64,000 nt of DNA, from the NCBI RefSeq assembly GCF_030816295.1, contig NZ_JAUSXV010000001.1, forward strand, positions 3,782,001 to 3,846,000. The letters are read 5' to 3'. The notes beneath the pieces are model-generated. The model was not told the origin of the DNA, ran no database searches, and was given only the letters and a program-made list of their open reading frames with translations. Below are positions 1 through 64,000 of the stretch, one piece after another (positions within the stretch are counted from its first letter, which is position 1; each line of letters begins with the position of its first letter). Position numbers and translations under genes: made by a program. This DNA comes from Microbacterium natoriense (lineage in GTDB: Bacteria; Actinomycetota; Actinomycetes; Actinomycetales; Microbacteriaceae).

Positions 1-2030
1 TGCGACGGATACCGGCCACGCTGTGCATGGTCGCCGTGATACTGGCGGTGGGCGTCGTCTCTCGCGGACTCTGGGCTCCGTTCGAAGACGCCGACCTGTT
101 CGAAACCATCGCCTACGGTCTCCCCGCGTTCAGCGAGGGCAGATGGTGGACGCCCCTGACCGGCACGTTCTTCGTGAACCAGCCCTGGGTCTACGTGTTC
201 ACGATCTCCGGTTTCTGGGGCATGGCCTATCTCGAGTTCCGTCGGGGAGCAAGAGCGGCGCTCGCCTACTACTGGGTCGGACAGCTCTTCGCGATCCTCG
301 CGACCGCCGCGCTGCTCCTGATGCTCTCGCAGTTCGAATGGGAGTGGGCGCAGACCCAGGCCGCCGCTCTCGATGTGGGGGCGTCCGGCGGCACGATGGC
401 GTGCATCGCCGCCGCAGTCGGCCTGTTCCGCCCGCCATGGCGCGTGCGCGGCTGGCTCGTGCTGCTCGGCTTCGTGTTCATCGCGATGCTGTTCTGGGGT
501 GCGATCGCCGATCTCGAGCATCTGCTCGCCGTGCTGCTCATCCTCGCCGTCGATCGGACGCTGCGTGTGCGCCGCACGACCGTGCGCGAGCAACGGCTCA
601 TCGCGGTGATCGCGGTGCTCGTCCTGGGTGCGATCGAGATCATCACGATCCTGGTGCCCACCGACGGCCCTTTCGGCCCGACTTCTCCCGCCTCCGGCGG
701 CTTCATCGACCTGGCGATCGATGTCGTCGTGATCGCCGTCCTCGTGAGCGGACTCCGCAGAGGTCGCCGCTGGTCATGGGTCCTCGTCATCCTCCTCGGA
801 CTGTTCAACATCCTGGTGGCCGCGCTGGTGCTGACCTTGATCACCCTGACCAGCCAGACCCAGGTGGATCTGCGCTGGGACGGCGAGACCGAGCTCGCTC
901 TCGCGAACGGATTCCTCTGGCTCGTCCTGCTCGTCTACCTCGTCTGGGTGCGGCGCGCGTTCCGGGCGAGGCGCCGGTCAGGGATCGGCATGTCACCGGC
1001 CCCGACCGTCGAGGACCTCACGGCCGAGCTGCGCGCGCACGGCGGCGGAACGCTGTCGTGGATGGCGACCTGGGAGGGCAACAGCTACGCCCGTACCAGC
1101 GGAGGGATCGTCGCATATCACCGTCGGAACGGCGTCGCGCTCGCGCTCGCCGATCCCGTCGGACCTGCCGAGACTCGGGCCGCGGCGGTGCAGGAGTTCG
1201 TGCACGCAGCCGAGCAGGCGGGCCTCATCCCCTGCTTCTTCAGCGCCGACGATGCGACGCGTGCGGCTGTGCCGTCGGGCTGGCGCAGTCTCGTGGTGGC
1301 GGACGACACGATCGTGGATCTGCCGGGTCTGACCTTCACCGGCAAGCGCTGGAACTCCGTGCGGACCTCGTTGAACAAGGCCGGTCGTGAGGACATGACC
1401 TTCCGCCTCACCCACCTCAAGGCCGAATCGTGGGGCGTGCAGCAGCAGCTGCGCGCGATCTCGGAGGCCTGGGTCGGCGACAAGGACCTCCCCGAGATGC
1501 GCTTCACGCTCGGCACGCTCGAGGAGGCGGAGGCGCCGGAAGTGCGTCTGGCGTTGGCCGTCGCACCGAACGGCGACGTCGACGGATTCCTGTCGTGGCT
1601 GCCGATCTACGGCGAGCACGGCGTCGTGCGCGGCTGGACGCTCGACCTCATGCGGCGCAGGGACGGCGGATTCGGTCCCGTCATGGAGTACCTCATCGCC
1701 TCATCGGCGCAGCAGTTCTCCGACGAGGGGTGCGAGATCATGTCGCTCTCCGGCGCTCCGCTCGCCCACGACTATCCCCCGGACGCCGGAATGATCGCGG
1801 CACTGAGCGAGCGGCTCGCCGAGGCTCTGGAGCCGGTATACGGCTTCGGCTCGCTGCACCGCTTCAAGCAGAAGTTCCACCCGCGCTACGAGACCATGTA
1901 CCTGCTGTTCCGCGACGAGAGCGATCTCGCCGCGATCGGCGGGGCGTTGACCAGGGCCTTCCTGCCCGACGCGACGCTGCGGCAGTTCGCAGGTGCAGGC
2001 CTGGAGCTGGTGCGCGGGACGCGCGACTGA
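1..2030 (+). CDS. DUF2156 (MprF/LPG-synthase C-terminal-like) protein with rhomboid-like membrane domain, 5'-truncated
   Basis: The frame is already open at the first base and the first ATG (position 27) falls inside a hydrophobic helix, so the true start lies outside the window. About the first 330 residues are mostly membrane helices arranged like a rhomboid or MprF-type membrane domain. The remaining 330 or so form a soluble DUF2156 (lysyl-phosphatidylglycerol synthase C-terminal) domain with motifs such as GKRWNSVRTSLNKAG and GFGPVMEYLIASSAQQ. MprF-type enzymes transfer an amino acid from aminoacyl-tRNA to membrane lipid. Here the lipid and amino acid are unknown, and the role in envelope charge is inferred. 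The gene is convergent with arfB, with only a few bases between the stop codons. Confidence 0.8.
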   Translation, partial: RRIPATLCMVAVILAVGVVSRGLWAPFEDADLFETIAYGLPAFSEGRWWTPLTGTFFVNQPWVYVFTISGFWGMAYLEFRRGARAALAYYWVGQLFAILATAALLLMLSQFEWEWAQTQAAALDVGASGGTMACIAAAVGLFRPPWRVRGWLVLLGFVFIAMLFWGAIADLEHLLAVLLILAVDRTLRVRRTTVREQRLIAVIAVLVLGAIEIITILVPTDGPFGPTSPASGGFIDLAIDVVVIAVLVSGLRRGRRWSWVLVILLGLFNILVAALVLTLITLTSQTQVDLRWDGETELALANGFLWLVLLVYLVWVRRAFRARRRSGIGMSPAPTVEDLTAELRAHGGGTLSWMATWEGNSYARTSGGIVAYHRRNGVALALADPVGPAETRAAAVQEFVHAAEQAGLIPCFFSADDATRAAVPSGWRSLVVADDTIVDLPGLTFTGKRWNSVRTSLNKAGREDMTFRLTHLKAESWGVQQQLRAISEAWVGDKDLPEMRFTLGTLEEAEAPEVRLALAVAPNGDVDGFLSWLPIYGEHGVVRGWTLDLMRRRDGGFGPVMEYLIASSAQQFSDEGCEIMSLSGAPLAHDYPPDAGMIAALSERLAEALEPVYGFGSLHRFKQKFHPRYETMYLLFRDESDLAAIGGALTRAFLPDATLRQFAGAGLELVRGTRD

Positions 2031-2035
2031 GCGGT

Positions 2036-2476
2036 TCAGATGTCGCGAGGCCGGCGGCGCATCTGCTTGACATCGGTGCGACGCTGCTTCGCCTTGAGCC
2101 GTCGCTCCTTCGACCCGCGGCTCGGCTTCGTGGGTCGACGCGGGGGCGCCGGCGGCCGGAGAGCCTCGGCGATCAGCGCGGCGAGACGCTCTCGCGCAGC
2201 GTCGCGGTTGCGCAGCTGCGCCCGGTGCTCGGATGCCGCGATCGTCAGCACGCCGTCGACCAGCCGCCCGCCGAGACGCTCGAACAGTCGCTGCCGCTGC
2301 GCCGGAGACAGTGCCGATGAGGACGCGGCGTCCCAGACGAGCTCGACACGCGAGTCCGCCGTGTTGACGCCCTGCCCGCCGGGCCCGGACGACCGCGAGA
2401 ACCGCCACGACAGCTCGGACTCGGGGATCACGACCCCGACCGAGACCCGTAGTCCTGGGCGGTGAGAAGCAGGCAT
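2036..2476 (-). CDS. arfB: Alternative ribosome-rescue factor / aminoacyl-tRNA hydrolase ArfB
   Basis: A 146-residue protein with the class I release-factor catalytic loop GPGGQGVNT near residue 30, and a basic C-terminal tail (KERRLKAKQRRTDVKQMRRRPRDI) of the kind that enters the empty mRNA channel of stalled ribosomes. ArfB (YaeJ) hydrolyses peptidyl-tRNA on ribosomes lacking a stop codon. The ATG at 2476 gives the family's usual N-terminus. An upstream TTG at 2545 would add 23 proline-rich residues and run into the tRNA-like element, so it is rejected. GATGAT followed by six bases and the ATG suggests a leaderless transcript. Confidence 0.9.
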   Translation of the reverse strand: MPASHRPGLRVSVGVVIPESELSWRFSRSSGPGGQGVNTADSRVELVWDAASSSALSPAQRQRLFERLGGRLVDGVLTIAASEHRAQLRNRDAARERLAALIAEALRPPAPPRRPTKPSRGSKERRLKAKQRRTDVKQMRRRPRDI

Positions 2477-2515
2477 GGGTCCATCATCCCCGACAGGAGG
2501 TGCGCATGGATCGTG

Positions 2516-2591
2516 TGGACGCGACGGCGGGAGTCGAACCCGCAACGCCTTCAGTTATGAGCCGAGGCCCGGGACCGCCCGGATCGCCGCG
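2516..2591 (-). tRNA. tRNA-Met-like element, anticodon CAU, encoded CCA, atypical D arm
   Basis: Read on the minus strand, a 76-base cloverleaf can be drawn. The seven-base acceptor stem (CGCGGCG with CGTCGCG, one G-U pair), a perfect five-pair T arm GCGGG-TTCGACT-CCCGC, an anticodon loop CTCATAA and an encoded terminal CCA are all present. The D arm is abnormal: a CCGGG/CCCGG stem closes a very short loop. The anticodon stem (CTCGG/CTGAA) contains a mismatch. It could be a divergent Met or Ile2 tRNA, or a degenerate copy. The T arm and acceptor stem are the strongest evidence. Confidence 0.55.
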
Positions 2592-2680
2592 ATGATGACC
2601 CCGACGCTACCGCGCGGATCGGGCTCTGGCCAGGAGCGTTGCCTGGGATAACGCTATGAGTCCGGCGATGACCGCGACCG

Positions 2681-3667
2681 TCACCCGACGACATCCGGCG
2701 CCGGAGCGTCGAGGGCGCGCAGCATCCTCTCCACCGCCTCGCGGAGTTCTGCACGCCACGGCTCGGGGAATGTCGTGGTGTACTCGACGCCCTCGGGTAT
2801 CCACAGCAGCGCGTACATGGCGTCGCGCCAGTCGGACCCGCCGAAGGGCCAGCGGGTGCGCTGTGCGTCCTCTGCCGTCGCGCCCTGCGACCAGACTCCG
2901 AAGCGCTCCTGCATCTCGTCCAGGGGCAGGTCCATCACGGCATCCGCCTCGACCTTCTGCGGCGACCAGGAGGAGGCGACAAACACCCGCTCCTCGATCT
3001 CCTCGGGGGTGATCGGCCTCCTCGCGAACAGCACGCGCGTGTGCTCCACCGTCTCGATGCGATCGACGCGGAAGGTGCGCCAGTCGTCTCGATCGAGATC
3101 CCAGCAGAGCAGGAACCACTTTCGTCCGGCGGGAGCCAGCGCGTGCGGCTCGACCCGGCGGATGCTCTCGACTCCGACCCCGTCGACGTACCGCAGCCGC
3201 AGACGCTCCGTGTCGCGGGTGGCGAGCGCGATCTCGCCCAGGACCTCGGGCGAGACGACCGGGGCGTCGCCGATGCGCGGAGGCTGCACGGACTCCGCGA
3301 GCGCGTTCACCCTCCGACGCAGCGCCGAGGGCAGCACCTGCTCGAGTTTGGCGAGGGCGGTGAGCGTGACCTCGGCTCCCCCGACGAGCTGCTGGGTCGC
3401 GGCCACGCGCAGCCCGATCGCCATCGTCACGGCCTCGTCGTCGGTGAGCAGCAGCGGAGGGACCGCGCTGCCCGCCTCGAGCCGGTACCCGCCGGCCGCA
3501 CCGGGCGTGGACTCGACACGGTATCCGAGGTCGCGCAGCCTGTCGACGTCGCGCCGCACGGTGCGCTCGGTGACACGGAGCCTGCTCGCAAGCTCCGTGC
3601 CGGGCCAGTGCCGGTGCGTCTGCAGCAGATTGAGCAGGGCGAGTGCGCGGGACGTGGTGTCGGACAT
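2681..3667 (-). CDS. WYL-domain transcriptional regulator (DeoR-type HTH)
   Basis: The 328-residue protein opens with a winged-helix HTH (ELASRLRVTERTVRRDVDRLRDLG, about residues 23-46). A central WYL domain (about 140-220) follows, with the ligand-pocket stretch GRKWFLLCWDLDRDDWRTFRVDRI, then a C-terminal extension. WYL regulators sense small ligands or nucleic acids. The gene is divergent from the DrrAB-like ABC operon, and a GGACAG-TAT-CTGTCC dyad lies between them. It most likely controls that operon and possibly itself. Its partner at 21.4-22.4 kb has the same architecture. Confidence 0.88.
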   Translation of the reverse strand: MSDTTSRALALLNLLQTHRHWPGTELASRLRVTERTVRRDVDRLRDLGYRVESTPGAAGGYRLEAGSAVPPLLLTDDEAVTMAIGLRVAATQQLVGGAEVTLTALAKLEQVLPSALRRRVNALAESVQPPRIGDAPVVSPEVLGEIALATRDTERLRLRYVDGVGVESIRRVEPHALAPAGRKWFLLCWDLDRDDWRTFRVDRIETVEHTRVLFARRPITPEEIEERVFVASSWSPQKVEADAVMDLPLDEMQERFGVWSQGATAEDAQRTRWPFGGSDWRDAMYALLWIPEGVEYTTTFPEPWRAELREAVERMLRALDAPAPDVVG

Positions 3668-3690
3668 GTCTCAAGAGTCCCAGATATTGC

Positions 3691-3722
3691 GGACAGTATC
3701 TGTCCTGGTTGCCTTCTAGCTT
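3691..3722 (+). promoter_or_regulatory. WYL operator and leaderless promoter of the ABC operon
   Basis: A perfect inverted repeat GGACAG-TAT-CTGTCC (3691-3705) lies upstream of a TAGCTT -10 box (3717-3722). Exactly six bases separate the box from the ATG at 3729, as expected of a leaderless transcript. The dyad covers the -35 region. The same GGACAG to TAGCYT spacing of 26 bases recurs before the VOC gene at 22.5 kb, opposite the second WYL regulator. Confidence 0.6.
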
Positions 3723-3728
3723 CGAGTC

Positions 3729-4763
3729 ATGGCAACTGAACCCATCATCGAAACCGAGGGCCTGACCAAGGTCTTCACCGTCAAGAAGACGTCGGTCGAC
3801 GCGGTCACCGATCTCTCCTTCTCCGCAGCACGCGGCGAACTCGTCGCGTTCCTCGGCCCCAACGGCGCCGGCAAGTCCACGAGTCTGCGGATGCTGACGA
3901 CGTTGATCCCTCCGACGTCGGGCACGGCACGGGTGGTCGGGCACGACATCCGCACCGACCCAGCGGGAGTCCGCGCCCGCATCGGCTACGTCGGCCAGCT
4001 CACGAGCGGCAGCTTCTCCCAGCGGGTGCGCGATGAGCTGATCAGCCAGGGGGCTTTCTACGGCATGTCCAAGCGCGACAGCGCCCGCCGGGCCGATGCG
4101 CTCATCGAGTCGCTCGACCTCGGCTCCTTCGCCACCAGGACGGTGCAGCAGCTCAGCGGCGGGCAGAAGCGCCGTCTCGACATCGCGCTCGGGCTCATGC
4201 ACGCCCCGCCCCTCATCTTCCTCGATGAGCCGTCCACGGGCCTCGACCCGCAGAGTCGGGCGAATCTCTGGGATCACATCCTCGACCTGCGCGCTCAGCA
4301 CGGGACGACCGTCTTCCTCACCACTCACTACCTCGAAGAAGCCGACCGTTACGCAGAGCGGGTGATGGTCATGGACAAGGGTCGAATCATCGCCGACGAC
4401 GCCGCCGCAGCCCTGAAGGCGACTCTCGCGGGAGATGTGCTGACGTTCGGCTTCGCCGACGAGGCGGATGCGGCGCTCGCTCGCTCCGTCGTCGCGACCC
4501 TGAGCACCGCCGCGGTCTCCCTCGACGGAGACTCGGTGTCGCTCGCGGTGCCGGAGGGCGATCGCCTGCTTCCGGTGATCGTGCGGGAGCTGGACGCCGC
4601 AGGCATCCTCGTCCGCCGCGCGACCGGGGTTCCGCCGACCCTCGACGACGTGTTCCTCGCCCTCACCGGTCGCACGCTGCGCGAAGCCGGCGAGGGTTCA
4701 TCCGACGCCGCATCCGAGACCACCCCCGAGATCGAGACCACCCAGACAGGAGTCCTCTCATGA
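3729..4763 (+). CDS. ABC transporter ATP-binding protein, DrrA-like
   Basis: A 344-residue ATPase with Walker A GPNGAGKST (about residue 40), signature LSGGQKRRLDIA (about 142), Walker B LIFLDEPSTGLDP (about 161) and an H-loop in LTTHYLEEADR. The final 100 residues or so form the extra C-terminal domain typical of daunorubicin-resistance (DrrA/DUF4162) ATPases. It powers the permease encoded next, whose start overlaps this stop by ATGA. The substrate is unknown; drug or lipid-like export is the usual role of this family. Regulation by the divergent WYL protein is inferred from the shared intergenic dyad. Confidence 0.92.
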   Translation: MATEPIIETEGLTKVFTVKKTSVDAVTDLSFSAARGELVAFLGPNGAGKSTSLRMLTTLIPPTSGTARVVGHDIRTDPAGVRARIGYVGQLTSGSFSQRVRDELISQGAFYGMSKRDSARRADALIESLDLGSFATRTVQQLSGGQKRRLDIALGLMHAPPLIFLDEPSTGLDPQSRANLWDHILDLRAQHGTTVFLTTHYLEEADRYAERVMVMDKGRIIADDAAAALKATLAGDVLTFGFADEADAALARSVVATLSTAAVSLDGDSVSLAVPEGDRLLPVIVRELDAAGILVRRATGVPPTLDDVFLALTGRTLREAGEGSSDAASETTPEIETTQTGVLS

Positions 4764-5539
4764 CCACCACCGACACCCTCGTACGTCCGAACCTCACCAG
4801 GGACACGAAGAACGTGCTGATCAGGGAGCTCAAGCCCGTGCTCCGAGATCCCTTCACGCTCATCTTCAGCCTGCTCCAGCCGCTGGTTTTCCTCGGCCTG
4901 TTCGCGCCGCTTCTCGTGGGCAGCTCGGGTCGTCCAGCCGACGAGACGCTGGCGTGGTTCGTGCCGGGAGTGCTCGTGATGATCGTGCTGTTCGGCACCG
5001 GCGCCACCGGATCCAACCTGCAGTACGAGATGATGACCGGCTCGCACGAGCGCACCCTCGTCGCTCCGCTCGCCCGCTCATCGCTGCTGGTCGGCCGTGC
5101 ACTCAAGGAGATCGCGCCGATCGTCGTGCAGGCGCTCGTGATCTCCGCTCTCGCCTGGCCGTTCGGCTTCGCGATCGATGTGCCGGGGCTCATCGTCGGG
5201 CTCGCACTGCTCGCCGTGTTCGGGGTGGGGCTCGGCTCCCTCTCGTACTCGCTGGCGCTCGCCACCAAGGATCGCGAATGGCTGTTCTGGGGCGTGCAGC
5301 AGGCACTGATCTTCCCGTTGCTGATCCTGTCGGGCATGCTGCTGCCGCTCGACGAGGGACCGGGGTGGATGCGCGCGGTCGCGTCGGTGAATCCGGTGAA
5401 CTGGGTCGTTCAGGCCGAGCGGGCGCTGTTCGCCGGCGATCTCGGCGACGTCACGGTGCTGTGGGGCTGGGTCGCCGCCCTCGCGGTCGCGGTCATCGGG
5501 ATCACGGTCGGCGTGCGCGCCATCCGTCGCAGCAGCTGA
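4760..5539 (+). CDS. ABC-2 type transporter permease, DrrB-like
   Basis: A 259-residue membrane protein with about six hydrophobic segments and the ABC-2 permease layout. A cytosolic N-terminus carrying LIRELKPVLRDPFTLIFSLLQ precedes the first helix, and a conserved amphipathic region around MLLPLDEGPGWMRAVASVNPVNW precedes the last. It overlaps the ATPase gene by four bases, so the two are translationally coupled and form one exporter. A strong hairpin follows the gene. The transported compound cannot be told from sequence. Confidence 0.92.
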   Translation: MTTTDTLVRPNLTRDTKNVLIRELKPVLRDPFTLIFSLLQPLVFLGLFAPLLVGSSGRPADETLAWFVPGVLVMIVLFGTGATGSNLQYEMMTGSHERTLVAPLARSSLLVGRALKEIAPIVVQALVISALAWPFGFAIDVPGLIVGLALLAVFGVGLGSLSYSLALATKDREWLFWGVQQALIFPLLILSGMLLPLDEGPGWMRAVASVNPVNWVVQAERALFAGDLGDVTVLWGWVAALAVAVIGITVGVRAIRRSS

Positions 5540-5559
5540 TCGAGCCCAGCCTTGCACCC

Positions 5560-5593
5560 GCGCCTCCCGTCCCGGATAACGGGCGGGAGGCGC
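5560..5593. terminator. Bidirectional hairpin between the ABC permease and SDR genes
   Basis: The arms GCGCCTCCCGtCCCG and CGGGCGGGAGGCGC pair with one bulged T around a GATAA loop, between two convergent genes. There is no T tract, as is common in high-GC actinobacteria. Confidence 0.65.
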
Positions 5594-5612
5594 GAGTGCT
5601 GCGAGTTCGGAC

Positions 5613-6320
5613 CTATGCGGTGCGCAGCTGCGGGTAGAGCGCCTCGATCGGCGCGCTGAGGCCGGCCTTGAGCTGCACCGAGGTTTCGTCGGCGAGGACC
5701 TCGTACTCGCCGCGCTCGGTGGCGTCGAGAACCGCGCCGACGAGGTCCGCCGGGTCGGTCTTCGGGTCGTCGACGTGGGCCGCCATCGCCGTGTCGACGT
5801 AGCCGACGTGCACTCCGACGACGTGGACGCCGGCGGGCGCGAGCTCGAGGCGGAGGGAGTTCGTCGCGGACCACAGCGCGGCCTTGGTGGCGCTGTAGAT
5901 GCCGCCGACCGCGAACCAGGCGAGCGCGGAGTGGATGTCGATGATCGCCGCACCCGGGCGTCCGGAGAGCAGCGGCGCATAGGCACGGGCGAGGAAGAGC
6001 GGGCCGAGGAAGTTCGTCTCCACGTTCCGGCGGATGTCCTCGTCGGAGTGCGTGAGGATGCCGGCCGAGGGCACGGATGCGCCCGCGTTGTTGATGAGCA
6101 CGGTCACGTCGGGGGCGGCCTCGACGACCGCGCTGATCGAGGCGGGGTCCGTCACGTCGAGAGCAAGGGGCACGACACGGTCGTCGTTCCATTCGCGCGG
6201 GCTGCGGGCCGTGGCGTACACCTTGGCCGCTCCGCGCGCCAGCGCCTGTTCGACGAAACGGGTGCCGATGCCCCCGTTCGCTCCGGTGATGAGGACGACG
6301 GCGCCGGTGAGTGAAGGCAT
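5613..6320 (-). CDS. SDR family oxidoreductase
   Basis: A 235-residue classical short-chain dehydrogenase. It has the nucleotide-binding motif TGANGGIGTRF (about residue 13), NNAG (about 86), a catalytic serine region IHSALAW and the active-site YSATK (Y-x-x-x-K, about 147). It should reduce or oxidise a carbonyl/alcohol substrate with NAD(P)H. The substrate is not identifiable. An inverted repeat GACTCA-N9-TGAGTC lies about 55 bases upstream and overlaps a TTGACT-like -35 box, so a repressor not encoded next door probably controls it. Confidence 0.88.
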   Translation of the reverse strand: MPSLTGAVVLITGANGGIGTRFVEQALARGAAKVYATARSPREWNDDRVVPLALDVTDPASISAVVEAAPDVTVLINNAGASVPSAGILTHSDEDIRRNVETNFLGPLFLARAYAPLLSGRPGAAIIDIHSALAWFAVGGIYSATKAALWSATNSLRLELAPAGVHVVGVHVGYVDTAMAAHVDDPKTDPADLVGAVLDATERGEYEVLADETSVQLKAGLSAPIEALYPQLRTA

Positions 6321-6372
6321 GAGCGGATCTCTTCTCTTGTTGCGACAATGGGTGATGAGGAATCGCGTAAGC

Positions 6373-6393
6373 GACTCAACTCATAACTGAGTC
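6373..6393. promoter_or_regulatory. Operator-like inverted repeat upstream of the SDR gene
   Basis: GACTCA-ACTCATAAC-TGAGTC is a perfect 6-9-6 dyad. On the minus strand a TTGACT -35-like box overlaps one arm. The spacing suits a TetR, MarR or HxlR dimer. No such regulator gene is adjacent, so the protein that binds it is unknown. Confidence 0.5.
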
Positions 6394-6436
6394 AATTCAG
6401 TTTCTATTCCCAGAGTCCCTGATCCCCAGAGATCGC

Positions 6437-7804
6437 TCAGCGCCGGATCGAGTCGTGGAACGGATTCGGCTCGAGCGTGTAGTCCGTCGAGGCGTCCGAC
6501 CAGGTGCCGAGCCCCGGCGCACGGCGCCGATCGCGCACCGCGGCCATGGCACGTGTCGCCGGCACTCCGAAGGCGAGGGCGGCGCGACCGCTCAGGGTGC
6601 GGTCGTCGCGCCCGAGGACGCTCGCCCGGTGCCACGCGGCCTTGACCGCTCCCCCGCGCCCGTACCGCACGGGTCGCGCCGGAAGCGCGCCCGCCCGTCG
6701 TTGCGCCACCAGTTCCTCCACCCGCTGCCACCAGGTCGACTCGGACTCGGGGTGGAAGTAGTTGTCGCGCAGCCAGTTCGGATGCGGATGCCGGAACCGC
6801 CCCGCGATGACCTCGCTCCGCCCGCCCAGCAGACCGCTGCCGACGAACACGGTGTTCAGCAGCGACTTGCTGACCCCGAACGAATCGAGGGCGATCACCG
6901 GCACGCCGAGCGCTACCGCCTCGATCGCCGCGGTCGAGCTCACCGTCACAAGGCCCGCGGCCGTCGACAGGGCGTCGGCCATCGAATCGTAGGAGACCAC
7001 GAGATTCGACGGCCTCCTGCCCTCAAGCAGGTCGATGTAGGCGTCGTGCTCGAGATGCGTCTCGGCCTCGCCGGGCCGTGAGCGCAGCTTCACGACGACC
7101 CGACGGTTCGGATCCGCGTTCGCCGCCTTCACCAGGGTCGCCGCGATCTCCGCCCGCTCTTCGCGCTCCATCGGCACGAGCGCCTGCGAGGCGAACACCA
7201 GATCCGTGGCCGGTGGTCGGAGCACCTGGCCCGCCGAGCGCTCAGCGACGAGAACCCCGCGCGCCCCCGCGGAGCGGACGAGCTCGGGCGACAGCATCCG
7301 CGCCCTGGTCTTCGCGAACGGCAGCGTGGCGAGGGCCGTGGGCACCTGCACCCCGATGCGACGGCCGAGCTCTTCGAACGCCCACTCCTCCCGATGCGAG
7401 TGCACGACGAGCAGGTCAGCGTGCCGCCGGTACTCGAGCGCTCCGCGTTGCGCGGGGATCGCCATACCCGGGAGCCCCGCGACCGTGACAGGCCGTCGGG
7501 ACAGCGTGTCGATCACGCGTCCCATCAGACGCACGAACGGGCCACGGCCGGCGAGCAGGACGACATCGGGGCGCTGAGCCTCGAGCCACGGACCCGCTTC
7601 GCGGAACGCGATGCGCGACACCGACGACGCGTCGAGCCCTGCGCCGGCGAGCGCAGTGCGCTCCTGCGCAGCGCTCGCCGTCAGCGGCGTCTTCACCAGC
7701 AGCAGATGCGCACGGATGCCGGGCACGCTGCCGAGCAGGGATGCCGACCATTTGACGAACGAGTCGGCATCCGCGACCGCGACGACCCGCAGCGGCTCGC
7801 TCAT
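6437..7804 (-). CDS. Putative glycosyltransferase, DUF6716-like, last gene of sialic-acid cluster
   Basis: A 455-residue protein resembling the DUF6716 putative glycosyltransferases found beside sialic-acid synthesis genes in actinobacteria. A GT-B-like C-terminal half contains AGLVTVSSTAAIEAVALGVPVIALD, the type of loop that contacts nucleotide-sugar phosphates. Its ATG at 7804 overlaps the neuB stop (ATGA), which rules out a longer start inside neuB. It probably transfers or extends a sugar on the nonulosonic-acid glycan. Donor and acceptor are unknown. Confidence 0.75.
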   Translation of the reverse strand: MSEPLRVVAVADADSFVKWSASLLGSVPGIRAHLLLVKTPLTASAAQERTALAGAGLDASSVSRIAFREAGPWLEAQRPDVVLLAGRGPFVRLMGRVIDTLSRRPVTVAGLPGMAIPAQRGALEYRRHADLLVVHSHREEWAFEELGRRIGVQVPTALATLPFAKTRARMLSPELVRSAGARGVLVAERSAGQVLRPPATDLVFASQALVPMEREERAEIAATLVKAANADPNRRVVVKLRSRPGEAETHLEHDAYIDLLEGRRPSNLVVSYDSMADALSTAAGLVTVSSTAAIEAVALGVPVIALDSFGVSKSLLNTVFVGSGLLGGRSEVIAGRFRHPHPNWLRDNYFHPESESTWWQRVEELVAQRRAGALPARPVRYGRGGAVKAAWHRASVLGRDDRTLSGRAALAFGVPATRAMAAVRDRRRAPGLGTWSDASTDYTLEPNPFHDSIRR

Positions 7805-8673
7805 GCCGGAACGCGACGCAGCTTCGCCATCGGCGCGCGCTCGCTGTCGAACACGCGCTTGACTCCGTCGCCGAGCGCCTTCTCGATCACGCGGATGTCG
7901 CGCACCAGGTGCTCGAGCCCCGCGGGCTCGAGCGAGGCCGCATGATCGGAGCCCCACATCGTGCGGTCCAGCGTGATGTGCCGTTCGACCGCGACGGCGC
8001 CGAGCGCGACGGCGGCGAGGGAGATCTGCAGGCCACGCTCATGACCGGAGTACCCGACCGGGATACCGGCGTAACGATCGCGCAGCGTGGAGATCACGCG
8101 CAGGTTCGCCTCTTCCGGCTCCAGCGGGTACGTCGAGGTCGCGTGCATGAGGACGACACGGTCGGTGCCCAGCGCCTCCAGCGCTCGGTCGATCTGCTCG
8201 ATCGTCGACATGCCCGTCGAGAGGATGATCGGCTTGCCCGTCTCACGCAGGCGGACCAGCAGCTCGGTGTCGGTGAGGCTCGCCGAGGCGACCTTGTGGG
8301 CGACCACGTTCAGGTCCTCGAGGAAGTCGACGCTGGGCACGTCCCACGGCGAGGCGAACCAGTCGAGGCCGAGCATGGTCGCGTAGTCGCCGATCTCGAT
8401 GTACTCGTCGCGGCCGAACTCGACACGACGGCGGTAGTCGAGGTAGCTCATGGTTCCCCACGGCGTCTCGCGCGGCACGTCGCGCATGTGCTCCGGCGTG
8501 GAGATCTCCGGCGTGCGCTTCTGGAACTTCACGGCGTCGGCCCCCGCCCGCGCGGCCACGTCGATGAGCTTCTTGGCGATCTCGACGTCGCCGTTGTGGT
8601 TGAGGCCGATCTCGGCGATCGCATAGGCGGGATGGCCGCCGCCGATCACGTGCGATCCGATGCTGACAGTCAT
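7801..8673 (-). CDS. neuB: N-acetylneuraminate synthase family protein (NeuB catalytic domain only)
   Basis: A 290-residue TIM-barrel enzyme that condenses phosphoenolpyruvate with an N-acetyl-mannosamine-type sugar to make sialic or a related nonulosonic acid. Family motifs include AEIGLNHNGDVEIAKKLID (about 20), AVKFQKR (about 46), STGMST, and GYSGHERG near 205, followed by ERHITLDRTMWGSDHA. The usual C-terminal SAF (antifreeze-like) domain of about 60 residues is missing, because the protein ends just after the barrel. It is coupled by ATGA to the downstream glycosyltransferase gene and lies 84 bases after neuA. The exact sugar made cannot be read from sequence. Confidence 0.88.
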   Translation of the reverse strand: MTVSIGSHVIGGGHPAYAIAEIGLNHNGDVEIAKKLIDVAARAGADAVKFQKRTPEISTPEHMRDVPRETPWGTMSYLDYRRRVEFGRDEYIEIGDYATMLGLDWFASPWDVPSVDFLEDLNVVAHKVASASLTDTELLVRLRETGKPIILSTGMSTIEQIDRALEALGTDRVVLMHATSTYPLEPEEANLRVISTLRDRYAGIPVGYSGHERGLQISLAAVALGAVAVERHITLDRTMWGSDHAASLEPAGLEHLVRDIRVIEKALGDGVKRVFDSERAPMAKLRRVPA

Positions 8674-8756
8674 GATTCCTCCGGTCGTCGAATGCCTTCT
8701 CTCCTGGGTACGCGCCGAGAGTGAACATCGCGCGACGCCGGGGTTACCGGAGCGCG

Positions 8757-9902
8757 TCAGCTCGACAACACGCGTTCGACCAGTTCGCGAACAGCTCCCC
8801 TACCGCCCTCGCGGGACAGCACGGCCCTCGCCTCCGCGATCACGAGCGGATGCGCGTTCGCCACTGCGACCGGCCAGCCGACGATGCGCATGGCAGGCAG
8901 GTCGTTCACGTCGTTGCCGAGGTAGGCGACGTCGGCGAGGTCGAGGCGGTTCTCGGCGGCCCAGGCACGCAGGGCTGTCGCCTTGTCGTCGATGCCGTGC
9001 AGCACCGGCACCTGCAGCTTCTCGGCGCGCGCGCGCACCACGGCGTTCACCTCGGTCGAGAGGATCAGCATCGGCACTCCAGCCTTGCGCAGCAGCGCGA
9101 CCCCCATACCGTCCTCGCGGCTCACCTGCACGCGCTCTCCGCCGTCCGCGTCGATGATCGCCGTGTCGTCGGTGTGGACTCCGTCGAAGTCGGTCACGAC
9201 CGCCTTCACCGGGATGGGATGCTCCGCCTCGTGCAGTGCAGCGAGGGAGCGGGCGATGCGCAGCTGCTGCTCGTCGTCGATCTCGATCGCCGTCCACTCC
9301 GGGACTTCTGCGATGGCCGTGCGGCCGAAGAACCGATGCCCGCTCTGGCGGAACCCGGCCGCCGAGAACACGTAGAACGCGCCGGTCTCGAGATAGTGCG
9401 GTTCGCGGTCCTGGCGCCGAAGCCGGTACGCGGCGTCGTGATTGATCGCCAGTGCCGCGCCGTCGGCATCCCTCCGCCAGAGGAATCCGTAGGTCTCGAA
9501 CGCCGAGAAGACACTGTCGGCCTCGCCATTGCGCACCTGCGCGACCGCCGCGGCCAGGGCGTCGGGCGGGATGAACGCTGAGGTCGCCTGCAGGAAGGCG
9601 ATCACGTCGACCTGTTCTCCTGCGGAAGCGAGCTCGTCGAGAGCATGCATGATCGCGCTCTCGGACGTCGCCGTGTCCCCGGAGATCTCCGCAGGGCGGC
9701 GGATGACACGCGCGCCTGCGGCCGCGCTGACTCCGGCGATCTCGTCGTCGTCGGTCGACACCACGACGAGATCGATGCCGTCGGCGGCGAAAGCCGCGCG
9801 CACCGCCCTCGCCACGAGAGGCACCCCGCCGACCTTCTGCACGTTCTTTCGCGGCACCTGCTTCGACCCGCCGCGCGCGGGGATGATCGCCACTGTCGTC
9901 AT
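8757..9902 (-). CDS. neuA: Acylneuraminate cytidylyltransferase fused to KdsC-like HAD phosphatase
   Basis: 381 residues with two domains. Residues 1-225 or so are a CMP-sialic acid synthetase, starting with the CTP-binding loop IPARGGSKQVPRKN. Residues 230-381 or so are a HAD phosphatase with DFDGVHTDD (nucleophile Asp) and GNDVNDLPAM, like KdsC. The fusion would remove the 9-phosphate and activate the sugar with CTP. The start at 9902 has GAGGA upstream and overlaps the previous stop (ATGA). An upstream ATG at 9923 is a weaker alternative. The order GT2, polysialyltransferase, neuA, neuB, GT forms a complete branch from sugar to surface glycan. Confidence 0.88.
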   Translation of the reverse strand: MTTVAIIPARGGSKQVPRKNVQKVGGVPLVARAVRAAFAADGIDLVVVSTDDDEIAGVSAAAGARVIRRPAEISGDTATSESAIMHALDELASAGEQVDVIAFLQATSAFIPPDALAAAVAQVRNGEADSVFSAFETYGFLWRRDADGAALAINHDAAYRLRRQDREPHYLETGAFYVFSAAGFRQSGHRFFGRTAIAEVPEWTAIEIDDEQQLRIARSLAALHEAEHPIPVKAVVTDFDGVHTDDTAIIDADGGERVQVSREDGMGVALLRKAGVPMLILSTEVNAVVRARAEKLQVPVLHGIDDKATALRAWAAENRLDLADVAYLGNDVNDLPAMRIVGWPVAVANAHPLVIAEARAVLSREGGRGAVRELVERVLSS

Positions 9903-11248
9903 CGTCCTCGTATCGCCTTCCATGCTCGTCCAGCCCGACGTCTGACGCCGAGCGCGGTCAGCCGCAGCTCTTCGGCCCGTCCGATGCCGCCCGCCGGCCG
10001 GAGCGCGCGCTGCACCGGAGTCGGCGCGGGGGCGCCTGGTAGACGCAGCGCGGCCAATCGTGCGGGCCCGAAGTAGCGATCGCGCTCGGTCTGCTCCAGC
10101 GTTCCGAGCAACCGCTCGGCCCGAGGGCGCAGGTGGGCGGCGATCTCGGGCTGCATCGCGTATCCGACCGCATCGACGAGGAGCTGCAGCGCCCCGACAT
10201 CCGTCCACCTGCCGTCCGTACGGGTGAGTGCGTCGACGATCGTGGCGGGTATCCGATTGCTGTTCTCGAAGGGGGTGAGGCGGGAGAGCACAGTTTCGTT
10301 CCCCGCCGATCCGATCTCGCGCCCCTGCAGGGCGCGGACGGTCGGGAGAGCGGTGGAGAAGCCTGCGACCACCGCAAGCGCGTCGAGACGTTCGGCGAGG
10401 AGCTCCGCGGCGAGCGGGCCCCGGTACTCGACGAACTCGACGTCGTGGAACGCGGCCCTGCTCCGAAGGGCATCCGTGAACCGAGGCGGCGCAGAGGGGT
10501 GGGGCTTGAAGACGATGCGCTCCGGCGACCAGGAGACTGCGCGATCGATCATCTCGACCTGCATCGCCACCTCCTCGGTCTCGGTGGCGAGTCCGAGCGC
10601 AGCCAGGTACTGGCCGAGGACGAGCACGGTCGACGAATCCGTGTCGAGCGATTCGCGATCGGCCGTCTCATCGGCCGTCTCGGCGAGCGCCGCGCCGAAC
10701 AGCGCGGCCGGCACCGGCACCGCGGAAGCCAGCGGCGATCCAACGAGCGGCGTCACGCCCGGCACCACGTCGGCGTAGACCACACGCACGATGCGAGCGG
10801 CGATCGTGTGCGGCAGCTTCACCCGCATCGGCGAGTAGGTCATCAGGCCATCGCCGACGATCGTGACGGGCGCTCCGGGGAACAGCGTCATGAGGGTCCG
10901 AGCCGGTGCCACCTGCGGGCTCTGCACGAACAGCTCGACCTCTCCCCGATCGAGACTCCACGCCCTGGTCAGCAGACGCTCGAGCACGGGCAGGTCGGCG
11001 TCGCGCGGCCTCCACGAACTCGGATGCGTGGCTCCCAGCAGCTCATCGAGGTCCTCGATGCGGTCGAACCGGTCGCGCAGCGACCGCAGGGCGGGATCGG
11101 TGCGGATGCTGCGGCTGATCTCGGGTATCCGCGACGAGGTGAACGGCACGAGCACCCGCTCGCCCCTCGTGCCGAGCAGACCGCCGTCGATCGCCGCCGC
11201 GGCAGTGGCAAGCCCATAGGCGCTGTGCACCGCGAAGATCTGCGTCAT
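9899..11248 (-). CDS. Polysialyltransferase family glycosyltransferase
   Basis: A 449-residue protein with the features of the alpha-2,8-polysialyltransferase family (PF07388). These are an HP motif in ERIVFKPHPSAPPRF (about residue 255) and an S/T-rich loop in VVAGFSTALPTVRAL (about 310), which in bacterial NeuS-type enzymes bind CMP-sialic acid. This suits its place directly upstream of the CMP-sugar synthetase. It probably adds sialic or a related nonulosonic acid to a cell-surface acceptor. Both gene junctions are ATGA overlaps. Confidence 0.8.
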   Translation of the reverse strand: MTQIFAVHSAYGLATAAAAIDGGLLGTRGERVLVPFTSSRIPEISRSIRTDPALRSLRDRFDRIEDLDELLGATHPSSWRPRDADLPVLERLLTRAWSLDRGEVELFVQSPQVAPARTLMTLFPGAPVTIVGDGLMTYSPMRVKLPHTIAARIVRVVYADVVPGVTPLVGSPLASAVPVPAALFGAALAETADETADRESLDTDSSTVLVLGQYLAALGLATETEEVAMQVEMIDRAVSWSPERIVFKPHPSAPPRFTDALRSRAAFHDVEFVEYRGPLAAELLAERLDALAVVAGFSTALPTVRALQGREIGSAGNETVLSRLTPFENSNRIPATIVDALTRTDGRWTDVGALQLLVDAVGYAMQPEIAAHLRPRAERLLGTLEQTERDRYFGPARLAALRLPGAPAPTPVQRALRPAGGIGRAEELRLTALGVRRRAGRAWKAIRGR

Positions 11249-12225
11249 GCGCGACTCCTCGCCCTGCGCAGCAGCGGTGCGAGCACACGGCGGCGCGGTC
11301 CGTCCAGACGTCCGACGACGGCATCGACCTCGTCGACGGGCAGGCGGCCCAGCAGCTCGCGGATGCCCGACCGCATCTCCCCTCGCAGCGAGGGCGTCAT
11401 CCGTCGCGCACGCACGAGGTGCCGCGAGCTGAGCGCGAGCACCGTCCAGGTGGCCTTGGGCAGGAATCGCCCCGCATCGGCATCCGCCTCGACCACGTCG
11501 ATGACTTCTCTCATCGCACGCACGAAATCGAGCTGCCGCCGATCGCGCACCTGGGTGAGCGAGGTGGGGACACCGCGACGGTACAGCAGAGCCGGCGCGT
11601 CGACGACGGCGAACGACTGCGCCTGCAGATGCAGCCGCCAGATCCACGGTCGGTCCTCAGCCGTGAACAGGCCGGGCGAGAAGCCGGCGAGGCCCTGGTC
11701 GATGACCCGGCGGTGGAACATCCCGGCCCAGGCGAACGGGTAGTCGACCATGGTGGGCTCGTGCTCCGGAAGAATCGCGTCGCGCGGGGAGGCGACCCGT
11801 TCGCGCCACGGGAACGGTGCGCGTTTCACCATCCGCTTCGTGCCGGTGACCGTGACGTGGTCGGTGCGCACGAAGTCGCAGTCCAGTTCGCGCAGCCTCG
11901 CGGAGAGCACCTGCAGCCGCAGCGGCTGCATCCAGTCGTCACCGTCGAGGAAGCAGAAGTGATCTCCGTCGACGTGGTCGAGTCCCTGGTTGCGCGCACT
12001 GGCGAGCCCGAGCGGGCGAGGATTCGTCAGCACGACGGCGTCGTCGAAGCGATCCGCGTAGCGGCGCATCAGCGCACCGGTGTCGTCACGCGAACCGTCA
12101 TCGATCATGATGACCTTGAGGGCGGAGGTGTCCTCGAACTGCCGGGTGAGGGTCTCCAGCGTGGTCCCGATGTACGGGCCGGCGTCCTTGGCGGGGACGA
12201 TGACGGTCACAAGTGGCGTACGCAT
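11245..12225 (-). CDS. Glycosyltransferase family 2
   Basis: A 326-residue GT-A enzyme. It opens with VTVIVPAKDAGPYIGTTLETL, then MIDDGSRDDTG, and the metal-binding FLDGDDW near residue 92, the standard GT2 nucleotide-sugar site. There is no signal peptide or membrane anchor, so it acts in the cytoplasm. It is the first gene of the coupled five-gene sialic-acid cluster and likely builds the acceptor glycan. It is divergent from the unknown gene at 12329. Confidence 0.88.
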   Translation of the reverse strand: MRTPLVTVIVPAKDAGPYIGTTLETLTRQFEDTSALKVIMIDDGSRDDTGALMRRYADRFDDAVVLTNPRPLGLASARNQGLDHVDGDHFCFLDGDDWMQPLRLQVLSARLRELDCDFVRTDHVTVTGTKRMVKRAPFPWRERVASPRDAILPEHEPTMVDYPFAWAGMFHRRVIDQGLAGFSPGLFTAEDRPWIWRLHLQAQSFAVVDAPALLYRRGVPTSLTQVRDRRQLDFVRAMREVIDVVEADADAGRFLPKATWTVLALSSRHLVRARRMTPSLRGEMRSGIRELLGRLPVDEVDAVVGRLDGPRRRVLAPLLRRARSRA

Positions 12226-12328
12226 GGTGCCAGGGATGGTCGCACGCGTTCGTGGCCGATCGGGGACGACGAGGTGAACGCCGGGTGTCCTCGCCCTGGT
12301 TCCCAGGTCGATCGGCGACGATGGACGC

Positions 12329-13204
12329 ATGCCGCACCCGCACCGCCCCTCGTGGAGACCCGTGCTGCGCCATGGCTCCGACGTGCGCTGGCTCACGGCG
12401 CGGTCGTGGACGAACCGTTGGTATCCGCAGGGCGTCGACACCGGCCTGTTGCAGGGGCGGCGGATGCTGGCGATCAGCTGGTTCCGGCAGGATCGGAACC
12501 GCACGCACCTCGCCTCACGGGTCTCATTCATCGACCTCGCCCGTCCGCGGCGCTTCGACGTCGCGCTCGCGATCGAAGGCGACGACGGGGCGCTCGAGCC
12601 CGCGCGGATCCACGTCGGCGGGCTCGCATGGTTCGGCGATCGGCTTTTCGCCGCCGCGACCAGGCAGGGCGTCTGGGAGTTCGATCTGGCCGGCGTCCGA
12701 CGTGTCCAAGGGACGACCGCACGACGCCTGACCGGCGGCTCCCGCTCGAAGACGCTCGTCGCCGTGCGCGCCCGCGAGCATCCGATCGATCTGCGCTGTT
12801 CGTTCGTCGGGCGCGTGTTCGATGAGGCGGGGCGTTCGCTGCCACGTGTGCTGATCGGCGAATTCCGCTCAGGCGAGGAGGGCCGGATCGGGGAGTTCGA
12901 GCTGACTGCGCACGGGTTCGCTCCGGTCCGAGAGTTCACCCCAGGTGTCCGTCATATGCAGGGCGCGGCGCTCTGGGGACAGGACATCCTGATCTCGCAG
13001 TCCGACGGCCTGCGGCCGGGTGCGCTGTGGCGCGGGAGTTTCGGCGCAGTCGAACCAAGCGCGACGGCACTGCCCGCGGGGTGCCAGGACCTCGCGCTCG
13101 ACCCGCACCTTGGCATGCTCTGGTCGCTGGGTGAGCACCCGTGGCACCGAGTCGTACGCGGCGTCCCCTTCGCTACGCTGGGAATCGGAGAGGATCGCGC
13201 ATGA
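12329..13204 (+). CDS. Hypothetical protein, possible beta-propeller, paired with a lipoprotein
   Basis: A 291-residue protein that I do not recognise. It has several blade-like strand repeats (for example GGLAWFGDRLFAAATRQGVWEFDLAGV and ALWGQDILISQSDG), suggesting a beta-propeller. No signal peptide is visible. Its stop overlaps the start of the lipoprotein gene (ATGA), so the two are made together. GACGAT, six bases before the ATG, may be a weak leaderless -10 box. Confidence 0.6.
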   Translation: MPHPHRPSWRPVLRHGSDVRWLTARSWTNRWYPQGVDTGLLQGRRMLAISWFRQDRNRTHLASRVSFIDLARPRRFDVALAIEGDDGALEPARIHVGGLAWFGDRLFAAATRQGVWEFDLAGVRRVQGTTARRLTGGSRSKTLVAVRAREHPIDLRCSFVGRVFDEAGRSLPRVLIGEFRSGEEGRIGEFELTAHGFAPVREFTPGVRHMQGAALWGQDILISQSDGLRPGALWRGSFGAVEPSATALPAGCQDLALDPHLGMLWSLGEHPWHRVVRGVPFATLGIGEDRA

Positions 13205-13821
13205 CCGCTACACGACAGCGCCTTGCAAGGCGCGCGATCACGGCTCTGCTCGTCGGCCTGATATGCGCCCTGCCGCTCACCGGATGCTTCGTGATCCCGC
13301 TCATCGACGACCGATCGCCCTTCGACGATCCGTTCGGCACCAGCACGACCGACGTCGCGAACGCGCTGCCCGTCGTTCAGGAGGCTCTCGAACTCGTCGA
13401 CACACAGGACGGGCTGTGGCGATACGAGGTCCTGCGCGGGCAGGGGAACTGCGAAGGCGCGTGCGATCTGCACGTCGAGGTGCGCGTCGTCCCCTCCGGC
13501 ATCCTCTCTGCATATCCGGAGGTCGATCTTGAGAGCGACCCTTCGCTGATCATCGTTCCCGAGCAGGTGCTGCGCGATGTGCTCGTGGCCGTCGTCCCGG
13601 CCGCGGAGCAGCAGCGGGTCGATGTTCGTGTGGTGCCGGGCAACGGCGACGCCGGCAGCAGCGATCTCGGCGACGCAGCCGATGCTCTGTTCGGGCCGCT
13701 TCCCACCGATGGGCTCTCCGAGGAAGCGTTCGAGGTCGACGTGAACCACTCCGATGAGGTGTCGGTCAACGCGAACACCCGGGATCAGCAGAATGTCCTC
13801 GAAGCGATGGGATTGGCCTGA
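13201..13821 (+). CDS. Predicted lipoprotein of unknown function
   Basis: A 206-residue protein with a basic N-terminus, a hydrophobic stretch and the lipobox LTGC, whose Cys is about residue 29. It should therefore be lipid-anchored on the outer face of the membrane. The mature part is acidic and has no domain that I recognise. A longer start at 13141 would place a soluble tail before the signal and is rejected. The four-base overlap with the preceding gene supports the ATG at 13201. Confidence 0.75.
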   Translation: MTATRQRLARRAITALLVGLICALPLTGCFVIPLIDDRSPFDDPFGTSTTDVANALPVVQEALELVDTQDGLWRYEVLRGQGNCEGACDLHVEVRVVPSGILSAYPEVDLESDPSLIIVPEQVLRDVLVAVVPAAEQQRVDVRVVPGNGDAGSSDLGDAADALFGPLPTDGLSEEAFEVDVNHSDEVSVNANTRDQQNVLEAMGLA

Positions 13822-13850
13822 CTGCGGACGCTGCCGCGCCCAGGCGAAAG

Positions 13851-13856
13851 TAGACT
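13851..13856 (+). promoter_or_regulatory. Leaderless -10 box for DUF4229 gene
   Basis: TAGACT stands exactly six bases before the GTG start at 13863, leaving no room for a ribosome-binding site. Confidence 0.5.
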
Positions 13857-13862
13857 GAAAGA

Positions 13863-14144
13863 GTGAAGCCCGCACCGATCCTCGTCTACTCCGTGCTGCG
13901 GTTGCTGGCGTTCCTCCTCCCGCTCGCGATCCTCTGGTACTTCTTCCCGATCTTCCGCGAGCTGTGGTGGCTGGCCGTGATCTTCGCCGCGCTCATCGGT
14001 GTCAGCATCTCGATGCTGTTCCTGCGCGCGCCGCTGTCCGAGGCGTCGGCCGACCTCTACGAGCGCCGGCGCACCCGCACCACGACGGGCCAGGAGGACG
14101 CCGAGGCCGAAGACGAGGTTCTCGACAAGGACGCCGAGGCCTGA
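13863..14144 (+). CDS. DUF4229 domain-containing small membrane protein
   Basis: A 93-residue protein with two hydrophobic helices (about residues 10-28 and 35-52) and a charged C-terminal tail, matching the DUF4229 family of actinobacteria. These genes characteristically lie next to menaquinone genes, as here (convergent with menA, nine bases between the coding ends). Function is unknown. The start is GTG with an upstream TAGACT box, suggesting a leaderless mRNA. Confidence 0.8.
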   Translation: MKPAPILVYSVLRLLAFLLPLAILWYFFPIFRELWWLAVIFAALIGVSISMLFLRAPLSEASADLYERRRTRTTTGQEDAEAEDEVLDKDAEA

Positions 14145-14153
14145 GCCCCGGCG

Positions 14154-15137
14154 TCAGCCGACGAACGCCCAGAACAGCGCGCCGGCGTACAGCAGCGCCG
14201 CGAGCGAGGTCAGCGCGAGCGCGATGACGAGTTCCGCCGGCTTGCGGTACGTCCACACGATCAGCAGTGCGGGCAGGGCCGCGAGCAGGGCGAGCAGCGC
14301 GATCCACGCGATCGGGAAGAGCAGCGCGAGCAGCACGGCGATCACGAACGGCGCGAGCACGAACAGCGTGAACAGCACCTGCGTCGCGCGCTTGCCGATC
14401 AGCACCGTGAGGGTGCGCTTTCCCACCAGGCGGTCCTGATCGATGTCGCGGAGATTGTTGGCGAGCAGCACTGCGCACGCGAACAGCCCCGCGGCGATCG
14501 CCCCGAGCCACGCCTGCTGCGGCAGCGCGAAGATCTGCACCCACGTCGTTCCCAGTGTCGCGACGAGGCCGAAGAAGACGAACACGAAGACCTCGCCGAG
14601 GCCGAAGTAGCCGTACGGGCGCTTGCCGCCGGTGTAGAACCACGCGGCGATGATGCACACGGCGCCGACCGCCAGCATCCACCACTGCTGAGTGCGGATC
14701 ACGATCGCGATGCCGACCAGCGCGGCGAGCGCGAAGAACACCAGTCCGATGATCAGCACCGTGCGCGGCCTCACGCGACCCGACGCGGTCAGTCTCGCAG
14801 GACCGACGCGGTGGGCGTCGGTGCCGCGGATGCCGTCGCTGTAGTCGTTCGTGAAGTTCACGCCGATCTGCAGGAACACCGCGACCGCGAGACAGGCGAG
14901 CGCGATGACCCAGTGGAACTCCGGCCCGGTGCTGCGGGCGGCTCCGGTGCCGATCACGACCGGCGCGATCGCGAGCGGCAGCGTGCGCAGACGGGCGGCG
15001 CCGATCCAGTCACGGGCCGTCACCGGGCCCGCCTCGACGATCGGCTTCTTCGCCGGGTTGCCGCTCGTGCGGGTCGCCGTACGAGTGCTCTTCTTCTTGC
15101 TCGCGCTCTTGTTCTTGCGCTGTGAGGATGCTGCCAC
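14154..15137 (-). CDS. menA: 1,4-dihydroxy-2-naphthoate polyprenyltransferase MenA
   Basis: A 327-residue UbiA-superfamily prenyltransferase with eight to nine membrane helices. It attaches the polyprenyl tail to 1,4-dihydroxy-2-naphthoate in menaquinone synthesis. The two Asp-rich motifs that bind Mg-diphosphate are visible: NDYSDGIRGTD (about residue 97) and NNLRDIDQD (about 226). A lysine/serine-rich N-terminal extension of about 35 residues precedes the core. The start is GTG at 15137, with TAGGAT exactly six bases upstream, so a leaderless transcript is likely. Confidence 0.93.
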   Translation of the reverse strand: MAASSQRKNKSASKKKSTRTATRTSGNPAKKPIVEAGPVTARDWIGAARLRTLPLAIAPVVIGTGAARSTGPEFHWVIALACLAVAVFLQIGVNFTNDYSDGIRGTDAHRVGPARLTASGRVRPRTVLIIGLVFFALAALVGIAIVIRTQQWWMLAVGAVCIIAAWFYTGGKRPYGYFGLGEVFVFVFFGLVATLGTTWVQIFALPQQAWLGAIAAGLFACAVLLANNLRDIDQDRLVGKRTLTVLIGKRATQVLFTLFVLAPFVIAVLLALLFPIAWIALLALLAALPALLIVWTYRKPAELVIALALTSLAALLYAGALFWAFVG

Positions 15138-15143
15138 GGAGGA

Positions 15144-15149
15144 ATCCTA
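15144..15149 (-). promoter_or_regulatory. Leaderless -10 box for menA
   Basis: On the minus strand TAGGAT is followed by TCCTCC and the GTG start at 15137. The six-base spacing matches the other leaderless genes in the window. Confidence 0.5.
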
Positions 15150-15201
15150 GTAGGCGTGGCTTTGCGGGCCGCGTTCAGTCCTCGATCTCGAACGGCATCC
15201 G

Positions 15202-15276
15202 TTCCGGAGGAGAACTCGCGTTCAGAAGGAGGAATCCGCGCAGATCCTCCTCCACACCGCGAGTTCTCCTTCCGAA
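15202..15276. repeat. Nested imperfect inverted repeat upstream of menA
   Basis: Outer arms TTCCGGAGGAGAACTCGCG (15202-15220) and CGCGAGTTCTCCTTCCGAA (15258-15276) differ at two positions. Inner arms GGAGGA (15228-15233) and TCCTCC (15245-15250) pair inside them. It could terminate the reductase transcript before menA, or be a copy of a dispersed palindromic repeat. No T tract follows. Confidence 0.65.
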
Positions 15277-15305
15277 CGAGCGCGGCGGATACGACAGCGG
15301 GTGGC

Positions 15306-15950
15306 TTAGCGCCGGGTGAACGTCGCGTGGGTGACGCCGCTCTCGGCCACCTCATTGCGGACGGCGTAGTCGTTCTCGAGCCCACGCAGGCCGTCCCAGA
15401 TGCGTTCGCCGCTGCCGATCACGAGCGGGGCGACTGCGAGGTGCATCCGATCGATGAGCCCTGCGCGCAGGAACTGCCGCACGACGTCCACGCCGCCTCC
15501 GATGCGCACGTCCCCGTCGCCGGCGACTGCGGTCGCCTTCGCGAGCGCCTCCCCCGGCGTCGCCTCGACGAAGTGGAAGACCGTGCCGTTGGCGAACTCG
15601 ATCGACGGTCGCGCTGTGTGCGTCAGGACGAAGACCGGCACGTGGAACGGCGGCTCATCACCCCACCATCCCTTCCAGTCCGGCTCATCGCCGTGCTCGT
15701 GCAGGCCGAACATGCCGGCGCCCATGATCTCGGCGCCGACCTCTTCGAAGTACGCGGCCGCGTAGTCCTCGTCGAGCCCGGTCGTCCCCTCCCCGGAGGA
15801 ATCGCCGAGCACCCGGGCACGGAAGGTACGGGTCGACACGTAGGCGGCGACGAGGCGGCCCCAGTCGTCTCCGAAGGGGTTCTCTGGGGTCTGGTCGGTG
15901 GTGGTCGCGAATCCGTCGAGTGAGACGTTGAGGTCGGCGCGAACGGCCAT
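15306..15950 (-). CDS. Dihydrofolate reductase family protein (RibD C-terminal-like)
   Basis: A 214-residue protein of the RibD C-terminal/DHFR-like fold. It starts MAVRADLNVSLDGFATTTDQ and includes GGGVDVVRQFLRAGLIDRMHLAVAPLVIGSGERIW, the diagnostic stretch of this family. Members are NADPH-dependent reductases of unknown or varied substrate, and many are not true folate enzymes. It lies 22 bases after a DUF4287 gene on the same strand, suggesting one transcript. An upstream in-frame start at 16037 would overlap that gene and is rejected. Confidence 0.88.
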   Translation of the reverse strand: MAVRADLNVSLDGFATTTDQTPENPFGDDWGRLVAAYVSTRTFRARVLGDSSGEGTTGLDEDYAAAYFEEVGAEIMGAGMFGLHEHGDEPDWKGWWGDEPPFHVPVFVLTHTARPSIEFANGTVFHFVEATPGEALAKATAVAGDGDVRIGGGVDVVRQFLRAGLIDRMHLAVAPLVIGSGERIWDGLRGLENDYAVRNEVAESGVTHATFTRR

Positions 15951-15972
15951 GATGCTTCTCCTTGCCGTGGAG

Positions 15973-16263
15973 TCAGAGAGCGGGCTTGGTGTCTTTGCCG
16001 TCGAGCCACAGGGTGTCCGAGGCGTCGGCGTGCGCACCGTCGGTGCCGACGTGCTTGGCGCTGATCTGCGGGCCCTTGGTGATGACGTGCACGAGAGCCA
16101 TTCCGTATCCGCGCGAGAGGTCGTAGTCGGCCTTCAGCCACTCGAGAATCGGAGTGGCTTTGGTCTGCGGACCGAACCCCTTCTCGGTGGCGAGGTCGAC
16201 GAACTGGCGGGGTGTGAGCCCGGTCTTGGTCTCGATGTTGTCGAGGTATGCCTGGAACGACAT
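15973..16263 (-). CDS. DUF4287 domain-containing protein
   Basis: A 96-residue protein beginning MSFQAYLDNIETKTGLTPRQF, typical of DUF4287. The second half (YDLSRGYGMALVHVITKG) is also characteristic. No catalytic residues can be named. It lies between the cupin and the RibD-like reductase on the same strand with gaps of 13 and 22 bases, so the three genes look like one operon headed by the cupin. Confidence 0.82.
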   Translation of the reverse strand: MSFQAYLDNIETKTGLTPRQFVDLATEKGFGPQTKATPILEWLKADYDLSRGYGMALVHVITKGPQISAKHVGTDGAHADASDTLWLDGKDTKPAL

Positions 16264-16276
16264 GCTTTCTCCTGTC

Positions 16277-16663
16277 CTATGCCTGCACTGAGCGTGCCGA
16301 TTCGTCCTCGTCGAGGAACGTCTGGATGATCGTGGGGGATGCGTGGATGCCGATGAGTCGCAGCATCCCGTCGCCGACGTTCGTGAAGCGATGCGGCACG
16401 AACGCGGGCCCGGTGGCGGTGTCACCCGCCTCGGCGAGGAAGGTGTCGTCACCGACCGTGATGCGAGCGGTGCCCTCGAGCACCACCCAGGTCTCAGAGT
16501 ATGGGTGCCAATGCAGTCCTGGGCCCTGACCTGGCTGGTTCTCGACGTAGAAGTACGAGACATGCGCGCCGTGCTCTGCGCCTTCGAACTTTCGGCTGAG
16601 GCCGGTGCCGATTCGGATGTCGGCGCCGGCGACGACCGATGCGGGAAGCGGTGTCCTGTTCAT
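16277..16663 (-). CDS. Cupin domain-containing protein
   Basis: A 128-residue single-domain cupin. The metal-binding first motif is seen in GLHWHPYSETWVVLEG and the second in GPAFVPHRFTNVG. Such proteins bind a metal and act as small isomerases, dioxygenases or sensors; the substrate is unknown. It is divergent from the frameshifted HTH regulator, whose start region contains a perfect palindrome. Co-regulation of the cupin operon by that regulator is inferred. Confidence 0.85.
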   Translation of the reverse strand: MNRTPLPASVVAGADIRIGTGLSRKFEGAEHGAHVSYFYVENQPGQGPGLHWHPYSETWVVLEGTARITVGDDTFLAEAGDTATGPAFVPHRFTNVGDGMLRLIGIHASPTIIQTFLDEDESARSVQA

Positions 16664-16696
16664 GCCACCAGTCTCGACAGCCGCACGATGAGTCCC

Positions 16697-16720
16697 TAGA
16701 GTTTCGATGTGGGTCGAAAC
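16697..16720 (+). promoter_or_regulatory. Leaderless promoter and autoregulatory operator of the HTH gene
   Basis: TAGAGT (16697-16702) lies six bases before the GTG at 16709. A perfect dyad GTTTCGA-N6-TCGAAAC (16701-16720) overlaps both this box and the start codon. Binding there would block transcription of the regulator directly, so autorepression is likely. Confidence 0.6.
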
Positions 16721-17730
16721 ATGCCGATCGAAGGCGTCGAGCATCCCGATCACCGGGTCGAATTCGAACTGAGCCCTGGCGACATCCAGGCGGTGCGGTT
16801 CGGCATCTCCCCTGGCCATGAACTCGCCCATGCCGTGCGGGTGCTGCTGCGTCCGGCGCAGCATCCGCTGCAATGGGGCTGGCTGCGCTCGGTGCGCGAG
16901 AACCTTCCTCGCGACAGCTTCGCGGTGCTCGCCGCCGTGATCGGCGACGACGGCTACCTGCCCGACTTCCTCACGGCGACCGCGAGCTGGGAGATGACCC
17001 CGGAAGCCGAACTCGACGCCCGCGTGCGGCGTCGCTCGATGGCATGCGGGTCGACTTCGGCAAGATGGTTGTGCGCTCGACGGGTGCACGACGGCAGGCC
17101 CTGCGCGAGATGCAGGAGCACCCGACCCGGGCGCGGGCGATCATCGCGGACGCCTGGTCGGAGGTGTGGGAGGCCGCGCTCGCACCCGCGTGGCCCCAAC
17201 TCGAGCGCATCCTGCGCGCCGACATCGTCGTGCGTTCGCGCGCGATCGCGACCGGGGGCATCGCCGGCATGGCGGGTGATCTGCACCCGAAGGTCGGCTG
17301 GGGCGACGGCGCCGTGCGCGTGTCGCTGCGGCGGCACAGCGAGCAGGTCGACTGCCGCGGCAGCGGTCTCGTGCTGGTTCCCTCGGTCATGTCCTCGTGG
17401 GGTTGCATGGTGCTCACCGAGCCGCCGGCGCAGCCGACGCTCTTCTACCCCGCCCGCGGGGTCACAGCGGGATGGGCTAAGGACGCGATCGAGATCTCCG
17501 CCGCGCTGAGCGCATTGCTCGGTCCCGCCCGAGCGGAGATCCTGCTCGAGGCCGGCAATGCGCGCACGACGTCGCAGGTGGCGAAGGATGCCGGCATCGC
17601 GGTCTCGACGGCATCCCACCACCTCACCGTGCTCCGTGGCGCGGGTCTGGTCTCTTCGGAAAGAGACGGCGCCCGAATGCTGCACCTGCGCACGCCGCTC
17701 GGCGAGGCGTTGGTCGGCGCGACCCTGTGA
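16709..17730 (+). pseudogene. Frameshifted winged-helix (ArsR/DUF5937-like) transcriptional regulator
   Basis: Two reading frames together give one protein of about 340 residues. The first covers roughly residues 1-105 (VEFELSPGDIQAVRFGISP...). The second starts near GMRVDFGKM and ends in a winged-helix domain (TTSQVAKDAGIAVSTASHHLTVLRGAGLV). The break is near 17022-17031; one extra G there would restore ELDARVRASLDGMRVD. Either the gene is inactivated or a base is missing from the sequence. The start is GTG at 16709 (leaderless) or ATG at 16721. If intact, it would control itself and the divergent cupin operon. Confidence 0.8.
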
Positions 17731-17741
17731 CGAAAGGTCGC

Positions 17742-18541
17742 CTACCCGTGGCGGCGAAGAAACTCGATGACAGCGCGCCCCGCGGCTTCAGGCTCTTGCT
17801 CCAGCGGGTAATGACCGGAGTCCTCGAGAACGACACCGGTCACGTCCTCGGCGAAGAGACGGACGCCGTCGGCGACGGCGGAGCGAAAGCGAAGCGTCCG
17901 CCGAGCGCGAGTACTGGCGCGGCGACCTGATCGGAGACGAGCGCACGGACATCTCCGAGGTCATCGCTGCCGGTGCGGTAGTAACCGAGGCCGGCCTCCA
18001 GAACGCCCGGTGCGGAGTATGCCTCGATGTATGACCGGACTGTGTCGGGATCGAGCCCCGCCGGACCCGCGCTCTGCTCGAGGAACATGCCGTAGTACGC
18101 GGCTTCACGCCCGGGGACGAGCTGTTCGGCGAGACCGATCGTGCGATTGATGGGCCCGTGCCAGGTCGGGTAGTGGCTTCGACCCGGCTCAGGAATGTGG
18201 ATGTCGATCCCGGGAAGGATCTCTTCCTCGACGACCAGGGCGGTCACCGCGGAAGCCAGCTCGGCGGCGAGAATCACGGCAACTGTGGCGCCCCAGTCAT
18301 GACCGATCAGCGCGAACCGCGTGATCCCCCGCTGAGCGAGCATGTCTTTCAGCCAGTGCGCAAGATCGGCCTTGCGGAAGCTCGTGGCTTGAACGGGCTT
18401 CGCGCCGAGACCCGGCAGCGTGATCGGCACCGCGGCGAAGCCCGCCTGATCCAGAAGGGGGAGCAGATGCCGCCAGTGCGCCTCGGTGACGGGCCAGCCG
18501 TGCAGCAGCACGACCGGTAGACGGGATGATCCTGCAGTCAT
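17742..18541 (-). pseudogene. Frameshifted alpha/beta hydrolase (epoxide hydrolase/dehalogenase type)
   Basis: The N-terminal 220 residues or so contain the oxyanion HGW motif (VVLLHGWPVTEAHW) and the nucleophile elbow GHDWGA with an Asp, as in epoxide hydrolases and haloalkane dehalogenases. That frame stops early. A second frame continues with AVADGVRLFAEDV and DSGHYPLEQEPE, supplying the catalytic His and natural C-terminus, and ends at 17742. The break lies around 17877-17882, where one missing base explains it. The gene is convergent with the frameshifted HTH gene. It may be a true pseudogene or a sequencing error. Confidence 0.8.
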
Positions 18542-18629
18542 CGTTCTATGATGCCCGCATCCTCGGGCGGCGATCGAGGTCGTCATCCTGAAAGCCGCCG
18601 CCGTCACGCGGAGCGCCGGGCAGGAACGC

Positions 18630-19088
18630 CTATGGAGTGTTCTCGACCGGGATGATGGGCCGATGCTCGTAGTAGGTCTGCAGCACGACGGTGGTGCGCG
18701 TGCTGACATTGGCTTCCAGCCGGATGTCGCGAACCAGCTCCTCCAGGGCGCGCGGCGACGGAACCCGGACGAACAGCATGTAGCTGGCGTCGCCGGCGAT
18801 CGAGTGACAGGCTTCGATCGCCTGCAGATGCTCGAGCAGCTCGGGGGCGTTGTCGGGCTGAGCGGGATCGAGCGGAGTGATCTCGATGAAGGCGGACAAC
18901 GGGGTGCCCACCTGTTCGGGGTCGACGACCGCCCGGTAACCCGTGATGACGCCGCGGGTCTCGAGGCGCTTGAGTCGCGACTGAACGGCTGACACAGAAA
19001 GCCCGACGGCGTCGGAGAGCTGGGCGAGTGTGGCGCGCCCGTCGCGCGAGACCGCGGCGAGGATGGCGCGGTCGACAGAGTCATCCAT
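18630..19088 (-). CDS. Lrp/AsnC family transcriptional regulator
   Basis: A 152-residue protein with an N-terminal winged HTH (ATLAQLSDAVGLSVSAVQSRLKRLETRGVI) and a C-terminal RAM effector domain containing GDASYMLFVRV. Lrp/AsnC proteins respond to amino acids. The gene is divergent from the DUF6421 gene. The 70-base gap contains GGAATAATAT and GGAATATTTCC elements resembling Lrp half-sites. Control of the DUF6421 gene is therefore likely, and the effector is unknown. Confidence 0.92.
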   Translation of the reverse strand: MDDSVDRAILAAVSRDGRATLAQLSDAVGLSVSAVQSRLKRLETRGVITGYRAVVDPEQVGTPLSAFIEITPLDPAQPDNAPELLEHLQAIEACHSIAGDASYMLFVRVPSPRALEELVRDIRLEANVSTRTTVVLQTYYEHRPIIPVENTP

Positions 19089-19092
19089 ACAT

Positions 19093-19134
19093 GGAATAAT
19101 ATCGGGAGAACCCGGCTATCACCGGAATATTTCC
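19093..19134. promoter_or_regulatory. Candidate Lrp-type operator
   Basis: An AT-rich GGAATAATAT (19093-19102) and a GGAATATTTCC (19124-19134) stand about three helical turns apart in an otherwise GC-rich gap. A CGGG/CCCG hairpin lies between them. They sit over both divergent starts. Confidence 0.5.
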
Positions 19135-19158
19135 TGCATTTCATGATCGGAGGTCCCG

Positions 19159-20661
19159 ATGTCCCTCACCACCACTCACAGCAACGCTCTCATCGGCGAA
19201 CCCGAGGTCGTCGAGGACGCGTCGACTGCTGAGCAGTCCGCCGCCTGGGCCCAGCTCAAGGACGCCGCGATCGCGATTCGCGAGATGCAGATCAAGGACG
19301 GCTCGATCCCGGACGCTTCGCTCCCCACGCCCACTCCGGGCATCGCTGACGCGCTGTCCGGAGCCTCCGGGCGCGGGGGCCCCCGCTCAGCGACCCATGA
19401 GAAGGCCCGCCAGCTCGTCTCCGCGATCATCTCCGGCATCCGCGCGCTCTCCCCTGCCTTCCCGCACGACGCCGAGTATCTCGCCGCGTCCATCGTGGAC
19501 TTCGAGCGCTGGGCGGACTCCGGCTTCGGCGTGCCCGACTTCCTCGACTCGCTGATCGCGTTCCAGCCGCAGCAGCACCGCGTCGACGGCATCCGTCACC
19601 TCGTCGTCTTCCCGATGTACACGCAGAACGGCTCGAGCGACCGCCTGGTCGAGGCGCTCATCGTCGAGACGATCTGGCCGGAGTTCATCGGCGCGCTCGA
19701 GGCGGGCGACTACGGCAACAAGCTGTTCGTCTCGCTGCGCCTGATCGACTTCACCCCCGGCTACGACACGAACTCTGCGGTGCTGTTCCCCGAGACCGTC
19801 GCGATGCGCGAGATCCCCTCGTTCACGTGGGGAGCGATCTTCCAGGACCGCGAGGCCGCCCGCTACCGCCGCGTCGTGCGCGCGGCGTCCGAGATCACCA
19901 ACCTCGAGCTGCCTGAGCGCGCCGCGGCGATGCTCGACGACCAGGCGCTGACCGAGCGTGCGTTCGTGATGTGGGACATCATCCACGACCGCACGCACAT
20001 GCGCGGAGACCTGCCGTTCGATCCCTTCATGATCAAGCAGCGGATGCCGTTCTTCCTCTACTCCCTCGAAGAGATGCGCTGCGACATGACCGCGTTCCGC
20101 GAGTCGGTGAAGATCGAGCGCGCCCTCGCGGCGCGCATCGAGGCCGGCGAGGAGCTCACGGCGAGCGAGCAGGAGATGCACGACCACGCCGGGCTGGTGC
20201 AGTACGCCGTGATCTTCGACCGGATCTTCCGCTTCGCGATCACGGGCAACCGCACGCGCAACTACGACGCGGTCGGTGGACAGCTGCTGTTCGCCTGGCT
20301 GCACCAGCGGGGCGTGCTGCACTGGACCGACACCGCCCTCGCATTCGACTGGGACAACGTCCCCGACGCGGTCGTCGCGCTGGGCGACGCGATCGACGAC
20401 CTGTACTGGCACTCGATCGACCGCCCGAAGGTCGCGCACTGGCTCGCCGCCTACGAGCTCGTCCGCGGCACGCTCACCCCGCACCCGGCATCGCAGTGGG
20501 CTCGCGGTCTGAGCGACGAGATCCTCGCCGGAGCCCCCAAGGGCTACACGGATGCGGTGATGGACGACGAGTTCCCGCTGTCGATGTTCTTCGAGACCCT
20601 CGACAAGAAGATGAAGCCCGTCATCGAGTCGACCGTCGGCATCCGCGGAACCGACGACTGA
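19159..20661 (+). CDS. DUF6421 family protein
   Basis: A 500-residue soluble protein resembling the DUF6421 family, often found beside Lrp regulators in actinobacteria. It contains a WDIIHDRTHMRGDLPFDPFMIKQ region (about residues 273-295) with closely spaced Asp and His that could bind metal, and an AFDWDNVPDAV stretch. No enzymatic role is known to me. The start has GGAGG eight bases upstream. A strong hairpin follows the gene. Confidence 0.8.
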   Translation: MSLTTTHSNALIGEPEVVEDASTAEQSAAWAQLKDAAIAIREMQIKDGSIPDASLPTPTPGIADALSGASGRGGPRSATHEKARQLVSAIISGIRALSPAFPHDAEYLAASIVDFERWADSGFGVPDFLDSLIAFQPQQHRVDGIRHLVVFPMYTQNGSSDRLVEALIVETIWPEFIGALEAGDYGNKLFVSLRLIDFTPGYDTNSAVLFPETVAMREIPSFTWGAIFQDREAARYRRVVRAASEITNLELPERAAAMLDDQALTERAFVMWDIIHDRTHMRGDLPFDPFMIKQRMPFFLYSLEEMRCDMTAFRESVKIERALAARIEAGEELTASEQEMHDHAGLVQYAVIFDRIFRFAITGNRTRNYDAVGGQLLFAWLHQRGVLHWTDTALAFDWDNVPDAVVALGDAIDDLYWHSIDRPKVAHWLAAYELVRGTLTPHPASQWARGLSDEILAGAPKGYTDAVMDDEFPLSMFFETLDKKMKPVIESTVGIRGTDD

Positions 20662-20707
20662 ACCGCTCCCCTGCCCACGTCACGCCCACGGGCGAGCGTG
20701 ACGTCTC

Positions 20708-20772
20708 GCGGAGGATGTGACGGGCATCGGAGATATCCCAGGGAGACCTCCGAAGCCCGTAACATCCTCCGC
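20708..20772. repeat. Long near-perfect hairpin between DUF6421 and SDR-like genes
   Basis: Arms of 25 bases (20708-20732 and 20748-20772) pair throughout except for one mismatch and one two-base internal loop. The outer 11 pairs, GCGGAGGATGT with ACATCCTCCGC, are perfect. There is no T tract. It may end the DUF6421 transcript or be a dispersed palindromic repeat. Confidence 0.7.
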
Positions 20773-20801
20773 AGTGCGTGACACCCTTGAGGAGGAACCC
20801 C

Positions 20802-21440
20802 ATGAACGCTGCAGGGCGCACGATCGTCCTCGCCGGAGCGACGAGCGACGCGGGACTCGTAGTGGCCTCCCGCCTTCTGACCGCCGGTGCGCGCGTGGTC
20901 GCGACCGGCCGCTCTGCCGGGCGCCTCGAGCCGCTTCGCGAGGCAGGCGCTCAGGTCGAGGTCGCCGACGCGACATCTCTGGAGTCGATGGCTGGGTTGG
21001 CTGCGCGCCTCGACAGTGTGGACGCCGTGATCCCGCTGGTCGGCGGGTGGCGCGGAGGAGGCGGCCTGTCGGGGCAGACGGATGCCGACTTCGACGCGCT
21101 GATGCCTGCGCTCCAGGCAGTTCGCGCCACGAGTCGCGCATTCAACGGTGCCCTGCAGGCCTCGGATGCCGGCCGGTTCGCGATCGTCTCGTCGTCTGCC
21201 GTCGCGCGACCTCTGGCCGGCGGTGCGAACTACGCCGCGATGAAGGCCGCGAGCGAGGCCTGGACGCGGTCGGTCGCGCACGGATTCGCGAAAGCTGCTC
21301 GGGATGGGCAGGAGCCCCTGCGGGCGGCATCCGTCGTGTTCCGAGTCAAGGCGCTGGAACCGGAGGCGCTGGCCGCCGCCGCCGTCGCTCTGTGGGACAC
21401 GGACGCCGCCGAACTGAACGACACCATCATCGAGCTGTAG
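20802..21440 (+). CDS. SDR family NAD(P)-dependent protein
   Basis: A 212-residue Rossmann protein with VLAGATSDAGLVVASRLL in place of the usual TGxxxGxG, then VSSSAVARPLAGGANYAAMKAA. The latter carries the serine and a Y-x-x-x-K (YAAMK) active site. The glycine-rich loop is atypical (GATSDAG), so cofactor use is uncertain. The start at 20802 is preceded by a strong GAGGAGG, which excludes the upstream ATG at 20778. It lies 140 bases downstream of DUF6421 on the same strand. Confidence 0.82.
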   Translation: MNAAGRTIVLAGATSDAGLVVASRLLTAGARVVATGRSAGRLEPLREAGAQVEVADATSLESMAGLAARLDSVDAVIPLVGGWRGGGGLSGQTDADFDALMPALQAVRATSRAFNGALQASDAGRFAIVSSSAVARPLAGGANYAAMKAASEAWTRSVAHGFAKAARDGQEPLRAASVVFRVKALEPEALAAAAVALWDTDAAELNDTIIEL

Positions 21441-21448
21441 GCCCGCGC

Positions 21449-22408
21449 TCACGCGCCGGCGGCGAGCAGGCGGTCGGCCGCGGCCCGCACCCGGCCGCGC
21501 AACTCCTCCGGGGCCTCGATCACGGTCGCGCCGTCGACAGCCGCGATCACGGCAGGCAGCCAGTCCAGCCTCTCGGCGCGGATGTCCGCGCGGTGCCAGC
21601 CCACCTGCTCGCCGGCGAGAGGGGTGAGCCTCGCGACGGACTCCGGCAGGTGTCGCCTGATCTCCTCGTGCTCGGCCCGGATGCGCAGCACCACATGCCA
21701 CCGGTAGTCGGCATCAGCGAAGCCCTCGACCAGCCGCGCAGCGGCATCCCGCGGCTGCGCAGGGACGGGGAACGTCTCGACCAGCGCACGGGCGGTGCGG
21801 ATGCGGTCGACGCGGAAGACTCGCTCGGCGGCGCGCTCGAGGTCGAGTCCCACGACGTACCAGCGGCCGCTCCGGGCGACCAGGTCGTACGGGTGCAGCA
21901 CTCGCCGCGACGGCTCGTCAGCAGCGTTGCGGTATCGGATGTCGAGGGCTCGGCGCGTGCGCACCGCGTCGGCGACCGTGAGCAGGATCGACGCATCGGG
22001 TACGTCTTCTGCGGCCGGCTCCCGAACCACGGTGCCGGCGAGCAGTGCATCCAGGCTCCGGGTTGCCGTAGGCGGCAGAGACCGCACGATCTTGGCGAGC
22101 GCGGTCCGCGCCGGGAGCGTCTCCCCCTCGTCGGTGGACTGCGCGCGGAGCAGGCTCAAGGCGACAGCGACCGCTTCACCCTCCTCGAGCATGAGCGGTG
22201 GCACGCGGTACCCGGGCGCGATGCGGTACCCGCCGTAGCGCCCTCGCACCGACTCGATCGGAATCTCGAGATCGATCAGCTGTGTCACGTAGCGGCGGAC
22301 GGTGCGCTCTCCCACGCCGAGGCGCTCGGCGAGCTCGGCCACCGTGCGGGTCTGGCTCGACTGCAGCAGCTCGAGCAGCTGCAGCACACGGCCTGTCGTC
22401 CCCGTCAT
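21449..22408 (-). CDS. WYL-domain transcriptional regulator (second copy)
   Basis: A 319-residue protein with an N-terminal HTH (TVAELAERLGVGERTVRRYVTQLIDLEI) and a WYL domain (SGRWYVVGLDLERAAERVFRVDRIR). It has the same architecture as the regulator at 2.7-3.7 kb. The ATG at 22408 has AGGA upstream; an ATG four codons earlier is possible. It is divergent from the VOC gene. A GGACAG element with an ATACCGG/CCGGTAT dyad sits between them, matching the layout of the first WYL promoter. Confidence 0.88.
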   Translation of the reverse strand: MTGTTGRVLQLLELLQSSQTRTVAELAERLGVGERTVRRYVTQLIDLEIPIESVRGRYGGYRIAPGYRVPPLMLEEGEAVAVALSLLRAQSTDEGETLPARTALAKIVRSLPPTATRSLDALLAGTVVREPAAEDVPDASILLTVADAVRTRRALDIRYRNAADEPSRRVLHPYDLVARSGRWYVVGLDLERAAERVFRVDRIRTARALVETFPVPAQPRDAAARLVEGFADADYRWHVVLRIRAEHEEIRRHLPESVARLTPLAGEQVGWHRADIRAERLDWLPAVIAAVDGATVIEAPEELRGRVRAAADRLLAAGA

Positions 22409-22426
22409 GAGTCCTATCATCTCGCA

Positions 22427-22463
22427 ATACCGGACAGAATCAGCCCGGTATCTTTCCTAGCCT
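22427..22463 (+). promoter_or_regulatory. WYL operator and promoter of the VOC gene
   Basis: A perfect dyad ATACCGG-N11-CCGGTAT (22427-22451) contains GGACAG at 22432. A TAGCCT -10 box starts 26 bases further on (22458-22463). The same GGACAG-to-box distance is found in front of the ABC operon at 3.7 kb. Confidence 0.55.
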
Positions 22464-22510
22464 TCTGACGGGCTCGAGGTCCCGGGCCGAACATCACAAG
22501 GAGAGAAACC

Positions 22511-22909
22511 ATGCAGCTTGCCGCCACCCGCATCATCACCGACGACGTGGATCGTCTGGTGGACTTCTACGAGCGCATCACCGCCCTGAAGGCGGTTCGA
22601 CTGCATCCGCTGTTCGCGGAGCTGCGCACGGCATCCGCGACCCTCGCCATCGCGAGCTCCGCCACCGTGCCTCTGCTCGGCGAGAACGCCGCGGAGGCCG
22701 GGGCGAACCGCTCCGTGATGCTCGACTTCCTCGTCGAGGACGTCGACCACTCGGCGTCGTCTCTGCGATCGGTCGTGACCGAGTTCGTCAGCGGCCCCGC
22801 TGACATGCCATGGGGCAATCGCTCTCTGCTGTTCCGCGATCCGGATGGCAACCTGATCAACTTCTTCTCGCCGACGGGCGCCGAGGCGAGGTCGCGATTC
22901 GAGCGCTGA
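22511..22909 (+). CDS. VOC family protein (glyoxalase/bleomycin-resistance fold)
   Basis: A 132-residue single VOC protein. It starts MQLAATRIITDDVDRLVDFYERIT and ends with the family's LLFRDPDGNLINFFSP. Such proteins are metal-dependent small-molecule enzymes or drug binders; no substrate can be named. AGGAGA precedes the ATG. Control by the divergent WYL regulator is inferred from the intergenic dyad. Confidence 0.9.
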   Translation: MQLAATRIITDDVDRLVDFYERITALKAVRLHPLFAELRTASATLAIASSATVPLLGENAAEAGANRSVMLDFLVEDVDHSASSLRSVVTEFVSGPADMPWGNRSLLFRDPDGNLINFFSPTGAEARSRFER

Positions 22910-22910
22910 G

Positions 22911-22942
22911 GGCGACGACGACGGCGACGGCGACGGCGACGA
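22911..22942. repeat. Short GACGGC tandem repeat
   Basis: Imperfect repeats of GACGAC/GACGGC fill the space after the VOC stop codon. The unit is six bases, so it would not shift a frame, and it is outside any gene. Confidence 0.6.
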
Positions 22943-23006
22943 AGATCGTGGCAGTCTGAGACGACGGATGCTGCGGCGTCCAGTCACGTCTACACCGAGG
23001 AGTCCG

Positions 23007-23516
23007 ATGAGCGACAGCGCCGAGACCCCGGCCATCTCCCGCCGCGCGCAGAGCGACCGGCTCAAGGAGCGCATCTATCTGGCGTTCGTGGCCCTCGCCG
23101 TGGTGCTCGCACTCGGATCGCACGAGGTCACCGCGGCCGATGCACTGACGACGCTCGCCGTGACGACCCTGGGCACCCTGCTCGCGGTTCTCGTCGCCGA
23201 CGTCATCTCGCACATGATCATGACCGAGCGCACCATGACCCGCGGCGAATTCGCGCACGCCGTCTTCGCGAGCTTCGGCGCGCTGTCAGCCGTCGCCGTA
23301 CCCGTGGTCGCGCTGCTCATCGCGTTGATCGGATGGTGGTCGACCACGATCGCGCTGCGCGTCTCGGCTGCGGGGCTCATCCTGTCGCTCGTCGTGATCG
23401 GATTCGCCGGCATCCGGCGCGTGCCGATGACCTGGTGGCAGCGCCTCCTCGCGCTCGGCGCCGAGGCGATCGTCGGACTCGCCGTCGTCGGGCTGCAGAC
23501 GCTCGCCCACGGCTGA
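23007..23516 (+). CDS. Hypothetical integral membrane protein
   Basis: A 169-residue protein with about four to five hydrophobic helices, the first near residue 24. I do not recognise the family. The ATG at 23007 has GAGGAG upstream, so it is preferred to the start at 22968. Its stop is immediately followed by the convergent MFS gene stop, with no intergenic space. Confidence 0.7.
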   Translation: MSDSAETPAISRRAQSDRLKERIYLAFVALAVVLALGSHEVTAADALTTLAVTTLGTLLAVLVADVISHMIMTERTMTRGEFAHAVFASFGALSAVAVPVVALLIALIGWWSTTIALRVSAAGLILSLVVIGFAGIRRVPMTWWQRLLALGAEAIVGLAVVGLQTLAHG

Positions 23517-24983
23517 TCAGGCGCGGTCGTCGCCGGGAGCCTCGATGCCGTCCGCTCCCGCCCTGCCGCCACGCGCCGACACCGGGTCGATGGGCGCCGA
23601 AGCGCCAGACGGCGCTGCCTCGAGGGAGGGCGAGGCAATTGCATCCACCTCCCCCTCCCCCGCTTCTTGGGCCGGTGCATGCGCGTAGAGGTCGGTGAGC
23701 TTGCGGTACGAGCGGGTCAGGAAGGCGAGGCCGCCCGCGACGACCATGATGAGACCGGCGAACAGGCAGATCAGCGCGATGCCGCGCGCCTCTCCTTCGC
23801 CCAGCAGCCACCCCCACTGCCGGTTGCCCTCGGGGCTGCGCATGTACGGGATGATCAGGAACTCGGCGATCGGCGCGATGAGGAAGGCGGTGACCGGAGC
23901 GGCCGCAGCTTCCATCGCGGCGGCGACCCCGAACACGCGGCCCTGCCGGTCGAACGGCACCACTTTCTGGATGATCGTCTGCTCTGCGGCCTCGGCGGGC
24001 GGCACGAGAGCCATGTACATCCACATGCCGATCACGTACAGCGGCCACCACTCGCGCAGCATGAACACCGCGCCGAGCAGACCCATCGCCATGACGATGA
24101 GAAGCAGCGTGCGCATCGGTTTGGCTCCGAGCCCGAACTTCGCCACGAGCCCGCCGCCGATGAGGAATCCGGTCGAGGCGAAGGCCAGTGCAAATCCCCA
24201 TGTCTGCGCGTCGAAGAGAGTGAGGCCGTAGGGGTCCATGAGCGCCATGTAGACGCCGCCGATGAGGTTGTTGAACGTCGAGAAGATGATCAGCGCGAAC
24301 AGCCCTGGCGCCAGCCTGATCGCCTTCACGCTGCCTCGGAAGTCGAGTGCGCTCGACGCAGTGGGGTCGGGTTCGGGTGCGCCCTCGGGGATGCGGATGA
24401 ACAGGAGGTGCACGAAGGTCAGCGCCATCGCGGCGATCGCGATCGCGAGGGTCCAGCCCATGCCGAGAAATCCGATCGAGAGGCCGGAGAACACGCTGGT
24501 CACCAGGAACGCGAGCCCCTGCACCGTGCCGACCAGTCCGTTCGCGTTCGCGCGCTTGTCTTCCTCGACCAACAGCGTGACCGTGGTCGACAGCGCGATG
24601 TTGCGCAGCTGCTCGATCACGCCGCCGAACAGGATCACGAGGGCGAAGAGCCAGAACCACGGACCCCCGAGGTCGAGCAGCGCGGCCTCGGGCTGCCAGA
24701 GGTACAGGACCCCGGCGACGAGGAACGCGGCGGCCGAGATGACACTCGAGAGCAGCATGACGGTGTGCTTGCGGTGACGGTCGACGATGGTGCCGAAGAT
24801 CATGGCGAAGAACGCGATGAACAGCATGTACGCGCCGCCGATGATGCCGGTCGCGAGCACCGACCGGGTCTCGATGTACACCCAGAACGTGAGGGCGAAC
24901 CAGAGGAAGCTCGTCGTCACGTTGGCGATGAGCGTGTTGAGGAGGACGTTCGTGAACGCCGTCTTCGCTGCGGTGCGCTGCAT
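23517..24983 (-). CDS. MFS transporter
   Basis: A 488-residue major facilitator protein with about 12 membrane helices. It has the loop 2-3 motif GTIVDRHRKHTVMLLS and an extra Gly/Ala-rich cytoplasmic tail of about 50 residues. It resembles the macrolide-efflux-like MFS group, though the substrate is not evident. The start at 24983 has TACCCT exactly six bases upstream, suggesting leaderless translation. An in-frame extension to 25256 would overlap the divergent aldolase gene and is rejected. Confidence 0.88.
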   Translation of the reverse strand: MQRTAAKTAFTNVLLNTLIANVTTSFLWFALTFWVYIETRSVLATGIIGGAYMLFIAFFAMIFGTIVDRHRKHTVMLLSSVISAAAFLVAGVLYLWQPEAALLDLGGPWFWLFALVILFGGVIEQLRNIALSTTVTLLVEEDKRANANGLVGTVQGLAFLVTSVFSGLSIGFLGMGWTLAIAIAAMALTFVHLLFIRIPEGAPEPDPTASSALDFRGSVKAIRLAPGLFALIIFSTFNNLIGGVYMALMDPYGLTLFDAQTWGFALAFASTGFLIGGGLVAKFGLGAKPMRTLLLIVMAMGLLGAVFMLREWWPLYVIGMWMYMALVPPAEAAEQTIIQKVVPFDRQGRVFGVAAAMEAAAAPVTAFLIAPIAEFLIIPYMRSPEGNRQWGWLLGEGEARGIALICLFAGLIMVVAGGLAFLTRSYRKLTDLYAHAPAQEAGEGEVDAIASPSLEAAPSGASAPIDPVSARGGRAGADGIEAPGDDRA

Positions 24984-24989
24984 GATTCG

Positions 24990-24995
24990 AGGGTA
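24990..24995 (-). promoter_or_regulatory. Leaderless -10 box for MFS gene
   Basis: On the minus strand TACCCT is followed by CGAATC and the ATG at 24983. Confidence 0.45.
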
Positions 24996-25057
24996 GGCGG
25001 GGCCGCCGACATCCGGTAGAGCCCGTTGCGGCGGATCGCGCGGGCGGCGAGCCCAAA

Positions 25058-25063
25058 TAGACT
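25058..25063 (+). promoter_or_regulatory. Leaderless -10 box for threonine aldolase gene
   Basis: TAGACT is followed by TGGGAA and the GTG start at 25070, again a six-base gap. Confidence 0.5.
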
Positions 25064-25069
25064 TGGGAA

Positions 25070-26137
25070 GTGAGCATTCAGCATGACCCCGCGATCCGGG
25101 GATTCGCCAGCGACAACTACTCCGGCATCCACCCCGATGTCCTCTCCGCGATCGCGGCCGCCAACGGGGGCCACCAGGTCGCCTACGGCGAAGACGCCTA
25201 CACGGCGCGCCTGCAGGAGGTCTTCCAGTCGCACTTCGGTGAGACGGCGCAGGCATTCCCGGTCTTCAACGGCACCGGCGCGAACGTCACCGGCCTGCAG
25301 TCGATGCTCCCGCGTTGGGGCGCGGTGATCGCGGCGTCCACCGCGCACATCAACGTCGACGAGGGCGGCGCCCCCGAGAAGATCGGCGGCTTCAAGCTGC
25401 TCGCCGTGCCGACCGACGACGGAAAGCTCACCCCCGAGCTCGTCGACCGCGAGGCCTGGGGCTGGGGCGATGAGCACCGTTCGCAGCCGCTGGTCGTCTC
25501 GATCACCCAGTCGACCGAACTCGGCACCCTGTACACGGCGGAAGAGATCAAGGCGCTCGCCGACCACGCGCACGAGCACGGCATGAAGCTGCACCTCGAC
25601 GGCGCGCGCATCTCGAACGCGGCGGCTGCCCTCGACCTGCCGCTGCGCGCATTCACGACGGATGCTGGTGTCGACGTTCTCAGCTTCGGCGGCACCAAGA
25701 ACGGTGCGATGCTGGGTGAGGCGATCGTCGTGCTGAATCCCGCCGCGTCCGACGGCCTCATCTACTCCCGCAAGTTCAACATGCAGCTCTCGTCGAAGAT
25801 GCGCTTCGTGTCGGCGCAGCTGATCGCTCTGCTCGAGGGCGACCTCTGGCTGCGCAACGCGCAGCACGCGAACGCGATGGCCCAGCGCCTGCGCGGCGAG
25901 ATCGACGCAGGCATCGCCGACGGCTCGATCACGGGCGTCGCCTTCACGCAGCCGACGCAGTCGAACGGCGTGTTCGCGACCCTCCCCGACGGTGTGGCCG
26001 ACCGGTTGCGCGAGAAGTTCCGCTTCTACGACTGGGATGCCGCGCGCAACGAGGTCCGCTGGATGTGCGGCTTCGACACCCAGGAGGAAGACGTCGACGC
26101 GTTCGTCGCCGAGTTGTCGCGCCTCACCCGCGCCTGA
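25070..26137 (+). CDS. Low-specificity L-threonine aldolase / beta-eliminating lyase family
   Basis: A 355-residue fold-type I PLP enzyme. Expected features are FASDNYSGIHPDVL at the N-terminus, HLDGARISNAA (the Asp that contacts the PLP nitrogen, about residue 178) and the Schiff-base lysine in SFGGTKNGAMLGEA (about 206). It cleaves threonine to glycine and acetaldehyde, and possibly related beta-hydroxy amino acids. It starts at a GTG and appears leaderless. It is the last clearly core gene before the lower-GC toxin island. Confidence 0.92.
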   Translation: MSIQHDPAIRGFASDNYSGIHPDVLSAIAAANGGHQVAYGEDAYTARLQEVFQSHFGETAQAFPVFNGTGANVTGLQSMLPRWGAVIAASTAHINVDEGGAPEKIGGFKLLAVPTDDGKLTPELVDREAWGWGDEHRSQPLVVSITQSTELGTLYTAEEIKALADHAHEHGMKLHLDGARISNAAAALDLPLRAFTTDAGVDVLSFGGTKNGAMLGEAIVVLNPAASDGLIYSRKFNMQLSSKMRFVSAQLIALLEGDLWLRNAQHANAMAQRLRGEIDAGIADGSITGVAFTQPTQSNGVFATLPDGVADRLREKFRFYDWDAARNEVRWMCGFDTQEEDVDAFVAELSRLTRA

Positions 26138-26201
26138 TCTGATTCAGCCCTCCGCGGTGCGGGTGTCGACTTCGTAGACGTCAGACGGGGTGTTGCGTAA
26201 C

Positions 26202-26459
26202 TCATATACGCAGAAGCGAGTCGGTGATCTCCACGCTCGACCCAATCGAAAATCGGAGCTCTCCGGCACCATCGTTCCAAATCGAGGTCACGATCACATG
26301 AATCGTTTCGCTGAACTTTGACACCGACACCTTAGAAAGGTTCGCTCGATACATCTCGACGAATCTCCGGGACTCGTTCCCCCAGGTCACTCTCACGGTA
26401 CCCGCGACTTCATCCCAGGAGACCGTGGCCACATCACCGTCTCTGACTGTGGCTTGCAC
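26202..26459 (-). CDS. Hypothetical protein, probably the C-terminal remnant of a gene cut by the IS element
   Basis: An 85-residue frame with plausible protein composition (for example FVEMYRANLSKVSVSKF) from a GTG at 26459. The frame stays open upstream through the presumed IS end (reading EPWQLQVQATVRDGD), so the annotated start is probably artificial and the original N-terminus lost. Base composition is more AT-rich than the flanking core genes. It may be a truncated immunity gene of the toxin island, but nothing in it is recognisable. Confidence 0.4.
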   Translation of the reverse strand: MQATVRDGDVATVSWDEVAGTVRVTWGNESRRFVEMYRANLSKVSVSKFSETIHVIVTSIWNDGAGELRFSIGSSVEITDSLLRI

Positions 26460-26511
26460 TTGGAGTTGCCAGGGCTCCTGGGTCTGCTGTAGGAACAGGT
26501 GACAGTTCCAG

Positions 26512-27413
26512 TTAGGCCGCGAGGGCCAGGTTCTTGGTCATGATGGTCTCGAACTCGACCGGTGTCAAACGGCCCAGTCGGGGTTGCCGGCGTCGCCGAT
26601 GGTAGGTCCGCTCGATCCAGGTCACGATCGCGATGCGTAGGTCCTCCCGAGTGGTCCAGACTCGGCGGTTGAGGACGTTCTTCTGCAAGAGCGAGAAGAA
26701 GCTCTCCATGGCGGCGTTGTCGCCGCATGACGCGACTCTGCCCATCGATCCGAACAGGCGGTGACGGGTCAGAGCGGGCCGGAACCTCCGGCTGCGGAAT
26801 TGAGACCCGCGGTCGGAGGGCGCCACGCAGCCAGCAACGTCCCCGCGCATCGCGACGGCGTTCTCGAGAGCCTGGACGGCCAGGCTCGACTTCATCCGGT
26901 CGCTGATCGAGTAGCCGACGATCCGACCCGAGAAGACGTCCTTGATCGCGCAGAGGTAGAACTTGCCCTCAGCGGTCCAGTGCTCGGTGATGTCGGTCAA
27001 CCACAGCTCGTTCGGTGTCGCCGCGGCGGACACGTGCCGGGACCGCCCTTTCTCGTCGGTGACGATGCAGAGATCGTCGTGCACCGCGGGGCCAGCTTCT
27101 TACCGTTCTTGCCCCGCTTCTTGCCGAACGCGCTCCACCAGCCATTCGCCGACGTGATCCGCCATGCGGTCCGATCCGACATAGACTCGCCGGCGTCGCG
27201 GGCCTCGTCCGCGAGGAGACGGTGGCCGAACTCCGGATCGTCGCGATGCGCGTCGAACAACGCGTTCGCCCGATACGCCTCGTCCAGTTCCCGGTCGGCG
27301 ACAGGGACAGCGAGCCAGCGGTAGTAGGGCTGACGGGAGAGCTTCAATACCCGGCACGACACCACCACGGGGATCCCGTCAGCGGCGAGCTCTTTCACGA
27401 GCGGGTAACTCAT
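26512..27413 (-). pseudogene. IS3-family transposase orfB, frameshifted
   Basis: The first frame (27413 down to about 27090) encodes the usual OrfB N-terminus with a KLSRQPYYRWL segment and HTH-like region. The second frame, to 26512, holds the DDE core: DITEHWTAEGKFYLCAIKDV (first Asp), APSDRGSQF (second Asp) and DNAAMESFFSLLQ (Glu). The frames join near 27084-27096, where one base is missing (KKL...GPAVHDDLC). This lies well inside orfB, so it is not the programmed orfA/orfB frameshift. All three catalytic residues remain, but a full-length enzyme cannot be made. Confidence 0.85.
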
Positions 27414-27721
27414 TTTCCCGGCAAATGCGCCTGCGCGAAATACGCCGCAGCCCGCCGCAGCACCTCGTTCTCCTGCTCCAGCAGACGATTCCGCTTCTTG
27501 AGCTCGCGCAGCTCCACCGCTTCCGTGGTCGTGGTGCCGGGCTGCTCCCCGGCATCGACCCGAGCGGTGCGCAACCAGTTGTCGAGAGTGCCGGGATGGA
27601 TCCCGAATTCTTTCGCGATCTGCGCGATCGTCACACCAGGTTCACGATTCTTCGCGACCCCGATCACTGAATAGGCGCGACTCGAATGACTCAGTTCAGT
27701 CGCCGAATCCTTTGATTTCAT
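27410..27721 (-). CDS. IS3-family transposase orfA
   Basis: A 103-residue HTH protein. PGVTIAQIAKEFGIHPGTLDNWLR is the Tnp_1 helix-turn-helix. It is followed by a leucine-rich coiled segment (ELRELKKRNRLLEQENEVLRRAAAYFAQ) typical of IS3 OrfA. Its stop overlaps the orfB start by ATGA. The ATG at 27721 is chosen. The first 20 or so residues differ from the common IS3 OrfA N-terminus and may themselves be damaged. Confidence 0.85.
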   Translation of the reverse strand: MKSKDSATELSHSSRAYSVIGVAKNREPGVTIAQIAKEFGIHPGTLDNWLRTARVDAGEQPGTTTTEAVELRELKKRNRLLEQENEVLRRAAAYFAQAHLPGK

Positions 27722-27845
27722 ACTTATCCCGTCCACTGGCTGCAGGTTGGGACGATTGTCTTCCCATCCTTGCGGTTCAACGACTGGGGACAGACCAGGG
27801 GTCTGCGCCACGGCACCCCTGATATTCGACTGCGCCTTCACTCAC

Positions 27846-28385
27846 TCAGCCATTGAATACGTCGTCGCTAAGAGGAGGGCCACTCTGCACCGGGTTGCCC
27901 GCCAGCACCCATCGCACGGATTTCACCCAGTCTTCCCAAAAGTTCCCAAGTTCAGCAGAGCTGACCGACGCTCTCAGGATAGATACAACATCGGCGACCT
28001 GATTGGCACCTCGGCGGTTTGCGAATCTCCAAAGATACTCGGTCATAGCGAGGAAGGCTTCGGCGCGGCTGAGCTTGTCGACCTGGGTTTCCAGCTCTCT
28101 CCGCGCTGTAGGAATCTCGAACACTCTGGCTTCCCCGACCCACCACTGACCAGTCGGGTCTGACCCTGACTGTGGTTCGTTGCCCGATGCAATCCAATCC
28201 AGGCTTGCGAGCCAATCGAACCATGATGCAGGGTCGGTCGGATAGCCATCGAACGAAACATCAGTATCCCCCAACAGGGTGAGCAAGTCATTTCCGTCAG
28301 CCCGGTTCGCGAACCGCCACACGAACTCAGACATCACACGCGCAGCCTCTCGAATCGAGATTCGAGCATCATCGTGGGATGGCAT
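27846..28385 (-). CDS. Hypothetical protein with internal duplication, likely immunity protein
   Basis: About 179 residues containing two similar halves. One has MSEFVWRFANRADGNDLLTLL...WLASLDWIASGN. The other has MTEYLWRFANRRGANQVADVV...WVKSVRWVLAGN. This is a clear tandem domain duplication. I do not recognise the family. It follows, and overlaps by 17 bases, the small toxin-like gene, the arrangement of toxin and immunity genes. The ATG at 28385 has AGGA upstream; a GTG at 28409 is an alternative. Confidence 0.65.
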   Translation of the reverse strand: MPSHDDARISIREAARVMSEFVWRFANRADGNDLLTLLGDTDVSFDGYPTDPASWFDWLASLDWIASGNEPQSGSDPTGQWWVGEARVFEIPTARRELETQVDKLSRAEAFLAMTEYLWRFANRRGANQVADVVSILRASVSSAELGNFWEDWVKSVRWVLAGNPVQSGPPLSDDVFNG

Positions 28386-28956
28386 TAATTCCTGCATTAG
28401 TGATTTCACCGTTTCTGACTTCAGCCCAAATTTGGCTCCCGTTAGGCAGCGTACTTCGGTACGTCGTAAGCGAAGACCCGTCGGCGAGATACTTCACGAA
28501 CGGCGAGTTTTCAGGCTTGATTATCCCCTGAATTAGCTGACGGTTCGCGAATGTATCCCACGAAGTGGCCCGGCGCATCACGGAAGATGTGCGATACGTC
28601 TTCGCCTGTTTCAGGCCCCACAGGGTGGGACTGTAGGCCCGAATCCGCGCCACCCGTGCTTGTCGAATTATGTCGGTCGAAACATCACCTAAGCCGGTTG
28701 TCGCAGCTGCAATGACACCTATCACGCTCATCGGAAGAGCCCCGCCGACACATGAATCACTCACGGGATGAACACCACCCCTATGCGCGGAACTCCACTG
28801 ACAGCAGCCCTTCATTTCTCCCCGGTGCGTCATGGATGTGGTAATGCGGACTTCGCCGCGGGGAGGCCGCATAGCCGTCTCGAACGCTGCGACGACAGAT
28901 GAACTAGGTGTGAGCGTCAGAGCACAACTCGCCGCAGTGCGTCCCAGTCTCCTCAT
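28369..28956 (-). CDS. Orphan toxin-tip-like protein
   Basis: A 195-residue protein from ATG 28956 (GTG 28968 possible). The N-terminus MRRLGRTAASCAL resembles a weak export signal. The final 65 residues (SWDTFANRQLIQG...YRSTLPNGSQIWAEVRNGEITNAGIN) are a compact module of the kind seen at the C-terminus of polymorphic toxins. I cannot assign its activity. It lies downstream of the RHS immunity gene and overlaps a presumptive immunity gene. It may be a displaced RHS/CDI tip or a small standalone secreted toxin. Confidence 0.55.
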   Translation of the reverse strand: MRRLGRTAASCALTLTPSSSVVAAFETAMRPPRGEVRITTSMTHRGEMKGCCQWSSAHRGGVHPVSDSCVGGALPMSVIGVIAAATTGLGDVSTDIIRQARVARIRAYSPTLWGLKQAKTYRTSSVMRRATSWDTFANRQLIQGIIKPENSPFVKYLADGSSLTTYRSTLPNGSQIWAEVRNGEITNAGINAIPR

Positions 28957-28992
28957 ATCCCCCGCCACCGGCGGCGCTCTTGCAGGGCGTAC

Positions 28993-29703
28993 TCATCGGG
29001 ACAAGTAGCCCCTCTGAGCTCGCGCATCCTCGAGCGACAACTCATGGATAGGCGCGGTACCGCCCTGTTCACACAACACTGCACCGCCTGCATAGAAACT
29101 CTTGTCAAAGGGTCTGATACCTAAAGCGGCGCAGTATTCTTCAAGCAGCTGCGGAGAGAACCGGTCGACAACACGTCGATTCTTATACGAATCCACATCC
29201 TCGAACGACAAAGTCTCACCATGCGCTTCAAACCTCCACCGACCGGAGGACTCCTGAGATACCGACACCGAGCGCACGTAGTTCAATACTCCGGATTTGA
29301 CAGGTCGTCCGAAGACCTCCAACTGCACCACGCCAAATCTCTTGGGAGGTGCGGCTCCTTCGTCTGAGGACACATACGTGGCTACAACTCCGTCAACATC
29401 GAGTCGCTGCGAAAGGTAGCCCACCCACGAGGCATGGTCACCCCCCTTGGCACCACAATCCACGGTTGCGGTCCACTCATTCCCATCGGTGCGCAACAGA
29501 AGCCGACGAGGATAGGCGCCGAGCGTTAGAGGTTCAAGCAGACGCGCGTTCTCTTCCAGCCCTCCCTCAACAGGCCGGGCTTGAGCAGACCGTCCAAGTT
29601 CTGTCGACCAGTCCATCCACGCTGCCACGAGGGCATCGACTGGAGCACGTACGAAGCCAATGGAGGAAGTAATGGGAGCAAGGCGCTCATCTAGTAGGGT
29701 CAT
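28993..29703 (-). CDS. Probable immunity protein for the RHS toxin
   Basis: A 236-residue soluble protein whose start lies six bases after the RHS stop, the standard place for an immunity gene. It contains SIGFVRAPVDALVAAWMDW and LRTDGNEWTATVDCGAKGGDHASWVGYLSQRL, a composition seen in unnamed proteins that follow RHS genes in other actinobacteria. No signal peptide is present, so it acts in the cytoplasm, as expected against a nuclease. The function is inferred from position. Confidence 0.65.
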   Translation of the reverse strand: MTLLDERLAPITSSIGFVRAPVDALVAAWMDWSTELGRSAQARPVEGGLEENARLLEPLTLGAYPRRLLLRTDGNEWTATVDCGAKGGDHASWVGYLSQRLDVDGVVATYVSSDEGAAPPKRFGVVQLEVFGRPVKSGVLNYVRSVSVSQESSGRWRFEAHGETLSFEDVDSYKNRRVVDRFSPQLLEEYCAALGIRPFDKSFYAGGAVLCEQGGTAPIHELSLEDARAQRGYLSR

Positions 29704-29709
29704 GCCGTC

Positions 29710-32700
29710 CTAAGGAACGATGAAGAGGTTGACAATACCATTGGGGTCGTTAGCGAGCAAACGGTCTGAGTGAGCCGGGCCACGTCCCGACGTGGGAACG
29801 TCATACTCCTCGTAGTACCTCCGCCCGTTCAGGGTATATTGCAGGTCAGGACGGTTCACGCCGACCCTGTCGCCGGAGATGTTAACTTGCTGCTGGTTGA
29901 CTCGCAGGTCAGTTGCGCCGCTAGCGCGCAACGACTCAATGCGGCTTTGAACGAAAGCATTTTGACTGACGCTTCCCCCCACTGGGCGATTCAACGGAAG
30001 CGCGAACGGAGCGGCGGGGTTCACGGCGACATCCTGCGGGAGCCGAACCAGAGTGGGGGTTCTTGTGCCGGTGGCAGTGCCGACACCTCCGATTCCTATG
30101 CCCACGCCGATGGTGAGTAGTGGTACGGCGGGGCGCAGCACGCGGTCGATGCTCTGGCTCGCGTTCCACCAGTCCTCGGCCCATTTGGGCCCTTTCTTTA
30201 CCTGCTGCTCTGCGAATGCTCGTCCGCATGCCTCGTTGATAGCGACCTGTGCCGGATTCATCCCGACTTTCATGTCGGTGGCGCAGTTGATAGGCCGTGG
30301 TTTAGGCGCTGGCACGACATGTGGCTGGGACGGCCCACAGGGGTCATAGGTGTATCCGCAACCGGGCAGTGAGTCATGTGCGGCGGAGATAAAGGTCCCA
30401 GAGCGAAGCGCGGGTGCCCTCATCGGTCGAACAGGGGACGCACCACCAAATTTCGACCCAGTTCGCTTTCCCGCGGTCTGATTTGCGTTCGTGTTCAGCG
30501 TGGTCGTAGCCGCCTTCACGAGCGCAGATTTAGTCATCTTGGCAGCGACGCTCTTGCCACCGTCTACCATCGGCATTGCCTTGATGACGTATCCGAGGTC
30601 ATCGCTGAACGAGACTGGTGTGTTCTCGATGTAGGCATATCGGTTCAGCGACTGAGGGCGTTCGAGGAGGCCGCGCCATTCGTCGGGCTGGACCCAGGAA
30701 CCTGTCCCCGTGTCGTAGTCGCGGGCGTAGTAGTTGTCCAGGCCCAAGGTCGGGTCACCTGGCTGCTGGTCGTTTCCAACGAGGCTGGACCATCCCGTGG
30801 ACTCGTAGTTCGCACCCCCGAAGTCCGCGTAGTCGACGAGGTCGGTAATCTGTCCATCCGCTCCCGCGGTCGCGGTCGCGTTGCGCTGGTCACCGAGAAC
30901 CCACTCGTTCCCGTACGTACCGTCCTGGAACGCGACGGCCCCGTACGGGTCGCGGTACAGGTCCGTGGCCCCATGCAGGTCACTGGATGTCGCGGCGGGG
31001 TCGAATCCGTCCCAGACCGTGCCGGTCGTGTTCGTCCCGTACTCGGTCTGGTCGGTCATCGAGGTGCGTCGGTCGAGGCCGTCGTAGGCGTACGATGTGG
31101 AGCGCCCATCGGCCTGCGTCGACAGGAGACGCCCCGCGGGGTCGTGGACGTACGAGGTCGACTGACCGTTCACCGTCTGCGACGCCCTGTTCCCGGCCCC
31201 GTCGAATCCGTACGACGCGGAGCCAGCGCCGGCACCTGTCGTCGTCATCGCAGTCAGCTGCCCGGCGGCGTTGAACTGCGCTGCCAGCTCTGAATCGCCC
31301 GCGGGGGTGCCGGTGGTCGTCACGCTGGTGCGGTTGCCTGCCGGGTCGTACCCGTACTCGTTGACTTCGCCGTCGGAGGCGGTCGACGACGCGAGCCGCC
31401 CGACCCGGTCATACGTGTACGTGTGCTCGAGCACCTCCGGCACGGCGGCTGCGGGCACTGGAGCCGCTGGTGCCTCCGCAACGGGCTCTTCACTGCCCGG
31501 GGTCCCCGGCGTCTCCGGTTCGGTGAGGTCGGGACCGGTGATGGTGCGGACCGTGTCGGTGACGTTCCCCGCCGGGTCGTAGTCGTAGTCGTACTGCAGT
31601 GAGGCACCCGCAGGGACCGGGGACACCGGCTCCGGGAGCGTGCGACGGTTCAGGTAGTCCCATGTCTTCACACACGGCTTCTGTCCACCCGCCGCCGGGA
31701 TATCCCGGTCCGCGTAGTAGTCGGATGCCGCGCACTGGTCGGTCGTCATCTGCAACGGCACCACCGGCTCCGGTGCGACCACCGGTGCAACCTCGGGCTG
31801 CGGGGTCTCGTGCCGCACCTGCGTGACCCGACCTGTCAGGTCATACGCGACGGACGTCGTGACCTGGTTGGGCCGGGTGACACCGGTGAGCCTGTTGTTC
31901 GCATCCCAGGTGTACCCGAGGTCCCCGTCCGGGGTGGACTGAGTGACCGGGTTCCCGGCATCGTCGAACGTGTACGCGGTCGTCGCACCATCGGGGTACG
32001 TCAGCGACTCGCGAAGGCCCGCCGCCGTGTATGTGGAGGTGAGGGTGTTCCCGTGGGTGTCGGTCTGCTCCAAGAGCCTTCCGACCTCGTCGTACACCCA
32101 CCCGGTGGTGCCGGTGGGGTCGTCCATCACGATGGGCTGCTGCTCCCCGTCGTACTGGAACGTTACGTCACCGTCAGCGCGAGTCAGGGTCTTCACGTCG
32201 CTGCGTGCGTCGTACGTGTACGCCGCGACCAGACCCGCGGGGTTCGTGACTCGGGCCACCCGCCCCGCCTCGTCATACGCGGTGGTCGTGGTGATGCCGG
32301 TTGGTCCGGTCTCCCCGGTCGGGCGGCCCGCCGCGTCGTATGTGAACGACGTGACCGCATCGAGCGGGTTCGTGACCTTTTCGAGCAGACCAGTCGCGGT
32401 GTAGGCGTACGCGGTCACGAGATTGGTGTCGGAGCTGTTGTCCGCGTTCGCGTCGAATCCTTCTGTGACCTCGACGAGTTGGCCGGCTGGGTCGTATCGG
32501 AAGGCGGTGACTTCTCCCACCGGGCTGGTCGTGGACGTCTGGCGTCCCGCATCGTCGTATGCGTAGCTGGTGACCGCGCCGAGCGCGTCCGTGGACGAGG
32601 TGACGCGGGAGGCCTTGTCGTACGTGTAGGTCGTAACCGCGCCGAGGGGGTCCATCTCGGAAAGCAGTCGCCCGGCTGCGTCGTAGGAGTACTCGGTACG

Positions 32701-35700
32701 TGCTCCGCCGGGGGCGATGATGGCCGTCGCTTGGCCGTTGCGGTCGTACTCGATACCTGTGACTCGACCGTCCGCATCGGTGATTGATGTGATGCGGCCG
32801 GCGGGGTCGTAGGTGAAGCTCGTGACTGCACCGGTCGCATCCGTTTCGGCCAGCACCTGGCCCGCGGCATCCACGTCGTACAGGGTCGGGTTGCCGTTGC
32901 GGTCAACCGTTCCGACGAGGTACCCATCGACGTCATACAGGTACTTCGTGACGAAGCCTGCCGGGTCGGTGATCTTCGTGACCCGGTCCATGAGGTCGTA
33001 CGCGTACGTCGTCTTCTCACCGGCGCTGTCCGTCTCGGAGACGACGCGGCTCGCGCTGTCGTACGCCACTTCCGAGGAAACACCGGTCGCATCGGTCGTC
33101 GCCGTAGGGCGACCAGCTGTGTCCATGTCGAATGCGGTCGTCGCTCCCAGCGGGTCAACGGTGGACGTCTGCAGCCCGGTCTCGTCGTAGGTGCGCTTCC
33201 ACTCCCCACCGTTGGGGTCGACGATGCCGACTGTGTTGTAGGTGTCGTCGAGTAGGAACTTGGTGGTTCCGCCCTCGGGGTCTGTCGTTCCGGTCAGGTT
33301 GTCTTCCGCATCGTAGGTGAACGACGTCGCCCCGCCTTCTGGGTCAGTGACCGTGACCAGACGCGCCATCGAGTCCCACGCGTACGCGGTCACGGCCCCG
33401 GTGGGGTCGGTCGCAGACGTCAGCTGTCCGTTTGCGTCATACGCGTACGCCGTGACCCCGCCCTCGGCATCGGTCGACGCGAGTAGCCGGTCAGCAGCAT
33501 CCCACCCGAACGACGTGACCCCACCTGACGGGTCAGTGACGGAGGTGAGTCGGTTGCCTGCGTCGTACGCGAAGGTCGTCACCCGTCCCAACGGGTCCAT
33601 GGAAGTGACGAGGTTGCCTCGAGCGTCGTACGCGTAGGTGGTCGCGGAGCCGGAAGGGAGGATGCTGCGGGTCAGGTCCCCGGCTGTGTCGTACTCGAAC
33701 CGGACCGTGGTGCCATCGGCCTGCTGAACCTCAGTAATGAGCCCACGGGCGTCGTAGACGCTCGTCTCTGTACGCTCCCCATCGAGGTCGGTGACCGTGG
33801 CGACATCACCGTCGGCGGTGTAGGTGTACTCAGTGACGGCACCTGCCGGGTCGGTCTCCGTCGTCAGGTTCCCGTCGCCGTCGTAGTCGTAGGTCCACGT
33901 GCGGCCGGCCTCATCGGTGTGAGACTCCACTTCGCCCGTGGACGTGAATGCCCATTTCGCCGTCTCACCAGCAGCGTTCGTGATACCCGTGATGCGCGAG
34001 CTGTCATCGAACTCGAAGACTGTCTCCTGGCCTTCGTTGTCCGTGTATGTAGTCTCGCCGTCTCCGTACTCGAACGTGCGGACGTTCTGCTTCGCATCCA
34101 GCTGTTTCGTCACACGACCCGCGCCGTCATACTCGTTCACGAGATAGGTGACGCCGTTCGGGTCGACCGCGGTCAGCATCCGATGTGCCGCGTCGTAACT
34201 GAACGACCGGCTCGTCCCGTCCGGGTACGACATCGAGACAAGGTCACCCGTGGCCGAGTACGCGAGTCCCCAGACGCGACCATCCGGGAGGGTGAACCCC
34301 GTGATTCGCCCCACCCCGTCGTTCGTGACCGTGATGGTCTGGCCCGCGGCATCCGTGACCGACGTGAGCGGAGTGAACTGATGCACGTTCCGGTCCGCCG
34401 GCCCGTATGTCAGAGTCGTCGCGTTGCCCTGCCGGTCGACATGGCGGACGAGCTCGCCGATGCCCCAGACATCCGCCGCGTCGAACACCCACGTCTCACC
34501 TGTGTCGCTGTCCAGCCGCAGTTGCCCTGCGCCGGCTTCCGCGAGCGTGAGCCCGAGACCGTCTTCACCCTCGTATCCCCCGTTCCCGTCGGGTGTGAAC
34601 ACGAACGACGCACCGTCACCCCGCACGACCATGACCGAGTCGTCGTCAAAGCGCTGCGCCCTGGCGCCGAGTCCGAACGTCCACCCCGCGCCCACGCGAG
34701 ACAGCCTGCCGTCCTGAGAGTTATAGACCAGTGATGCGCCGATGCTGCTCTCTCCAGGGCCGGTGAGGTCGAAGAGCGGGAAGGACTCGACGAGGTTTCC
34801 CGTCGAGAACGACACAGGGTCGGCACCGTAAGTCTGATAGTTCTGATAGCCGAGTTGCCGCCAGCGCGCGAGTTCGGCCTGCGACGGCGGTGACGGCCAG
34901 CCGCCCACGACCGGGTCGGTGCAGTCGAACCCCGCACCCTCCAGATACCCGCCGAGGCTGCGGAAGGCGCCATCGACGATGCTGAGGAACCCGTTGTCGA
35001 TAACGGGGCGGTCGAAGTTGTGGTCGAGGAACAGCGTCTCAATATGTGCATACGCGCCAGGAAGACCCGCATACGCAGTGAAAGGGAAGTTCGCGTCGGA
35101 CGGCTTCGCATTCGCCGGCCGGCCCGTGTAGGTCGGCATGTGGGTGAGGAACGAATCCCGGAGCGCGTTGTCAGCTCCGGAGCCGCGGGAGTACCCCATG
35201 GTGCCGCCGTTGCTGGCAGTTCCCCAGGCGTTCCCCTGGTTGGTTGCGAAACCGAATCCGACCGTCGCGACCGGATTCGCCGCTGCGGCGACACCCGTAC
35301 GCGTCGCTCGGGACACGAACGGAACCCCAGGCGGACGAGTGACGACGACCTGCGCGTTGCACTGCAGGGCCAGGTACGCGCTCAGCCCCTCCACGAGATT
35401 CCAGTTGTACGGGAATTCGGTCGCCGGGGACGGAGTGGTCACGATGCCTTCGTCGTTGTCGGGGTCCAGCACCACCACAGGTCCCGGCGGAACAGGGAAC
35501 GGGGTGCCGATCACCACGAACTGCGACAAGTGCGTGGACTCGCCCTTCACCGTCTTCGTCTCCGCATCGAAGTACGACGGCAGCTCCGTCCACGCCTCAT
35601 CCGGCGTCGACCGGGTATAGATCTTCAACGTAGAAGGGGAAACTCCCGTCTCCTCTACCCGCCCCATGTCGACATCGAACTCGAGGCTGATACCCGGGAT

Positions 35701-36267
35701 GACGTCCTTCACCACCGGGCCATGCTCGGGGTCCTCATCCGGAACGTCGATGAGCTCCGCCGGGAATGACGTCACCATCTCGCCTGCAGCGTCAACGGCG
35801 ACGATCTCGATCGGGTCACTCACCACGATGCCGGAGGTATCGACGACCGCAGACCGGCGCGCCTGCACCTCCGAAGGCGCTTGCGTGAGTGTGAGCGACA
35901 CGGGGCTCTTCACGTCGTGCCCAGAGAACACCGCATTCACCCCGAGATCGTCCGACGAAAGCTCGGCGCTCTCACCCGGCGTGAGATCGGATTCCGCCGC
36001 TTCCTTGACCGACGTCGCTACGGACAACCCGCCCGGTACAGCCGGCGGCGCATTCGACGACGTCGGTTCTGGCACCGGCGACTCCGAGGGGTCCGCGTCT
36101 TCAGGCTCGCCGTTCGCGTTGAGCCCCGCGGCGGCATAGACGCGCTGCAGCACCTCGTTGCGGGCCGCTTCCATAAGCTGAGCCGGCGTCATCGGAGCCG
36201 GCGCCACCGCTCCAATGCCGAGTACAAGCGCCGCCGCCGTCGAGGCGGCCAGCGAACGGAACCACAT
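29710..36267 (-). CDS. Secreted RHS/YD-repeat polymorphic toxin with nuclease-like C-terminal tip
   Basis: 2185 residues. A signal peptide (MWFRSLAASTAAALVLGIGA) leads into an acidic, proline-rich region. A DUF6531-like entry domain lies near residue 480 (DPVSFSTGNLVESFPLFDL), followed by dozens of YD repeats from about 620 to 1700 (pattern YDAAGRL...TDPAGAVT). The RHS-associated core is at about 1770-1885 (DPYGAVAFQDG...YYARDYDTGTGSWVQPDEW...SLNRYAYIENTP). After a 200-residue variable linker, the last 90 residues contain RPDLQYTLNGRRYYEEYD and SGRGPAHSDRLLANDPNG. This resembles a PD-(D/E)XK-type restriction-nuclease toxin (inference). RHS shells encapsulate and release the tip. The start overlaps the preceding stop by one base. 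Confidence 0.92.
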   Translation of the reverse strand: MWFRSLAASTAAALVLGIGAVAPAPMTPAQLMEAARNEVLQRVYAAAGLNANGEPEDADPSESPVPEPTSSNAPPAVPGGLSVATSVKEAAESDLTPGESAELSSDDLGVNAVFSGHDVKSPVSLTLTQAPSEVQARRSAVVDTSGIVVSDPIEIVAVDAAGEMVTSFPAELIDVPDEDPEHGPVVKDVIPGISLEFDVDMGRVEETGVSPSTLKIYTRSTPDEAWTELPSYFDAETKTVKGESTHLSQFVVIGTPFPVPPGPVVVLDPDNDEGIVTTPSPATEFPYNWNLVEGLSAYLALQCNAQVVVTRPPGVPFVSRATRTGVAAAANPVATVGFGFATNQGNAWGTASNGGTMGYSRGSGADNALRDSFLTHMPTYTGRPANAKPSDANFPFTAYAGLPGAYAHIETLFLDHNFDRPVIDNGFLSIVDGAFRSLGGYLEGAGFDCTDPVVGGWPSPPSQAELARWRQLGYQNYQTYGADPVSFSTGNLVESFPLFDLTGPGESSIGASLVYNSQDGRLSRVGAGWTFGLGARAQRFDDDSVMVVRGDGASFVFTPDGNGGYEGEDGLGLTLAEAGAGQLRLDSDTGETWVFDAADVWGIGELVRHVDRQGNATTLTYGPADRNVHQFTPLTSVTDAAGQTITVTNDGVGRITGFTLPDGRVWGLAYSATGDLVSMSYPDGTSRSFSYDAAHRMLTAVDPNGVTYLVNEYDGAGRVTKQLDAKQNVRTFEYGDGETTYTDNEGQETVFEFDDSSRITGITNAAGETAKWAFTSTGEVESHTDEAGRTWTYDYDGDGNLTTETDPAGAVTEYTYTADGDVATVTDLDGERTETSVYDARGLITEVQQADGTTVRFEYDTAGDLTRSILPSGSATTYAYDARGNLVTSMDPLGRVTTFAYDAGNRLTSVTDPSGGVTSFGWDAADRLLASTDAEGGVTAYAYDANGQLTSATDPTGAVTAYAWDSMARLVTVTDPEGGATSFTYDAEDNLTGTTDPEGGTTKFLLDDTYNTVGIVDPNGGEWKRTYDETGLQTSTVDPLGATTAFDMDTAGRPTATTDATGVSSEVAYDSASRVVSETDSAGEKTTYAYDLMDRVTKITDPAGFVTKYLYDVDGYLVGTVDRNGNPTLYDVDAAGQVLAETDATGAVTSFTYDPAGRITSITDADGRVTGIEYDRNGQATAIIAPGGARTEYSYDAAGRLLSEMDPLGAVTTYTYDKASRVTSSTDALGAVTSYAYDDAGRQTSTTSPVGEVTAFRYDPAGQLVEVTEGFDANADNSSDTNLVTAYAYTATGLLEKVTNPLDAVTSFTYDAAGRPTGETGPTGITTTTAYDEAGRVARVTNPAGLVAAYTYDARSDVKTLTRADGDVTFQYDGEQQPIVMDDPTGTTGWVYDEVGRLLEQTDTHGNTLTSTYTAAGLRESLTYPDGATTAYTFDDAGNPVTQSTPDGDLGYTWDANNRLTGVTRPNQVTTSVAYDLTGRVTQVRHETPQPEVAPVVAPEPVVPLQMTTDQCAASDYYADRDIPAAGGQKPCVKTWDYLNRRTLPEPVSPVPAGASLQYDYDYDPAGNVTDTVRTITGPDLTEPETPGTPGSEEPVAEAPAAPVPAAAVPEVLEHTYTYDRVGRLASSTASDGEVNEYGYDPAGNRTSVTTTGTPAGDSELAAQFNAAGQLTAMTTTGAGAGSASYGFDGAGNRASQTVNGQSTSYVHDPAGRLLSTQADGRSTSYAYDGLDRRTSMTDQTEYGTNTTGTVWDGFDPAATSSDLHGATDLYRDPYGAVAFQDGTYGNEWVLGDQRNATATAGADGQITDLVDYADFGGANYESTGWSSLVGNDQQPGDPTLGLDNYYARDYDTGTGSWVQPDEWRGLLERPQSLNRYAYIENTPVSFSDDLGYVIKAMPMVDGGKSVAAKMTKSALVKAATTTLNTNANQTAGKRTGSKFGGASPVRPMRAPALRSGTFISAAHDSLPGCGYTYDPCGPSQPHVVPAPKPRPINCATDMKVGMNPAQVAINEACGRAFAEQQVKKGPKWAEDWWNASQSIDRVLRPAVPLLTIGVGIGIGGVGTATGTRTPTLVRLPQDVAVNPAAPFALPLNRPVGGSVSQNAFVQSRIESLRASGATDLRVNQQQVNISGDRVGVNRPDLQYTLNGRRYYEEYDVPTSGRGPAHSDRLLANDPNGIVNLFIVP

Positions 36268-36929
36268 CAGAGCTCAGCCTCAGCCGGCGCTGCGTCGTCG
36301 CTCGGTTGTGCCGACTTCCGACGCCGCCACCACCACAGGCCCCCGCCGGCAACAAGAAGCACCACGGCGAGGATCACGAGACCCCACGCGATCATGCCAC
36401 CGGTGATCGCGAGATCATCGATCCGCACCACGCACGCTGCGAGCTCCGCCGCATCCGACACCCCGTTCGCGTCAAAGTCCTCAGAACCGTCTGCACACGT
36501 ACGAGCGCCGCAGATCACGAACTCGACCCAGTCACCGATACCGTCACCGTCCGCGTCCTCGCGGGAATTCGAGCAGGTGTCCGTGTCGCAGACGAGGCGC
36601 TCCGCGAAATCGGGGATGCCGTCCTTGTCCGCATCCTTCGTCACCGACGCGCACGTCGCCGAATCACACGAGAGGACCTCAGTCCAGTCCGGGATGCCGT
36701 CGGTGTCGCGGTCCTCCGTACCGTTCGCGCACGTCGCTGTTCCGCACACCTCACGCTCGACGACATCCGGAATCGTGTCTGAATCCGCGTCCTTCTCCGT
36801 CGCCGCTGATGCAGCGACAGACGCGGTTGTCGGCGCAGCCGCCGCCGCAGGAGAAACCCAAAGGAGCCCACCCAATGCAACCGCCACAAGAACTGAAGCT
36901 GCCGTCCATCGACGCAACGATGCCATCAC
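36267..36929 (-). CDS. Thrombospondin type 3-repeat, membrane-anchored protein co-encoded with the RHS toxin
   Basis: 220 residues: a signal peptide (about 1-32), five calcium-binding-type repeats (DADSDTIPD, DRDTDGIPD, DADKDGIPD, DADGDGIGD, DFDANGVSD) with paired cysteines between them, then one membrane helix (about 174-196) and a basic stop (WWWRRRK). The bulk is therefore outside the cell and tethered by its C-terminus. Its stop shares one base with the RHS start (TGATG), so they are translationally coupled. It may hold or display the RHS protein at the wall. That role is inferred only from the coupling. Confidence 0.8.
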   Translation of the reverse strand: MMASLRRWTAASVLVAVALGGLLWVSPAAAAAPTTASVAASAATEKDADSDTIPDVVEREVCGTATCANGTEDRDTDGIPDWTEVLSCDSATCASVTKDADKDGIPDFAERLVCDTDTCSNSREDADGDGIGDWVEFVICGARTCADGSEDFDANGVSDAAELAACVVRIDDLAITGGMIAWGLVILAVVLLVAGGGLWWWRRRKSAQPSDDAAPAEAEL

Positions 36930-37187
36930 GAAGTCCCCCCGGAATCGCCGACCCGGCTCATTCGGCGACGGGTTCAGGTGTCACTGTGGCGTACGACACC
37001 GAATCAGCGCAAGCGTTACCAGCAAAGAAGAGTGATAGCGAGCGAACTTCGAGATTTCGCGTAACGAATGCGGGATTGCAGACTCTTTGCGGTAGCGAGC
37101 AGCCCGTCCCGACCATGACGAGAGACGTGTCGCTCGCACATTCCGTTTGGCCAGGAGTCGCCGAAACGGTCTCGGCGACCGGGATGG

Positions 37188-37790
37188 CTACCGCAGCAGC
37201 CCGAGGTTCGCGAGCGCCTGTCGGATAAGAGTCCCGCGGCCGCCTTCCATCTCGGCGGCGACGGCATCCGACCCTGCCTCCTCGGGTGTGAACCAGGTCA
37301 CCTCGAGAGCGTCCTGACGCGGCTCGCACGTGCCGGTGACCGGCACGACGTAGGCGAGCGACACGGCATGCTGACGGTCGTCGTGATAGGCGCTGACCCC
37401 GGGGATGGGGAAGTACTCGGCCACCGTGAACGGCAGCGGCTGCGGCGGCAGCAGCGGGAACGCCATGGGGCCGAGATCGTTCTCGACGTGCCGGAACAGG
37501 GCGTCGCGGATCGTCTCGCCGAAGCGCACCCGACCGGAGACGATCGTGCGGGTCATCTCGCCCATCGGTGTGGAGCGCAGCAGGATGCCGATCTCGGTCA
37601 CGACGCCCGAGCCGTCGGTGCGCACAGGGATCGCCTCGACGTAGAGCATCGGCAGGCGGCGCCGTGCCTCCTCGAGCTCGAACTCGCTCAGCCAGCCCGG
37701 ATTCGATCCCGGCGCGGGTGTCGCCGCGGCGTAACCGGCGAGACCGTCGTCATCGGGCTCGGGATCAGGATCAGGTGTGCGGACCGCCAT
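37188..37790 (-). CDS. NUDIX hydrolase family protein (DUF4916-like)
   Basis: A 200-residue protein resembling DUF4916/NUDIX proteins, with LSEFELEEARRRLPMLYVEAIPVRTDGSG leading the fold. The canonical NUDIX box (GX5EX7REUXEEXGU) is not well conserved: only GRVRFGETIRDALFRHVENDLG occupies its place. Hydrolase activity is therefore uncertain. TAGAAA six bases before the ATG suggests a leaderless transcript. It is divergent from the esterase with a gap of only 29 bases. Confidence 0.82.
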   Translation of the reverse strand: MAVRTPDPDPEPDDDGLAGYAAATPAPGSNPGWLSEFELEEARRRLPMLYVEAIPVRTDGSGVVTEIGILLRSTPMGEMTRTIVSGRVRFGETIRDALFRHVENDLGPMAFPLLPPQPLPFTVAEYFPIPGVSAYHDDRQHAVSLAYVVPVTGTCEPRQDALEVTWFTPEEAGSDAVAAEMEGGRGTLIRQALANLGLLR

Positions 37791-37796
37791 GTGTCC

Positions 37797-37813
37797 TTTC
37801 TACCAGGCAGGAT
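37797..37813. promoter_or_regulatory. Back-to-back leaderless -10 boxes
   Basis: On the minus strand TAGAAA (37797-37802) serves the NUDIX gene. On the plus strand CAGGAT (37808-37813) serves the esterase GTG at 37820. Both boxes stand six bases from their start codons within a 29-base gap. Confidence 0.45.
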
Positions 37814-37819
37814 GGAGGA

Positions 37820-38467
37820 GTGAGCGAGAACCTGACGATCGACGACACCGCGACGCTCTGGTCGACGCAGGCCACGGAGCGGATGCCGCTGCTGGTGCTG
37901 CTGCACGGCTACGGCGCCGACGAGAACGACCTGTTCGGACTCGTCCCGTACCTGCCGGAGGGCATCGCCGTGGCATCCGTCGCCGCTCCCCTCTCCCCTC
38001 CTTGGCCGATGCCGGGCCGATCCTGGTATCCGATCGAGGGACTCGACGGCCGCGACGCCTCGCACGTGACGGCCGCCGCCGAGGCGTTGCTGCGCTGGCT
38101 CGACCAGACCGGAGCCGAGAAGATCGCCCTGCTCGGCTTCTCCCAGGGCGGTGCTGTGTCGGTGCAGGCTCTGCGGCTGGCGCCCGAGCGCATCAGTGCC
38201 GCGATCGTTCTCAGCGGCTACGCCACCCCTGGCGATCTCCCACGCGATCCCGAACTGCAGGAGCTTCGCCGTGCGGTCTTCTGGGGACGCGGCACGCACG
38301 ACGACGTGATCCCCCCTGAGCTCATCGCCCACACGGCCGACTGGCTGCCCGCCCACTCCGATCTCTCGGGTCGGGTCTACACCGGCCTCACGCACAGCAT
38401 TTCGGAGGAGGAGCTGCGCGATGTGACGCAGTTCCTCACCAGGTGGCTGGACGGCCTGGCCGACTGA
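37820..38467 (+). CDS. Alpha/beta hydrolase, phospholipase/carboxylesterase family
   Basis: A 215-residue serine esterase. It has the N-terminal LLHGYGADENDLFGL, the nucleophile elbow GFSQGG (Ser about residue 111), an acidic residue in GRGTHDDVIPPE and the catalytic His in LTHSISEEEL near the end. This is the acyl-protein thioesterase/phospholipase B-like group. The substrate is unknown. The GTG at 37820 begins right after GGAGGA, too close for a normal ribosome site and consistent with leaderless translation. It is convergent with the EEP gene (6-base gap). Confidence 0.87.
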   Translation: MSENLTIDDTATLWSTQATERMPLLVLLHGYGADENDLFGLVPYLPEGIAVASVAAPLSPPWPMPGRSWYPIEGLDGRDASHVTAAAEALLRWLDQTGAEKIALLGFSQGGAVSVQALRLAPERISAAIVLSGYATPGDLPRDPELQELRRAVFWGRGTHDDVIPPELIAHTADWLPAHSDLSGRVYTGLTHSISEEELRDVTQFLTRWLDGLAD

Positions 38468-38473
38468 GGGGAG

Positions 38474-39745
38474 TCAGCGCCTGGCTCCCGGAACGTCCGC
38501 GTCGAGCCACACCAGACGGTGATCGCTCGACGGGAACGGATACGTGCCGGTCAACGCCGACAGCGGGTCGCCGGAGGCGGGCCAGAACACACCGGAGTCG
38601 AGGATGCGGATCTGCCGACTGGGCAGCACATAGTCCACGCGCAGGTTCCCGGGAGGCTCGGAGAAGTCGGCGGTGTCCTGTCTCGGGTCACCGAGATGGG
38701 CTGCGTTCACACCGCCCTGGAGTTCCGCCGCTTCTGGGGCGCCGACGCTCGTGGGCACTGAGCCCGTGTTGATCTTCGGATTCTCGAGCAACTGGTGGAT
38801 GGCGCCGGCTGTCGAGTCGCCGTCGTTCGGGTCGGCGTTCTGGTCGCCCGCGATGACGAACAGCGAACCGCCCTTCAGCCCTCCGGTCCGACCCGCGTCG
38901 TCGGCGATGTAGGCCGCCGTGCGGCCGCCGGTGACGTAGTCCGCCCAGAACCGGATCTCGTCGTGATTGCGGTTTCCGTTGCGATCCTCGGCTCCGTCGA
39001 AGGTCGGCGGCGTCGGATGCGACACGAGGAAGTGCACGGTCTTGTTCTTCGAGACCCGGATCGGCACATCCCAATGCGACTTGCTCGACAGCGGCAGCTG
39101 CTCGAGCTCGTCGGGCGAGTACCAGTCGCCCGACGCAGCCGTCGCGGGGTCGTCGGGCAGCAGCGCACCAGGCATGTCCGCCCAACGGAAGTTCTGGAAA
39201 GTGCGGATCGCGGCCTCGTCGATCGGCAGTTTGGAGTAGACGGCCATGCCGTACTGCCCAGGGAAGAGCCCGAATCCCCAGGCGTCATCGCCTCCGCCGA
39301 TCCTTCCGTCGTTGTTGAGGTCGAAACCGCTGGGCACTCCCGTATTCACGGGCGCGGTGTATCGATAGGGGTACTCGACGGGCGCCGCGTCTCCGTGCGG
39401 CACGGAGAGGTAGTTGTCCTGGAACAGGCGCAGCGCCTCGCCACCGGCGACGTAGTCGAACTCGTTGATGAGCAGCACGTCGGGGTTCGCGCGCTGGATG
39501 ATCTCGGCGACGGCATCCGCCTGCGCGTTGCCGGGCGCTGACAGATCGCTGACGAGGGCGCCCTCGGCTCCGCGGTTGAGCGAGGCGTTGAACGTGGCGA
39601 ATCGCACGTCACCCGCGGTGTCCCCGGCGCTGCCGGCAGACGGAGCAGAGGAGGCGAGCGCCGGGGCGGCCGCGGCCATCCCGGCCGCGGTGAGGAGCAG
39701 TGCGGCGATTCCGGCGGTGCGCACGCGGCGATGCGTTCTGATCAT
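38474..39745 (-). CDS. Secreted endonuclease/exonuclease/phosphatase family protein
   Basis: 423 residues with a clear signal peptide (about 1-32, ending ALAS-S). The EEP fold is seen as VRFATFNASLNRG (Asn of the active site), VLLINEFDY (metal-binding Glu), VHFLVSHPTPP, FVIAGDQNADPNDGD (Asp/Asn pair) and a final SSDHRLVWLDADV (Asp-His). It should cleave phosphodiesters outside the cell, as a nuclease or a phospho(di)esterase. TAGCGT lies six bases before the ATG. Confidence 0.88.
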   Translation of the reverse strand: MIRTHRRVRTAGIAALLLTAAGMAAAAPALASSAPSAGSAGDTAGDVRFATFNASLNRGAEGALVSDLSAPGNAQADAVAEIIQRANPDVLLINEFDYVAGGEALRLFQDNYLSVPHGDAAPVEYPYRYTAPVNTGVPSGFDLNNDGRIGGGDDAWGFGLFPGQYGMAVYSKLPIDEAAIRTFQNFRWADMPGALLPDDPATAASGDWYSPDELEQLPLSSKSHWDVPIRVSKNKTVHFLVSHPTPPTFDGAEDRNGNRNHDEIRFWADYVTGGRTAAYIADDAGRTGGLKGGSLFVIAGDQNADPNDGDSTAGAIHQLLENPKINTGSVPTSVGAPEAAELQGGVNAAHLGDPRQDTADFSEPPGNLRVDYVLPSRQIRILDSGVFWPASGDPLSALTGTYPFPSSDHRLVWLDADVPGARR

Positions 39746-39751
39746 GCAGCC

Positions 39752-39757
39752 ACGCTA
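39752..39757 (-). promoter_or_regulatory. Leaderless -10 box for the secreted EEP gene
   Basis: On the minus strand TAGCGT is followed by GGCTGC and the ATG at 39745. Confidence 0.45.
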
Positions 39758-39811
39758 GACCCGGCAGGTGACGACCGGGTGAACGATCTCGGTGCATCGG
39801 ATGCCGTCGGC

Positions 39812-40072
39812 TCAGCCTGCGGACCGATCGTCAGGTTCGTCGGCCGGCGCGGCATCCGATTCCTGCTCCCGCCCACCCTGTGCGAGTCGCGATGCCGCCA
39901 CGGCGAAGGCGATCATGACGACCGTGCCGAGAGCGATGCCGAAGCCGATGCCCAGCGCCATGTTGTCGAGTGCCACACCGAGCGCCACGCCGACTCCCAT
40001 GCCGATCGAGAGCCCGGTGCCGAAGCCCACCCGCCGCATCATCTCGCCGGAGCTCGGGTTGTCGTGTGCCAT
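39812..40072 (-). CDS. Small hypothetical membrane protein
   Basis: An 86-residue protein with glycine-rich helices at about 14-36 and 40-60, then an acidic tail ending DEPDDRSAG. I do not recognise the family. The ATG at 40072 has GGAGG just upstream and begins MAHDNPSSGEMMRRVGFG. A longer start at 40135 is less likely. Confidence 0.6.
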   Translation of the reverse strand: MAHDNPSSGEMMRRVGFGTGLSIGMGVGVALGVALDNMALGIGFGIALGTVVMIAFAVAASRLAQGGREQESDAAPADEPDDRSAG

Positions 40073-40351
40073 GCCTCCACGGTAGGTGCTGAAGGTCTCG
40101 CGGGTATCCCCCGCAAGGCGGATCATCCGCGACACGCCCGGGTTGCAGGCTCCGCTCCGGACGGGTAGCCTCGTGGAGTCCTGTCCGCCGTGTCTGGAAG
40201 TCCTTTGATCTGATCCGTCGCCTCCGCGCCCCTTTTTTCGCGCGCTGACCCGACGATCGCCGACTCCACGGCCACCCTCCCTGTTCCGGGAACCCCTCGA
40301 TACTCCGGGGGATCGGTGTCAGTGCACCCTCGCACTCGACAGGAGACACTC

Positions 40352-42013
40352 ATGTCATCACCCACCCTTCACGCATCGGTCGTCCTCGACCGCCTCACCT
40401 TCACCTGGCCCGACGGATCGACTGCGCTGAGCGAGGTGTCCGGATCGTTCGGAACCGGACGCACCGGGCTCGTCGGACGCAACGGCGCCGGAAAGTCCAC
40501 ACTGCTGCGCCTGATGGCCGGCGATCTCACTCCGACGTCGGGAGTCATCACGGCGACCGGTGAGATCGCCTATCTGCCGCAGCGGTTGACCCTCGACGTC
40601 GAACGACGCGTCGCCGAGCTCCTCGGGGTCGCGCCGGCACTCGACGCTGTCCGCGCGATCGAGGCCGGCGACGTTGACCCCGGCCATTTCGACGCCGTGG
40701 GAGACGATTGGGACATCGAGGCGCGAGCCGAGGCGTCCCTCGCAGAAGCCGGCCTCTCCCCCGACTTCCTCGATCGCCGGGTCGGGGAGTTGTCCGGCGG
40801 TGAGGCCGTGCTGGTGGCGATCGCCGGCATCCGTCTTCGCCGCGCACCCATCACCCTGCTCGACGAGCCCACGAACAACCTCGATCGCGATGCCCGCGCG
40901 AAGCTCGCGGCGATGGTCGAGTCGTGGAGAGGCGCCCTCGTCGTGGTCAGCCACGACCTGTCGCTGCTCGAGCTCATGGACGACACCGCAGAGCTGTACG
41001 GCAGCGAGCTGAGCGTGTTCGGCGGCCCCTACTCGGAGTGGCGGGCGTGGCTCGATGCTGAGCAGGATGCCGCGAAGCAGGCCGAGATCGCCGCGAAGCA
41101 GGTGCTCCGCAAGGAGAAGCGCCAGCGCATCGAGGCGGAGTCGAAGCTCGCGACCCGCGCGCGGATGGCGAACAAGGCCGAGGTCGAGAAGCGGGTGCCG
41201 AAGATCGTCGCACACGGACGGAAGATGGCGGCGGAAGTCTCGGCCGGCAGATTGCGCGTCGAAGTCGGGGCGAAGGAGGACGCCGCACGGTCGGCCCTCG
41301 ACGAAGCGGGGCGCCGGGTGCGCTCCGACGCCTCGATGAAGATCGAGCTGCCGGATCCTGGCGTCTCGCGGGCTCGCCGCATCGCGACGATCGGCGACGC
41401 CGAGCGCTCGTGGGTCGTCCAGGGTCCCGAGCGCGTGGCACTGATCGGGCGCAACGGCGCCGGCAAGACGACGCTGCTCGAACGGCTGGTCGGGAGCGCC
41501 GCCCTCGGAGAAGAGCATCCGGATCGGATCGAATCCGCGGATTCGACCGAGCCGGGCGCTCAGGGCCGAGAGATCGGCACGGATGCTGTCGCGCACACCG
41601 CACAGATCGGCTACCTGCCGCAGCGCGTCGACGGCCTCGACGAGGCCCGCACCGTCTTCGAGAACATCTCGGATGCGGCACCTCAGGTGCCGGAGAAGGA
41701 ACTGCGCAACCGGCTCGCGCGGTTCCTCATCCGCGGCGCGACCGCAGAGCGACCGGTGGCGGCCCTGTCCGGCGGCGAGCGCTTCCGCGTGGCCCTGGCG
41801 AAGCTGCTGCTGAGCGATCCGGCCCCGCATCTGGTCGTGCTCGACGAGCCGACCAACAACCTCGACATCGACACCGTCGATCAGCTCGTCGAGGCGCTGC
41901 GGGCCTACCGCGGAGCGGTGCTCGTCGTGAGCCACGACGACGCGTTCCTCGCCCGGCTCGATCTCGACCTCACACTCGAGATCGATGCCGAGGGGGCCCT
42001 CCGCGCTGTCTGA
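40352..42013 (+). CDS. ABC-F family ATP-binding protein
   Basis: 553 residues with two ATPase cassettes and no membrane helices, the ABC-F layout. Cassette 1 has GRNGAGKST (about 37), [11 protein letters not shown] and [10 protein letters not shown]. Cassette 2 has GRNGAGKTT (about 372), [16 protein letters not shown] and [11 protein letters not shown] basic, charged linker of about 80 residues ([13 protein letters not shown]) lies between them and would reach the ribosomal tRNA site. Members act in translation or antibiotic protection. AGGAGA precedes the ATG at 40352. The 280-base gap upstream holds no gene but has room for a regulatory leader. Confidence 0.9.
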
Positions 42014-42021
42014 CCGGCACC

Positions 42022-42060
42022 GCGCGGCCGGACCGGGATCGATTCCCGGTCCGGCCGCGC
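42022..42060. terminator. Perfect 17-bp palindromic terminator between convergent genes
   Basis: Arms 42022-42038 and 42044-42060 are perfectly complementary around TCGAT, nine bases after the ABC-F stop and 44 bases before the PA2928-like stop. No T tract is present. It can act in both directions. Confidence 0.75.
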
Positions 42061-42104
42061 AGCCCCTCCTCCGGCTGCGCCCTCCCCCTTCATCCGACCG
42101 CGCC

Positions 42105-43399
42105 TCACCCGAACGGCACTGCCCACCACGGCACCGCCCCGACCTCGACGTGCCGCAAGGAGCCGTCGGATCCGAGCACACGGAGCGAGTCGGGCTGCCA
42201 CGAGTCCGGCTCGGCCACGATCACGGCCGTGGTCCCCGACGGGCCCGTGACCGCCCGCAGAGCGTCGGCCCCCATCTCGACCGTGTCGACGATCTCGCCC
42301 GTCGCGACCGACACGCTGCTCACCAGCCTCCGATCGGCGTTCACCGATTCGCGATGCTGCACGAGGACGTATCCCGACCCGAACCCTGCGGGCGACGCCG
42401 TCGCCTCTCCTGAAGAGGCCTGGGCTCTCGCCTCCTCGAGCAGCGCCTCGATGTCGTCGTGGTCGACATCGCTGAAGTCGCCCTCGATGAACTGCCCTGT
42501 CTCGAGCATCACGCCCAGAGGCGCCGCCTCGGAGACCGGGAGTATCTCCGCATCGACCAGCTCGGTGCGACGGACCGTGCGGCCGTCGGCCGACGTGATC
42601 ACGAGCGCGCGTCACGACTCACAGCCTCCGCGATCGTCTCGATCTCGACCGTCGTGCCATCCGCGCCCCGTGCCGTGTCCACGAGACGCGTGAGGGCGGT
42701 GGTGTCGAGGAGCGCCGTGGCACTCAGCGCACCGCGCCAGCGACCCGCGACAGCGGAATCCGCCGGAGACGCCGCCGACGTGCCGACGGGGATCTGCATC
42801 ACCGCACCCGAGCCCGTGAGAGCCACCACCGAGTTCGACTCGGCATCGAAGCCGTAGGCGGATGCGGCGAGCACCGCGTCAGCCCCGATACCTGCCACGC
42901 CTGTCCCCTCGGCGACGATGCCGCCGGTCACCGCGTCCAGGATCACGAGCCCGTCGTCTGTCGCGACGTAGACGAACGTCGAGTCGCCCGCGAGTGCCGC
43001 GGCATCACTGCCGAGGTCGTCGTTCAGGCGCTGATCCCAGAGCGTGTCGCCGTCGGAGAGCCGGATCGCCGCCGCTCGATGCTGGAACATCGGCTCGCCG
43101 AATCCCGGGCGGGAGTTGTCGGCGTAGACGACGATCGCCACCTCCTGCTCGTCCATGCTGATCACCGCCGCTCCCGGCAGGATCTCCAGGTCCCGCATCG
43201 GCGGCGCGAGCGCTGACGTCACGACGATGATCAGGCCGCCGATCAGCACGGGGGCGAACAGGAAGCCGAGAAAGCGGAATCGGATGCGCTGCCGCACCTT
43301 GTGCGGGTCGTGCGGTTTCCGGGGCGGAACCGGCGTCGATCCCAGGGGAAGAACCGTGCTGCCGTTCAGCACGTACCCTCGCGACTCGTTCGTGTTCAT
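42105..43399 (-). pseudogene. PA2928-like PQQ/beta-propeller membrane protein, split by a frame break
   Basis: The first part (43399 to 42599, 266 residues) has a cytoplasmic N-terminus, one membrane helix (about 46-68) and propeller-like blades (STFVYVATDDGLVILDAVTGG). The second part (42602 to 42105) continues with VITSADGRTVRR and further blades to a natural C-terminus. The parts overlap by ATGA, but the second begins mid-strand, so one base loss near 42599-42612 in a GCGCGC run is the simpler explanation. The whole would be about 431 residues, resembling PA2928 family proteins. Two coupled genes remain possible. Confidence 0.65.
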
Positions 43400-43466
43400 G
43401 ATGTCAGCATCCCGTCGCAGCCGTTCTCCCGATCACGGGTTTCGACGCACCGTCGCAACCGCTCTA

Positions 43467-43472
43467 TAGGCT
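43467..43472 (+). promoter_or_regulatory. -10 box before the CHAT operon
   Basis: TAGGCT stands seven bases before the ATG at 43480, with no ribosome-binding site, suggesting a leaderless first gene for the four-gene operon. Confidence 0.4.
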
Positions 43473-43479
43473 GGCCGTC

Positions 43480-44799
43480 ATGAGCGCGCCCACCGATCTC
43501 TCTCCCGAGGCGCCGGCCGTGGAGTCGGGCCGGGCGCGGCATCCGCGCGCTCAGGTGATCGCACAGGCCTGGATGGAGCTCGGGGCATCCGTCGCCCCGC
43601 TGAGCAACGGATCGGGGCGCCCCCTCGCCCGCACGTCGAAGTTGATCCTCGATCCGCTGGTGATCAGGCCTCTGCAGAACCCGGGACTCGCCGCCGGGAC
43701 GCTGACGGACGATGCCGCGGTCGAGCTTCGGGAGCGCATCCGCGCAGCCGGCCCAGATCTCTCGGCGGCGGCCGCCTGGTTCCTCGAGTTGAAAGCCGCG
43801 CGGCGTCGGCTGCGCATCACCGACGGCAATCCGCAGGAGAAGTACTTCCAGCGTTGCTACGAGCTTGCCCGCACCGCGGGCTCGCCCGCCGCGGATGCTG
43901 TGGCCGTGGCCGCCGGGGCCGTGTCGGAGATCGCTCAGTCCTCGGGCGGCTCCCTGCTCGCCCGAGTGCGTCAGCTGCTCGCAGACGAGGAGCACGCGGC
44001 GGTTCTCGGCCGAGAACTCGATGACGCCTGGCGCCGGCGACCGGCGTCGATGACGCCGCCGGCACCGGCCGAGACCGTCGCCGCGGCGCTCGACGAGTGT
44101 CCTACCGGCGAAGGCTCCGCTGCGTTCGACGCCCTCGTCGCCGGAGCGGCGGGAACAGCCTCGGGCGCCGGACTCGCCGGCGAGGGGATCGCACAGGGAC
44201 TCGGGCTCACCCGGCATCCGCTTCCTCCCCTGCCCCGGATCGGCGAGACGGCCTCGAAGCGCGACCTGCCCCTGCCGTTCGACCGCTCCATCTTCGAACG
44301 CCTCTTCGCGGCGCTCTCCGGAGGAGTGCCGCCGGACCTCGCCGTCGACGCCGAGGGGCTGCTCTCCGAGGAGATCGTCCGGTCCGCGCGCGTGTGGCAG
44401 CTCGGCGAGGAGGAGGGCCGCGTCGCGATGCTTCTGGGCGCAGAGGCGAGCAGCGCTCTCGAGGAGAACGGCCCGGCGCGACCGACGGCGGCGCACCGGC
44501 TGCTCGCGGCGCGCTGGCACCGCGAGGCCTACGTGCGGCGGGCGCTGCGGCTGCCCGCCGATCTCAGCGGTGTGCCGGCCGCCGTCGTCGACGACGTGCG
44601 CGCCGTGCGCCGCGGCTATCTGCGCCGGCTCTGGGTGAGGCTGCACGGCAGAGAGCTGCGCGATCAGCGCGTCGAGGGTCGTGACGTGTGGGATCTCCTC
44701 GACGGCGTGCTGCGGTCGGTCGTGATGGATCAGCGCCAGCGCCTGAAGACGGCCATGACCCGCGGGGCCGACAATCGGGAAGCGACGGAGGCCGCATGA
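43480..44799 (+). CDS. Hypothetical protein, first gene of the CHAT-TPR operon
   Basis: A 439-residue soluble protein, rich in alanine, arginine and predicted helices. I do not recognise the family. Its C-terminal 130 residues are strongly helical and basic (REAYVRRALRLP..., VVDDVRAVRRGYLRRLW). A glycine/alanine-rich low-complexity stretch lies near 220-240. No signal or membrane segment is visible. Its stop overlaps the next start by ATGA. Fixed coupling with TPR and CHAT genes suggests it is a substrate, sensor or effector of the protease. That is inference. Confidence 0.7.
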   Translation: MSAPTDLSPEAPAVESGRARHPRAQVIAQAWMELGASVAPLSNGSGRPLARTSKLILDPLVIRPLQNPGLAAGTLTDDAAVELRERIRAAGPDLSAAAAWFLELKAARRRLRITDGNPQEKYFQRCYELARTAGSPAADAVAVAAGAVSEIAQSSGGSLLARVRQLLADEEHAAVLGRELDDAWRRRPASMTPPAPAETVAAALDECPTGEGSAAFDALVAGAAGTASGAGLAGEGIAQGLGLTRHPLPPLPRIGETASKRDLPLPFDRSIFERLFAALSGGVPPDLAVDAEGLLSEEIVRSARVWQLGEEEGRVAMLLGAEASSALEENGPARPTAAHRLLAARWHREAYVRRALRLPADLSGVPAAVVDDVRAVRRGYLRRLWVRLHGRELRDQRVEGRDVWDLLDGVLRSVVMDQRQRLKTAMTRGADNREATEAA

Positions 44800-45869
44800 G
44801 CGTGCAGATCCGTGTGCAGGGAGACGCCGTGCGCGTCTCTTCGTCCGAGGCTCTCCCCGATCGGATGCCGTATCTCGTCGCCCTCGTCGAGGTCGCTGGC
44901 GGGCTGCTGCACTGGGATCCGACGGAGCACATCGACCTGCCGGACGCGGATGTCGACGACCTGCACGCAGCGACCGGCTGGCTCGCGGAGATCTACGGGC
45001 AGGAAGTGGCGGATGCCGTCGGCCAGGGCGCCGACGCGACGCTGCCTCTCGGCGACGGCGATCCGGCCATCGTCGACGCCGTCCTCCGGTTCGGGCATCT
45101 GGCCTGGGCGCGGGCCTGGTGGCCTGCCGGAGCCCGGTTTCCCGCCCTCGACCCCGCGCTGCTGGCCGCCGAGGCGGCGGTGACCGCGCACGATGTCGAG
45201 CACCTCCTCGACGATGATCGGGCGATCGAGCGGGCGCTGGCGGATGCCGCGGACGCCCCCTCGGCGCTGGCTGCCCTTCCTCCGGCCTTCGCCGCGGAGG
45301 CTGAACGGCTGCTGTCGACGCTGACGGACCTCTCCGAGGACTACGGAGTCGCGCTCGAATCCGCAGAGCCCGTCGCTGTCCGCGAGGACTGGGCCCTCGC
45401 GGCGAGCGGAGTCCACGATGTCCGGGAAGGGGTCGAGATCGCGTCCGGCCGCGCCACGGTGAGATGGAGCGACGTGCCCGCGCAGACCGTGGATGCCGAA
45501 GCCGAGGCTCGGTGGGTGATCCGTCAGCGTGCCGGCGCCGCTGTGCTGCGCGTCGAGGCGGCGGCCGTCGATTCCCCGCTCGCAAGCCGCTCACTGATCG
45601 CTCGATTCGGTCCGGCGGAGCTCGGCGTGGAGGTGGTGCTGCGGCGCGAGACGACGCTGTTCCAGGGAGAGGCCGAGGTCCCCGCATCCGCTCTGTTCCT
45701 CCCTTCGGCCGAGCACACGCTCTGGGTACGCGACCCGGTTCTGAGTCCCGAAGACGACGGTGCCTCCGATCCGCACGACGCTCGCGAACAGGTGCTCTCC
45801 TTCGCGGCCACGCGGCTGCTCTCGCCCGCGGCATCGCTGGCAGAGCGCACGGCCGGAGCCCGGCGGTGA
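44796..45869 (+). CDS. Hypothetical protein, second gene of the CHAT-TPR operon
   Basis: A 357-residue acidic protein of unrecognised family. The N-terminus MSVQIRVQGDAVRVSSSEAL looks like a small beta domain. A helical middle part follows (AAVTAHDVEHLLDDDRAIERALADAADAP), then a beta-rich C-terminal half (AEARWVIRQRAGAAVLRVEAAAVDSPL). No enzyme motif, signal peptide or membrane segment is seen. Both ends overlap neighbours (ATGA and GTGA), so its dosage is tied to the protease. Confidence 0.7.
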   Translation: MSVQIRVQGDAVRVSSSEALPDRMPYLVALVEVAGGLLHWDPTEHIDLPDADVDDLHAATGWLAEIYGQEVADAVGQGADATLPLGDGDPAIVDAVLRFGHLAWARAWWPAGARFPALDPALLAAEAAVTAHDVEHLLDDDRAIERALADAADAPSALAALPPAFAAEAERLLSTLTDLSEDYGVALESAEPVAVREDWALAASGVHDVREGVEIASGRATVRWSDVPAQTVDAEAEARWVIRQRAGAAVLRVEAAAVDSPLASRSLIARFGPAELGVEVVLRRETTLFQGEAEVPASALFLPSAEHTLWVRDPVLSPEDDGASDPHDAREQVLSFAATRLLSPAASLAERTAGARR

Positions 45870-47485
45870 CGTCTCCTGAGGAACGGCCCCCGAGCGCCGT
45901 GCTCGGTCGCATCCCGGCGACGCCGCGATGGAAGCCCGGACGCGACAAGAACAACGAAGCGGCGATGATGCTGCACGCCGGGCGCGTGGACGAGGCCGCT
46001 GCCCTGCTCGGCGAGGTCGTGGCGCTCACCCGCGTCGCCGACGTCGACGGCGAGGGGCTGGACATGCGCGCCAGGGCGCTGCTGAACCTCGCGGCGGCGC
46101 ACGAGTTCCGAGGCGATCTGGTCGAGGCTCTGCGCACCGCCGATGAAGGCCTCGCCGCAGCATCCGAGGCTCTCGAGCTGATCGGCGACGAGCGGGCCAC
46201 ACGCACCGTGCAGCTCAACGGGATGCTCGCGAGGGCGCAGACGCTGACGCAGATGGATCGTCTGGACGACGCCCTCGCCGGCATCGACGACGCCGAAGCG
46301 CTGCTGGACTCCGAGGGCCTCGACCAGCGCGAGCTCCTCCAGTTCTCCGTGCACAACGCGCGCACCGCGGTGCTGATCGTGACCGGGCGACTGCAAGAGG
46401 CGGACGACGAGGCCCAGCGCGCGCTCGCGGTCGCGCTATCCGTCGGACCTGCTCTCTCCGGACACGCATACGCGAACCTCGGCGTGATCGCACAGCGCAC
46501 CGGAGACGACGAGGCGGCGCGCGAGTACCTGCAGCTCGCGTATCGCGCGCAGGAGCTCTCCGGCGATGCCACCAGCCGCCAGCATGCGGTGGAGAACCTC
46601 GCTCGCGCGGCCCTGCAGGAGGGGCACATGCGAGAGGCGGAGGAGGGCTTCCGCAAGGCCGCAGAGCTCGCGCAGCAGATCGGTCTCACGACGCGGCTCG
46701 CCGCGAGCAGGACGGGCCTCGCGGCGGTGCTGCTGCAGTCGGGACGGGCAGGAGCCGCGGCGAAAGCGCTGCGCACCCTGCTGGACGAACTCGATCCGGA
46801 TGCGGCCGTGCACGAGCGACTCGAGGCGTACTCGTTCCTGGGCGACGCGGAGTCGACGCGCAATCGCTACCCGGCGGCCGACGACGCCTACAGGGCCGCC
46901 CTCGACCTCGCCCGATCACCGCGCGACCGCGGCAGGATCAACCTGCGCCGCGCCGAGATGCACGCCGAGTGGGCGTCGATGTCGATCACCCCTCGCTCAC
47001 GACGCGCCCGCCTCGAGAAGGCACGGGATCTCGCGATCCCCGTGCTGCTCGTCACCGAGGCACTGCGCGACGGATTAGCGCCCGGGGGCACCCGCGAGCG
47101 CTGGAGCCTGCAGGTGGCCGCCCCTGCGCGAGAGCTCGCGTTCCGTCTCGCACGCACGCTCGGCGACTCGGCGCTGCTCTTCCAGCTCGTCGAGAACGCT
47201 GCAGCCTCCGTGACCCTGCAGGCGAGTGCCGCGGCAGACACCGCCGTGATCCTCCCCTTCGAGCGTCCGAGCGGCCCTCGTGATGACGTGTGGGAGCGCG
47301 ATGAGCTCCCCGCGGCCGCTGCGGGGCTGGTCGGTGGCGAAGGCACGGCGTCCGTCCGCTTCGCCCCGCCACCGCGGGTCGTCGCCGTGCCCGGCGGCGA
47401 GCCGGTGCTCGACGAATGGATACGCACGGCCGAGGCCGAGTACGGCATCCCTCTGCGCACCGAGACGATGGTGCCGGCGTGGTGA
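45866..47485 (+). CDS. Tetratricopeptide repeat protein of the CHAT operon
   Basis: A 539-residue protein made largely of TPR-like helical hairpins from about residue 30 to 370, for example NNEAAMMLHAGRVDEAAALLGEVVAL and HAYANLGVIAQRTGDDEAAREYLQLAYRAQEL. The last 120 residues are not TPR. TPR arrays usually bind and gate CHAT proteases or their substrates. The start is GTG at 45866, overlapping the previous stop. Its own stop overlaps the CHAT start. Confidence 0.85.
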   Translation: MTSPEERPPSAVLGRIPATPRWKPGRDKNNEAAMMLHAGRVDEAAALLGEVVALTRVADVDGEGLDMRARALLNLAAAHEFRGDLVEALRTADEGLAAASEALELIGDERATRTVQLNGMLARAQTLTQMDRLDDALAGIDDAEALLDSEGLDQRELLQFSVHNARTAVLIVTGRLQEADDEAQRALAVALSVGPALSGHAYANLGVIAQRTGDDEAAREYLQLAYRAQELSGDATSRQHAVENLARAALQEGHMREAEEGFRKAAELAQQIGLTTRLAASRTGLAAVLLQSGRAGAAAKALRTLLDELDPDAAVHERLEAYSFLGDAESTRNRYPAADDAYRAALDLARSPRDRGRINLRRAEMHAEWASMSITPRSRRARLEKARDLAIPVLLVTEALRDGLAPGGTRERWSLQVAAPARELAFRLARTLGDSALLFQLVENAAASVTLQASAAADTAVILPFERPSGPRDDVWERDELPAAAAGLVGGEGTASVRFAPPPRVVAVPGGEPVLDEWIRTAEAEYGIPLRTETMVPAW

Positions 47486-48801
47486 ACGGCTGGCGCGATC
47501 TCACCGACCTCGGTGCGCCGTTGCCCCTGGCCCGCACCGAAGGAGCAGCGGTGCTGGTCGACCTGCCGGAGGGGCAGCGCCCCGTCGCCCGGCTGCGCTT
47601 CGTCGACGGGGACGACCTGTTCGTCAGCTGGGTCTGGGAGCATCAGCGCAGCTCGCCGAGGATGACCCTGATCGGACGGGAGCTCGTGACGCCGGCACTC
47701 GATCGGCTCGCCAGAGCGCTGCCCTCGCCGCTGCCGGGCGAGAGCGGGATCGACGCCCTGACCAGGGCCCTCACGCGTGGCGACCTCGTCGACCCGGATC
47801 GCGAGCAGGAGCTCGCCGGCCTGCTCACCTCGGCGCTGATCCCGCAGTGGCTGGGCGCGGAGCTCGATGCGCTCGAAACGGCCGGACTGCGCCCCCACCT
47901 GCGCATCCAGTTGTCGCCGTCGACCGCGCAGCTGCCGTGGGAACTACTGAGCACGTCGGGCCGAGAGCGCGGCATCGACATGGCCGATGCATCCGTTCTG
48001 CTGCCTGCCACCCTGCGCAACGATCCGTCGAGGACGGTGTCGCCGTGGTCGCCCCTGTCACCCGTGGCGACCGCGCTGGACCCGGCGGTTCCCGGCTTCT
48101 CGGCCACGAGCGAACTGGGAAGCGTGCTCGGCGAGGTCGCGGCCGATTCGAGCCTCGCGCGGGCCGTCGACGACCTCGGCACGCGGCGCCTGCCGCGCGG
48201 CGAGGCATTCCGCCGGGCGGACATCGACCGACTCGCGCTGGCTGAGGCGGTCGCGGATGCGGGGCGGCTTCTGTACGTCGGGCACGTCACCGCCTCGACA
48301 CACGCTCTCGACGCGCGGCTGCATCTGTCCGACGGTGCGGACGCCCCCGGTACGACCCCTCCCGTCGGATCGCACCGTCCGTACTCCGCCGCCGAGATCG
48401 CGCTGGGCGGAGCGGGCCTCCCACCGCTGCGCGCTCCGAACAGGGTGGCGCTGATCGCCTGTGATTCGGGCACCGATCTGCGTTTCGCAGAGCCCACCGG
48501 GCTCGTCGCGGCGTTCCTGCACCGCGGCGCCGAGTACGTCACGGCCACTCGATGGACCCTGCCCACCGAAGCGGGGCTGCGCCGTCTCGTCCCTGGTCTC
48601 GGCGATCGGGCCGAGGGGATGCTGACGGATGCCGTCATCGCGGTGAATGCCGCTCACGAGTCGGACGACCCGATCAGCGCGCTGGGCGCGTGGCAACGCG
48701 ATCAGCGCAGACTGTGGACGTCGACCGGAGACCCGCGTCACTCCCCGATCATGTGGGGCGCGTTCGCGACGGCCTGGGCTCCGGAGCCGGTGCGGCTCTG
48801 A
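47482..48801 (+). CDS. CHAT domain-containing (caspase-like) protease
   Basis: A 439-residue protein. The C-terminal 300 residues are a CHAT (caspase HetF associated with TPRs) peptidase. The catalytic His is in LLYVGHVTAST (His268) and the Cys in RVALIACDSGTDLR (Cys327), with the usual TRWTLPTEA and ALGAWQRDQRRLW stretches after them. A smaller N-terminal domain (about 1-110) precedes it. The recognition strand is ...LSPSTAQLPWELL. It is the last of four overlapping genes. CHAT proteases cut partner proteins after activation, often in cell-death or defence settings. Confidence 0.9.
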   Translation: MNGWRDLTDLGAPLPLARTEGAAVLVDLPEGQRPVARLRFVDGDDLFVSWVWEHQRSSPRMTLIGRELVTPALDRLARALPSPLPGESGIDALTRALTRGDLVDPDREQELAGLLTSALIPQWLGAELDALETAGLRPHLRIQLSPSTAQLPWELLSTSGRERGIDMADASVLLPATLRNDPSRTVSPWSPLSPVATALDPAVPGFSATSELGSVLGEVAADSSLARAVDDLGTRRLPRGEAFRRADIDRLALAEAVADAGRLLYVGHVTASTHALDARLHLSDGADAPGTTPPVGSHRPYSAAEIALGGAGLPPLRAPNRVALIACDSGTDLRFAEPTGLVAAFLHRGAEYVTATRWTLPTEAGLRRLVPGLGDRAEGMLTDAVIAVNAAHESDDPISALGAWQRDQRRLWTSTGDPRHSPIMWGAFATAWAPEPVRL

Positions 48802-48914
48802 CACCGTCTGGTGCCCTCAGACGCGCTTGCTCCGCATCACCCCTCGTGTGCGCGAGCGCGGGAACTCGCCCCTTCTTTCCGACAGAGTGAGTCATCGGGA
48901 CGGCCCACCAGGGG

Positions 48915-48920
48915 CAGGAT
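48915..48920 (+). promoter_or_regulatory. Leaderless -10 box for the small PspC gene
   Basis: CAGGAT is followed by GGAGTC and the ATG at 48927. It is identical to the box used by the esterase at 37.8 kb. Confidence 0.4.
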
Positions 48921-48926
48921 GGAGTC

Positions 48927-49106
48927 ATGAACCCTCTCGTGCGCCCGCGGAACGACCGCGTCATCGCCGGTGTCTGCTCGGCTGTCGCCCGGCGCTTCGG
49001 CATGAAGGCCTCCACCGTCAGACTGCTCAGCGTGATCCTGGTGCTGTTCGCCGGGCTCTCGCTGTGGGCCTATGTGCTGCTCTGGGTCGTCATCCCGAAC
49101 GAGTGA
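48927..49106 (+). CDS. Small PspC domain-containing membrane protein
   Basis: A 59-residue protein that is almost only a PspC domain: RPRNDRVIAGVCSAVARRFGMKASTVRL, then one membrane helix VLFAGLSLWAYVLLWVVIP. PspC domains sense or stabilise membrane stress. The same domain occurs in the kinase and the large protein at 57-60 kb. It is easily missed because of its size. Confidence 0.82.
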   Translation: MNPLVRPRNDRVIAGVCSAVARRFGMKASTVRLLSVILVLFAGLSLWAYVLLWVVIPNE

Positions 49107-49175
49107 AGATCGATACGTGGCCGAAGTGAGGCGCTGGCCTCTGCAATATGGACGCGCCGCTGTCATCGGCGACCG

Positions 49176-49790
49176 TCACCTGAGCCGATCGTGCCAGGGA
49201 TGGCCGGGGAGCGTCGGTTCCAGGGCATCCTTAAGCCAGGATCGACGCCGCGCGTCGAGGTACGGCATCGTGGCATCGAAGTCTGACGCGTCTTTGTCCC
49301 GCAGTCCCTTCGCCTTGTACAGCAATTGAATCTCAGGCTGCAGATATCGGATGCCGTCCCGCTCCCAGAGAGCGTCGGCCATCGGCATCCGAATGCTGGT
49401 CTCGCGTTTGTACTGCCACTGCTGCGCCGTTCCCGGGCTCAGCAGGATGTCGTATTCCCACGGGTCTGAGGCGCTGCGACGCGTCCAGAGCTGTCCGCAC
49501 CCGTCTGGCAACTCTGCCGTGTCGTCGGACGCTACGGGCCGGAGCGCCCCGGAGAACGCGGCCCACAGGTCGATCCGCTCGTGCGCATGCGTGCGCAGCA
49601 TCGACAGATCTGCTCGCAGGACGCCCGCATCGATGTCGTCATGAGGTCGCTCCACGCCCGTGAACGCCTCGAGCGCCCAGCCGCCGGCGATCCACCAGAC
49701 GCCAGGATAGCCTGCGAAGAAATCGCGGACATCGCTCGGCGTGCGCGGTAACCACCGCCCGTACAGACGTGTGAACTCGGCTTTGTCCAT
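49176..49790 (-). CDS. Nucleotidyltransferase-like protein
   Basis: A 204-residue protein with WWIAGGWALEAFTG followed by ERPHDDIDAGV. These are the GG(W) and D-x-D motifs of the minimal or lincosamide-type nucleotidyltransferase fold (LinA/AbiEii-like superfamily). A later EYDILLSPG may give the third acidic residue. It could modify an antibiotic, nucleotide or protein. The low Cys/Lys content and lone position give no further clue. Codon use is slightly less GC-biased than that of its neighbours. Confidence 0.75.
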   Translation of the reverse strand: MDKAEFTRLYGRWLPRTPSDVRDFFAGYPGVWWIAGGWALEAFTGVERPHDDIDAGVLRADLSMLRTHAHERIDLWAAFSGALRPVASDDTAELPDGCGQLWTRRSASDPWEYDILLSPGTAQQWQYKRETSIRMPMADALWERDGIRYLQPEIQLLYKAKGLRDKDASDFDATMPYLDARRRSWLKDALEPTLPGHPWHDRLR

Positions 49791-49955
49791 CCCGTCACGC
49801 TATCCGAGCACGCAACCCCGCTGCGCCCGCCGCGGCTGCCCAGAGGAGGGCGGCGCCGTTGCAGCGCACCTATCGCGTTGCTGGCCTGCGGGGAGGCCGA
49901 TGCAGTGCAGTCCGCCCGAGGAGCCGATGTCCGTGCATTGGCCCATGATGGAGGG

Positions 49956-52900
49956 ATGGGTGATGTGCTCGATCGGTTCACTCCCGCCACGCAGGACTGG
50001 TTCCGGGGTGCTTTCAGCGCACCCACACCGGCGCAGGCAGGCGCGTGGCAGGCGATCTCCGCCGGCAAGCACGCCCTCGTCGTCGCGCCCACAGGCTCGG
50101 GCAAGACGCTGTCGGCGTTCCTGTGGGCGATCGACAGCGTCTTTCGCGAGCGGATGCAGATCACGGATGCCGCCCCGAGGAAGGATGCCTCGCGCACCCG
50201 CATCCTCTACATCTCGCCGCTGAAGGCGCTCGGCGTCGACGTCGAGCGGAACCTCCGTTCTCCACTGATCGGCATCGGACAGTCCGCCCGCCGTCTCGGC
50301 GTGACCGCCCCGAGCGTCACGGTCGGCGTGCGCTCGGGCGATACGACGTCGAGCGACCGCCGCAAGCTGGTCGCCGACCCGCCCGACATCCTCATCACCA
50401 CTCCCGAGTCGCTGTATCTGATGCTCACGAGCCGCGCAGGCGAGACGCTGCGCGACGTGCACACCGTGATCATCGACGAGGTGCACGCGGTCGCGGCCAC
50501 CAAGCGCGGGGCCCACCTCGCGGTGAGCCTCGAGCGCCTCGACGCGTTGCGCAGTGCGCGCGGCGCACAGGCTCCCGCCCAACGAATCGGCCTGTCTGCG
50601 ACTGTGCGGCCGATCGACGAGGTCGCGCGCTTCCTCGGAGGCTCCGCGCCCGTCGAGATCGTGGCGCCTCCCGCATCCAAGACGTTCGAACTCGGCGTGA
50701 TCGTACCGATGGACGACATGACCAACCCTCCCCCGCCACCGGGCGTCACAGCTCCTGTCGACGGCGAGCCGGCGGAGTACTCCGAGGTGACCGGCTCGGT
50801 GTGGCCGCACGTCGAGGAGGCGATCGTCGACCGCATCCTGCAGAACAACTCGACGATCGTGTTCGCGAACTCCCGCCGCCTGGCCGAGCGGCTCACGGGG
50901 CGTCTGAACGAGATCTACTCCGAGCGCAACGGCATCGCGCTGCCCGAGGCGTCGGTACCGGCCGCGATGATGGCGCAGGCCGGAGCGACCGCGGGCGCCG
51001 ACCCGGTGCTCGCGAAGGCCCACCACGGCTCGGTCTCGAAGGAGCAGCGGGCGCAGGTCGAGGAGGAGCTGAAGTCCGGCATCCTGCGCTGCGTCGTCGC
51101 GACCAGCAGCCTCGAACTGGGCATCGACATGGGCGCCGTCGATCTCGTGATCCAGGTCGAGGCGCCGCCGTCCGCGGCGTCGGGTCTGCAGCGGGTCGGC
51201 CGCGCCGGACACCAGGTCGGCGAGATCAGCCGCGCCGCGCTCTTCCCCAAGCACCGCGGAGACGTGCTGCACACCGCGATCGTCACCGAGCGGATGCTGG
51301 CGGGCAAGATCGAGGCGATCCAGGTGCCGCGCAATCCGCTCGACATCCTCGCGCAGCAGACCGTGGCCGCAAGCGCACTCGGCGAGATCAGCGTCGAGGA
51401 GTGGTTCGAGACGGTTCGGCGTTCGGCGCCGTTCCAGTCGCTCCCGCGCTCGGCATACGAAGCCACCCTCGACCTGCTGGCCGGGCGCTTCCCCTCCGAC
51501 GAGTTCGCCGAGCTCCGACCCCGTCTCATCTGGGATCGCGACGCCGGCACGCTGACGGGCAGGCCGGGAGCGCAGCGCATCGCAGTCACCAGCGGCGGCA
51601 CGATCCCCGACCGAGGACTGTTCGGGGTCTTCGTGGCCGGCGAGACCACGGGGGCGCGCGTCGGAGAGCTCGACGAGGAGATGGTCTACGAGTCCCGGGT
51701 GGGCGACGTGTTCACCCTCGGTACCACGAGCTGGCGCATCGCCGAGATCACCCACGATCGCGTGAACGTGATACCCGCCTACGGCCAGCCGGGCAAGGTG
51801 CCGTTCTGGCACGGCGACGGCATCGGCCGCCCGTTCGAGCTCGGCGAGGCGCTGGGCAGGTTCTCGCGCGAGGTCTCCGCGGCGACCCCCGAGAAGGCGG
51901 CGCAGCGACTGATCGAGGCGGGTCTCGACGAGCAGGCCAGGGCGAACCTCATGGCGCACCTGACCGAGCAGCGCGAGGCCACCGGGACGCTCCCGACCGA
52001 CCGCACGCTGACCGTCGAGCGCGGCCATGACGAGGTGGGCGACTGGCGAGTCATCCTTCATTCCCCGTACGGCATGAAGGTGCATGCGCCATGGGCGCTG
52101 GCGATCAACGCGCGCGTGCGCGAACGACTCGGCGTCGAAGGATCGGCGGTCGCGAGCGACGACGGCATCATCGTGCGCATCCCCGACGCCGACGCCGAGC
52201 CACCCGGTGCCGAACTGTTCGTGTTCGATCCGGACGAGCTGGAGCAGCTCGTCACGGACGAGGTGGGCGGGTCGGCCCTGTTCGCCTCGCGGTTCCGCGA
52301 GTGCGCGGCCCGATCGCTGCTGATGCCGCGCATGAACCCGAACAAGCGGACGCCGCTGTGGCAGCAGCGGCAGCGCTCCGCCCAGCTTCTCGAAGTGGCG
52401 CGCCGGCATCCGACCTTCCCGGTCATCCTGGAGACCCTGCGCGAGGTGCTGCAGGACGTCTACGACCTGCCGTCGCTGCGGCGCCTCGCCACCTCGATCG
52501 CCGACCGGCGGGTCCGTCTCGTCGAGACCGAGCCCGCCCAGCCGTCGCCCTACGCACGCGACCTGCTCTTCGGCTACGTCGGGGCGTTCATGTACGAGGG
52601 CGACTCGCCTCTCGCCGAGCGCCGCGCGGCGGCGCTGTCGGTCGATCCGGCACTGCTGGGCGAGCTTCTCGGCACGGTCGAGCTGCGAGAGCTGCTCGAC
52701 CCCGACGTGATCGCCCAGTTCGAGCGCGAGGCCCAGCGACTCGACCCAGAACGCCACGCACGAGGACTCGAGGGGGTGGCCGATCTGCTGCGGATGCTCG
52801 GGCCGCTCGACGCGGCCGAGGTCGGCGCCCGCCTCGAAGAACCTTCCGAGGCGCGGGACCACCTCGACGCTCTCATCGCCGCACGCCGCGCGATCCCCGT

Positions 52901-54551
52901 GACGATCGCCGGGGTTCCGCGGATCGCCGCGATCGAAGACGCCGGCCGCCTGCGCGATGCGCTGGGAGCCGCTCTCCCCACCGGCATCCCCGTCGCCTTC
53001 CTGGAACCGGTGGCCGATCCGCTCGGCGATCTCGTCGCGCGGCATGCCCGCACGCACGGACCATTCACGACGGATGCCACAGCTCTCCGATTCGGCATCG
53101 GAACCGCTGTCGCGCGGCACACGCTGCAGCGCCTGGAGCAGGCCGGACGGATCACGAGCGGATACTTCCTGCCCACGGCCGCAGGCTCCGCCGACGATCT
53201 CGAATGGTGCGACACGGAGGTGCTCCGGCGGCTGCGGATGCGCTCGCTCGCCGCGATCCGCGGGTCGGTCGAGCCGGTCTCCCCTGAGGCCTACGCGCGG
53301 TTCCTGCCCGACTGGCAGCATCTCTCCCGGCCGCTCGAAGGACTCGACGGCGTGCTCACGGTGATAGAGCAGTTCGCAGGCGTGCCCATCCCGGCGAGCG
53401 CCTGGGAGTCGCTGGTCCTCCCTTCGCGAGTGCGTGATTACACCCCGGCCATGCTCGACGAGCTCACCTCCTCGGGCGAGGTCGTCTGGGCCGGCAACGG
53501 CTCGCTCCCGGGACGAGACGGGTGGGTGTCGCTGCACCCGGCAGACCTGGCCCCTTTCACGCTGCCCGAATCGGATGCCGAGATCGGCGACGATTCGCTC
53601 GAGGAGCAGCTGCTCGCAGCTCTCGGCGCGGGAGGCGCGTACTTCGCCGCCCAGCTCAAGGAGATGACCGGAGCCGAGAACGAGCAGTCCGTGCTCGAAG
53701 CCCTGTGGAGTCTCGCCTGGTCGAGCCGCGTGACGAACGACACCTTCGCGCCGATCCGTTCGCTGCTCGCTGGCGGTTCCCAAGCCCACAAGGTGACCCG
53801 CCGCGCCCCGCGCACCCGCACCTATCGCGGCGTCTCGCTCGCGCGCACCGCACCCCGCCCGACATCTCTCGGTGGGCGGTGGTCGCTGCTTCCGGCGCTC
53901 GACGCTTCGACCGGCTCATCGGCCCAGGATGCGGCGAGGCGCGCGACCGTCACCGCGGGGCTGCTCCTGGACCGCTACGGCGTGGTCACGCGCGGCGCGG
54001 TGCAGGCCGAGGGCGTGCCCGGCGGCTTCGCCCAGGCGTACCGCGTTCTCGCCGGATTCGAGGAGGCGGGGCACTGCCGCCGCGGATACGTGATCGAGCG
54101 ACTGGGGGCTGCGCAGTTCGCGGCATCCGCCACCGTCGATCGCCTCCGCACGTTCGCGGGTCTCGCCGACCCGCCCCCGCGGCACGCAGTCACCCTCGCC
54201 GCGACAGATCCCGCGAACCCGTACGGCGCCGCGCTCGGCTGGCCCCGCCGCGACGGCGTCTCGCATCGTCCCGGCCGAAAAGCAGGAGGGCTGGTCGTGC
54301 TCGTCGACGGCGCTCTCGTGCTCTACCTCGAGCGCGGAGGGCGCACGGTGCTGTCGTTCAGCGACGATCCGGACCTGCTGCGGGCCGCCGCATCCGACCT
54401 GGCGAGCACCGCTCGAACGCGGCGCCTTGAAACGCTCACCGTCGAGAAGGTCAACGGCGAGGGCGTGTACGGCACCGAGTTCGCACTCGCGCTGCACGAG
54501 GCAGGTTTCGTCGTGACGCCGCGCGGATACACGCTCCGCAAGGCGGTGTGA
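49956..54551 (+). CDS. lhr: ATP-dependent helicase Lhr
   Basis: 1531 residues, the full length of bacterial Lhr. The SF2 core contains VVAPTGSGKTLSAF (Walker A, about 50), IIDEVHAVAA (DEVH box), SSLELGIDMGAVDLVIQV and LQRVGRAGHQVGE (motif VI). A winged-helix/bridge region and the large Lhr C-terminal domain (about residues 870-1530) follow. Lhr unwinds DNA-RNA or RNA-DNA hybrids during DNA repair. The start MGDVLDRFTPATQDWFRGAF is conserved. CATGAT six bases before the ATG suggests leaderless translation. The neighbouring Nei glycosylase is also a repair gene. Confidence 0.95.
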   Translation: MGDVLDRFTPATQDWFRGAFSAPTPAQAGAWQAISAGKHALVVAPTGSGKTLSAFLWAIDSVFRERMQITDAAPRKDASRTRILYISPLKALGVDVERNLRSPLIGIGQSARRLGVTAPSVTVGVRSGDTTSSDRRKLVADPPDILITTPESLYLMLTSRAGETLRDVHTVIIDEVHAVAATKRGAHLAVSLERLDALRSARGAQAPAQRIGLSATVRPIDEVARFLGGSAPVEIVAPPASKTFELGVIVPMDDMTNPPPPPGVTAPVDGEPAEYSEVTGSVWPHVEEAIVDRILQNNSTIVFANSRRLAERLTGRLNEIYSERNGIALPEASVPAAMMAQAGATAGADPVLAKAHHGSVSKEQRAQVEEELKSGILRCVVATSSLELGIDMGAVDLVIQVEAPPSAASGLQRVGRAGHQVGEISRAALFPKHRGDVLHTAIVTERMLAGKIEAIQVPRNPLDILAQQTVAASALGEISVEEWFETVRRSAPFQSLPRSAYEATLDLLAGRFPSDEFAELRPRLIWDRDAGTLTGRPGAQRIAVTSGGTIPDRGLFGVFVAGETTGARVGELDEEMVYESRVGDVFTLGTTSWRIAEITHDRVNVIPAYGQPGKVPFWHGDGIGRPFELGEALGRFSREVSAATPEKAAQRLIEAGLDEQARANLMAHLTEQREATGTLPTDRTLTVERGHDEVGDWRVILHSPYGMKVHAPWALAINARVRERLGVEGSAVASDDGIIVRIPDADAEPPGAELFVFDPDELEQLVTDEVGGSALFASRFRECAARSLLMPRMNPNKRTPLWQQRQRSAQLLEVARRHPTFPVILETLREVLQDVYDLPSLRRLATSIADRRVRLVETEPAQPSPYARDLLFGYVGAFMYEGDSPLAERRAAALSVDPALLGELLGTVELRELLDPDVIAQFEREAQRLDPERHARGLEGVADLLRMLGPLDAAEVGARLEEPSEARDHLDALIAARRAIPVTIAGVPRIAAIEDAGRLRDALGAALPTGIPVAFLEPVADPLGDLVARHARTHGPFTTDATALRFGIGTAVARHTLQRLEQAGRITSGYFLPTAAGSADDLEWCDTEVLRRLRMRSLAAIRGSVEPVSPEAYARFLPDWQHLSRPLEGLDGVLTVIEQFAGVPIPASAWESLVLPSRVRDYTPAMLDELTSSGEVVWAGNGSLPGRDGWVSLHPADLAPFTLPESDAEIGDDSLEEQLLAALGAGGAYFAAQLKEMTGAENEQSVLEALWSLAWSSRVTNDTFAPIRSLLAGGSQAHKVTRRAPRTRTYRGVSLARTAPRPTSLGGRWSLLPALDASTGSSAQDAARRATVTAGLLLDRYGVVTRGAVQAEGVPGGFAQAYRVLAGFEEAGHCRRGYVIERLGAAQFAASATVDRLRTFAGLADPPPRHAVTLAATDPANPYGAALGWPRRDGVSHRPGRKAGGLVVLVDGALVLYLERGGRTVLSFSDDPDLLRAAASDLASTARTRRLETLTVEKVNGEGVYGTEFALALHEAGFVVTPRGYTLRKAV

Positions 54552-54570
54552 CCCCCGTACGCTGAGACAC

Positions 54571-55350
54571 ATGATCCAGGAATTCGGCGCCGGAATCCGC
54601 ACCCTGATCCGCGGGTTCGGGCTGTGGCGCACCCGCCCTGGCCTGATGAACCTCGGTCTCATCCCGGCAGTCATATCGATCTTGCTCCTGGGCGCCCTGC
54701 TGCTGCCGCTGATCTTCGGAATGACCTCGATCTCGGCGTGGCTCACTCCCTTCGCCGAGGAGTGGCCCGCGCCGTGGAAGGGTCTGCTGCGCGGCGCCGT
54801 CGGCTTCGTGATCGTCGCCGCCGCGATCGCCCTGTCGACCGCGGTGTTCAGCGCGCTCACGCTGACGATCGGGGACCCCTTCTATCAGCGCATCTGGCAC
54901 GCGGTCGAGGTGGATCTCGGCAACCCGCCACCCGAGGACGGCGGCGGTTTCTGGACAGCGCTGGGCGAGGGGCTCCGGCTCGTCGTCCTCGGCATCCTCA
55001 CCGCGCTGCTGGTGCTGCTGATCGGGTTCGTCCCGCTGGTGGGTGGCATCCTCGGCGGAGTGCTCGGCGTGGTGCTCTCCGGCAGGCTGCTCGCCCGAGA
55101 GCTCACCGGGCGCTCCTTCGACGCGCGCAATCTCAGCCCCGCCGATCGCGCGGCCCTGTTCTCGGGGAGCAGAGCGCGGGTGCTGGGGTTCGGAGTCGCC
55201 ACGCAGCTGTGCTTCCTGATCCCCGGCGGGGCGGTCGTGGTCATGCCTGTCGCCGTGGCCGCATCGACCATGCTCGCGCGAGACATGATGGCTCGGACGC
55301 CACTCGCGGCCCTGCCCCCGGCGCTTCCCCCGACCCCCGGGCAGGCCTGA
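54571..55350 (+). CDS. EI24 domain-containing membrane protein
   Basis: 259 residues, EI24/CysZ-like, with hydrophobic segments at about 30-58, 80-105, 140-175 and 205-235. The starting IRTLIRGFGLWRTRPGLMNLGLIP and the ISAWLTPF region are typical. CysZ-like proteins import sulfate in enterobacteria. The role in actinobacteria is unclear. TACGCT lies seven bases before the ATG. Its stop shares one base with the glycosylase start (TGATG). Confidence 0.87.
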   Translation: MIQEFGAGIRTLIRGFGLWRTRPGLMNLGLIPAVISILLLGALLLPLIFGMTSISAWLTPFAEEWPAPWKGLLRGAVGFVIVAAAIALSTAVFSALTLTIGDPFYQRIWHAVEVDLGNPPPEDGGGFWTALGEGLRLVVLGILTALLVLLIGFVPLVGGILGGVLGVVLSGRLLARELTGRSFDARNLSPADRAALFSGSRARVLGFGVATQLCFLIPGGAVVVMPVAVAASTMLARDMMARTPLAALPPALPPTPGQA

Positions 55351-56138
55351 TGCCCGAGGGCGACACCGTCTTCCGCACCGCGCACCGTCTCGACCATGCG
55401 CTGGCGGGCTCCGACGTGACCCGGTTCGACCTGCGCGTTCCGCAAGCGGCGACGGTCGATCTGACGGGCCAGGTCGTGCAGGGCGTCGCCTCCCGCGGCA
55501 AGCACCTGCTGATGCGCATCGGCGACTTCACGGTACATTCGCATCTGCGCATGGACGGCGCATGGTTCGTCTACCGGCCGGGTGAGAAGTGGCGGCATCC
55601 GGCCTTCAAAGTGCGCGCGATCGTCGGCACGGACGCCTGCGAAGCCGTGGGCGTCGACATCGCCGAGATCGAGGTCGTGCCGACACACGATGAGGAGTCA
55701 CTCGTCGGCTATCTCGGCCCCGATCCGCTCGCGCCCGACTGGGACGCGGAGGAGGCGGTCCGCAGGCTCGGAGCGGATGCTCGCAGCATCCACGTCGCTC
55801 TGCTCGATCAGCGCAACGTGGCGGGTTTCGGCAACGAGTACGCGGCGGAACTCCTGTTCCTGCGCGGGATCCTTCCGACCACCCCGACGCCGGATGTCGA
55901 CGTCGCCGCGCTTGTCGACCTCGGCGTGCGCACGATCCGCGCCAATCGCGATCGCGTCGATCGCACCTTCACCGGCGTGAATCGTCGAGGGCACACGACC
56001 TGGGTCTACGGCAGAGCCGGACGCCCCTGCAGGCGCTGCGGGACGCCGATCAGAAAGGGCTCGCAGGGCGCAGATCCGACCCGCGAACGCGTCACGTTCT
56101 GGTGCCCGAACTGCCAGCGATCCCCTCTGGGTTCCTGA
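55350..56138 (+). CDS. Fpg/Nei family DNA glycosylase (Nei2-like)
   Basis: 262 residues. The mature N-terminus PEGDTVFRTAHRLD supplies the catalytic Pro2 and Glu3. The H2TH region is RSIHVALLDQRNVAGFGNEYAAELLFLRGI. A C-terminal zinc finger has C-x2-C (CRRCG) and C-x2-C (CPNCQ), 20 or so residues apart. It removes oxidised bases and nicks the strand. MPEGDTV is characteristic of the actinobacterial Nei2 group. Its stop codon lies inside a common Microbacteriaceae repeat. Confidence 0.93.
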   Translation: MPEGDTVFRTAHRLDHALAGSDVTRFDLRVPQAATVDLTGQVVQGVASRGKHLLMRIGDFTVHSHLRMDGAWFVYRPGEKWRHPAFKVRAIVGTDACEAVGVDIAEIEVVPTHDEESLVGYLGPDPLAPDWDAEEAVRRLGADARSIHVALLDQRNVAGFGNEYAAELLFLRGILPTTPTPDVDVAALVDLGVRTIRANRDRVDRTFTGVNRRGHTTWVYGRAGRPCRRCGTPIRKGSQGADPTRERVTFWCPNCQRSPLGS

Positions 56139-56150
56139 GCTTGTCGAAGG
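56130..56150. repeat. Microbacteriaceae-type GAGCTTGTCGAAGG repeat supplying a stop codon
   Basis: GGTTCCTGAGCTTGTCGAAGG matches an intergenic repeat widely known in Microbacterium and relatives. The TGA within it is the glycosylase stop codon (56136-56138), so the repeat has probably changed the C-terminus of the gene. Confidence 0.6.
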
Positions 56151-56226
56151 ATCACCACCCGGGAATGAATCCGGATGATCCGTGGTTGTTGCTATATCCG
56201 GAGAACTCCGGAACACGGGAGGAATC

Positions 56227-56634
56227 GTGGGCAAGAACTACGTCGACATCGAGAACGACCAGGGTGGCACGCTGCGGTACCGCAAGCACGCCAACGGTCG
56301 CGGCCTCGTCGCGCACGGCGCGAAGGTGCATCCGATGGCGCACATCGAAGCAGGTGCGTACATCGAGCCCGGCGCCCGCGTGGGTAAGGGAGCGACCATC
56401 GCACGAGGTGCGTGGATCGACGCGGATGCCGTAATCGGCGACAACGCGCACATCGACGCGCACGCGCATGTGGGTCAGGGCGCCGCGATCGGCGACGGCG
56501 CGCATGTGGGAGTCCGCACGGAGATCGGCCCGGGCGCGCGCATCGTGCGCGGAGCCCGCATCGGCGACGACGAGACCGTCGCGGCAGGGCTCACCGTCGC
56601 CACCGACCCGAAGGGCCTCTGGCTCGCCGCCTGA
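56227..56634 (+). CDS. Hexapeptide-repeat (left-handed beta-helix) protein
   Basis: 135 residues from GTG 56227, with GGAGGA upstream. Residues 35-120 or so follow the hexapeptide rule (I/V/A-G-x-x-x-x): HIEAGAYIEPGARVGKGATIARGAWIDADAVIGDNAH. This forms a left-handed parallel beta-helix, as in acyltransferases and gamma-carbonic anhydrases. No clear catalytic His of acyltransferases or metal triad of carbonic anhydrase can be placed with confidence, so the function is unassigned. Confidence 0.8.
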   Translation: MGKNYVDIENDQGGTLRYRKHANGRGLVAHGAKVHPMAHIEAGAYIEPGARVGKGATIARGAWIDADAVIGDNAHIDAHAHVGQGAAIGDGAHVGVRTEIGPGARIVRGARIGDDETVAAGLTVATDPKGLWLAA

Positions 56635-56668
56635 GCACGGGCGCGCACTCGCGAACAGCGAGCGCCGG

Positions 56669-57328
56669 CTACAGCAGTCGGCGCTCCGACGCCCAGACCG
56701 TGAGTTCGTGCCGCGATGACAGCTGCAGCTTGCGCAGCACTGCCGAGACGTGGGTCTCGACCGTCTTGATCGAGATGAACAGCTCGGCAGCCACCTCTTT
56801 GTAGGCGTAGCCGCGAGCGATCAGGCGCATGACCTCCTGCTCTCGTGCGGAGAGGCGGTCGAGTTCGTCCTGAGCCGTCGCCGTCTCACCGGACACGGCG
56901 CCGAAGGCGTCGAGCACGAACCCTGCGAGACGCGGCGAGAACACCGCGTCTCCTCCGGCGACTGCGTGCACAGCGCGGCTGACCTCGGCTCCCGATGAGC
57001 CCTTCGTGATGTACCCGCGGGCGCCGGCTCGGATCACCCGCACGACGTCTTCTGCGGCATCCGACACGCTCAGAGCGAGGAAACGGGTCGCGGTCGGCTG
57101 CGAGCCGCGGAGGACCGCTTCGCCGCCCGTCGCTTCCGCCCCGGAACCGCCAGGAAGGTGCACGTCGAGCAGAACGACGTCCGGCGACGTCTCGCGGATC
57201 ACCGCGATCGCGCTGGGCACGTCTGCGGCCTCGCCGACCACGTCGACGCTCGCATCGAGGTCGGCGCGCAGCCCCGAGCGGAAGATCGAGTGATCGTCCA
57301 CGATCACGACGCGGATGCCGTCAGACAC
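56669..57328 (-). CDS. LuxR-family (NarL type) response regulator
   Basis: 219 residues. The receiver domain has VVIVDDHSIFRSGLRADL, the phosphorylated Asp in VVLLDVHLPGGSG (about residue 55) and the conserved Lys in GYITKGSSG. A C-terminal LuxR HTH follows (LSAREQEVMRLIARGYAYKEVAAELFISIKTVETHVSAVLRKL). The start is GTG at 57328, overlapping the kinase stop by eight bases, so the pair is coupled. It probably binds the direct repeats in front of the divergent PspC gene. Confidence 0.93.
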   Translation of the reverse strand: MSDGIRVVIVDDHSIFRSGLRADLDASVDVVGEAADVPSAIAVIRETSPDVVLLDVHLPGGSGAEATGGEAVLRGSQPTATRFLALSVSDAAEDVVRVIRAGARGYITKGSSGAEVSRAVHAVAGGDAVFSPRLAGFVLDAFGAVSGETATAQDELDRLSAREQEVMRLIARGYAYKEVAAELFISIKTVETHVSAVLRKLQLSSRHELTVWASERRLL

Positions 57329-58493
57329 GGGTTTCTCCTCCTGCCGGGAGGTGCAGGTGCACCTCGGTGCCGTTCTCATCGCTGCGCACGCTGCCCGAGC
57401 CTCCGGAGCGGCGCATCCGGCCCACGATCGACTCGCGCACGCCCAGCCGATCGCTCGGCACCTCATCGAGCGTGAATCCGCGCCCGCGGTCGCGGATGAA
57501 CACGTCGACCCCGGCCGCGCTGCCTTCGATGTACACCGAGATCTCCCCGCCCGCATGCCTCGCGGCGTTCAGCATCGCCTCCCGAGCGGCCGCTGCCAGG
57601 CCGCCGCTCGCGCGCTCCGCCGACATGCCGGCCGAGACCACGTCGATGCGCACGGGGAAGTCGAGTTCGAGAGCACCCGCGTAGTCGCGGAGATCGGTGG
57701 GCAGGTCGCCGTCGGCGGGTGCGTCGCCGTCGTACAGCCAGGCGCGAAGCTCGCGCTCCTGCGCTCGGGCCAGCCGCGCCGCCTCGCTCGATGCGCCGGC
57801 GCGGTTCTGGATCAGCGCGAGGGTCTGCAGAACCGAATCGTGCAGGTGCGCGGCCATCTCGCTGCGCTGCTCCTCGCGGATGCGTCGTACCCGCTCGCCG
57901 GCGAGCTCGCGCCAGCGATGCACGAACGTCGAGGACAGCACTGCAAGGAGCCCCGCGAGCGGGAGCAGCACGAGAGCGGGAGCGGCGCCTGGCCGCATGA
58001 CGAGCAGCAGGCCGAACACCCCGGCCAGCAGCAGAGCGGCCAGCACCAGGACGATCATCGAGTGGCGCGGCCCGCGCGCGGTGTCGGTGCGGTCGATCAG
58101 CGCGGCCCAGAGGCCTGCGCCGGCGGCGAGAGCGGATGTCGCTCCGACGACGACAGCTGCCGTCGGCGACGATGCGACGTATCCACTGAGCCCCCACGTG
58201 AGCACTGCGAGAGCTCCGACAGCGGCGGCGACCACGAGCATCCACGCCACCGGCATCCGTCTGGTCGGTGGGCTCTCCCCGTCGGCCCACGGCGTGAACA
58301 GCCAGCACCACGCGTACAGCAGCACGCCCGCGCCGCCGCACAGGGCGAGCGCGATGAACAGCGCGCGCACCGTCCAGAGCCTTGCCCCCAGGTGCCTGGC
58401 CAGCCCCGCGCTCACGCCCGCGACCACGCAGTCCCGGTCGCGCTCCAGCGGCGGCCGCGTGCGCGCGGGCGCCGGAACGGTGGAAGAGGGCAT
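57321..58493 (-). CDS. PspC-domain sensor histidine kinase
   Basis: About 390 residues. An N-terminal PspC domain (RDCVVAGVSAGLARHLGARLWTVRALFIALALCGG) is followed by several membrane helices. A HisKA_3 dimerisation box carries the phosphorylated His in EMAAHLHDSVLQTLALIQ, and an ATPase domain follows (AREAMLNAARHAGGEISVYIEG and DRGRGFTLDEVPSDRLGVRESI). The PspC-kinase fusion is common in actinobacteria. It likely senses membrane or envelope stress. ATG 58493 is used; 58505 is possible. It is divergent from the PspC protein gene. Confidence 0.9.
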   Translation of the reverse strand: MPSSTVPAPARTRPPLERDRDCVVAGVSAGLARHLGARLWTVRALFIALALCGGAGVLLYAWCWLFTPWADGESPPTRRMPVAWMLVVAAAVGALAVLTWGLSGYVASSPTAAVVVGATSALAAGAGLWAALIDRTDTARGPRHSMIVLVLAALLLAGVFGLLLVMRPGAAPALVLLPLAGLLAVLSSTFVHRWRELAGERVRRIREEQRSEMAAHLHDSVLQTLALIQNRAGASSEAARLARAQERELRAWLYDGDAPADGDLPTDLRDYAGALELDFPVRIDVVSAGMSAERASGGLAAAAREAMLNAARHAGGEISVYIEGSAAGVDVFIRDRGRGFTLDEVPSDRLGVRESIVGRMRRSGGSGSVRSDENGTEVHLHLPAGGETRV

Positions 58494-58531
58494 GACGCCA
58501 TCCAACCATTCGCCCCGCCCCGAGCGCCGCG

Positions 58532-58562
58532 TCAGGGGTCAGAATCAGGGGTCGCTCAGGGG
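58532..58562. promoter_or_regulatory. Direct repeats of TCAGGGG in the divergent PspC promoter region
   Basis: TCAGGGGTC occurs at 58532 and 58545, and TCAGGGG at 58556, spaced 13 and 11 bases, close to one helical turn each. This is the expected pattern for a LuxR-type response regulator and lies between the kinase and PspC genes. Confidence 0.5.
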
Positions 58563-58607
58563 AACACCCCATGGCGGCGTGCGAGCGGATGCCGGGAGGA
58601 TCGACTC

Positions 58608-60206
58608 ATGACGATTCCCACCGAGCCGCCGATCGCGGAACCGGACGCCGCTTCCGCGCCACCTTCGCCTTCTCCTTCTCCCTCTCCCGCCCCGCACAGC
58701 AGCGACCGATTCTTCCTGTGGGTCGCCGGTCTGGGCGTGGCACGCTCGGAGGGCTGGCTCGGCGGCGTCGCCGCCGGTATCGCCGCGCGGTTGCGCATCG
58801 ACCCGCTGATCGTGCGGGGAGTGCTCGTCGTCGCCGCGCTTTTCGGGTTGCCCGTGATCTTCCTCTACGCCCTCGCCTGGGCTCTACTGCCGGATGCCGA
58901 CGGTCGGACTCACGCCCGAGACCTGATGCGCCGCGACTATCAGCCGGTGCAGCTCGGCATCCTCGCGATGGCGGTCATCGGCCTGATCCCGACCGCGCCT
59001 CTCACCGGCACCGTCTTCGGCCTGGGCTACGTCAACTGGTCGGCCCTGTCGATCCTCAGCTGGATCGCCGGCCTCGGAATCGTGGTCGTCCTGCTCGTTC
59101 TCATCGTGCGCGCCGCAAGTCGCGCCCCGGGTGCTTCTGCGCCGGATCTGCCGATGGCTTCTGCAGACCCGGCGGCCCCGGCCGCGCCCGTCACCCTCGG
59201 CGTTTCGGGTACGCCCGAGGGTGCGGGCGCCCCTTTTTCGGGTGCCGGTCTGCCACCCGCATCACCGTATGGTGCGCCCGTCGTCGACCCGTCCTGGGCT
59301 GCGCCGTCGGCAGATTCTCCGCAGTTCGTCCGCCCCGAGCCCCCCGCCGCGCCGGCCGCGAACGACGCGGAATCCGTGGCGGCCTGGCGTGAGCAGCACG
59401 CGGCCTGGCGGAACCAGGATCAGGCGTGGCGACGGCAGCAGCAGGATGCGGAGCGCGCGGTGCGCGACCAGTTGCGCCGCGAACGGCAGGCCGAAGCGGC
59501 CGTGTTCGCCGCTGCAGCCGCGGAACGACAGCGCATCCGCCGTGCGTCGAACCCACGTGCGAGCTTCGCCTACGTCGCCGCCGTGATCGGCCTGGCGATC
59601 GTCGTCGGGGCCGGTGTCGGCCTCTGGGGAGGCTTCGGCGCCACCGCCGGAGCGATCGGCGCATTGGCCGCCGCGCTCGTTCTGGCGATCGGCATGATCG
59701 TCGCGGGACTGTGGCGTCGGCGCAGCGGGTTCCTCGCCTTCGCGACCGTGGCGACTCTCGTCGGCGGTCTGATCGCCGGAGCGGCGAGCACCGTCCCGCA
59801 GGTGACGTGGGGCACAGCCGGGATCTCGAACTATCCCTCGACGAGCATGGTGCATGTATTCGGCGACTTGCACATCGATCTGATGCCGCTTCCCGGAACG
59901 GTGCGACAGATCGAAGTGACCAAGGGCACCGGACAGACCACCATCGGCGTGCAGCCCGGGGTGCGGCTGGATCTCCGCGCTTCGGTCGGTGCAGGCGCAA
60001 CAGTCGACTGGATCCGCGTCGACGGAGAGACAGGGCAGGTCATCGACAGCGGGGCATGGACGCCGGAAACGCGCGCCGGCGAGCGGATCGTCGACGCGCA
60101 GATCTCCGCCGAGAGTGCGAGCACGACGACGAACCAGCCCGTGATCATCGATCAACGCCGCGGCGATATCCGCGTCATCATCTACGAATCGGAGAAGGCA
60201 GAATGA
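58608..60206 (+). CDS. PspC domain-containing membrane protein with LiaF-like C-terminus
   Basis: 532 residues. A Pro/Ser-rich N-terminus leads into a PspC domain (ARSEGWLGGVAAGIAARLRIDPLIVRGVLVVAALFG), followed by membrane helices (about 78-98, 115-170). A charged Pro/Gln/Ala-rich middle includes a predicted coil around WREQHAAWRNQDQAWRRQQQ. Three or four more helices follow, then a beta-rich extracytoplasmic end (MVHVFGDLHIDLMPLPGTVRQIEV) resembling the LiaF/YvqF cell-wall response domain. GGGAGGA precedes the ATG at 58608. A target or regulator of the divergent kinase is the likely role. Confidence 0.88.
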   Translation: MTIPTEPPIAEPDAASAPPSPSPSPSPAPHSSDRFFLWVAGLGVARSEGWLGGVAAGIAARLRIDPLIVRGVLVVAALFGLPVIFLYALAWALLPDADGRTHARDLMRRDYQPVQLGILAMAVIGLIPTAPLTGTVFGLGYVNWSALSILSWIAGLGIVVVLLVLIVRAASRAPGASAPDLPMASADPAAPAAPVTLGVSGTPEGAGAPFSGAGLPPASPYGAPVVDPSWAAPSADSPQFVRPEPPAAPAANDAESVAAWREQHAAWRNQDQAWRRQQQDAERAVRDQLRRERQAEAAVFAAAAAERQRIRRASNPRASFAYVAAVIGLAIVVGAGVGLWGGFGATAGAIGALAAALVLAIGMIVAGLWRRRSGFLAFATVATLVGGLIAGAASTVPQVTWGTAGISNYPSTSMVHVFGDLHIDLMPLPGTVRQIEVTKGTGQTTIGVQPGVRLDLRASVGAGATVDWIRVDGETGQVIDSGAWTPETRAGERIVDAQISAESASTTTNQPVIIDQRRGDIRVIIYESEKAE

Positions 60207-60565
60207 GTAGCGACCTCGCAGGCGTCGAGTACGCGGCAATCACCCCCGCGGCATCCACGCCTGAGCTTCCCTCGACGGCCCCGACTCCCCCGCGCACCCG
60301 CTGGGCCGCGATCATCTGGGGAGCCATCTTCGCCGCGATCGCCGTAGTGGCGATCGGTCTGCTCGCCGACGGTCGCCGCAGCGACGACGTGAGCGACTGG
60401 ATCCTGTCGCTCACTCCGGCGTCGATCACCGCGATGGCTCTGCTGGCGCTCGGGGGCATCGTGCTGATCTGCGGGGCGATCGGACTCATCCGGCGTGTTC
60501 AGCGGCGTGCGGCAGCCTCCTGGTCCCCGTCGCAGCGCGGGGTGGACGGCGATACCCTGGCCTGA
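60203..60565 (+). CDS. Small hypothetical membrane protein coupled to the PspC gene
   Basis: 120 residues with two helices (about 34-55 and 74-96), the second rich in Leu/Ile/Gly. I do not recognise the family. It overlaps the PspC gene by ATGA and the LysR-like gene by one base, so the three are made from one message. Confidence 0.7.
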   Translation: MSSDLAGVEYAAITPAASTPELPSTAPTPPRTRWAAIIWGAIFAAIAVVAIGLLADGRRSDDVSDWILSLTPASITAMALLALGGIVLICGAIGLIRRVQRRAAASWSPSQRGVDGDTLA

Positions 60566-61287
60566 TGGCGAAACAACCTCGGCGTCCCGCCGGCCCCGTG
60601 CGCAGGAACAAGGCAGCGCCCGCCGAGCGGTTCCCGCCGCGCAAGCCGCCGAAGAAGACCGCCAAGGTCGTGTTCGACGCTCGGGCCGCAGCCCCCGACG
60701 AACCGCGCAGCTTCCGGCTGGGCGTGGTGGCCGGAGCGACGCCCGGCAAGTGGATCGATGCGTGGAAGGAGCGGATGCCCCGGGTGCCGCTCGAGCTCAT
60801 GCCGATCGAGGTCGCAGACCAGCGCTCGGCGATCGACGCGGTCGATGCGGCCCTCGTGCGGCTGCCCATCCCGGACGAGGATCTGCACGTCATCACGCTC
60901 TACGACGAGAGGCCGGTGGTCGTGGCCGGGATCGACTCGCATCTGCTCGCCGCCGACGAGCTGACGGTCGCCGACCTCGACGGGGAGGTCGTGATCGGAT
61001 TGATCGACGACGTCCTCGGCCCGCTCGACCTGCCGGGCACGACGCCCGCCTCCTTCGCTGCGCTGCCCGCCGCCGAGGCGATCGCGACGGCCGCCTCCGG
61101 AGTGGGGATCGTGATCGTACCGATGTCGCTCGCGCGGCTGCATCACCGCAAGGATGCCGACTACCGCGTGCTCGCCGACGGCCCCACCTCGACCGTGGCG
61201 CTGGTGTGGCCGCGCGACCGCACGACCGCCGACGTCGAGACCTTCGTCGGAATCGTCCGGGGGCGCACCGCGAACTCCTCGCGCTGA
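60565..61287 (+). CDS. LysR substrate-binding-like domain protein without HTH
   Basis: 240 residues. A basic, proline-rich N-terminus of about 45 residues (VRRNKAAPAERFPPRKPPKKTAK) precedes a periplasmic-binding-type effector domain (FRLGVVAGATPGKWIDAW...GVGIVIVPMSLARLHHRKD), as in LysR regulators. The DNA-binding HTH that LysR proteins carry at the N-terminus is absent. It may sense a ligand for another protein, and basic residues could bind nucleic acid. Translational coupling to the PspC operon is the only context clue. Confidence 0.8.
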   Translation: MAKQPRRPAGPVRRNKAAPAERFPPRKPPKKTAKVVFDARAAAPDEPRSFRLGVVAGATPGKWIDAWKERMPRVPLELMPIEVADQRSAIDAVDAALVRLPIPDEDLHVITLYDERPVVVAGIDSHLLAADELTVADLDGEVVIGLIDDVLGPLDLPGTTPASFAALPAAEAIATAASGVGIVIVPMSLARLHHRKDADYRVLADGPTSTVALVWPRDRTTADVETFVGIVRGRTANSSR

Positions 61288-61305
61288 GCGCCGAACCCCG
61301 CTGTC

Positions 61306-61878
61306 ATGGCCGCCTCTTCGAACAAGCCCGAGCTCCACGTCGATTCTGTCGCGGAGTGGGAAGCCTGGTTGAGCGCTGATCCCGACCCGAACGGCGTGCG
61401 GCTGCGTGTGCGGAAGAAGGCGTCACGCCTGTCAGGGATCTCCTATGCGGAGGCGCTCGACGTCGCCCTGTGCTTCGGGTGGATCGACGGACAGACAGCA
61501 TCCCTCGATGCCGACTACTACCTGCACACCTTCACGCCCCGACGTCCGCGCAGTCTGTGGTCGAAGGTCAACATCGGTCACGTCGCGAGGCTGATCGCCG
61601 AGGGGCGCATGCGCCCGGAGGGTCAGCGCGAGATCGACCGCGCGAAGGCGGACGGACGCTGGGATGCCGCCTACCGGCAGAGCGACGGCGAGGTGCCGGT
61701 CGAGCTCCAGGATGCTCTGGATGCCGACCCGGAGGTCGCCCGGGCGTACGCGGCACAGTCGGCGCAGAACCGGTTCGCGATGGCGTTCCGGGTGTCTCAG
61801 CTCAAGCGGCCAGAGTCGCGCGCCTCGCGGGTCGCCCAGTACGTGGAGATGCTCAAGCGGGGCGAGACCCTGCACTGA
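61306..61878 (+). CDS. YdeI/OmpD-associated family protein
   Basis: A 190-residue protein of the YdeI family. It has VAEWEAWLSADPDPNGVRLRVRKKAS, the conserved YAEALDVALCFGWIDGQTASLD and FTPRRPRSLWSKVNIGHVARLIAEGRM. Such proteins are small and widespread; the biochemical role is unknown. The ATG at 61306 follows an AGCGCCG-rich gap with no obvious ribosome-binding site. The stop is followed at once by the 8-base tandem repeat. Confidence 0.85.
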   Translation: MAASSNKPELHVDSVAEWEAWLSADPDPNGVRLRVRKKASRLSGISYAEALDVALCFGWIDGQTASLDADYYLHTFTPRRPRSLWSKVNIGHVARLIAEGRMRPEGQREIDRAKADGRWDAAYRQSDGEVPVELQDALDADPEVARAYAAQSAQNRFAMAFRVSQLKRPESRASRVAQYVEMLKRGETLH

Positions 61879-61882
61879 TCCC

Positions 61883-61921
61883 CGCCTGGTCGCCTGGTCG
61901 CCTGGTCGCCTGGTCGCCTGG
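61883..61921. repeat. 8-bp tandem repeat
   Basis: Four full copies of CGCCTGGT and a seven-base partial copy lie between the YdeI-like gene and the amidotransferase. Copy number may vary between strains. It is not inside a coding frame. Confidence 0.8.
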
Positions 61922-61964
61922 AGTAACGATTCGACCCGCGCCGGAGCTCACGCGCCGCGCTCAG

Positions 61965-61970
61965 TAGAAT
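61965..61970 (+). promoter_or_regulatory. Leaderless -10 box for the amidotransferase
   Basis: TAGAAT is followed by CTCCGA and the GTG at 61977. Confidence 0.5.
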
Positions 61971-61976
61971 CTCCGA

Positions 61977-62696
61977 GTGGCTTCGCTTCTCTACGTCTGC
62001 GTGCGACCCGAGATCGGGGCGGCGGATGCCGAGCACGCCTCGTTCCGGAGGGCGCTCGGCGCAGACGTCGTCGACAGGCTCGATCTGCTCGACGAGAGGC
62101 TCGACCTCGACCGGCTCGAGCGGTATCGCGGAGTCGTGGTGGGCGGCTCGCCGTTCAACGTGAGCGACCCGTCGAAATCGTCCGCGCAGCTGCGCGTCGA
62201 GGCCGATCTCGAGCGCATCGCCGGCGCGGCGATCGATGCGAGGATCGCCGCGTTCTTCACGTGCTTCAGCATCGGAGTCCTGACGCGGATGCTGGGTGGA
62301 GAGGTCGCGAACGACACTCCCGAGTCGGCGAGCGCGACAGTCATCGAGACCACGGCCGAGGGCGACGCCGATCCGGTGTTCGGCCCGAGTGCCCCGGCGC
62401 TCACCGTGTTCACCGCCCATAAGGAGAGCGCGGTCGCGGTACCTGACGGCGCCGTGCTGCTCGCCACGAACGAGGTCTGCCCGGTGCAGGCGTACCGCGT
62501 CGGAACGCATCTGTACGCCGCGCAGTTCCATCCCGAGCCCACCCCGCGCGATTTCGCCGACCGGATGACCTTCTACCGCACGACCGGATACTTCGACCCT
62601 GAGGAGTTCGACCTCGTGCAGGGCCAGGTGCTCTCGGCATCCGTCACCGAGGGTGCCGCCCTCCTGCGCCGGTTCGCCGAGCAGTTCGCCGCCTGA
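61977..62696 (+). CDS. Class I glutamine amidotransferase-like protein
   Basis: 239 residues. The GATase1 fold is seen in VVVGGSPFNVSDPSKSS, the nucleophile elbow AFFTCFSIGVLTRM (Cys about residue 98), and the His of AAQFHPEPTPRDF (about residue 184). The usual G-x-C-x-G elbow is loosened to T-C-F-S-I-G. GMP-synthase-like amidotransferases of this size hydrolyse glutamine or act on other substrates. GTG start with a TAGAAT box six bases before, so probably leaderless. Confidence 0.85.
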   Translation: MASLLYVCVRPEIGAADAEHASFRRALGADVVDRLDLLDERLDLDRLERYRGVVVGGSPFNVSDPSKSSAQLRVEADLERIAGAAIDARIAAFFTCFSIGVLTRMLGGEVANDTPESASATVIETTAEGDADPVFGPSAPALTVFTAHKESAVAVPDGAVLLATNEVCPVQAYRVGTHLYAAQFHPEPTPRDFADRMTFYRTTGYFDPEEFDLVQGQVLSASVTEGAALLRRFAEQFAA

Positions 62697-62720
62697 CGCG
62701 ACCGGTATCGCTCACGGCTG

Positions 62721-62800
62721 CCGGTCGTTGAGCGAGCGCAGCGAAACGCACCGCCAAACCTTCACACCGGTCGTTGAGCGAGCGCAGCGAGACGAAACGC
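62721..62800. repeat. Two copies of a Microbacteriaceae GAGCGAGCGCAGCGA repeat
   Basis: CCGGTCGTTGAGCGAGCGCA at 62721 and 62767 are the start of a repeat common in Microbacterium, followed by GCGA(G/A)ACG. The inner part (GAGCGAGCGC) can form a small hairpin. The copies lie between the amidotransferase and the HNH gene, which are convergent. Confidence 0.6.
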
Positions 62801-62835
62801 GTCCTTCGTCTGTTCGTCGTCAGTCAGTCATGCGG

Positions 62836-64000
62836 TCAGGTACGCAGCACTGTGCGCCGGGCCGGCTTCGCTGGGGTGGAGTGTCGTGGGGTGCGCCATC
62901 GCTGAGCAGGGTCCCACCAGGCGGGACCGCGGATCTGGGGGATGCCGTCGTTCATGCGGATCTCCCACCCGGAATGATCGAGGGACCTGTGGTGCCACCA
63001 GCACAACGGGACCCCGTTGTCGGTGTGCGTGGGGCCGCCGCGGGCGTGTTCGGTGACGTGGTGGATTTCGCACCATGAGGCGGGGACGTGGCATCCGGGG
63101 ATGAGACATTCCCGGTCCCGAGCGACGATCGCCCGCCGCTGATGCGCGTTGAAGATCCGATCCGTCGTGGTGATGCCGACGATCCGGCCCTCGTCGAACA
63201 GCACCCGCTGGACCGCCCCGGTGCACGCGGTGTGCGCGGCCACCGACAGCGGCACCGGCGCCCCGTTCCCCGGAAGCGTCGCCCACCCCGTACCCGCGGC
63301 AAGATCCTTCGCGTCCACATGCACCACCAGCGTCGGCGCCGCGCCACCCAGCGACGGCATCTCCTCATGCCGCGCCGCGATCCCCAACGCCGCCGCAAGA
63401 GCGTCATGACGCTTCTGGCCGGGCGTGCGCGGATCGATCACATTCCGCGGATCCACATTGAACTCGTCGACCTCGTCGTCTCCCGCGGTCTCGGTGAACG
63501 CGACGCCGGGGGCGGGAGCGCCGCCGACTTTCGGGTTGTTGAACGCGTCGAAGATCTGCTGCAGCTGCGCCGCCACCTCCGGGGTGATGTTCCCGACGAG
63601 GCGATGCGCGCCCTTCTGCAACCGCCCGAGGTTCAGAAACCGCCCCTGCTGCGCGTCGCGGTCCGTGGGCTCCGCCCCATCCGGATCCAGAATCATCGCC
63701 AGCGTCGACGCGAGGTGCCGCAGATCATCCGCGGTGGCCGGAGGACCAGGCTGCTTCCCACCCGCAGCGGTGTCCGCATCCGCCTCCACGGAGGGATCCG
63801 TGTCACCCGCGGCATCCTCTTCGAGTTCTTGTGCGGCCCCGTCGGTCGCCTCGGTGTCGCGGAGTCCGCGGGCGTGCCCAGCGAGGACCTCATCCACCCA
63901 AAGGCGTTCGTCGGTCCCGATGCGGGCGCGGGCGTACTCGATCGGCGCGGTCGCGGCCAGCAACCCAGGGATGCCGACCGCCCCGTCCAGCAGCGCGTCC
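62836..64000 (-). CDS. DUF222/HNH endonuclease domain protein, 5'-truncated
   Basis: The frame stays open to the window edge (reading ...DALLDGAVGIPGLLAATAPIEYARARIGTDERLW), so the start is outside; about 387 residues are visible. The DUF222 part includes RFLNLGRLQKGAHRLVGNITPEVAAQLQQIFDAFNNP. The C-terminus is an HNH nuclease: CLIPGCHVPASWCEIHHVTEHARGGPTHTDNGVPLCWWHH. Such 13E12-type genes are multi-copy in Microbacteriaceae. Mobile-element origin is possible but not shown here. Confidence 0.9.
   Translation of the reverse strand, partial: DALLDGAVGIPGLLAATAPIEYARARIGTDERLWVDEVLAGHARGLRDTEATDGAAQELEEDAAGDTDPSVEADADTAAGGKQPGPPATADDLRHLASTLAMILDPDGAEPTDRDAQQGRFLNLGRLQKGAHRLVGNITPEVAAQLQQIFDAFNNPKVGGAPAPGVAFTETAGDDEVDEFNVDPRNVIDPRTPGQKRHDALAAALGIAARHEEMPSLGGAAPTLVVHVDAKDLAAGTGWATLPGNGAPVPLSVAAHTACTGAVQRVLFDEGRIVGITTTDRIFNAHQRRAIVARDRECLIPGCHVPASWCEIHHVTEHARGGPTHTDNGVPLCWWHHRSLDHSGWEIRMNDGIPQIRGPAWWDPAQRWRTPRHSTPAKPARRTVLRT

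Follow-up and report, generated by a model that had tools for sequence, protein, structure and literature searches.

CHAT proteases are common, but to our knowledge few of their substrates are known, the cases being those of separase, gasdermin and Craspase. In bacterial gasdermin-CHAT operons, the CHAT protease adjoins its substrate. In the type III-E system, where the TPR-CHAT protein Csx29 cuts Csx30, one Craspase orthologue is reported to cut between AIAA and SSEK, with single substitutions around one site having little effect (PMC11106740), and the level of Csx30 rose when a tag blocked its cut ends (PMC10028731). LexA-type proteins have been described as carrying ClpXP degrons that are hidden at the cut site (PMC5742171), and GFP-yalaa is degraded by E. 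coli ClpXP whereas GFP-laa is not, the alpha-carboxylate also being important (PMC7652416).

Here, we consider a four-gene operon (genes A to D) in a window of 64,000 nucleotides from Microbacterium natoriense, this being the whole stretch of DNA analysed. We put at roughly 40% the probability that its products form a regulated-proteolysis switch in which D cuts B after ALAA, making an ssrA-like degron for ClpXP.

Gene order and distribution

The features discussed below are as follows.

42105..43399, minus strand: divergent accessory gene, beta-propeller-like, N-terminal segment hydrophobic as judged by eye; two overlapping frames
43480..44799, plus strand: gene A, 439 aa, all-helical, without a named family
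44796..45869, plus strand: gene B, 357 aa, two parts joined by a linker, without a named family
45381..45407, plus strand: ssrA-like linker motif of B, residues 196-204 (R-E-D-W-A-L-A-A-S), candidate cut after Ala203, from conservation and tag match
45866..47485, plus strand: gene C, 539 aa, TPR protein (Pfam TPR_12)
47482..48801, plus strand: gene D, 439 aa, predicted CHAT (caspase-like) protease (Pfam CHAT)
48283..48285, plus strand: codon of catalytic His268 of D, residue read, conserved in the D alignment
48460..48462, plus strand: codon of catalytic Cys327 of D, residue read, conserved in the D alignment

The preliminary description had the four plus-strand genes overlapping at each junction, and this is confirmed (ATGA at 44796-44799, GTGA at 45866-45869 and GTGA at 47482-47485). 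Homologues of A to D lie in identical order at six further loci (L001-L006), 388 homologues of A and 79 of B were found at E<=0.001, and the four-base A-B overlap was seen at 19 of the 26 loci compared for that junction, among them one (L001) that is nearly identical to the window; for these reasons we treat the four open reading frames as real genes. A terminator-like hairpin 3' of D (48852-48869) was at chance level, with one found against 0.6 expected.

The four genes form one unit. Among 394 Actinomycetes genomes, searched at E<=1e-3 for A and E<=1e-20 for D, A occurs in 34 and D in 35, with both present in 33, A alone in one and D alone in two. In 78 genomes of a genus that we infer to be Mycobacterium, from homologue names and from lysX-like and infC-like neighbours, A occurs in 53, and 52 of these also have D. 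The possibility that A and B mostly occur unlinked to CHAT and TPR genes is not borne out, since D accompanies A in 33/34 and 52/53 A-positive genomes of these two sets. At the three loci listed for the inferred Mycobacterium group (g21), the operon adjoins a gene that we take to be lysX-like in all three and, judged by eye, an infC-like gene in two. Within Microbacterium the operon is patchy (7/99 genomes) and shares the same chromosomal neighbourhood in 10 of 11 loci, the remaining one (L007) showing neither flank. Copies were also found on plasmid-labelled records, five from Streptomyces and one from Nocardia, and a variant locus carries kinase-TPR and FHA-FtsK genes. A Thauera match (L008; 38% over 84 residues) is weak, with no A-D profile exceeding 20 bits there, and a nuclease reading made by eye at another locus (L067, 12369-13511) was not confirmed.

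The divergent accessory gene comprises overlapping frames at 42599-43399 and 42105-42602, and its match to PQQ_2 (E=0.0015) is below the cut-off. Within Microbacterium, its first frame has strong relatives in 5/7 A-positive and 1/92 A-negative genomes, plus one weak match (G056, 8e-4), and relatives adjoin the operon at three loci (L047, L048 and L050). In several genera, membrane-protein-like genes lie beside A and divergent from it, which weakly suggests a membrane-linked input to the proposed switch.

The four proteins and the B linker

A and B had been put forward as proteins of no recognised family, and no curated model matched either in the libraries scanned: both lack matches in Pfam, PADLOC and NCBIfam (E<=1), in PHROGs (E<=0.01) and, by profile, among PDB sequences (at E<=1 for A). 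Neither matches the gasdermin family or any toxin family in these libraries, and no Pfam S24 peptidase match was found among 80 B members at E<=0.1. Structure prediction covered A and B as single proteins. The AlphaFold2 model of A (mean pLDDT 90.8, pTM 0.72) is all-helical, and a Foldseek search of PDB and BFVD gave nothing at E<=0.001; that of B (mean pLDDT 92.9, pTM 0.90) has a mixed, helical-rich part at residues 1-183, a beta-sandwich from about residue 213 and a linker between them, and a Foldseek search of PDB again gave nothing at E<=0.001. The A alignment excludes the A of L007, which has a stop codon inside the supplied stretch. Taken together, A and B are two protein families for which we found no described function.

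The assignment of C as a TPR protein and of D to the CHAT protease family, with intact His268 and Cys327, holds. C matches Pfam TPR_12 at E 1e-13 and D matches Pfam CHAT (PF12770) at 1.1e-10, with 41.8 bits against a curated cut-off of 24, and both catalytic residues are invariant in 23/23 rows of an alignment drawn from D loci collected earlier in the analysis. Neither D nor its profile matched a PDB chain at E<=1. C and D lie in one open frame at 4/28 loci; three such fusions that were scanned do not reach E<=0.1 with Pfam CHAT, although D aligns to them with the His and Cys kept.

The most conserved six-residue window of B is 199-204, which overlaps 202-206, the sole stretch of at least three residues with pLDDT<50. 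It sits within a hypervariable linker whose flanking positions have entropy near 3 bits, and it belongs to a pattern R-x-[DE]-[WYF]-A-L-A-A-[GS]. The core is kept in 37/37 B proteins checked (35 ALAA, two ALVA); an aromatic residue precedes it in 32, with D/E at -2 in 27 and R/K at -4 in 21, and Gly follows it in 32, the other five lacking Gly and the window's own B having Ser. The tmRNA tag of this genome is AETKRTDFALAA, with which the B motif is in register, and tmRNA tags end in [FY]ALAA in 22/22 genomes checked. Among 439 called open reading frames (176,233 aa), from a simple gene caller that misses genes including B genes, [WYF]ALAA[GS] occurs ten times, always in B; when Leu is also allowed before ALAA, as in the Jiangella-like B, 3/15 matches fall outside B. 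Binomial p-values for the motif overstate the case, since the loci share ancestry and the variants had already been seen when the pattern was set.

Candidate mechanism and competing readings

In the mechanism that we favour, C and D would work as a split TPR-CHAT protease, with C presumed to be the activator and substrate holder of D. B would be both substrate and switch, its two domains being joined by a flexible linker that carries a latent tmRNA-tag (ssrA) degron. Once activated, D, held by C, would cut B after ALAA (between ALAA and SG in this genome), and the N-terminal half of B would then end in REDWALAA-COOH. ClpXP, which reads such a C-terminus, would remove this half, and A, which is probably B's partner given that it is the closest neighbour gene, may then be released or re-routed. 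The preliminary description raised the idea that the protease cuts, or is gated by, its operon partners; the candidate cleavage site in B makes that idea specific, with the cut itself being predicted from sequence.

Some observations nevertheless count against a cut. ALAA turns up often in these GC-rich proteomes (92 occurrences in 176,233 residues), two of the 37 B copies have ALVA, five lack the Gly and five lack the aromatic residue, and a C-D pair occurs without A and B nearby (L068). The motif could serve for docking or inhibition without ever being cut, and a rather unlikely reading takes this form: as a plug, the ALAAG of B would occupy either C's TPR groove or D's active site and hold the protease inactive until B is displaced by a signal, with the real substrate of D elsewhere. 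Any linear binding motif would typically look like this, a short conserved segment within a hypervariable linker of low model confidence, and the solitary C-D pair looks as if D had other substrates. However, a plug alone does not account for why the motif aligns in register with the tmRNA tag, aromatic, acidic and Arg positions included, nor for the Gly or Ser directly after ALAA in most copies.

A cell-death or defence role, raised in the preliminary description, found no support. In this case D would cut A or B to free a toxic part, following a gasdermin- or Craspase-like logic, and the patchiness in Microbacterium (7/99 genomes), the six plasmid-labelled copies and the variant with kinase-TPR and FHA-FtsK genes would all fit, as would the action of a TPR-CHAT enzyme in type III-E CRISPR defence (PMC10028731). 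We nonetheless judge it improbable. PADLOC-DB 2023 at E<=1 returned no family for A, B or D and only weak TPR models for C, and matches among ten neighbour proteins (28996-55347) were confined to an ABC ATPase, supported by Pfam, and a helicase. None of 24 viral stretches matching one of two A peptide patterns encodes a relative, and no relative is confirmed in viral contigs; the chromosomal site is the same in 10/11 Microbacterium loci, and neither A nor B has a toxin-family match in the scanned libraries. Less probable still is a pathway for stress or envelope quality, where B, or C and D, would use the motif to gauge the ssrA-tagged protein load or that of ClpXP itself, no cut being needed. 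The resemblance of the motif to the tag consensus and the membrane-protein-like genes beside A are in line with such sensing, but ClpX reads a free carboxylate (PMC7652416) and the motif in B is internal.

Returning to the cut model, the sequence of B itself suggests, for a CHAT enzyme, which protein it cuts, at which bond and which protease acts next, and so the idea is quickly testable with purified proteins. A tractable laboratory host also exists, since homologues of A have been recorded from Mycolicibacterium smegmatis, M. goodii and Mycobacteroides species. Only tentatively do we extend the model to a relay across Actinomycetes, including fast-growing mycobacteria, in which a caspase-family cut builds a tmRNA-like ssrA degron on an operon partner and so delivers it to ClpXP. 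If true, a single switch would combine caspase-like cutting with degradation by way of the tmRNA tag.

Comparison with described systems

Our literature search, covering titles and abstract openings with subscription journals mostly outside its scope, returned no description of the quartet and no paper combining CHAT domain, Mycobacterium and TPR. The term CHAT is absent from the accessible text of Kaur 2020 (PMC7159879), and the sole match to guessed M. smegmatis locus tags concerns, in its accessible part, a promoter only.

Type III-E Craspase resembles this locus in its TPR and CHAT modules, here fused at 4/28 loci, in having a two-domain, linker-bearing partner, and in that one orthologue cuts between AIAA and S (PMC11106740). 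It differs in that no Cas7-11 (gRAMP) was found by PADLOC among A to D and the ten neighbour proteins, no CRISPR array lies within 33000-60000, where there are three two-copy repeats only, and profile searches with A and B found no PDB chain. Moreover, the B motif is conserved and lies in an interdomain linker, whereas the Csx30 sites are reported to lack conservation and to fall in a C-terminal-domain loop (PMC11106740, PMC10028731), a difference that speaks against the cut model. Like the gasdermin-CHAT operons, this one places a CHAT protease beside a candidate substrate, although neither A nor B has a gasdermin match. Regulators of the LexA/IrvR type resemble the proposed switch in that an internal ClpXP degron adjoins the site where the protein is cut into two fragments (PMC5742171). 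These cut themselves through an S24 fold, whereas B has no S24 match and would rely on a distinct CHAT enzyme for the cut, at a motif that is itself tag-like.

The four genes and their linkage

The genome carrying the window is a single contig of 4.19 Mb, with Microbacterium as its closest named relatives, and the four overlapping plus-strand genes at 43480..48801, here A, B, C and D, have the positions and overlaps given in the preliminary description. Its TPR gene (C) and its CHAT protease gene (D), the latter with a catalytic dyad of His268 and Cys327, are likewise upheld, and the two proteins that it did not recognise, A (439 aa) and B (357 aa), have no family match in Pfam, NCBIfam or PADLOC at E<=1 or in PHROGs at E<=0.01, nor do their profiles match any PDB chain at E<=1. 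When 25 A members and 80 B members were each scanned singly against Pfam, the result was isolated weak matches, each in one member. The AlphaFold2 models of both proteins are confident (mean pLDDT 90.8 and pTM 0.72 for A, 92.9 and 0.90 for B), and A has 41 invariant positions across 83 sequences, many of them Arg, Trp or acidic, with no fold match.

A-B-C-D is one unit. The operon linkage seen in the preliminary description is borne out by a sample of 394 Actinomycetes genomes, where A (at E<=1e-3) is present in 34, D (at E<=1e-20) in 35 and both in 33, the genera holding A being the same 7 of 137 that hold D. The exceptions are G221, with an A match of 61 codons containing a stop, G116, with a partial D match containing a stop, and G332, where D was found and A and B are too divergent for this search. 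Among 78 genomes of g21, a genus that we infer to be Mycobacterium, 53 hold A and 52 of these also hold D; the one with A only (G490) is a fragmented assembly of 84% completeness. The gap between A and D runs from 90 to 3,091 bases across 32 same-contig pairs. Most loci read A-B-C-D, and 9/9 g21 loci read C-D-A-B.

C and D are best regarded as a split TPR-CHAT protease, since a single open frame (934-996 codons) encodes both in four of 28 loci (L052, L054, L059 and L060). D aligns to all four fusions, with His and Cys retained in each; in the three fusions scanned with Pfam, a TPR model scored above cut-off in two and below it in one, and the CHAT model was reached at E<=0.1 in none.

Genomic setting and variant loci

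Presence in Microbacterium is patchy (7/99 genomes). Of the 11 Microbacterium loci compared, 10 show the operon with one or both of the neighbours that it has in the window, which we take to be an ABC-F-type ATPase gene and an Lhr-like helicase gene; L007 shows neither. In genome G075 the divergent neighbour gene is present and A-D were not found at the site, the pattern expected of a cassette that is acquired or lost as a unit. Distant A homologues (39-48% identity) occur in plasmid-labelled records, five from Streptomyces and one from Nocardia, and the two plasmid-labelled records opened (L104 and L105) both carry A-B-C-D, with the linker motif in B; no relative was confirmed in the viral contigs searched. 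Two further loci are arranged otherwise:

L067 962-13514 (genome G332): variant locus with an FHA-FtsK ATPase, a fusion of Ser/Thr kinase and C-like TPR protein, a CHAT protein, and divergent A and B
L068 7493-10376, minus strand (genome G129, which also has a full quartet): C-D pair without A or B

The divergent A of L067 is 579 aa (52 bits) and its B 432 aa (68 bits), and neither A nor B lies within the 16 kb fetched around the C-D pair of L068; taken together, these loci mean that C-D is separable from A-B. Given the kinase-TPR fusion in G332, phosphorylation may be one input to the system. L067, which lies in a same-genus genome, also encodes a further protein of 381 aa that overlaps the end of B.

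Genes resembling, by eye, those of membrane proteins sit divergently beside A, with a beta-propeller-like type in Microbacterium and DUF3592-like genes (match below cut-off) in several genera:

42105-43399, minus strand: beta-propeller-like gene, two overlapping frames in the window
L006 8079-8849: DUF3592-like gene
L055 3783-4571: DUF3592-like gene
L060 11153-12010: DUF3592-like gene

The beta-propeller-like gene is a single open frame of 431 aa in L003 (7622-8917), and its first frame has strong matches in 5/7 A-positive versus 1/92 A-negative genomes of the genus. In L056 and L076 a short relative of the DUF3592-like gene separates D from A. Elsewhere in the window, an RHS-repeat protein of 2185 aa (29713-36267, minus strand) is followed by a small gene (28996-29703) with no Pfam match, a pair that resembles a polymorphic toxin and a possible immunity gene.

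The linker motif of B and the tmRNA tag

In the model of B, the first part, ending at residue 183, is rich in helices, a beta-sandwich begins at residue 213, and the linker between them holds the sole stretch of at least three residues with pLDDT below 50 (202-206). This linker is hypervariable apart from one island, where, within REDWALAAS (196-204), WALAAS (199-204) has the lowest entropy of all six-residue windows of B across 80 sequences, with L, A and A invariant. B was sought in 41 loci and is contained in 36 (absent in L008, L068, L069, L070 and L078); with the window's own, these give 37 related sequences, nine of them from g21. Under a search pattern fixed once its variants had been seen, all 37 have the core, as ALAA in 35 and ALVA in two, with an aromatic residue before it in 32, D/E at -2 in 27, R/K at -4 in 21 and Gly after it in 32, and the very divergent B of G332 retains the motif as IYALAAGDDD. 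Plain ALAA is common in the 439 ORFs called around quartet loci (92 in 176,233 residues), where [WYF]ALAA[GS] has 10 matches, 10/10 in B; with Leu also allowed before ALAA, 12 of 15 are in B.

ARAGORN detected tmRNA in 22/22 genomes checked, and all tags end [FY]ALAA. The tag of the window's genome is AETKRTDFALAA, and in register its R-T-D-F-A-L-A-A agrees with R-E-D-W-A-L-A-A of B at Arg, Asp, the aromatic residue and ALAA; B has its R at -4, and the Arg of the g21 tag, QRD[FY]ALAA, is one position nearer. If the motif were cut behind its last Ala (Ala203), a tag-like end would remain. E. coli ClpXP requires a free carboxylate, and GFP-yalaa is degraded and GFP-laa is not, according to the portion of PMC7652416 available, so that the length needed there is about that conserved in B. 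The genes, their linkage, the fusion of C with D, the catalytic dyad, the motif and its agreement with the tag are established here. Our best explanation goes further: C and D would act as one complex, D would cut B at the motif, ClpXP would take the cut product, and A may be the partner released. Because the sites cut by Craspases show no conservation and can be substituted (PMC11106740, in part), yet the motif of B is strictly conserved, its conservation would seem to call for a second reader, for which ClpX is the natural candidate.

Comparison with known systems

This kind of protease is already known; of the two partner families A and B, the quartet and the tag-like linker, no description was found in the literature searched. 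Degrons hidden at a cut site are known in LexA and IrvR (PMC5742171, partial text), and the TPR-CHAT Craspase of Jettenia cuts between AIAA and SSEK, such that TPR-CHAT enzymes are able to cut a sequence of this type (as given in sections of PMC11106740). The analogy is weakened by Csx30 from a different Craspase, where the cut falls within a C-terminal-domain loop rather than in the interdomain linker, as described in the accessible part of PMC10028731.
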